IMG/VR virus record: IMGVR_UViG_3300042876_000749
Coordinates: 1 to 23,961 of that record
Length of the DNA stretch: 23,961 bases
DNA from: a virus
Strand: one strand, 5' to 3'
Shown: piece by piece, positions 1 through 23,961 of the stretch
How the letters are laid out: each line of letters begins with the position of its first letter
Numbering within the stretch: position 1 is the first letter of the stretch
Translations under genes and position numbers: made by a program
The notes under the pieces: model-generated
Databases searched by the model: none
What the model was told of the DNA's origin: nothing
Seen by the model: only the letters and a program-made list of their open reading frames with translations

Positions 1-60
1 GCCGATCACCGCGAGCACGAGGCCCAGTGCGAGACCGGCGATCACCCCGCAGAGCGTCAC
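1..60 (-). CDS. Partial gene, hydrophobic N-terminus (possible lysis membrane protein)
   Basis: Only the first 20 codons are in the window; the gene runs off the left edge. A GTG start at 60 overlaps the stop of the preceding gene as GTGA, the same coupling used elsewhere in this operon. The visible residues (VTLCGVIAGLALGLVLAVIG) form a continuous hydrophobic stretch, so this is a membrane segment or signal anchor. Its position after other small membrane proteins at the end of a late operon fits a holin or spanin component, but the family cannot be named from 20 residues. Confidence 0.55.
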   Translation of the reverse strand, partial: MTLCGVIAGLALGLVLAVIG

Positions 61-437
61 GGCGCGCTCGGGTCGAAGGGGTTGGGCGGCGGTGCGGGAG
101 TGGCGTGCGCGCCGGCGACGTCGCGCCCCCACGTGAGCGCCTCGAGCTCCGCGGTGTCGACGACGCTGCCGCGCGCGATCAGCCGCGTGATCGTTGCGTG
201 GTGGCGCGCCGCTTCCTCGGGCGACGCCGACGTGAGCACCGCGCGGCGCTTGGCGGCCATGTCGTCGACGGCGGCGCGCGTCGAGCCCGTCGACCGCAGC
301 CGCGCGCGCACCTCGTCGAGGTACTCGTCGACCCCCTTGCCGGGCGTGCCCGAGAGGATCTCGGCGAGCTGGGGATAGAACCGCAGCGCCACCGTGAGCC
401 CCTCGATCACCGCTCCCGCGACCGCGGACGGGGTCAT
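57..437 (-). CDS. Hypothetical small helical protein, lysis/tail-end region
   Basis: This encodes 126 aa from an ATG at 437 that overlaps the upstream stop as ATGA. I do not recognise the family. The N-terminus (about residues 5-25) is mildly hydrophobic and amphipathic. The middle is predicted helical and rich in Arg, Ala and Glu, and the last 15 or so residues are Pro-rich (PAPPPNPFDPSAP). There is no signal peptide, clear membrane span or catalytic motif. Tight coupling to membrane proteins on both sides suggests a role in lysis or in a late accessory function, which is inference only. Confidence 0.6.
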   Translation of the reverse strand: MTPSAVAGAVIEGLTVALRFYPQLAEILSGTPGKGVDEYLDEVRARLRSTGSTRAAVDDMAAKRRAVLTSASPEEAARHHATITRLIARGSVVDTAELEALTWGRDVAGAHATPAPPPNPFDPSAP

Positions 438-1219
438 CGCTCACCGCCCGTCTGCGCGGGCCCGGCACCCTCGGCCGGCGCGCTGAAGAGCGAGGGCAGC
501 TCGACACCCAGCGGGGCGAGTGCGACCGCGACGGTGGTCCAGCGCTCGAGCGCGAGCCCCGCGGCGCGTCCTAGGGTCGCGAGCACGCCGGGATCCTCGC
601 CGCCGGCGATCGACGCGATCTCGATCGCGTCCGCGTACGCACCGACCGCCTCACTCGTGAGGTCGCGCGCAGAGCCCGCGGTCGCGCAGCGCGCGTGCAC
701 CTCGTCGACGCACGCCACGTCGCCGCATGCGTCGATCGCGCGCTGGCACGTCGCGACGATCACGTCGTGCGCGCCCACCACCGCGACGCTGGCCGCGGAC
801 GATGCGCGCGCGTGCTGGACGAGCGCGGACGCGCCGCATCCCGAGAGCACCGCAGCGAGCCAGAGCAGCAGCGCGCCGCCGACGAGGATCGCGACGAGCG
901 CCGCCGGCGACGCCGAGCCGCGCTCTCGATCGCGGTCGCGACGCGTAGACGCGATGTGCACGGGGCGCGTGGTCTCGCCGCTGTCGGGGTCACGCAGCGC
1001 TTCCGAGATCGAGCTCGCCGCCGGGCGAGGCCGGAGCGGTAGGGCGCTCGGAGCGAGCAGCCCGAGCAGCAGCCCGAGCAAGCCCTCCACGTGCTGCCCG
1101 TCGGCCCAGAGCGTGAGCACCACGATCGCGATCAGCGCGAGCACGGCGAGCACGAGAGACGTGACCTGTCCGGGGGTCCACTGCGTGCCCGGTGTCGGGC
1201 TCGGAATCGGGGTGCTCAT
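434..1219 (-). CDS. Multi-span membrane protein with internal lipobox-like motif and Cys-rich tail (putative lysis protein)
   Basis: This is a 261-aa protein from ATG 1219, which overlaps the upstream stop as ATGA and is preceded by GGAGG about 4 nt away. A longer reading from 1321 would run into the previous gene and was not used. Two hydrophobic segments (about residues 19-38 and 44-62) form a holin-like hairpin. An Arg/Asp-rich linker follows, then a third span (105-126) ending in LSGC (Cys128), which matches a lipobox. The C-terminal part holds four more Cys (about 158, 165, 170, 178), which could form disulfides in the periplasm. It resembles a holin-like hairpin fused to an Rz1-like or lipoprotein domain. 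The true function is not known. Confidence 0.6.
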   Translation of the reverse strand: MSTPIPSPTPGTQWTPGQVTSLVLAVLALIAIVVLTLWADGQHVEGLLGLLLGLLAPSALPLRPRPAASSISEALRDPDSGETTRPVHIASTRRDRDRERGSASPAALVAILVGGALLLWLAAVLSGCGASALVQHARASSAASVAVVGAHDVIVATCQRAIDACGDVACVDEVHARCATAGSARDLTSEAVGAYADAIEIASIAGGEDPGVLATLGRAAGLALERWTTVAVALAPLGVELPSLFSAPAEGAGPAQTGGER

Positions 1220-1545
1220 CGATCCTCCATTCGGTCCAGCCGCGACTCGATACGATCGAGTCGCCGAATCACCTGCTCGATGCGCTCGCGATCTCGCGCA
1301 GAGCCCGAGCCCACACTCCACGCAGCGCCCACGACGGACACTGCGACTGTGAAGCTCGCGGTGACGATCGCGACGCCGAGCTTGATCGCGAGCCCGCGCA
1401 CCGTCGCCGACTGATCCTCAAGCGCGCTGATTCGACGGATGTGATCGCGCTCGCGGATCTCGAGCTGCAGCACGTGCTCGGGCACGCTCGCCGGCGACGG
1501 CTCGTGGAAGTCGCCGGTGTTGTCGAGTCGGTGTGTCGCGCTCAC
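1216..1545 (-). CDS. Coiled-coil / transmembrane / coiled-coil small protein (XhlA- or holin-accessory-like)
   Basis: The start chosen is GTG at 1545 because GGAGG lies 6 nt upstream; an upstream extension would overlap the previous gene. This gives 109 aa. Residues 25-50 are charged and helical (QLEIRERDHIRRISALEDQ), 51-77 form one transmembrane span, and 82-109 form a heptad-like charged coil (RIEQVIRRLDRIESRLDRME). This architecture recalls phage membrane-tethered accessory proteins such as haemolysin XhlA-like proteins, but there is no diagnostic motif. It is coupled by ATGA to the next membrane gene, so the two probably act together at the inner membrane. Confidence 0.6.
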   Translation of the reverse strand: MSATHRLDNTGDFHEPSPASVPEHVLQLEIRERDHIRRISALEDQSATVRGLAIKLGVAIVTASFTVAVSVVGAAWSVGSGSARDRERIEQVIRRLDRIESRLDRMEDR

Positions 1546-1561
1546 TGCGTGCCTCCGCGCG

Positions 1562-2260
1562 TCAGTCGTTACGGATCGTCGTGCACTGGTGCTCGACGGA
1601 GACCGCGTACACGAGATCGGAGGAGTGCCCGCTCGGCGTGTCCTGCCCGGCGAAGACCTCGAGTGTCCATCCATCCGAGCCGACCGTCTCAGGGGCTCCG
1701 CTGAGGTCGATGGTGATCCACTGGAGCGCGTGTCCGGAAGCGGCCTGATACGCGACTCCCTCGCTCGTGAACGTCAGCGCCGGGCTGCCGATCGAGACCC
1801 CGTAGTTGACGCGATAGAGCGTGATCCCCATCCGCGCGGCGCCCGATCGAGCCGCACCCGGATCGACGAGCACGCGCACACGAACGATGGAGCCGTTCTT
1901 CGGGAGTCGGTGCGTGAGGTCGCAGTGCACGCGCGCTGCGTCGGCCCCCGACTGCCAGAACGATCCGTCGGTCGACCAGTTGGCGGGAGCCGTCGGGACG
2001 AACACGGGCGCGGTCAGATAGCGGGTGATCTGCTGAGTCGCTGGCAGAGTGACGCCCGTGCCCGTGCAGTACGCCGAGAGTCGCGTGGTCTCGTCACGTA
2101 GCCACGACTTCCAGTCGGTGAGCACGCCGAGAATCCAGTTGATGATCCTCGCCGGCGTGCGTGTGCCCGCGACGAAGCCGCTATCGACGTCGGCCGGATC
2201 GGGCTCGATGCGAGCCCCGCCATCTGTTGCCCAATCGGGATCGTCGACCGGTGCCGGCAT
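1562..2260 (-). CDS. Putative second tail adhesin / tail structural protein
   Basis: This encodes 232 aa from ATG 2260, which overlaps the upstream TAA as TAATG, with GGAGA about 7 nt upstream. The first 60 or so residues (polar N-terminus, then INWILGVLTDWKSWLRDETT) look like the helical anchor of phage tail proteins that follow a gpI homologue. The remainder, about residues 65-232, is rich in Thr, Ser, Gly, Val and aromatics, with predicted strands and no catalytic motif, consistent with a beta-sandwich. Gene position, directly after the gpI-like gene, is the classic place for a tail fibre. No family is recognised; receptor binding is inferred. Confidence 0.6.
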   Translation of the reverse strand: MPAPVDDPDWATDGGARIEPDPADVDSGFVAGTRTPARIINWILGVLTDWKSWLRDETTRLSAYCTGTGVTLPATQQITRYLTAPVFVPTAPANWSTDGSFWQSGADAARVHCDLTHRLPKNGSIVRVRVLVDPGAARSGAARMGITLYRVNYGVSIGSPALTFTSEGVAYQAASGHALQWITIDLSGAPETVGSDGWTLEVFAGQDTPSGHSSDLVYAVSVEHQCTTIRND

Positions 2261-2961
2261 TACGCGCTCTCCGTGCTGGCCTCGGCGGCCATCCAATAGC
2301 CGCCGAGAGTGCTGCTGTCGTCGGCCCAACCGCGGACCGTGTCGGCCTGCGTCTCGTCGGCGTCGGCCCACATGAAGGCCTCGTCGAGCTCGCTGGCCGG
2401 ATACTCGACGATCAGTCGCACGCCGCCGGGCTTGGCGCGCACGAGCAGATCGAAGACGTCGCGTCCGGTGATCTCCTCGTCGAGGTAGTCACCGAGTCGC
2501 ACTCGGATTGCTGCCGTGTCGGGCTCGGCCGCCTCGATGAGAGGCAGCGTGAGGCCGAGTACTCGCATGATCGCGAAGAGGTCCGGCCACCGACCCTGCG
2601 AGCGCAGCACGAGGATCTGCGCGCGCAGGAAGGCCCGATACGTCTCATCGGTCCATCCGCGACGCGGCAGCCCGACGCGCGTGCCGAGATAGTCGAGCTG
2701 CACTCCGGTGGCGTTCGAGAGGCCTCGCAGAGTCAGCACCTGCCACGCCGCAGTGTGGAGGTCCTGGACGCCCGCGAGGAGCGCGCAGAGGATCGCCTCG
2801 AGCCGCGGCTTGCCCGCGAATTGCGAGAGCAGCAACTCCCGCCCTTGGGCGCAGTGCGACTCGACCCACGCGAGGCGAGTGCCCTCGATTGTGCGCAGGC
2901 TCTCCGGCGGCACGTAGGCGCCGAAGGACCACGGCAGTCCGGCTGAGAGGATCACGGGCAC
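2260..2961 (-). CDS. gpI-like baseplate tail protein (DUF2612-type)
   Basis: This is a 233-aa protein from GTG 2961, directly after the upstream TGA, with GGAGG about 8 nt before it. The core matches the phage tail protein family that links the baseplate wedge to fibres. It has LLSQFAGKPRLEAILCALL near residues 43-61, then GLSNATGVQLDYLGTRVGLPR, the YRAFLRAQILVLRSQGR segment, and a late AKPGGVRLIVEYPASELDEA. In this family the ATGxQLDxLGxxVGxPR stretch is typical. Usually it lies directly after gpJ; here three genes separate the two. It probably forms the outer baseplate wedge or fibre attachment point. Confidence 0.78.
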   Translation of the reverse strand: MPVILSAGLPWSFGAYVPPESLRTIEGTRLAWVESHCAQGRELLLSQFAGKPRLEAILCALLAGVQDLHTAAWQVLTLRGLSNATGVQLDYLGTRVGLPRRGWTDETYRAFLRAQILVLRSQGRWPDLFAIMRVLGLTLPLIEAAEPDTAAIRVRLGDYLDEEITGRDVFDLLVRAKPGGVRLIVEYPASELDEAFMWADADETQADTVRGWADDSSTLGGYWMAAEASTESA

Positions 2962-3543
2962 TCAGCGGCCCTCCATCACGCGCGAGTGCGCGCGGCTCTC
3001 CACCGAGCTCGCGCCACCCGCCTCGGTCCAGAGCTCGGGGTCTGCGTGCCCGCGCGCGCCGGTGAGCACGTGCAGCGACTCGTGCACGACGAGTGCGAGC
3101 ACCTCGCTCCACGGCGCCAGCACGCCGTCGCGCTCGACGTGGATCACGAGGCATGGCGCGCCGCTGCCGACCATCTGCCTCGTGTGCGTGGCGACGCTGC
3201 GCGCGCCCTCGCGGGCCCCGTAGCGGCGCACGCCCCACGAGAGCCAGTGCTCGTCGTCGAGCAGCAGCACGCGGATCTCGCGCTGCGGTCCGGGATGCGT
3301 TCCTCGAGCGCGGGCGAGCTCGCGGATCGTCGAGCTCACCGCGTCGAGCGGGCCGGGTCGCTGCGTGAGCAGCACAGCGGCGCGCCCGGGAGCGTGCACC
3401 GTCACGCGCCCGTACGCGGAGGCGCGCTCCTGCAGCGGGCCGTCCGGCACGATCGGCTTCGTGCCCTGCGACGCACCGAAGATGGCGATCCCGCCGAGCC
3501 CGAGCACGCTGCCGAGCAGCGCGATGATTGCGGCCGCGGTCAT
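2962..3543 (-). CDS. Membrane-anchored putative zinc metallopeptidase (HExxH)
   Basis: This encodes 193 aa from ATG 3543, overlapping the previous stop as ATGA. Residues 4-24 are a hydrophobic anchor or signal segment (IIALLGSVLGLGGIAIF). A soluble domain follows, with VVHESLHVLTGARGH at about 152-166. HESLH (154-158) is a full HExxH zinc motif with hydrophobic residues before it, and His166, Asp168 and Glu170 (HADPELW) are candidate third ligands. The spacing does not match classic metzincins (HExxHxxGxxH), so the clan is open. It sits between the tail fibre and gpI-like genes, an odd place for a peptidase. Roles could include cell-envelope penetration, virion processing or lysis; none is proven. 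Confidence 0.6.
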   Translation of the reverse strand: MTAAAIIALLGSVLGLGGIAIFGASQGTKPIVPDGPLQERASAYGRVTVHAPGRAAVLLTQRPGPLDAVSSTIRELARARGTHPGPQREIRVLLLDDEHWLSWGVRRYGAREGARSVATHTRQMVGSGAPCLVIHVERDGVLAPWSEVLALVVHESLHVLTGARGHADPELWTEAGGASSVESRAHSRVMEGR

Positions 3544-3968
3544 GCGCGCGTCCTCGCTGGCCGCTCGCCGGCGGGCGGGTCCGGAGGCGGCTCGCCGCGC
3601 GCTGCGGCCGCGCGCACGCGCTTGTCGTAGCGCTGCCAGACGCGCTCGGGGTCCGCGTCCAGCGCAGCTCGGGCCGCCTCGCGCGCCGCGCGCGCCGCTT
3701 CCTTGGCAGCGGCCCTGGCCTCTCGCTCCGCGACGGCCTCCGGGGTGCGCGCGGCCCTGTCCGCCGCGACCTCCGGGTCGACGCGGGCAGTGAGTGGGGG
3801 AGTCCCGTAGTGCCGAGGTGCCGCATCCAGGGCCGACTGCACGTCACGCACCTCTGCAGCTGACGCGCGGAGATTGACCAGCACCACGCCTGGACGACTC
3901 TCGTCCACCGATACGAGGCGGACGCCGGCGAAGGCTGAGAGCAGTGATTCGAGCTCGGGTCGAGTCAT
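3540..3968 (-). CDS. Hypothetical Ala/Arg-rich protein downstream of tail fibre
   Basis: This is a 142-aa protein from ATG 3968, preceded by GAGG about 7 nt away and 9 nt after the fibre stop. Residues 1-60 look like a small folded domain (hydrophobic core pattern LSAFAGVRLVSVD, then VVLVNLRASAAEVRDVQSAL). Residues 65-110 are an Ala/Arg/Glu-rich helix, and the tail is Pro/Arg-rich. It is coupled by ATGA to the putative metallopeptidase, so the two may work together, for example as a partner or a fibre-assembly factor. I do not recognise a family. Confidence 0.6.
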   Translation of the reverse strand: MTRPELESLLSAFAGVRLVSVDESRPGVVLVNLRASAAEVRDVQSALDAAPRHYGTPPLTARVDPEVAADRAARTPEAVAEREARAAAKEAARAAREAARAALDADPERVWQRYDKRVRAAAARGEPPPDPPAGERPARTRA

Positions 3969-3977
3969 TGGCCGGCC

Positions 3978-5984
3978 TCACGCGATCAGGGGGAAGAGGT
4001 ACGGGTTGCCGGTGCCCTCGACAGAGGAAGTGAAGAGCACGTTTCCAACCTCCGCTAGACTCGACCCAGCCACCTGATCATCCCAGGTTGCTCCCGGATC
4101 CCCGAAGTCCGTCAGGACCTCAAAGACGCCCGCAGAGAACGTCACGGGGCGCTGAGCCTGATGCATCCAGTCGAGCAGCGAGCGCGCGTTGGCGACGGTG
4201 AGCACCACGTCGTGGCGAAAACCCGCCAAGGCGATCTGGCAATACGTGGCGGGGTCCGTCCCGTTGCCATTGGCACACCCGACGCACAGCGGACTTGCTC
4301 CGGTCGTGATCGCTCCTGCAGCTCCTGCGGAGGAATTCGCGTGCTGCCTCGCCTGGACGATCAAGCGCATATCGAGGCTCGCGCCCGTGCCGTCCCAGGT
4401 GCCGATGACTTGATACCACTTGCCGACCTGGGCGCCGAGGAACTGAATCGTCCGGCGAGTGCCTCCACTGTCGACCACGGAGAATTGGATCGTGTCCCCG
4501 CCCACGTTTATATGCGCGCCGTACGAGCTGAACACACCGTTGGAGAACCCAACTACGACTTGATCGACGAACTGTGTCTCGGTGATCCGAAACCACGCGA
4601 TCAGCGAACCGCGCGCGCCGGTGGTCGGCGCGCTGGGGCCTTCGTAGTAGTTGACGTTACTGAAGGAGTGGAGATAGCCCCAGCTCCCGGGGGCGTACGC
4701 GCCCAAGTTAGCGATGCTGTCCCAACCCACCTCGTCAGCGCCCACCGTGGTTAGGACGTTGCCCAAGGAGCCTACGGGCAGCCCCTGCAAAAACCCGTAC
4801 GAATAGAGAGCCAACAGTCCCGGCGTACCGGCATAGGCTAGCGGGTTGTCGACCGCGTCCAGCTTGGCCTTGTCCGCCCCCGTCATGAAGCCAGCGGCCC
4901 CCGCGGATACAGCGTTCGCATGCAGCGCGCCGCCACCGCGATTGCCATGCTGCGCGTCGCTCGCGAGCACCCCGACTTGCAGCGAGTCGGCATTGGCCAC
5001 GATCGACCCGTCCGCGTGAGCGACGGCGTTGATCGTATTGCCCGTCTTCGTCAGTCCCGCGCCTGCCGTGATCTGCCCGGCGCCCGAGAACTGCGTGAAG
5101 GCGAGTGCGGTCGTGCCGACGGTGATCGCCCCGTCGGTCGTGAGCACCCACCCGCTATCCGCGTTGGCAGTGCCCTCCTGGACGAACACGAACGCGCCGC
5201 GCGCGACGTCGCCGGATGCATCGAAGTCCGTCGCGCGCACTGCTGCGCCAGAGGCCTGGACGACGTAGATGCCGTTCTGCAACGCGGTGCTCTGGTCCTT
5301 CACCAGCACGCGGTCGCCGGTGGCCAGCGTGACGCCGTCGAGCGAGTCGCCGTTCTCCAATGCGGTCGAGAGATCGATGCTCGCAGTGGTCGCGACGCGC
5401 ACCGACTGCTTGATCGACAGTCCCTGCGCGAGCGCGTCGACGTACGCCTTCGTCGCCGCGTCCTGCGCGCTCGAGGGATCGGCGACGCTGGTGAGGCGCT
5501 GCGCGTTCAGCGAGACCGACGACGACGCGGCGGCGAGCGCGGCTGCGACGTTCGCGAAGTCTGTGACGTCGGCGAGTGCCTCGACCCCGTCGAGCTTCGC
5601 CTTGTCGGTGCCGGTCATGAAGCCGGCGGCACCGCTGGCGACCGCGTCCGCGTGCGCGGCGCCACCGGTTCCCACGTGTGCCGCAAGGGCCGCGGCCGCG
5701 TCGCTCGCGACCTCCGCAATCGCTGCCTGTGCGTCTGTCGCTGCGATGGTTCCGACGGGCGTGAAGCCCACGTCTTCGGCATCGACAGGGCCACCGCCGC
5801 CACCGCCGCCCTCCTCGAGCTCCGCGACGATCTCCGCGATCTCGATCACCTTCGTGATGAGCCGGTTCCAGAGCGCCGCCGTGATGTCGTATCGGAGATC
5901 GGGAGTGAGCGTGAGCGGCGCGGGCCGGTCCGCCTTCTCGCGCCCGAGGCTGTCGTCAGTCTGAGTGGGGACTTCGAGCGGCAC
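3978..5984 (-). CDS. Tail fibre with repeat modules and LamG/concanavalin-like tip
   Basis: This encodes 668 aa from GTG 5984, one base after the gpJ-like stop, with GGAGG 6 nt upstream. Residues 1-58 form a helical baseplate anchor, followed by a poly-Gly hinge (59-65). Residues 165-300 carry a common phage fibre module (DAATKAYVDA, then VLVKDQSTALQNGIYVV). A short motif, GAAGFMTGxDKAKLD, occurs twice (about 118-132 and 362-376). From about residue 445 the C-terminus looks like a LamG/concanavalin-A-type sandwich (GSLIAWFRIT, WYQVIGTWDGT, late FRHDVVLTV). It probably binds a host surface glycan or protein. The DNA of the tip (about 3978-4850) is visibly less GC-rich than the flanks, suggesting exchange of the binding tip. 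Confidence 0.8.
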   Translation of the reverse strand: MPLEVPTQTDDSLGREKADRPAPLTLTPDLRYDITAALWNRLITKVIEIAEIVAELEEGGGGGGGPVDAEDVGFTPVGTIAATDAQAAIAEVASDAAAALAAHVGTGGAAHADAVASGAAGFMTGTDKAKLDGVEALADVTDFANVAAALAAASSSVSLNAQRLTSVADPSSAQDAATKAYVDALAQGLSIKQSVRVATTASIDLSTALENGDSLDGVTLATGDRVLVKDQSTALQNGIYVVQASGAAVRATDFDASGDVARGAFVFVQEGTANADSGWVLTTDGAITVGTTALAFTQFSGAGQITAGAGLTKTGNTINAVAHADGSIVANADSLQVGVLASDAQHGNRGGGALHANAVSAGAAGFMTGADKAKLDAVDNPLAYAGTPGLLALYSYGFLQGLPVGSLGNVLTTVGADEVGWDSIANLGAYAPGSWGYLHSFSNVNYYEGPSAPTTGARGSLIAWFRITETQFVDQVVVGFSNGVFSSYGAHINVGGDTIQFSVVDSGGTRRTIQFLGAQVGKWYQVIGTWDGTGASLDMRLIVQARQHANSSAGAAGAITTGASPLCVGCANGNGTDPATYCQIALAGFRHDVVLTVANARSLLDWMHQAQRPVTFSAGVFEVLTDFGDPGATWDDQVAGSSLAEVGNVLFTSSVEGTGNPYLFPLIA
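4857..4901 (-). repeat. Tail-fibre 15-residue repeat, copy 2
   Basis: This encodes GAAGFMTGADKAKLD, near-identical in protein to copy 1 but diverged in DNA at synonymous sites. It lies just before the compositionally different tip region. Confidence 0.75.
5589..5633 (-). repeat. Tail-fibre 15-residue repeat, copy 1
   Basis: This encodes GAAGFMTGTDKAKLD in the tail fibre. It differs by one residue from copy 2 about 730 bp downstream. Motifs of this type are common at linker or shaft positions of phage fibres. Confidence 0.75.
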
Positions 5985-5985
5985 G

Positions 5986-7164
5986 TCAGGCCTCCGATGG
6001 GTCGACGTCGCCCGCGGCGATGCGGACGATCTGTCGGATGGTGGGGGCGACGCTGGCGCCGACCGGGGAGGGCGCGGTGCCGAGCGTCAGCGTGGGGACG
6101 GCCTCGACCCCGTCGACGTCGTCGATGACGGCGGCCACGAGCTGCGACGCGTAGGCCGTCTGACCGACGCGGTATGTCGCGCCGCGGGCCGCGATCGCTG
6201 CGGCCACCTGCGCGGCCCAGCTGCCGCCGGTGCCGTCCTCGAGGACTGCCGTCAGATTGACGTACACGCGCAGCAGCGAGGCGCGTGAGAAGCTCACCGT
6301 GTGCTCGACGCCCGCCTCGTCGACCGCAGTGCCGAAATCCGCCGTCGCCGAGTGGAGCGAGATCCCCGCCGGCTTCGCGTCCCAGATGGCCTGCGCGATC
6401 TCGTCGTCGACTGCGCCCGCCGGTTCCCCGTCCCAGACGACGACCTCGATGCTCTTGCCTGGCCGCCCGGCCACGTCGGTCGACAAGGTCTCGTTGCCGT
6501 AGACGATCACCTCCTCGACGCTGGTGACGCGCGCGACGGCGGCGCGGATCGCGGCGTAGGAGTCGGTCCCGCGCGCGGCGAGCTCCGTCGCGTAGTCGGC
6601 GCGCAGCTCGTCGTCGTCTGCGACCTCCTCGCCGAGGTCGGCGTCGAGCGGGTTGGTCAGCGACACCCATCCCGTCACGCCGGTGACGATCACCGAGAGC
6701 TCGTCCGCCGGTGCCGCGATGGGGCCTGCGGTGAGCGCCTCGAAGACGCCCTCGACAACGGCCTCGGCGCCGCCGGGGTTGGTGATCTCCTCGACGAGCG
6801 CGAACTGGCTGTCAGGCGAATTCTCGACCGCGGCGATCGACCCGGCGGGGAGGGTGGCGCCAGCGGCGAGGGTGACGTCGCACGTGACGCGCGAGTGCGT
6901 CGCCGCGCGTCGGCGCGTGCCGGTGAGTGCGACGGTCTCGTCGAGGAGCGCGCCCTCCGCGCTTGCCGGGTACGGGGCGCCGTAGAGCGCGCGGAGCGTC
7001 TCCCACGCGAGCGCGAGCTCCTCGCTGAGTACGCCGATCAGCTGATGCTCGGGACCCTGCGAGAGATCGAGGCCCGGAGCCACCTCGTGCACTGCATCCT
7101 CGAGCAGCTCCTGGAGCTCGGGCTGCGTCCGGACCTCGAGGCCGGTGTCGCTGAGACCCGCCAT
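5986..7164 (-). CDS. Baseplate wedge protein, gpJ-like (Baseplate_J family)
   Basis: This is a 392-aa protein from ATG 7164, overlapping the upstream TGA as TGATG. The profile fits P2 gpJ / T4 gp6-type wedge proteins. The N-terminus has LSQGPEHQLIGVLSEELALAWETLRALYG, then ASAEGALLDETVALTGTRR (about residues 68-87), a typical Baseplate_J signature. A beta-rich middle with LAAGATLPAGS follows, then NPLDADLGEEVADDDELRADYATELAARG and VEEVIVYGNET. It should form the inner baseplate wedge, joining the hub to fibre-bearing proteins. Length is normal for the family. The next gene is the tail fibre rather than gpI, which is unusual. Confidence 0.88.
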   Translation of the reverse strand: MAGLSDTGLEVRTQPELQELLEDAVHEVAPGLDLSQGPEHQLIGVLSEELALAWETLRALYGAPYPASAEGALLDETVALTGTRRRAATHSRVTCDVTLAAGATLPAGSIAAVENSPDSQFALVEEITNPGGAEAVVEGVFEALTAGPIAAPADELSVIVTGVTGWVSLTNPLDADLGEEVADDDELRADYATELAARGTDSYAAIRAAVARVTSVEEVIVYGNETLSTDVAGRPGKSIEVVVWDGEPAGAVDDEIAQAIWDAKPAGISLHSATADFGTAVDEAGVEHTVSFSRASLLRVYVNLTAVLEDGTGGSWAAQVAAAIAARGATYRVGQTAYASQLVAAVIDDVDGVEAVPTLTLGTAPSPVGASVAPTIRQIVRIAAGDVDPSEA

Positions 7165-7577
7165 CACGCCAGCCCTCCGGCGCCGATCGGCACCTCGGTG
7201 AGCGAGAGCGTCTCGCCCTCGGTGGTGATGACCGACGCGTCGATCGTCGCGTAGCGCGTCGCCGCGTCGATCGAGACGGTGATGCTCGCGACGCGCGCCA
7301 CGCCCTCGACGCGCTGGATCTCGCGCTTGAAGACGGCGCGCACCGAGGCCTCGCTCACGCCCTTGCGCAGCACCGCCTCGAGCCACGGCGTGCCCTGCCG
7401 TGTGTCGAGGAACCATTCGCCGCGCCACCAGCGAAGGCGCACAGCGATTGCTTGGCGCACGGCATCGCCGAATGTCGCGATCTTCGCGAGCCGCGAGCCC
7501 GCGACGCGCAGGTCGCCCAGGACGGGATTCCGCTCGTCGGTCTCGGTGACGAGCTCCCAGCCGCCGGGGGCCGTCAT
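7164..7577 (-). CDS. gp25/gpW-like baseplate wedge / sheath initiator
   Basis: This encodes 137 aa from ATG 7577, overlapping the upstream stop as ATGA. The features fit the short lysozyme-like-fold wedge proteins (P2 gpW, T4 gp25) that start sheath polymerisation. These include a central RLRWWRGEWFLDTRQGTPWLEAVLRKG, in which the Trp-rich strand and GxPW turn are typical, followed by VRAVFKREIQRVEGVARV and a C-terminal strand pair. Position between the spike and gpJ-like genes supports the call. A longer reading through the upstream frame was rejected because it overlaps the spike gene throughout. Confidence 0.82.
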   Translation of the reverse strand: MTAPGGWELVTETDERNPVLGDLRVAGSRLAKIATFGDAVRQAIAVRLRWWRGEWFLDTRQGTPWLEAVLRKGVSEASVRAVFKREIQRVEGVARVASITVSIDAATRYATIDASVITTEGETLSLTEVPIGAGGLA

Positions 7578-8275
7578 TCGACGCGCACCTTCGTCGAGGG
7601 GGACGGGCTCGAACTCGAGGGTGGCCCCGTCACTCCGGTGACCGCCGTCATGCCCGCCGCGAGCGTGCCCGCCGCGTGCGTGTGACCGTCGAGGTAGCTC
7701 TTGAGCGCTGTGCCGAAGGGCACGCCCTCGCTCGCGCCGGCGCTGCCGAGCAGGAGGCTCGTCGCGTCGACCACCACGCTCCCGTCGCTCTGCACGCGCA
7801 GCGTCGCGCCATCGCGGTGCCCGATGACGAGCGCGTCGGTGGGCGTGTCGGTGAGCGCGGCCGCGCGCGGGTAGAGGCCCGGGATCGCGACGGCGTGCGC
7901 GAGGTGATGCGAGCGCACGTCGATCGGGTCGCAGAGCTCGCCGCCGTTCCCCAGCCATCGCGACGGGTCGCGCTCGAGGCAGACGAGCAGCACGGTGTCG
8001 CCGGCGGCGAGCGGGAGGTGCACGTACCAGTCGCCGGTGCGCGGCCACACGATCGGGACCGCGCGGATCGTCGGCATCGCCTCGCTGACGCGTCGGCCGC
8101 TCTCCGTCGGGATCCGACGGCGGACCATCGGCGTCACGTCGGCGGTCTGCGCGTCCGCGTCGTAGCTCTCCACGCGACCTGGAAGGGCCGTGTGCAGCAT
8201 CTCGAGCCAGCTCTCGCGAGCGCGCTCGAGCACGTCGCCGAGCTGCAGGTCGTCGTCGGGATCGACGTCGCTCAT
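7574..8275 (-). CDS. Baseplate central spike, gpV/gp138-like (OB-fold N-terminal domain)
   Basis: This is a 233-aa protein from ATG 8275, overlapping the hub stop as ATGA. The N-terminal half has the pattern of the phage spike OB domain: ALPGRVESYDADAQTADVTPMVRRR (about residues 30-54), then VWPRTGDWYVHLPLAAGDTVLLVCLERD. A short beta segment (HRDGATLRVQSDGSVVVDATSLLLG) follows. Near the end is DGHTHAAGT, an HxH motif; in several phage spikes His-x-His clusters bind iron at the tip. The protein lacks a long beta-helix, so the spike is short. It should form the membrane-piercing needle trimer. Confidence 0.82.
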   Translation of the reverse strand: MSDVDPDDDLQLGDVLERARESWLEMLHTALPGRVESYDADAQTADVTPMVRRRIPTESGRRVSEAMPTIRAVPIVWPRTGDWYVHLPLAAGDTVLLVCLERDPSRWLGNGGELCDPIDVRSHHLAHAVAIPGLYPRAAALTDTPTDALVIGHRDGATLRVQSDGSVVVDATSLLLGSAGASEGVPFGTALKSYLDGHTHAAGTLAAGMTAVTGVTGPPSSSSPSPSTKVRVE

Positions 8276-9129
8276 GCGGCCTCCGGACGGAGCGCGAGCT
8301 CCGCGTACCAGTCCTGCCCGTGCGAGTCGCCCCGGTACGTCACGGAGCGACAGACGAAGCGGCCACGGATCCGAGCGCTCTCAAGGAGCACGATGCGACC
8401 GGGGGAGAGGTCGGGCGTCAGCAGGGCCGTCGCCGTGCAGCGTCCACGCGTGCCGAGCTGGGGGCTGCCCACGAGCCCCGTGTCGGGGGTGAGGCGCACC
8501 GCGGGGGCGTCGAGCGCCTCGCCGCGACCGAGCACCTGCACGGAGCCGTGCTGCACCGACCACGTGAGCCCGAGACCCTCGAGCACGCGCGTGAGCTCGT
8601 GTGCTGCCGAGCCCGTGAGGACGGTGCCCTCGGGGTACGTCGAGCCGCCCGTCTCGGCCTGCGCGCCCGCGAGGGCCTCGTCGAGGTTGCCCGAGCCGAG
8701 CTCCATCGCGGACACGCACGCGCGCGCCACGGTGGTGATCGACACGCCGCGCTCGAAGCTCTGCGCGATGCGTGCCTCGCGATACGCGCGATCGCCGTCG
8801 CGCGCGGTCACCTGCGTGATCGCATCCACGCGCCCCGCCGTGGTCGTGAAGATCGACGGGGGCACGTGCATCCCGCGCGCGCGCCGGAGCTCGCCAGAGA
8901 AGAGCATCTCGAGGCCGCGGTCCTCGAGGTAGCCCGCCTCGATGATCACCTGAGCCGCACGGGCGCTCTGGATCTGCGCCTGGTGATCGCGCGTCAGGTT
9001 GTAGAGCTTCACGGTCGCGCGCTGGATGCGACGACGCAGCGTGCGCTCGACCTCGAAGGTGCAGCGCAGTGGTCGCCCCACTCGGAGCTCGCCCACGGTG
9101 ATCCGCCAGTCGCGAAGGCGCGCGGTCAT
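8272..9129 (-). CDS. Baseplate hub protein
   Basis: This encodes 285 aa from ATG 9129, overlapping the plug gene's stop as ATGA. It starts with a beta-rich domain (WRITVGELRVGRPLRCTFEVERT, then ATVKLYNLTRDHQAQIQ) as in phage hub proteins, where VKLYNL-type segments are common. A middle domain with AHELTRVLEGLGLTWSVQHGSVQVL and a C-terminal domain (GRFVCRSVTYRGDSHGQDWYAEL) fit hub proteins such as those related to gpD/gp44. Position between plug and spike supports the hub role. A longer reading in the same frame upstream would overlap the plug gene entirely and was rejected. Confidence 0.75.
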   Translation of the reverse strand: MTARLRDWRITVGELRVGRPLRCTFEVERTLRRRIQRATVKLYNLTRDHQAQIQSARAAQVIIEAGYLEDRGLEMLFSGELRRARGMHVPPSIFTTTAGRVDAITQVTARDGDRAYREARIAQSFERGVSITTVARACVSAMELGSGNLDEALAGAQAETGGSTYPEGTVLTGSAAHELTRVLEGLGLTWSVQHGSVQVLGRGEALDAPAVRLTPDTGLVGSPQLGTRGRCTATALLTPDLSPGRIVLLESARIRGRFVCRSVTYRGDSHGQDWYAELALRPEAA

Positions 9130-9554
9130 GGGAAATCGATGGGGTCGCCCCCACCGCCTCCACCGCCGCTCACCGCGGGACTGGTGCTCGACGCTGCGCG
9201 CGCCGCAGCTATGGACGCAACCTCGGCCGCGTCGAGATAGACGAGCTCCGCGCTCGAGCCGAGCTCGTTGAGGCCGACCGCGGCGCGATGCGGGCCGGGC
9301 GTCGGGTCGAGTACTACGAGCTCGCCAGGGGGCAGCGCAGGACGCCCACCGCGGCGACTCGCCAGCAACGGGAACGCGCGCACGATCGGGATCGCAAGCG
9401 CGAGCGGCTCCGCGCTCTGGTCGCGCGCGTCGAGGTACCAGCGCTCCTCGCTCTGCGACCAGCGCAGATCGAGCACGTACGTGCGCCCGTCGAGCACCAC
9501 GCGCTGGCGAGTACTCGGAACTCCGGACGGCGTGCGGATGGTGAGCGCCGCCAT
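9126..9554 (-). CDS. Baseplate plug protein, Pam3 gp18-like
   Basis: This is a 142-aa protein from ATG 9554, overlapping the upstream TGA as TGATG; a GTG one codon earlier is the alternative. The first 100 residues fit the small baseplate plug family described for cyanophage Pam3: RVVLDGRTYVLDLRWSQSEERWYLDARD, then LAIPIVRAFPLLA. The C-terminal 20 or so residues are a poly-Gly linker (SGGGGGGGDP). It sits between Dit-like and hub genes, as expected for this baseplate type. It likely closes the distal end of the tail tube channel or joins hub to tube. Confidence 0.7.
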   Translation of the reverse strand: MAALTIRTPSGVPSTRQRVVLDGRTYVLDLRWSQSEERWYLDARDQSAEPLALAIPIVRAFPLLASRRGGRPALPPGELVVLDPTPGPHRAAVGLNELGSSAELVYLDAAEVASIAAARAASSTSPAVSGGGGGGGDPIDFP

Positions 9555-10102
9555 CACGAGCCCCCCGCGAAGAGGCCGGCGACCGCGTCGGGCAGTCGCG
9601 AGAGCACAGACCGCAGCTCGGTCGGCTGCGTAGCCTGCGTGCCCAGGTCGGTCTGTGCGCGGTCACGTGCGCGCGCGGGGACGGGATCGTCGACGAGCTC
9701 GGACGCGACCATGCGCATCGACGCGAACGTGAGCTCGACCCGGATCCACGAGCCGTCCTTGTTCGTGATCGTCGTCTGCGCATCGACGAGCACCATGTCC
9801 TCGAGCGTCTCGAGCGGCGTGGTGATGATCGTCAGCAACGCGCGATCGCGCGCGTCGAGGAGCGTCGCCCACGCGTCGCGCGCGCGATCCGGATCCGACG
9901 CGCCGTCGCGTGCCGACGTGCCTCCGAAGACGCACTCGACCGTGAACGGGCGCCGCTCGGGCTTCACGTGATCGGTCACGTCGACGCCGCGCTCGACCTC
10001 GTGCGCGGTGACCGTCGAGGTGAACCCGTGCCGCTGCTCGGGCGACGCGTCTGCGCGCAACACCGTGAGCGAGTCGCCGTCCTCGAAGACGAACTCGATC
10101 AT
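9554..10102 (-). CDS. Dit-like distal tail / tube-baseplate adaptor protein
   Basis: This encodes 182 aa from ATG 10102, overlapping the tape-measure stop as ATGA. Features of Dit-like phage tail proteins are visible. These are TVTAHEVERGVDVTDHVKPE (about residues 30-49), then FTVECVFGGT, a helix with the WATLLDARDRALLTIITTPLETLEDMVL stretch, and WIRVELTFASMRMV. The last 40 or so residues are low complexity (Thr/Gln/Arg). It should form the adaptor at the distal end of the tube above the baseplate. Confidence 0.72.
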   Translation of the reverse strand: MIEFVFEDGDSLTVLRADASPEQRHGFTSTVTAHEVERGVDVTDHVKPERRPFTVECVFGGTSARDGASDPDRARDAWATLLDARDRALLTIITTPLETLEDMVLVDAQTTITNKDGSWIRVELTFASMRMVASELVDDPVPARARDRAQTDLGTQATQPTELRSVLSRLPDAVAGLFAGGS

Positions 10103-11805
10103 GCGGGCTCCGGAGCGAGAGGCTCGTCGTCGACCTCGTCGCGCATGCGGCGCTCGAGCTCGCGCCGTACCTCGCGCGCTACTGCCCCCTCGTCGCGCGC
10201 GCCGACGATGGTGATCGGCGCGTGCACCTCGCGCGTGCGCACCGAGGTGCCGCCCGCTCCGCTGCGCGTGCCGCCCTGCGCGGGTACCGCAGGCGTACCA
10301 CCGACCTCGCGCGCGGAGAGGCGGATAGCCTCGCGCTCACCGAGTCGTGTGCGCTCAGCCATCGCATCGAGCTGCGCGCGGCCGGCTGCGATGCGAGCGT
10401 CACGCGCGTCGCCCACGAGCGACGGCGCGATCTCCAGTCCGCTCGCACGCTGCAGGCGCACGAGCGCCTCGAGGACCTGCGCGGCGCCCTCGCGGACGAG
10501 CGCGACGAACTCGACCCACGTCACGCTCGCGTTCTCGACGGTGCCGACGAACGTCATCGTGACGCCGCTCAGCGCGAGCATTCGCTCACTGACTGAACCG
10601 AACACGCTGTCGCCCCCGCGGAAGGCCGTCACGACGTCCTCGGCAGCGAGGAAGAGCAGCCCGAGGAGCGCAGCGACGGCAAGGAAGGGCCAGCTCGCCG
10701 AGAGCATCGCCGCCCCCGCAATCGTGCCGGCGATCGCGACCCCACCGAGCGCCGTCTGCGCGAGCGAGCTGGAGTCGACGAGGCGCGAGAACGCGCCCGC
10801 GCCCGTCGCGAGCGTCTCGATCACGCGCGTCAGCACGGGCAGGACCGACACCGCGAGCCGACCTCGCAGCGACGTGCTCGCGGTCTGGTAGTCGGTGATC
10901 GCCTGCGACGCGGCGAGTGCCTGCGCGCCTGCGTCCCCGATGCCACCGCCGAGCTCGTCGAAGCGCGTGAGCGTCCGGGCGAGCTCCTCCTGGCTCATCT
11001 CGAGCAGGGGGTTCAGCTGCGCTGCGCTCTCGCCGAAGATCCTCGACGCCACCGCGGCGCGGGTCATCGGATGCGGGATCTCGCGGAGGCGCTGGATCGT
11101 CTCGCGGAACGTCTCGCCGCTGTCGCGCACGCGACCGTCCGTGTCGCGCAGTCGGATCCCCAGCCGCCAGAACGAGCGGATCGCCTCGCCCGTTCCCTGC
11201 GAGGCCTGGCCCGCGGTGCGGTTGAACGTGAGCAGCGCGTGATCGAGCTGCTCGGTGGTGAGGCCCGCTCGCGCGCCGACGTAGCGCCAGCGCTCGAGCT
11301 CGCGCGCGGAGGTGCCCACGCGTTGCGCCGCGCGCTCGAGGCCCGCGCCCTGTTCGATCACCGCGCCGAGCTCGTCGGCGACGAAGCGGGCCGCGCGCGC
11401 CGCGGCGTATGCTGCCGCCGCGACCCCAGCCATCGCGACGCTCGATCCCTGCATCGTCGTCGTGACCCGCGTGGAGGCCTCCGCGGCCTCGCGCTGCTCA
11501 CGCTCGAGCTTCGCCACCTCCGCGCCGTACTGGCGGGCCGTCTCGGTCGCGCGGAGCTGTGCGCGGCGCATCGCCTCGATCTCCGAGGCTTGCGCGCCCT
11601 CCGCCTGCTGGAGCTGGCGCAGTGCCGCAGCGAGGCGCGAAGCCATCTCGGAGGCCTCTTGCTGCCGCACGCGCAGCGTCTCGATCCGAGTGGCCGCAGG
11701 GCTGAGCTGCGCGACGTAGCGGTCGAGCTCGCGGTTTGCGGCGTCGATCGCGCCAGCACCGCGGACCCTCACGTCGAGCTCGGCCAGTACCTCTCGCAGC
11801 CCCAC
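10099..11805 (-). CDS. Tape measure protein
   Basis: This is a 568-aa protein from GTG 11805, with a near-perfect GGAGGTGA 4 nt upstream. It is the second-largest complete gene here and directly follows the tail chaperone pair, the standard position. Residues 1-115 are coiled coil (Gln/Glu/Arg/Ala heptads). Residues 150-280 hold the conserved tape-measure core (GTSARELERWRYVGARAGLT, then IFGESAAQLNPLLEMS). Residues 351-388 are hydrophobic, likely the membrane-inserting segment. The C-terminus is charged. At the usual 0.15 nm per residue it predicts a tail of roughly 85 nm. It sets tail length and helps DNA entry. Confidence 0.88.
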   Translation of the reverse strand: MGLREVLAELDVRVRGAGAIDAANRELDRYVAQLSPAATRIETLRVRQQEASEMASRLAAALRQLQQAEGAQASEIEAMRRAQLRATETARQYGAEVAKLEREQREAAEASTRVTTTMQGSSVAMAGVAAAAYAAARAARFVADELGAVIEQGAGLERAAQRVGTSARELERWRYVGARAGLTTEQLDHALLTFNRTAGQASQGTGEAIRSFWRLGIRLRDTDGRVRDSGETFRETIQRLREIPHPMTRAAVASRIFGESAAQLNPLLEMSQEELARTLTRFDELGGGIGDAGAQALAASQAITDYQTASTSLRGRLAVSVLPVLTRVIETLATGAGAFSRLVDSSSLAQTALGGVAIAGTIAGAAMLSASWPFLAVAALLGLLFLAAEDVVTAFRGGDSVFGSVSERMLALSGVTMTFVGTVENASVTWVEFVALVREGAAQVLEALVRLQRASGLEIAPSLVGDARDARIAAGRAQLDAMAERTRLGEREAIRLSAREVGGTPAVPAQGGTRSGAGGTSVRTREVHAPITIVGARDEGAVAREVRRELERRMRDEVDDEPLAPEPA

Positions 11806-11808
11806 CGA

Positions 11809-12389
11809 TCACCTCCGCTTCGCTGCCTCGGTCTCTGCGTCGTCGAACGCGTCGAGCACCAGGTGCGCCTCGAGCACCTCGCGCCACGACCAGCTCGCGC
11901 GGACCTCCCGCGGGCTCACGCGGTAGCGCGAGCTCGTGGCGATCCGGTGCACCCACCAGTCGACCCCCTCGGGGATCGCGACCTCTACGAACCCTGCGGC
12001 TGGTCTCGCTTGCCGAGGACGCTCCCGAGACCGTCGAAGAAAGGGGCGAACTCGCCCTCGAGGTGCGCTCGGATGAGCGCGACCAGCACGAGCAGTCGCC
12101 CGCTCAGATGCACTTGCGCGTCGAGCGGGATCGTCTCGTTCGGGTTCTCTGGAGTGACGAGCCGCGTCTGCTTCACGACCTGGTCGCGCAGCGCGATGAA
12201 GTCCGACTCCTTGAGCACGGCGATCACCGCCATGAGGGCCTCGAGGTCGCTCTTCGCGTTGCCCACGAGGCCGCCGACCATTCCGACCCAACGGAGGAAC
12301 CGGAAGGCCCAGAGCGACGCGTCCTCGAAGCGCCACGGGGTGAGCTCGTAGGTCGCCTCGCCGATCGCGATGCGCTTCTCTCGGGTCAT
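11809..12389 (-). CDS. Tail assembly chaperone GT fusion (predicted -1 frameshift product)
   Basis: This is the predicted product of a -1 ribosomal frameshift at 12039-12045. The first 117 residues are shared with the short chaperone. Translation then continues in the -1 frame for 76 residues (starting LRRSRERPRQ, later GFVEVAIPEGVDWWVHRIATS) to the stop at 11809, giving 193 aa. The second part has no credible start or ribosome site of its own, yet runs open to within 4 nt of the tape-measure GTG. In lambda the G and GT proteins chaperone the tape measure and tube. The frame relation and gene position match that model. Frameshifting itself is inferred. Confidence 0.72.
11985..12389 (-). CDS. 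Tail assembly chaperone, short form (lambda G-like)
   Basis: This encodes 134 aa from ATG 12389, which overlaps the tube stop as TGATG. It is mostly helical: EATYELTPWRFEDASLWAFRFL at residues 11-32, a hydrophobic middle, and a C-terminal helix LLVLVALIRAHLEGEFAPFFDGLG. Position between tube and tape measure is diagnostic for a tail chaperone. The helical core resembles chaperones of contractile-tailed phages with DUF3277 tubes. Frameshifting in its last 18 codons would yield the long form. Confidence 0.75.
   Translation of the reverse strand: MTREKRIAIGEATYELTPWRFEDASLWAFRFLRWVGMVGGLVGNAKSDLEALMAVIAVLKESDFIALRDQVVKQTRLVTPENPNETIPLDAQVHLSGRLLVLVALIRAHLEGEFAPFFDGLGSVLGKRDQPQGS
12002..12045 (-). 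promoter_or_regulatory. Programmed -1 frameshift signal
   Basis: Slippery heptamer C CCT TTC lies at 12039-12045, in phase with the chaperone frame. Both tRNAs can re-pair after a -1 slip (Pro CCC, Phe TTT). A 6-nt spacer follows. A perfect 7-bp stem, GGTCTCG (12026-12032) with CGAGACC (12002-12008), encloses a 17-nt loop that itself can fold a small GGA/TCC hairpin. The -1 frame is open downstream to 11809. Confidence 0.75.
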
Positions 12390-12817
12390 CACGCCGCCGT
12401 GCCGCGGATGCGGTTCTGGGTGAACTCGACGCCGAGCTTCCACGCGCGCGGGGTCGCGCTGCGATCGAACGAAACGCTCGGGACCTCTTCGACCCAGATC
12501 GAGCCCTCGTGAATACCGCGGCCGTTGCGGTCGCGGACCATGAACGGACGCACGTCGACCACCCCGGTCCGGCGGGTGTTCTCCGCCATCTCGTCGAAGA
12601 CGTCGTTGCCGTCGGCCGTCTGCAGAAGGGTGCAGGTGATGGCGCCGGTGGGATCGTTCGTCGGCGAGATCACGACCTCGCCCTGCGAGCCGACGACCTT
12701 GGTCACCCGCGCCTGCGTCTCCTCGATCGTGAGGAACTCGCCGTCGGCCGCGCCGCCGGTGATCGGCTTGCCGCCCACCGCGAACGTGACCTCCTTCGCT
12801 CCGTATCGCTTCGCCAT
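12389..12817 (-). CDS. Tail tube protein (DUF3277-type)
   Basis: This is a 142-aa protein from ATG 12817, with GAGGTGA upstream. It matches the small tube proteins of DUF3383-sheath phages: MAKRYGAKEVTFAVGG at the N-terminus, KVVGSQGEVVISPTNDPTGA in the middle, then a typical LLQTADGNDVFDEMA helix, VRPFMVRDRNGRG and a late strand. It polymerises into the inner tube through which DNA passes, inside the sheath encoded just upstream. Length is normal for the family. Confidence 0.85.
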   Translation of the reverse strand: MAKRYGAKEVTFAVGGKPITGGAADGEFLTIEETQARVTKVVGSQGEVVISPTNDPTGAITCTLLQTADGNDVFDEMAENTRRTGVVDVRPFMVRDRNGRGIHEGSIWVEEVPSVSFDRSATPRAWKLGVEFTQNRIRGTAA

Positions 12818-12848
12818 TGGTCTTCACCTCGTGCGCGTCGGCGCGCGA

Positions 12849-14540
12849 TCAGGTCACGGTGCCGCGGAAGCGGCCGGCACGAATGGCGCCCTGCGTCTCA
12901 GCGGAGAAGCGCACGCCGTCGTAGTAGCGAGCTGCTCGCTCGGCATCGGGGACGTCGGCGAGCGGCGTCGGCTGCGTCGAGATCGTCGACTCGATCAGCA
13001 GGTTGTACGGCGGGCGCGCCGCTCGCTGGAGCACTCCGCGCACGGCGCCGTCGAAGATGTCGATGCCCTCATCGGTAAACGGCACCTTCGGGTTGGCGAG
13101 CTGCAGGTCGGTGCTCACCGCCGCGAGCTCGCTCTCGACCCAGTCGAGACCGCGTACGCGATCCATCCACTCGCCGCCCGCTGTCAGGCCACCGAACGTC
13201 ACCGGGTTGCCGCGATTGGTGCCGCGTGCGCCGATCTCGACGTAGACCATGCATCGCTTGCTGTCGGCGGGCGCGGTCTTCGATCCGACGAGGCGCGTGA
13301 TCACCGTCGTCGAGAGGTCGTCGGCGACGACGCCCGAGAGAGTCTTGTACTCGGCGCTCGCGCTGCCCGGATCGAACGCGAAGAACGCTCCGAAGAACGC
13401 CGCGTCGGGCGCGGTCCCGTGCGAACTCCGGTTGTAGAAGACCTTGGTGCGCAGCCGCGACGCGTCGAGCAGCGTCGTCGCGATGTCGGTGTCGACGTCC
13501 TGCGTGATCGCGGTGTCGAGCGAGTGCGCGACGTAGAGCAGGCCCGGCTGCGTCTCGGCCCACGTCGCGACCGCGGCGATCTGCGCGGCGCTCTGCGCGT
13601 CGGCGACGACGAGCCCCGACCAGTCCGCGTCGGCCTCGCGAATCGCCGCGAGGTCGGTCGCGAGCGTGGTGCCCGGCTGCGCGGTGCGATCCTCGATCGC
13701 GAGGTTGCTCGTGACGTCGGTCAGCGCGAACCACGCGCCGACGTCGTCGCACGCGATGTCGACGTGCGTGGTGCCGTCGGTCGCGGTGATGTCGAGATCG
13801 GCGTTGGCGAAGAGCGCGCCCACGCCTGCGGTGAACGTGCCCCCGATGCCGCTCTGCGCGGGGATCAGAATCGATGTGATCGACGCGAAGATCGTCGAGC
13901 CAGTGACTGCCGCGCCGCCCCCGTTCGGGATCGCGAAGTTCTCGGTGACGGTGCGCCCAGCCGAGTTGACTCCGGTGACCACCGCCGTCGTCGAATCCCA
14001 GTCTGCGTGCGACGAGAACGTCAGCACCACGTTCCGGGGCGGAGAGAGCGTCCCGCCCTGCACGCCGTTGAAGGTCGTGATCGTCTGCGGGCTCGCCGAG
14101 CTCGCTCCGCCGCTCGCGATGATGGCGTCGGCGTCCGCGTTGATGGCGAGCGTTAGCGCGGCAGTGATCTCGGCGACCGTCGGCGTCGCGTCGGCCTCGA
14201 CCGCGAACGTCACCCCGCCGAAGGTGAGCGAGTACTCCTCGCCTTCGGTCGGCGTCGCCGGCGTGAGCCGGAACGTCTGCGTCGGAGCGCCCGCGCGCCG
14301 GCCGATCTTGAACTGGCGCGGGCGGTTCTCCTGCGCGCAGAACGCCACCGCGGCCAAGTACTCGGGCGCGTCGTCGGGGCACCCGTCGTCGAGCATCTCC
14401 TCGGGCTCCGAGTAGATGCGCACGCGATCGACCATCCACGTCAGGTACGCGACGATCATCGCGGCCCCGAACGAGCGGCGAGACGTCACGCGCGTCGCGC
14501 GGGTGATCGTCGTGGTGAAGACGTCTTCGCTGAGCAGCAT
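12849..14540 (-). CDS. Tail sheath protein (DUF3383-type) with an inserted beta domain
   Basis: This encodes 563 aa from ATG 14540. The C-terminal half is typical of DUF3383 sheath-like proteins. It has the LVVADAQSAAQIAAVATWAET segment, TKVFYNRSSHGTAPDAAFFGAFFA, then GNPVTFGGLTAGGEWMDRVRGLDW (about residues 455-478), VPFTDEGIDIFDGAVRGVL and a late Arg/Gly tail. Residues about 155-241 form a beta-rich insert, SPPRNVVLTFSSHADWDSTT to IPAQSGIGGTFTAGV. This insert is clearly related to a segment of the head decoration-like protein at 17662-18504. It likely projects from the sheath surface. Contraction of this sheath drives the tube through the envelope. Confidence 0.87.
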   Translation of the reverse strand: MLLSEDVFTTTITRATRVTSRRSFGAAMIVAYLTWMVDRVRIYSEPEEMLDDGCPDDAPEYLAAVAFCAQENRPRQFKIGRRAGAPTQTFRLTPATPTEGEEYSLTFGGVTFAVEADATPTVAEITAALTLAINADADAIIASGGASSASPQTITTFNGVQGGTLSPPRNVVLTFSSHADWDSTTAVVTGVNSAGRTVTENFAIPNGGGAAVTGSTIFASITSILIPAQSGIGGTFTAGVGALFANADLDITATDGTTHVDIACDDVGAWFALTDVTSNLAIEDRTAQPGTTLATDLAAIREADADWSGLVVADAQSAAQIAAVATWAETQPGLLYVAHSLDTAITQDVDTDIATTLLDASRLRTKVFYNRSSHGTAPDAAFFGAFFAFDPGSASAEYKTLSGVVADDLSTTVITRLVGSKTAPADSKRCMVYVEIGARGTNRGNPVTFGGLTAGGEWMDRVRGLDWVESELAAVSTDLQLANPKVPFTDEGIDIFDGAVRGVLQRAARPPYNLLIESTISTQPTPLADVPDAERAARYYDGVRFSAETQGAIRAGRFRGTVT

Positions 14541-14543
14541 GGG

Positions 14544-15140
14544 TCAGGGCTCCGGCGGCGGGTTGATGTCGACCTCGACGCTCGAGCCGACGAACTCGCC
14601 GGCGACGCGCGCGGTCTCGATGAAGGGGATCGGCGCGTCGGACTCGCTCATGCCGTAGCCGAGCACGACGTCCATCGTGGCGACCGACGCCGCCCGCCCG
14701 TCCTGCGACGGGTCGAGCGTCAGCGTCGGCTCGATGCGCACCAGCCCGAGCCCGAGCTCGGCGAGGAGCACGGTCGCGCTCGTCCAGTGGAGGCGCGCGC
14801 GGAGGCGCTCGAGCAGCGCTCGCGCGCTGCGTCCGAGGCGCTGGTCCGCGGTCCACGCGGTGACCTGGAGCGTCACCTCGCGCAGCCCGTGCGCCGTCTC
14901 TCGCACGCCGTCGACGAGCTCGGGGTCGGTGGTGGGCTCGCCCTCCTCGTCGACGTCCTCGACCACGAGCTCGTCGACGCCGAGGCCGCGCTCGGTGAGC
15001 CAGTCGATCGTCACCTGCGACGAGGCGTGCATCTGCTGCGGCTGCTGCCGCCACTGGCACGGCACCGTCTGCGTCTCGGTGCTGAGCAGCGTCGAGAGCA
15101 CGCCCGGAAGCTCGGCCTGGATCTGGTCGTAGGTGGCCAC
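14544..15140 (-). CDS. Neck / tail terminator protein (gp12-like)
   Basis: The start chosen is GTG 15140 because AGGAGG lies 6 nt upstream; a longer reading would overlap the previous gene fully. This gives 198 aa. QTVPCQWRQQPQQMHASSQVTIDWL near residues 23-47 matches the phage neck terminator family seen just before DUF3383 sheaths, where a W-x-x-Q-Q-P stretch is common. It continues with GLREVTLQVTAWTADQRLG, an RARLHWTSATVLLAELGL helix, then VATMDVVLGYGMSESD. It should cap the tube and join head to tail. Confidence 0.72.
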   Translation of the reverse strand: MATYDQIQAELPGVLSTLLSTETQTVPCQWRQQPQQMHASSQVTIDWLTERGLGVDELVVEDVDEEGEPTTDPELVDGVRETAHGLREVTLQVTAWTADQRLGRSARALLERLRARLHWTSATVLLAELGLGLVRIEPTLTLDPSQDGRAASVATMDVVLGYGMSESDAPIPFIETARVAGEFVGSSVEVDINPPPEP

Positions 15141-15141
15141 G

Positions 15142-15615
15142 TCAGCCCTCCTCGCCAGCGTCCGCCTCGAGGGCGGGATTGCCTCGCACGCGACCCTCGA
15201 TGGTCTCGACGAGGTGCCCGGTGTCGCGCAGCTCGAGCGCGCGAGCCCGGCGCTGCACCGAACGCGCGACGCGACTCGCGACGCGCCCGAATGCGCGCTC
15301 GACGTGGCCGCTCTCGGCGGTGCCGTAGAGCGCGCTCTTGATCGCCCGGCGCCCCGCGCTCGCGAGCGCCTTCTCGATCGCCGCGCGCTGCTCGTCGACC
15401 GTCGCGCGCAGGAAAGACTTCGGCGCACGCGTGCGCGAGCCGAACTCCTGCGCGGTCGCCACCTGCGCGACCGTTGCGCGCGTGGGGCCGCGATGCTCCT
15501 CGGCGCCACGGTCCTCGTGGACGCCAACGGTGATCTTCGCGCCGCGCGCGAGATCGGCGATGGCGGCGCGAAAACGCCGCATCCCACGATCCCGATCGTC
15601 GCCGCGCGCACTCAT
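15142..15615 (-). CDS. HK97 gp10-like neck / tail completion protein
   Basis: This is a 157-aa protein from ATG 15615, overlapping the upstream stop as ATGA. It has features of HK97 gp10-like proteins. These are KITVGVHEDRGAEEHRGPTRATVAQVATAQEFGSRTRAPKS split over about residues 27-67, where the A-x-x-x-EFG and P-x-SFLR (KSFLRATVDE) motifs are typical, and a helical C-terminal half ending LRDTGHLVETIEGRV. It sits with DUF4054 and terminator genes in the head-tail joining block. It is expected in the neck. Confidence 0.75.
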   Translation of the reverse strand: MSARGDDRDRGMRRFRAAIADLARGAKITVGVHEDRGAEEHRGPTRATVAQVATAQEFGSRTRAPKSFLRATVDEQRAAIEKALASAGRRAIKSALYGTAESGHVERAFGRVASRVARSVQRRARALELRDTGHLVETIEGRVRGNPALEADAGEEG

Positions 15616-15920
15616 TCCAGTACCACCCGGTACGCAGTCCCGACCCGCTGGCGCAGGTCCTCGTAGTCGGCCCAGAAGACCGACGTGCTCGTGCCCTTCG
15701 CGGCGTCGCCCTGGCGCAGTCCCGAGGGCGCGCCGTAGGGCGACATCGCGAGCAGGTGCGCCGTGAGCAGCGCGTGACCGTCGAGGGCGGTGTCGCCCCA
15801 GGAGGTCTCGTTGATGGAGCGCGCCGCCTGCGCGAGAGCCGCCTCGACCAGCGCGTCTCCCGTCTCGGCGAATGCCGCTCCGGGAAGGCTGGCGCGGAAG
15901 CTCGTCAGCGAGTGGAGCAT
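15612..15920 (-). CDS. Head-tail adaptor (DUF4054-type)
   Basis: This encodes 102 aa from ATG 15920. It is mostly helical, with SFRASLPGAAFAETGDALVE, then ARSINETSWGDTALDGHALLTAHLLAMSP (about residues 33-60). The W-x-x-x-x-x-x-A-LLTAHLLA stretch is the DUF4054 hallmark. The C-terminus (TSTSVFWADYEDLRQRVG) is also typical. Family members lie between the capsid block and the neck genes and act as head completion/adaptor rings under the portal. The Shine-Dalgarno sequence is weak. Confidence 0.8.
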   Translation of the reverse strand: MLHSLTSFRASLPGAAFAETGDALVEAALAQAARSINETSWGDTALDGHALLTAHLLAMSPYGAPSGLRQGDAAKGTSTSVFWADYEDLRQRVGTAYRVVLE

Positions 15921-15932
15921 CGTGTGCGTCGA

Positions 15933-16466
15933 TCAGCCCTCGGGCTTCTCGTCCTTCTTCGGCTTCTCGGTCTTCGGCTTCTCGTCGACCTTCGGAGCGG
16001 GCTTGCGCGCCTCCGCGAGCTGCGCCTCGAGCTCGGCGACCTGCTTGCGCGTGGTGGCGCGCACGCCGTCGATCTCGGCCTCGAGCTCGCGCACGCGGGC
16101 CTCCGCGCGCTGACGACCGGCGGCGGGTGCGTCCAGCGCAAGGCGCATCGCGTCGAGCTCGGCCTCGAGCTCGCGCACGCGGGCCTCCGCGCGCTGGCGA
16201 CCCTCGGTGGCCGCCTCGAGCGCGAGACGCATCTCGTCGGACGGCGCGGGCTTGGCCGTGGAGCGCCCGTCCGTCACGTCGCCGCGCTCGAAGCGTCGAC
16301 GCCATGCCGGCTCGCGCGCGAGCTCCTCGGCGTACCAGCGGGGCACCTCGAGCGTACCGCCGGCGGGCAGCACGGCAGCCGAGCCGAAGCTCGCGCCGTC
16401 CTTCTTCCGCGCCGGCAGCGCATACGCGCGTGGCGTGGTGTTGTGCAGGGTGATCGACTCGACCAT
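15933..16466 (-). CDS. Coiled-coil protein downstream of major capsid gene (head fibre or head-associated)
   Basis: The start chosen is ATG 16466, with GGAG 11 nt upstream; ATG at 16496 lacks a ribosome site. This gives 177 aa. Residues 1-60 form a small beta-rich domain (ESITLHNTTPRAYALPAR, then LPAGGTLEVPRWYAEELAREPAW). Residues 70-145 are a strong coiled coil built from a tandem repeat of 28 residues, four heptads, sharing GRQRAEARVRELEAE. The last 30 are Lys/Glu/Pro-rich. Position after the capsid gene suggests a head fibre or minor head protein, but I do not recognise a family with confidence. Confidence 0.62.
   Translation of the reverse strand: MVESITLHNTTPRAYALPARKKDGASFGSAAVLPAGGTLEVPRWYAEELAREPAWRRRFERGDVTDGRSTAKPAPSDEMRLALEAATEGRQRAEARVRELEAELDAMRLALDAPAAGRQRAEARVRELEAEIDGVRATTRKQVAELEAQLAEARKPAPKVDEKPKTEKPKKDEKPEG
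16074..16196 (-). repeat. 84-bp tandem repeat encoding 28-residue coiled-coil unit
   Basis: The 39-bp segment 16074-16112 recurs identically at 16158-16196, an offset of 84 bp. This equals 28 codons or four heptads, so length changes by one unit would keep the coil in register. Confidence 0.8.
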
Positions 16467-16502
16467 CGGTCGTCGTGCTCCGGAGTGAGAGGCCATGTGG
16501 TC

Positions 16503-16519
16503 GGCGGCACTCGGCCGCC
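16503..16519 (-). other. Hairpin after the major capsid stop codon
   Basis: GGCGGC and GCCGCC form a perfect 6-bp stem around a 5-nt loop, starting 5 nt after the capsid stop. There is no T-run after it in the transcript, so it is not a standard terminator. It could protect the mRNA end or reduce readthrough into the next gene. In DNA this GC-rich, the stem may also be chance. Confidence 0.4.
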
Positions 16520-16524
16520 CGCCG

Positions 16525-17604
16525 TCAGTCGAGGTTCTCGACGTAGAGCATCGAGAGCGGGCGCTTCACGTCGACGCCCGAGCAGCGCGCGCGTGCCGGC
16601 ACGACGAACTCGAAGCCGCGCTGCTGCGGCGCCTCCTCCTCGTAGGAGATCGGCACCGGCCAGCGGATGACCTGCGGGTCCTTCGCGTAGAGGATGCCCT
16701 CCGGCCCGTCCGCCGCGGTGATGTCCGTGCCGCTCGCGCTGTCGAGCGCGTAGTAGCGCTCGATGCGCTTGATGAGGCGCGCGTTCTCGAGGAACCACTG
16801 CTTGACGCTCTTGTCGCTGCCGCTCGAGCGCTGGAGCGTCGCTAGACGGCCCTCGTACGCCGTGGGCAGCACGAGTACCTCGGGCGCGTAGCTGTCGCGC
16901 GCCTGCGCGATCGCCGCCTGCTCGATCTGCGCGAGGTCGGCGATGATCTCGTCTGCGGTCGCCGTGAGCCACTCGCCGTTCGTGAGCGTGACCACCGCGA
17001 CGTTCGGGTTGTTGAAGAACCCGGTGAGACCGGTGGCGGCGTCGCCGATCCGGCCGACCTGGTCGAGGCCGCGCGCGATCATCTCGGCACACGCCATCGC
17101 CTTGTCGCGCGAGAGCTGCACGCCCGCGAAGGCGGCGTACTCGAGCTCCTGGAGGTCGTAGCCGTACGAGCCGGTGATGTTCACGAACTTCGCGAGCACC
17201 TCGGTCAGGTTCACGTCGGCGCGCGGGTGATCGCCAGCGAGCGTGTGGCTGATCTTCGCCGTGCCCCGCTGGTCCATCACGCGCTGCGCGACGGTCTGCG
17301 CGCCACGCGGGATGTTGGTGTCGACCGGGACGAACTCGGCCGCGCGCAGGCGCTCGTAGATCACCATCTCGATCTCGCGTCGGACGAACACGAGGTCGCG
17401 CGCGAGGAAGGCGGTGTTGTTCGCGTCCATCCGCAGGCCGTGGCGATCGAAGAACGCCGCGAGCTCGCGGGTGAGGTTCTGCACCCGCGGCGCGTGCGCC
17501 TCTAGGTACGCCGCGTCCATGCGATCGCTCTGCAGGCGCTTCGCCATCGCGTGCTCGGGCGAGCCGACCACGTAGTCGGTGCCGTCGATGCGCTCGGTCT
17601 CCAT
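16525..17604 (-). CDS. Major capsid protein (HK97-fold, DUF2184-type)
   Basis: This is a 359-aa protein from ATG 17604. It fits DUF2184 capsid proteins: FFDRHGLRMDANNTAFLARDLVFVRREIEMVIYERLRA (segments within residues 51-87), then VNITGSYGYDLQELEYAAFAGVQLSRDKAMAC, GLTGFFNNPNVAVV, PEVLVLPTAYEGRLAT and RWPVPISYEEEAPQQRGFEFVVP. Assembles the icosahedral shell around the scaffold. Its first 14 residues (METERIDGTDYVVG) nearly repeat the start of the nested scaffold upstream, with 19 identical bases in the coding DNA. A GAGG-type ribosome site lies about 9-10 nt upstream. Confidence 0.87.
   Translation of the reverse strand: METERIDGTDYVVGSPEHAMAKRLQSDRMDAAYLEAHAPRVQNLTRELAAFFDRHGLRMDANNTAFLARDLVFVRREIEMVIYERLRAAEFVPVDTNIPRGAQTVAQRVMDQRGTAKISHTLAGDHPRADVNLTEVLAKFVNITGSYGYDLQELEYAAFAGVQLSRDKAMACAEMIARGLDQVGRIGDAATGLTGFFNNPNVAVVTLTNGEWLTATADEIIADLAQIEQAAIAQARDSYAPEVLVLPTAYEGRLATLQRSSGSDKSVKQWFLENARLIKRIERYYALDSASGTDITAADGPEGILYAKDPQVIRWPVPISYEEEAPQQRGFEFVVPARARCSGVDVKRPLSMLYVENLD
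17582..17600 (-). repeat. Shared 19-bp segment, capsid-gene copy
   Basis: Plus-strand ccgtcgatgcgctcggtct lies immediately inside the capsid start codon and recurs identically at 19123-19141 at the internal scaffold start. Both encode TERIDG after the second codon. Confidence 0.8.
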
Positions 17605-17661
17605 GCTGCTCGCCCTCGTCTCGTGGGTGGTCGTGGTCGCGTGATCGGTGGTGCGCGCGGG

Positions 17662-18504
17662 TCAGTCCTGCGCGACGTAGAGAAGGCCCAGCGCGCCGGC
17701 GCTGCCGCTGGTGAGCAGGCGTGCCCCCGGCCACGGGAAGCAGTCGCCGGAGTCGCTGTCGCCGACGCGCACCGCGCCGAGCTTCTCGGCGCCCGCCGCG
17801 ACGCAGCGCACCAGCGGCCGGTCGCCGGCCTCGAACGCGTTCTCGACGGTGACGTAGCAGGTGCCGTGCTTGAGCACGGGCATCTCGCACTCGTCCTCGT
17901 AGACCTCGTTGTCGGCGCTCGCCGGGTCGACGAGCCCCTTGTGCGAGCGAATGACGACGCCGAGCACGTCGCCGCCAGCGAGGCTGCGCGAGGCGCTCAC
18001 ACCGAGCGTCGCGGTGCCGCTGGTCCCAGCCTGCGCGGGGATGGCCAGCGACACGATCCGCGACGCGTAGCCCGTCGTGCTGACGGTCGCGTTGCCGCCG
18101 TCGGGGATCGAGAGCGACTCCGTCTGCCGGACGCCGTTCTCGTCCTCGTAGATGATCGTCGCGACCGTCGCGTCCCAGTTGGCGTGCGACGAAAGGATCA
18201 GATCGAGGCGCGCCGGCGGCGAGATGCGCCCCGTCCCGATCACGCCGTTGAAGTCGGCGCCTGTGAAAGTCTGCACGCCCGCGGTCGATCCGATGTTCGT
18301 CTTGAGCGCGTCGGCGTCGGCCGCGACCGCCGGGGGCAGGCGCGCAGTGCGATCGCCGCCGGTGCCACGCATCACGACCAAGCCGGGCGCGATGCCGTCG
18401 GTCTCCTCGACGATGGCCGTGGTCTTCCGGTTGTGGTCGGAGTCGGCCTCCATGCCCGGGTAGGCCGCGCTGGGCGCCTGGGCCATCGACGTCTGGTAGG
18501 ACAT
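17662..18504 (-). CDS. Head decoration / capsid cement-like protein
   Basis: This encodes 280 aa from ATG 18504, preceded by GAGGA about 7 nt away. Position between the protease/scaffold and major capsid genes is where decoration (cement) proteins lie in DUF2184 phages. The N-terminus has YPGMEADSDHNRKTTAIVEE, then IAPGLVVMRG. Residues about 83-170 form a beta-rich domain (RISPPARLDLILSSHANWDA to IPAQAGTSGTATLGV) that is clearly related to the insert in the tail sheath. The C-terminal part (CEMPVLKHGTCYVTVENAFEAGDRPLVRCV) resembles cement-protein barrels. It likely trimerises on the capsid surface. The exact family is not certain. Confidence 0.7.
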   Translation of the reverse strand: MSYQTSMAQAPSAAYPGMEADSDHNRKTTAIVEETDGIAPGLVVMRGTGGDRTARLPPAVAADADALKTNIGSTAGVQTFTGADFNGVIGTGRISPPARLDLILSSHANWDATVATIIYEDENGVRQTESLSIPDGGNATVSTTGYASRIVSLAIPAQAGTSGTATLGVSASRSLAGGDVLGVVIRSHKGLVDPASADNEVYEDECEMPVLKHGTCYVTVENAFEAGDRPLVRCVAAGAEKLGAVRVGDSDSGDCFPWPGARLLTSGSAGALGLLYVAQD

Positions 18505-18554
18505 GCTCGGTTCCTCGATCTCGTGGTGAGAGGCCTAGGGGTCGTTCGGAGGGC

Positions 18555-19145
18555 TCAGCGCTCGCGGCGCCACTTGTTGCCGAGGTCGGGGCGGAACGAG
18601 GCGGCGTCGAGCCTCGGCTGGTCGCTGGTCGCCGGCACGGCTGCGGCACGAGCGGCCGCGGCGGGCGACGGCTTCGTTCCCTTCGCGGGCTGCGCCCCGT
18701 CCGCGCGGTTCTTGCGCGCGAGCCGGACCTGGGCGTTGAAGTGCGCGCGGACCGTCTTGTCGTCCGCCTTCTCCTCACCCTCGCCCTCGGCGTCGAGCTC
18801 GGCCGCGACCTCGGGGTCGAGCTGCTCGAGCACGAGCATCATCACCTCGCGGTCGCTTTTGCCCGAGAGGTCCTGGTCGCCGAGGAACGCGCGCGCGGCC
18901 TCGAGGAGCCCAGCGCGCGCCTCGACGACGGCGTCGAGGCGCTTCGGGTCGGTCGCCTCCGCGAGCGCCTTCTTCGTGCCGGCGAGCTCGCCCTCGAGTT
19001 CCTTGATGCGCGCGCGGCTGTCGGCCGACTCCTTGGTGAGCTGCTCGATGCGCGCGGCCTGAGCGGCGTCGAACTTGGCGCGCGCCTGCGCGTGCGCGGC
19101 GGTGCCGACCTCGTACTCGATTCCGTCGATGCGCTCGGTCTTCAT
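18555..19145 (-). CDS. Nested scaffold protein from internal start
   Basis: An ATG at 19145, in frame within the protease gene, has AGGAG 10 nt upstream, a better ribosome site than the full gene's start. It would give a 196-aa free scaffold: coiled coil near the N-terminus, then acidic and Ala/Lys-rich segments typical of scaffolds. Its start, MKTERIDGIEYEVG, nearly repeats the start of the major capsid protein. Free scaffold made from inside the protease gene is known for lambda (Nu3 in C). Use of this start is inferred. Confidence 0.6.
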   Translation of the reverse strand: MKTERIDGIEYEVGTAAHAQARAKFDAAQAARIEQLTKESADSRARIKELEGELAGTKKALAEATDPKRLDAVVEARAGLLEAARAFLGDQDLSGKSDREVMMLVLEQLDPEVAAELDAEGEGEEKADDKTVRAHFNAQVRLARKNRADGAQPAKGTKPSPAAAARAAAVPATSDQPRLDAASFRPDLGNKWRRER

Positions 19146-19841
19146 CGCGTGATCGCTCCTGTGCGTCTGCGTCGAATGGGTCGGCGCCGGCGACGGCGCG
19201 GGGTTGGCGGGCTCATCGACGCGCTCGATCGCGACGTCGGTGTCGCGCGCATCGAGGCGCAGCGAGGCGGCCTCACCAGCGCGCGCGCCGCCCTTGGGGA
19301 GCAGCGCGACGTGGTTGTAGACGCGCTGACGCTGCACGGCGTCGTACGCCTGGCCCTGGTAGGTGCCGGGCGTCGGGTCGAGGAAGAGTCGATAGCCCGC
19401 GCTCAGCTCGACGAGCTCGCCGGCGTCGATGCGGCGCATCGCGTCGGCGTCGGCGATCGCGAGCTGCGCGTGCACGAGCCGCCCGTCGCTCGTCGGCTCG
19501 CCAGACACGTGGCCCACGGCGTCCGCGCGGTACGTCTCGGGCGAGACCATGCGACGGGAGCCGTCGGCGCGCGTCGGGTGGTACACGGTCACCGGCGCAT
19601 CACGCAGCGACGTGAGCGACTCGAGGCGCGAGACCTCTTCGGCGGGCACGAGCTCGCGCGTCGTGGTGCCGTCGGCGTGGTGGTAGACGAGGATCCCAGA
19701 GCGCGCGACGGTCGCCTTCACGCGAACGCCGCCGGCGGCCGTTCGCTCCGCTCGAGCGAGCGCGCCCACGTCGGCCCTGACGGCCGGGCGCCAGTGCGCC
19801 GGGATGCTCGCGTCGTCGTGTCGCTCGTGCTCGCCGTCCAC
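18555..19841 (-). CDS. Prohead protease fused to scaffold (DUF2213-type)
   Basis: This is a 428-aa protein from GTG 19841, with a weak AGGG 3 nt upstream. Residues about 38-205 match DUF2213, a phage prohead protease-like family. SLRDAPVTVYHPTRADGS gives His88, GELVELSAGYRLF gives Ser147 (both candidate catalytic residues by analogy), and VYNHVALLPKGGARAGEAASLRLD closes the domain. A Pro/Thr-rich linker (211-232) leads to the scaffold part, with coiled coil about 245-300 and an acidic stretch (AAELDAEGEGEEKADDK). The scaffold part has its own internal start (19145). The layout recalls lambda C/Nu3: the protease cleaves the scaffold and itself during head maturation. Confidence 0.82.
   Translation of the reverse strand: MDGEHERHDDASIPAHWRPAVRADVGALARAERTAAGGVRVKATVARSGILVYHHADGTTTRELVPAEEVSRLESLTSLRDAPVTVYHPTRADGSRRMVSPETYRADAVGHVSGEPTSDGRLVHAQLAIADADAMRRIDAGELVELSAGYRLFLDPTPGTYQGQAYDAVQRQRVYNHVALLPKGGARAGEAASLRLDARDTDVAIERVDEPANPAPSPAPTHSTQTHRSDHAMKTERIDGIEYEVGTAAHAQARAKFDAAQAARIEQLTKESADSRARIKELEGELAGTKKALAEATDPKRLDAVVEARAGLLEAARAFLGDQDLSGKSDREVMMLVLEQLDPEVAAELDAEGEGEEKADDKTVRAHFNAQVRLARKNRADGAQPAKGTKPSPAAAARAAAVPATSDQPRLDAASFRPDLGNKWRRER
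19123..19141 (-). repeat. Shared 19-bp segment, scaffold copy
   Basis: This is the identical partner of 17582-17600, immediately inside the internal scaffold ATG. Confidence 0.8.
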
Positions 19842-19860
19842 GAGCCCTGGTGTCGCCGAC

Positions 19861-19876
19861 GGCGCGCGTTCGCGCC
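19861..19876 (-). other. Small GC hairpin in the protease leader
   Basis: GGCGCG and CGCGCC pair around a 4-nt loop between the heptad array and the protease GTG. There is no T-run. It could affect translation of the protease gene, or be chance in this composition. Confidence 0.35.
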
Positions 19877-19877
19877 T

Positions 19878-19912
19878 GGGATACCTGGGATTCCTAGTAT
19901 CCCAAGAATCCC
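19878..19912. promoter_or_regulatory. Candidate operator: four GGGATWC heptads
   Basis: Four 7-bp units lie at 19878 (GGGATAC), 19887 (GGGATTC), 19897 (GTATCCC) and 19906 (GAATCCC), two direct and two inverted, with starts 9, 10 and 9 bp apart. The array sits in the 114-bp gap between the RHH gene and the protease gene, the longest gap in the window. Some RHH regulators, such as plasmid omega proteins and MetJ, bind arrays of 7-8-bp boxes. As RNA the units are interleaved, so a pseudoknot or a long imperfect hairpin is an alternative. No -10/-35 promoter is evident. Confidence 0.6.
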
Positions 19913-19955
19913 GTGCTCATGTGCCCCCTACGATCCACGCGCGTGCGCGACGCGT

Positions 19956-20144
19956 TCAGCTCGAGCGTGCGCCGAGGAAGTCGCGCAGGTGCTCGCTGCT
20001 CTCGATGATCTCCCGCAACGCCTGCGACCGCGAGAGCACCACACGGGCCTCGCGGGAGCGGCGCTCGACGTAGAGGTCAAGCGCCTGCTGCAGCTCGTCG
20101 GGGAGCTTCACGGTCACGGAGCAGTTGAGCTTCTCTCGCGTCAC
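19956..20144 (-). CDS. Ribbon-helix-helix (CopG/Arc-type) small DNA-binding protein
   Basis: This encodes 62 aa from GTG 20144, overlapping the portal stop as GTGA, with GAGG 4 nt upstream. Residues 6-14 (LNCSVTVKLP) form the beta strand that pairs in an RHH dimer. Helix 1 is PDELQQALDLYVERR, and helix 2 follows a VLSRSQALREIIES segment with the usual S-R-S/Q turn. It is close to the minimal RHH length. A DNA-binding regulator in the middle of a head operon is unusual. The adjacent GGGATWC array is the obvious candidate target, suggesting control of protease/scaffold and downstream expression or self-control. Confidence 0.75.
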   Translation of the reverse strand: MTREKLNCSVTVKLPDELQQALDLYVERRSREARVVLSRSQALREIIESSEHLRDFLGARSS

Positions 20145-21838
20145 GCACCCTCACGCTCGCGTCCCGTCGGAGGTGCGCCGCCGCGGTCGGTTCCGGGCGG
20201 GGGCTGCGGCGCGCCGGCGGCCTGCCCAGGTTGCGGCGCGGGCGCTGGGCCCGGCGGCTGGGGCGCGGGCGTGGCCTGCGAGCGCCAGCCCATCGGGCCG
20301 AGGATCCGCTCGGCCGCCTCGCGCGCGAAGCCGTGCACGTCGACGAGGATCGCGATCCCGCTCTCGCGCGAGATCGCTCCGTTCGTCACGTCCTTGATGA
20401 CCTCGCGCACCTCGCTCGAGCGCGGTCCGATGGTGCCGAGCTGCGCGTTGTCCTTCGGTGGCTGCGCGGCGAGCTCGAGGCGACGCGCGTACGCGGCGCG
20501 CACCCCCGCCTCGTCGAGCTGCACCTGGCCCGCGCCCACCGTCGTGAAGCGCGCGAGTGCGATGACCTCCGGCGGTGCAACACCCTTGTCGATGTAGAGC
20601 GCGTCACGGTCGGCCTCGAGCTTCTCGACCTCTGCGAGCTGCTTGCGCGTGGGCAGTCGCAGAGCGCGGTAGTTCACCGAGTACTGCTCGGGCTCACGCC
20701 CTCCGGTCGGGCCGTCCTGCGCGAGCAGGATCGCGCGGACGAGGCGCTCGTGCCGGGGGCGCAGCTCGAGCGTGCGCCACCCGTCGACGGTCGTGTTCCA
20801 CGTCTCCTGGTCGGCCTCGGCGTTCGTACCCGCGCCGAGCACCGACTGGCCCATGAGCACGCTCAACGGCATCTCGGCGGCGGCCGCGAGCCGCAGGGCG
20901 CCGCGGTCGATCATCTCGGGCACGCCTCCGAGCGGCTGCGTGACGTTCTCGAAGGCCTCCTCGACGTCGAGCAGGATCGCTCGAGCACGCGAGCGCGACG
21001 CGTCGAGCAGCGACATGCGCCGACGGAGCGTCTCCTCCTCCTTGCCGGCGATCATCTTGTAGAGGTTCTTGAGCTTGTAGACCGCCTGCGCGACGCGCCC
21101 GAGCAGCAGGCTCTTGCTCCCGTAGTCTTCCGCGCACTGACGCAGGGCGTCCCAGCACCGCTCGAGCACGCTGTCGTCCCAGCCCTGGTTCTGCAGCCGG
21201 CGATCATCCGTCGACGGCTGGCCGTCCCACCGAATGAGACGCGTCTCGTGGATGAGCGCCCCGTGCCCGCCCTGGCCCTGCAGTCCGCTCATCGCCGCGG
21301 CCGCGGAGAGCAGCCGCTGGCGGATGCGGTAGGTCTCGGGCCGGCGATAGCGCGGGTGCGTCGGGTCGGCGTAGAGCCGCTCAATGCGCACGTCGCGCCG
21401 ATCGAACGTGTGCAGACCGAGCACCGTGCGGACGTTCGCCTCGTCCAGCGGCAGCGCCGGATCGCGACCGTCGTCGACGACGATCCACGTGAGCGCGCCG
21501 CCGAAGAGCCGCCCCCAGCAGGCGCCCTGCGAGAGCTCCTGCGTCGCGCACAGCCGATCCTCGTACGCCTTGAACGCGTCGCGGATGCGCGCGCCCGCGA
21601 CGGGGTCGCCAGGGACCACGAGCTCCCAGCCAGGGCGCAACGCGCTCTTCGGAAGCGCCTCGACGATCCGCGCCGCGAAGTGGTCCTCGGCGTAGAGCGC
21701 CTCGAGCGTCACGTCGTCGATGCGCGCGCGCGCTCCGAAACGCGTGTACGCGGTCGGGTCCTTCGTGCCGCCCAGCCCGAGCAGCGTGTTCTCCCACCCG
21801 TCCGCGCGCATGGCCTGGTCGATCGTCTCAGTGCTCAT
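20141..21838 (-). CDS. Portal protein (DUF1073-type)
   Basis: This is a 565-aa protein from ATG 21838, overlapping the terminase stop as ATGA; a longer reading to 22093 lies inside the terminase gene and was rejected. Features of DUF1073 portals are visible: AEDHFAARIVEALPKSALRPGWELV near residues 38-62, CATQELSQGACWGRLFGGALTWIVVDDG, RLIRWDGQPS, ENVTQPLGGVPEMIDRGALRLAAAAEMPLSVLMGQSVLGAGTNAEAD, and a late LPTRKQLAEVEKLEADRDALYIDKG. The C-terminus is a Pro/Gln-rich tail. It forms the dodecameric DNA channel at one capsid vertex. Confidence 0.85.
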   Translation of the reverse strand: MSTETIDQAMRADGWENTLLGLGGTKDPTAYTRFGARARIDDVTLEALYAEDHFAARIVEALPKSALRPGWELVVPGDPVAGARIRDAFKAYEDRLCATQELSQGACWGRLFGGALTWIVVDDGRDPALPLDEANVRTVLGLHTFDRRDVRIERLYADPTHPRYRRPETYRIRQRLLSAAAAMSGLQGQGGHGALIHETRLIRWDGQPSTDDRRLQNQGWDDSVLERCWDALRQCAEDYGSKSLLLGRVAQAVYKLKNLYKMIAGKEEETLRRRMSLLDASRSRARAILLDVEEAFENVTQPLGGVPEMIDRGALRLAAAAEMPLSVLMGQSVLGAGTNAEADQETWNTTVDGWRTLELRPRHERLVRAILLAQDGPTGGREPEQYSVNYRALRLPTRKQLAEVEKLEADRDALYIDKGVAPPEVIALARFTTVGAGQVQLDEAGVRAAYARRLELAAQPPKDNAQLGTIGPRSSEVREVIKDVTNGAISRESGIAILVDVHGFAREAAERILGPMGWRSQATPAPQPPGPAPAPQPGQAAGAPQPPPGTDRGGAPPTGREREGA

Positions 21839-23412
21839 CGGACCCGCACTCCCTTCATTGCGTTCACCAGATCGAGCCCGTCGCCGCGGCGCACGATCAC
21901 CTGCTTCGCCCCGCCGATCGCATCGACGATGTCGTCGAAGCGGCCATGCGGGAACGCGTCGCACTCGCCGAGGACCGTCTCGACGATCTCGACCTCTCGG
22001 TCGATGAGGCCCTCGATGGGATCGGCTACGAGCTCGCGGCCGACCGCGTCGCGCTTCACGCAGACGCGCCCCTCCTCGACGTCCGTCGCCCACGCGTTCG
22101 CGAGTGCGCGCTTCGCCCGGCTCGAGCCGGTACTCGGGCGCAGCATCTCGAGCGCCGCGGGTAGGTTGCTCTCGACGACCTCCATGTCGGCGCCGTCGAT
22201 GACCGCGGTTGTCGTGTCCGCATCCATCTTGCCCGCGCCGCCGGTGTCTTGGAACACGCCGACGATCACCGACGGACCGTCGATTACACGGTTCGTGAAG
22301 CTCATGAGCAGCAGGAGCTCGGGGGAGCGGATGCGCGCGCTCACCATGTGATCGATGTAGATCTCGCCGTCCTCGCAGAGCGATACGCGCACGCCGCGCG
22401 ACCAGTCCGGGTGCGGATGTTTGGGAGTCGGCGCGCTCGCGCCCTTGTCCCAGAAGCGCACTGTCAGCACGACCGGTGACGGCGGACCGTCGACGAGGCG
22501 GAACTTCGCGCGCGGCAGCACGAGGCCGAGCGAGGGGCGCTTCCGCCAGTTGCCACCACGGGGCTGCGCCCCTTCGCCGATGAGTCGCACGCGCTCGGCG
22601 CGGGGCAGCTTGCGGATGCGGCCCTTGTAGCCGGGGTCGTTGACCGCGAGGGAAGGGTTGTCCTCGAGACGGCAGAGGATGAACGTGACGCTCAAAGGCT
22701 CGTCGTCGTCGCCCGCGGCAGCGCGCGCCTCAGCCTCGGTGTCGTACCAGACGAGCTGATCACTCACCTCGTCGCGCAGCACCCATCGCACGACGCCCGA
22801 GCGCTCGGGGATCGCGTAGCCGTCGGCGTCGATCCACCAGTCGAGCAGCTCGACGAGGAACGAGTCGGGGTCGGGGTTGCAGCTCGCACGCATGTGCGGC
22901 CGCACGCCACCGCGGCGGCTCGAGCGCAGCGCCTTCACGAGGTACCAGAACTGCGCCGCCGTGAATTGCTGGAGCTCGTCGAAGCCGATGAAATCGAGCT
23001 CGCCGCCGTCGTACGCGTAGACGTCGTCCTCGTGCTGCAGGTGTCGGAACGAGATCCGATGCCTGTCCTCGATACGGCCCGTCGAGGCCTCGAAGATCCA
23101 GTCGAGCGTCGGTGACTCGCGCGCCCGCCCGCCCCACGCTCGATAGAGCGTCTGCGAGCGATCCCAGAGCCCACCGGCCTTCGTGAGCTCGTTGGTCGTG
23201 CGGCGGAAGAGCACCGCGCGATACCCGCGCACGCCCGGCACCGTGACCCACTTGCCGCCGGTCCAGAGCAGCATCTGGCTCTTCCCGCCGCCGGGGCTAC
23301 CGCCGAAGATCGCGAGGTCCGCCTCGCACTCGTCGAAGGCCGACTGCGGGCCTGGGTGAGGCCGGATGACGCTGGGGCCAGAGGCCGCGGTGCTGCGTGC
23401 CGCCTCAGCCAC
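21835..23412 (-). CDS. terL: Terminase large subunit
   Basis: This encodes 525 aa from GTG 23412, with GGAG 7 nt upstream, and overlaps the small subunit by 8 bp. The ATPase domain has Walker A GGSPGGGKS (37-45), Walker B LDFIGFDEL with Asp145-Glu146, and RASCNPDPD (about 175-183) as the coupling motif. The nuclease domain (RNase H fold) has Asp322 (RFWDKGA), Asp389 (FQDTGGAGK) and Asp493-Asp494 (RFDDIVDAIGG) as metal ligands. All key residues are present, so the motor should be active. It packages DNA through the portal and cuts it. Confidence 0.93.
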   Translation of the reverse strand: MAEAARSTAASGPSVIRPHPGPQSAFDECEADLAIFGGSPGGGKSQMLLWTGGKWVTVPGVRGYRAVLFRRTTNELTKAGGLWDRSQTLYRAWGGRARESPTLDWIFEASTGRIEDRHRISFRHLQHEDDVYAYDGGELDFIGFDELQQFTAAQFWYLVKALRSSRRGGVRPHMRASCNPDPDSFLVELLDWWIDADGYAIPERSGVVRWVLRDEVSDQLVWYDTEAEARAAAGDDDEPLSVTFILCRLEDNPSLAVNDPGYKGRIRKLPRAERVRLIGEGAQPRGGNWRKRPSLGLVLPRAKFRLVDGPPSPVVLTVRFWDKGASAPTPKHPHPDWSRGVRVSLCEDGEIYIDHMVSARIRSPELLLLMSFTNRVIDGPSVIVGVFQDTGGAGKMDADTTTAVIDGADMEVVESNLPAALEMLRPSTGSSRAKRALANAWATDVEEGRVCVKRDAVGRELVADPIEGLIDREVEIVETVLGECDAFPHGRFDDIVDAIGGAKQVIVRRGDGLDLVNAMKGVRVR

Positions 23413-23902
23413 TGGATGACTCCTCAGGCGAGTAGAGGCGCGACGGGATCTTCACCACCGGCGCGGGGGCAGCCGAGGGCACCGGGGCGGTGTCCGGTGG
23501 CGGGGCGGTCACGGGGACGACGGGCGCCGCGGGGAGGTCGTAGCGGCCGCGGCCGAGCTCGCCGGCGAGCTGCGCCGCCGTGGCGATCGCCTTCACCCGG
23601 TCGCGAGGGTGCACCTGCGGGTCGCGGGCGAGCGCCATAAGCAGCTCGAGGCGCTCGGTGGCCGTGCCCGTCGTCCGGGTGGTCTCGGGCGGCTGGGCGG
23701 CCGCCTGTGCCGCGCGCTCGGCCCTGCGCGCCTCGAGGGCCTCGAGCACCAACGGGTGCTTGAGCAGGCGGGCCACAGCGACGCTCACCGTCTTGTCGTC
23801 GCCCTGGTAGCCAGCGGCCCGAGCTGCGCGCGCACCGTCGCCCTCGCCCCGGTACTCGGCGACGAACGCGCGCTGCAGCTCGGTGAGGCCGGTGGTGCGC
23901 AC
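23405..23902 (-). CDS. terS: Terminase small subunit
   Basis: This is a 165-aa protein from GTG 23902, the first start after an in-frame TGA, with GGGGAG about 10 nt upstream. The N-terminus fits the Terminase_2 DNA-binding domain: LTELQRAFVAEYRGEGDGARAARAAGY, then VSVAVARLLKHPLVLEALEARR. A central helical segment (ERLELLMALARDPQVHPRDRVKAIATAAQLAGELGRG) resembles the oligomerisation region, and the tail is Pro/Ala-rich. It binds phage DNA at the packaging start and presents it to the large subunit. The 59 bp upstream to the window edge show no clear promoter or gene. Confidence 0.82.
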   Translation of the reverse strand: MRTTGLTELQRAFVAEYRGEGDGARAARAAGYQGDDKTVSVAVARLLKHPLVLEALEARRAERAAQAAAQPPETTRTTGTATERLELLMALARDPQVHPRDRVKAIATAAQLAGELGRGRYDLPAAPVVPVTAPPPDTAPVPSAAPAPVVKIPSRLYSPEESSSG

Positions 23903-23961
23903 GCGGCGTCAGCTCCCCTGATAGGTGGCGATGCCGGCCCTATCACGAACCTCCGTCCGGT

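Follow-up and report, generated by a model that had tools for sequence, protein, structure and literature searches.

Head module and its intergenic gap

The window is the whole stretch of DNA that was analyzed, a 23,961-bp IMG/VR virus record, and nearly all of its genes are carried on the minus strand. Its head module runs in the order TerS, TerL, portal, a small ribbon-helix-helix (RHH) gene, a 114-bp gap, protease/scaffold, cement, and major capsid protein. The features of the module are as follows.

23902-23405, minus strand: TerS gene (PF03592)
23412-21835, minus strand: TerL gene
20141-21838, minus strand: portal gene (PF06381), upstream of the RHH gene and coupled to it
19956-20144, minus strand: RHH gene, 62 aa, with homologues at the equivalent place in eight other phages
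19842-19955, no strand assigned: gap of 114 bp between the RHH and protease/scaffold genes, a candidate operator/promoter region
19906-19912, minus strand: box 4, GGGATTC
19897-19903, minus strand: box 3, GGGATAC
19896-19901, minus strand: weak candidate extended -10 (TGG-GATACT) inside the box array, a 4/6 match with TG motif, low confidence
19887-19893, plus strand: box 2, GGGATTC
19878-19884, plus strand: box 1, GGGATAC
18555-19841, minus strand: protease/scaffold gene (DUF2213, PHROG 530), the first gene after the array
17662-18504, minus strand: cement protein gene (PF22758), downstream of the array
16525-17604, minus strand: major capsid protein gene (PF09950), downstream of the array

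The preliminary description of this DNA had reported a 62-aa RHH-type gene coupled to the portal gene, and this proved correct: the open reading frame (20144-19956, minus strand) begins with a GTG codon, and its GTGA start overlaps the portal stop by 4 bp. The protease gene likewise starts with GTG, at position 19841. The gap between the two genes had been called the longest in the window, a claim that holds with a caveat: a nominal 179-bp gap at 11984-11806 is discounted, since the tail chaperone is likely to be extended across it by a -1 frameshift, and genes to the left of 7574 were compared from the ORF list only. The tail-assembly chaperone probably undergoes programmed -1 frameshifting at a CCCTTTC slippery site (12045-12039, minus strand), and its open -1 frame runs to 11809 through the apparent gap that precedes the tape measure gene.

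Another feature of the module is an internal start in the protease/scaffold gene, MKTERIDGIEYEVG (19145-19100, minus strand), with AGGAG 10 nt upstream. This segment closely resembles the N-terminus of the major capsid protein, METERIDGTDYVVG (17604-17560, minus strand), and the likeness is conserved in relatives, which suggests that the scaffold is started separately with an N-terminal motif common to the capsid protein.

The RHH gene and its relatives

Relatives were gathered from IMG/VR contigs with the capsid, portal, and protease as baits. Eight further phages possess an RHH ORF downstream of the portal gene, making nine with the window, and all nine are uncultured tailed phages represented by metagenomic fragments. 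The ORFs of the relatives lie at the following positions.

L004: 3245-3442
L005: 3732-3935
L007: 3649-3852
L008: 4038-4265
L010: 4101-4289
L011: 3572-3805
L016: 3987-4184
L027: 3748-3918

The RHH gene overlaps or abuts the portal stop in seven of the nine phages (the window, L004, L005, L007, L011, L016, and L027), and in L008 and L010 a single small ORF separates the two. Cargo ORFs lie between the RHH and protease genes in L005, L008, and L010. For instance, the L010 contig carries a GIY-YIG (MUG113/T5orf172) gene there (4286-4888) that overlaps the RHH stop by 4 bp. The L016 protein was recovered at E 7e-14 by a profile built without it. A further supposed relative, L003, was dropped, since its ORF looks sigma-factor-like.

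In a protease tree of 37 rows, eight of the RHH phages group in a single clade with 100/97 support, and the state changes only once on the tree; L016 was left out because its protease fragment is too short. A single origin of the RHH gene, without loss, fits this tree. Among 50 other protease-bearing contigs, five have a match to RHH_1, three of them above the cut-off, and in the one of the five that was inspected (L038) the match lies on the strand opposite the protease. Outside the clade, the place of the RHH gene is taken by a Mu-F-like minor head gene in L024, L025, and L035, as recognized by Pfam, and in L041 by a minor head gene whose motifs are, on inspection, typical of Mu F. Since related phages outside the clade carry a Phage_Mu_F-type gene at this very place, the preliminary description was right to expect a minor head gene there. 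The contigs of L005 and L011 also carry tyrosine integrase genes, and at least some phages of the RHH clade are probably temperate. A pattern-based search for portal relatives in one genome per species, covering 84,980 species, returned none.

On the combined evidence of sequence profiles and a predicted structure, the 62-aa protein is a member of the RHH superfamily (MetJ/Arc/CopG). The window copy scores 14.0 bits against Pfam RHH_1, below the cut-off of 20.5, which is passed by three of the nine members (L027 at 24.8 bits, L004 and L005 at 21.0 bits each). In sequence comparison, a profile of all nine matches NikR and CopG-type PDB chains. Both the nine-member alignment and an AlphaFold model begin with a short strand in which hydrophobic residues alternate, and two helices come after it; in the monomer modeled from the nine sequences (mean pLDDT 86), the N-terminus is extended up to residue 15 and the helices span residues 16-33 and 39-61. 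The best structural matches of the model (VIA) are NikR (Z 5.8) and ParD (Z 5.5), values that are modest, as is usual for a domain of this size, and a Foldseek search against the PDB yielded nothing significant (E > 5). In an annotated phage collection, the window protein found only a chance-level match in a Streptomyces phage, and no homologues of the L027 or L005 proteins were found. The strand residues predicted to face DNA are S-T-K in the window and V-S-R, Q-C-R, A-T-K, and others in the relatives; as read from the alignment, they are distinct in all nine proteins.

Box arrays before the protease gene

GGGATWC occurs four times in the gap, in the orientation +,+,-,- and with starts 9/10/9 bp apart, as was first described. 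Only two other copies exist in the 24 kb, each of them single. None of 400 dinucleotide shuffles of the gap produced four such boxes, and for the exact 9/10/9 arrangement this site alone ranks first among 23,927 positions in the contig. In a looser scan for any four-box array with 8-11 bp spacing, 13 of 2318 equal-sized segments from the rest of the contig scored as high. Taken together, these results indicate that the array is real and that chance is an unlikely source of it. The array has a GC content of 51%, as compared with 71.5% for the contig, and its exact form was absent from all other IMG/VR contigs searched. No convincing sigma-70 promoter (on a stricter scan), intrinsic terminator, or U tract was found in the gap; Rfam returned one meaningless sub-threshold match, and PADLOC reported nothing.

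A clear array or dyad was found in four of the nine RHH gaps, with a sequence private to each phage: GGGATWC in the window, TGAWTACG in L004, GTCGACA in L007, and a TGGTTTACyTGGTC palindrome in L027. The L004 array, CGTAATCA-a-TGAATACGG-t-CCGTATTCA-a-TGATTACG, repeats TGAWTACG four times. The 12.4-kb contig has no TGAWTAC outside the gap, the four copies comparing with an expectation of 0.14, and the dyad of the array was reached by 0 of 300 shuffles. In L007, five copies of GTCGACA (one degenerate) keep a strict 9-bp period and span the end of the RHH gene. The L027 palindrome, TGGTTTACTTGGTC-C-GACCAGGTAAACCA, has arms of 14+14 bp, is unique in its contig, and was equaled in 1 of 300 shuffles. 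Two further gaps are suggestive: L016 has a dyad, GGTTCGTTGCA-C-TGCAATGAACC, reached by 9 of 300 shuffles, and in L010 four NNRGATC boxes at 10/9/9 adjoin the protease gene despite the intervening GIY-YIG gene. Evidence in L011 is weak, and the arrays of L011, L010, and L016 were all weak in unbiased tests. No convincing array occurs near the RHH gene of L005, and L008 has only a hairpin far from it; in both, 1-2 kb is inserted between the RHH and protease genes. By direct reading, and with the starts of the relatives inferred from ORFs, the arrays and dyads stop short of the protease start by about 25-46 bp. The 9/10/9 spacing is exact in the window and is not claimed to be universal, because box frame and orientation leave the spacing ambiguous in the other phages.

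From one phage to the next, protein and boxes seem to have changed in step, and the strand differences that accompany the box differences are consistent with co-variation. The co-variation that had been proposed at the outset stands as a comparison (the arrays of L004, L007, and L027 differ as the proteins do) and not as a formal test. The contrary pattern named at that time, an RHH gene kept where the array is absent, does occur in part: L005 and L008 have no convincing array, and that of L011 is weak.

Gaps of relatives without the RHH gene served as controls. Multi-box arrays at p<=0.01 were found in 3/9 RHH gaps vs. 2/63 RHH-less gaps (Fisher p=0.012), and at p<=0.02 in 3/9 vs. 4/63 (p=0.038), an association that is real but modest. 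Dyads also precede the protease gene in some RHH-less phages, being reached by 3/300 shuffles in L041, 1/300 in L034, and, less clearly, 16/300 in L031. A dyad alone was accordingly rejected as a marker of the RHH clade, as it fails to separate phages with the gene from those without, and the link between RHH gene and array is therefore good but not exclusive. Among the sites ahead of the protease gene in phages with no detectable RHH gene, the L034 dyad lies at 4437-4466, and L031 has a set of AGGCAAA-like boxes at about 4437-4490. In the corresponding gap of L041, immediately before the protease gene, a good sigma-70-like promoter (1151-1179; TTGACG-17-TAGGAT) holds the dyad CTATGAC-ttcgat-GTCATAG in its spacer. 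This suggests that a regulated promoter inside the operon, ahead of the protease gene, may predate the RHH gene.

When the gaps were folded as RNA, folding was strong in the window (z -3.7), L004 (-6.7), and L027 (-4.0), and little better than shuffles in L007, L010, L016, and L011 (-1.0 to -1.9). Such folding is weak evidence for an RNA element, because any DNA dyad also folds as RNA.

A putative local regulator of capsid genes

The interpretation considered rather probable is that a local RHH repressor or regulator, similar in function to SvtR of SIRV1, acts on an operator that lies immediately ahead of the genes for protease-scaffold and capsid. Like RHH proteins in general, which as homodimers read DNA with a two-stranded ribbon, the regulator would be dimeric; it would be produced along with the portal protein, and its level would rise with portal translation. 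RHH dimers would then bind the four-box array cooperatively, upstream of the protease/scaffold gene, and the bound protein would control the entry of RNA polymerase into the protease-scaffold, cement, and capsid genes, whether by covering an internal promoter or by standing in the path of transcription as a roadblock. What is observed is the gene, its family and conserved place, the array, and the differing arrays of relatives; the binding itself, its cooperativity, the target promoter, and the sign of regulation are inferred. Repression or delay is more likely than activation, given the precedent of SvtR acting on gp30 (PMC5569661). A local switch tuning protease/scaffold and capsid output had been suggested in the preliminary description and is supported in part; membership in the RHH family, the clade-wide place of the gene, and the phage-specific arrays speak for it, and L005, L008, the weak arrays of L011, L010, and L016, the dyads of RHH-less phages, and a window gap with no convincing sigma-70 promoter speak against it.

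The array could instead serve as operator for another protein, such as a phage master repressor or a late activator working at an internal promoter, with the RHH protein regulating something else. This is unlikely, yet it retains some weight for the gap sites because RHH-less phages show regulatory-looking sequences at the same place (the promoter and dyad of L041, the dyad of L034, and the AGGCAAA boxes of L031); the integrases of L005 and L011 also indicate that the phages may be temperate and need silenced late genes. Against it, box sequence and RHH strand both differ in every RHH phage, the RHH clade is richer in clear multi-box arrays, at the Fisher p=0.012 given above, and the RHH family is known to bind comparable box arrays. 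Somewhat less likely again is an RNA hairpin that would set the portal-RHH transcript apart from the capsid message by terminating or attenuating that transcript or by marking it for cleavage. The strong folding of three gaps (window, L004, and L027) would suit a hairpin, but the other four gaps that were folded barely exceed shuffles, and there is no U tract, terminator call, or Rfam match of note. Boxes are moreover repeated inside each arm, which a plain hairpin does not need, and those of L007 are direct repeats; an RNA element is treated as a rival and not as the lead because of the repeats within each arm and the missing U tract.

It is quite improbable that the RHH protein is an orphan antitoxin or neutral cargo and the repeats incidental. 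Its nearest folds do include the antitoxins ParD and MazE, and small cargo genes occupy the gap in L010, L008, and L005. No toxin gene adjoins the RHH gene, however; in the window, L004, L007, L011, L016, and L027 the neighbors are portal and protease. All nine phages retain the gene, most of them with portal coupling, and one origin without loss fits the protease tree. Least probable of all, and hardly to be expected, is a partition or packaging site at which the RHH protein serves as a centromere binder of the ParB/ParR/omega kind or as a terminase helper at a pac/cos-like site. An RHH gene with a box array does recall omega/parS of plasmid pSM19035, where four contiguous heptads are sufficient (PMC9499535). 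Neither the window nor five related contigs, each of them incomplete, yielded a ParA-type ATPase (PF13614), though. The boxes are spaced at 9-10 bp and not as the contiguous 7-bp heptads of omega, and the earlier suggestion that the protein acts on DNA packaging went unsupported, as TerS (PF03592) and TerL are both present in their usual place.

To return to the local RHH regulator, a wider and more tentative proposal is that, in one clade, a self-contained cassette of regulator and operator took the place of the Mu-F minor head gene and controls the timing of portal relative to scaffold and capsid, or their ratio, with regulator and boxes re-specifying each other fast. In tailed phages, the ratios among head genes are generally attributed to one late promoter and to translation. 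A repressor located between portal and scaffold would, if confirmed, offer a direct handle on portal-to-capsid stoichiometry. If re-specification is indeed fast, related phages would not cross-regulate one another's capsid genes on co-infecting a cell. For the study of how RHH specificity evolves, the nine natural regulators, of which four have clear boxes, would also constitute a ready set. Overall, the data suggest a local, fast-evolving switch on capsid production and predict binding between the RHH protein and its boxes.

Arc, CopG, NikR, and MetJ resemble the present protein in fold and size, and the RHH profile matches NikR and CopG chains. Repressors of this type regulate immunity, plasmid copy number, and nickel or methionine genes, and we know of none inside a phage head operon. 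A regulator at the portal-protease position was likewise not described in the open-licence literature searched. A comparable case is myophage ctsHD2 (MW202816; L101, 2849-3052), where a 67-aa RHH-like ORF annotated as "omega" occurs in the head module; it differs in lying upstream of the portal gene, flanked by a Mu-F-like minor head gene on one side and further small genes on the other, with no array seen.

The omega protein (ParB_pSM) of pSM19035 is an RHH dimer that binds an array of 7-bp boxes, some direct and some inverted, with four boxes making up a functional unit (PMC9499535, PMC4803016). Its heptads (5'-NATCACN-3') are contiguous with a 7-bp period, in contrast to the 9-10 bp period and phage-specific boxes described here, and the omega/parS system has a ParA partner of which no counterpart was found. 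SvtR of the archaeal rudivirus SIRV1 is an RHH protein that represses both its own gene and gp30, which encodes a structural component of the virion; it binds an imperfect inverted-repeat site, oligomerization along the DNA has been suggested, and a delay of the structural gene has been proposed (PMC5569661). The virus is unrelated and infects another domain of hosts, binding is proven for SvtR and predicted here, and SvtR (gp08) is, as far as the numbering shows, not encoded beside gp30 in a head operon. What the two have in common is a small viral RHH protein, a structural-gene target (putative in the present case), and a site built of inverted repeats (PMC5569661).
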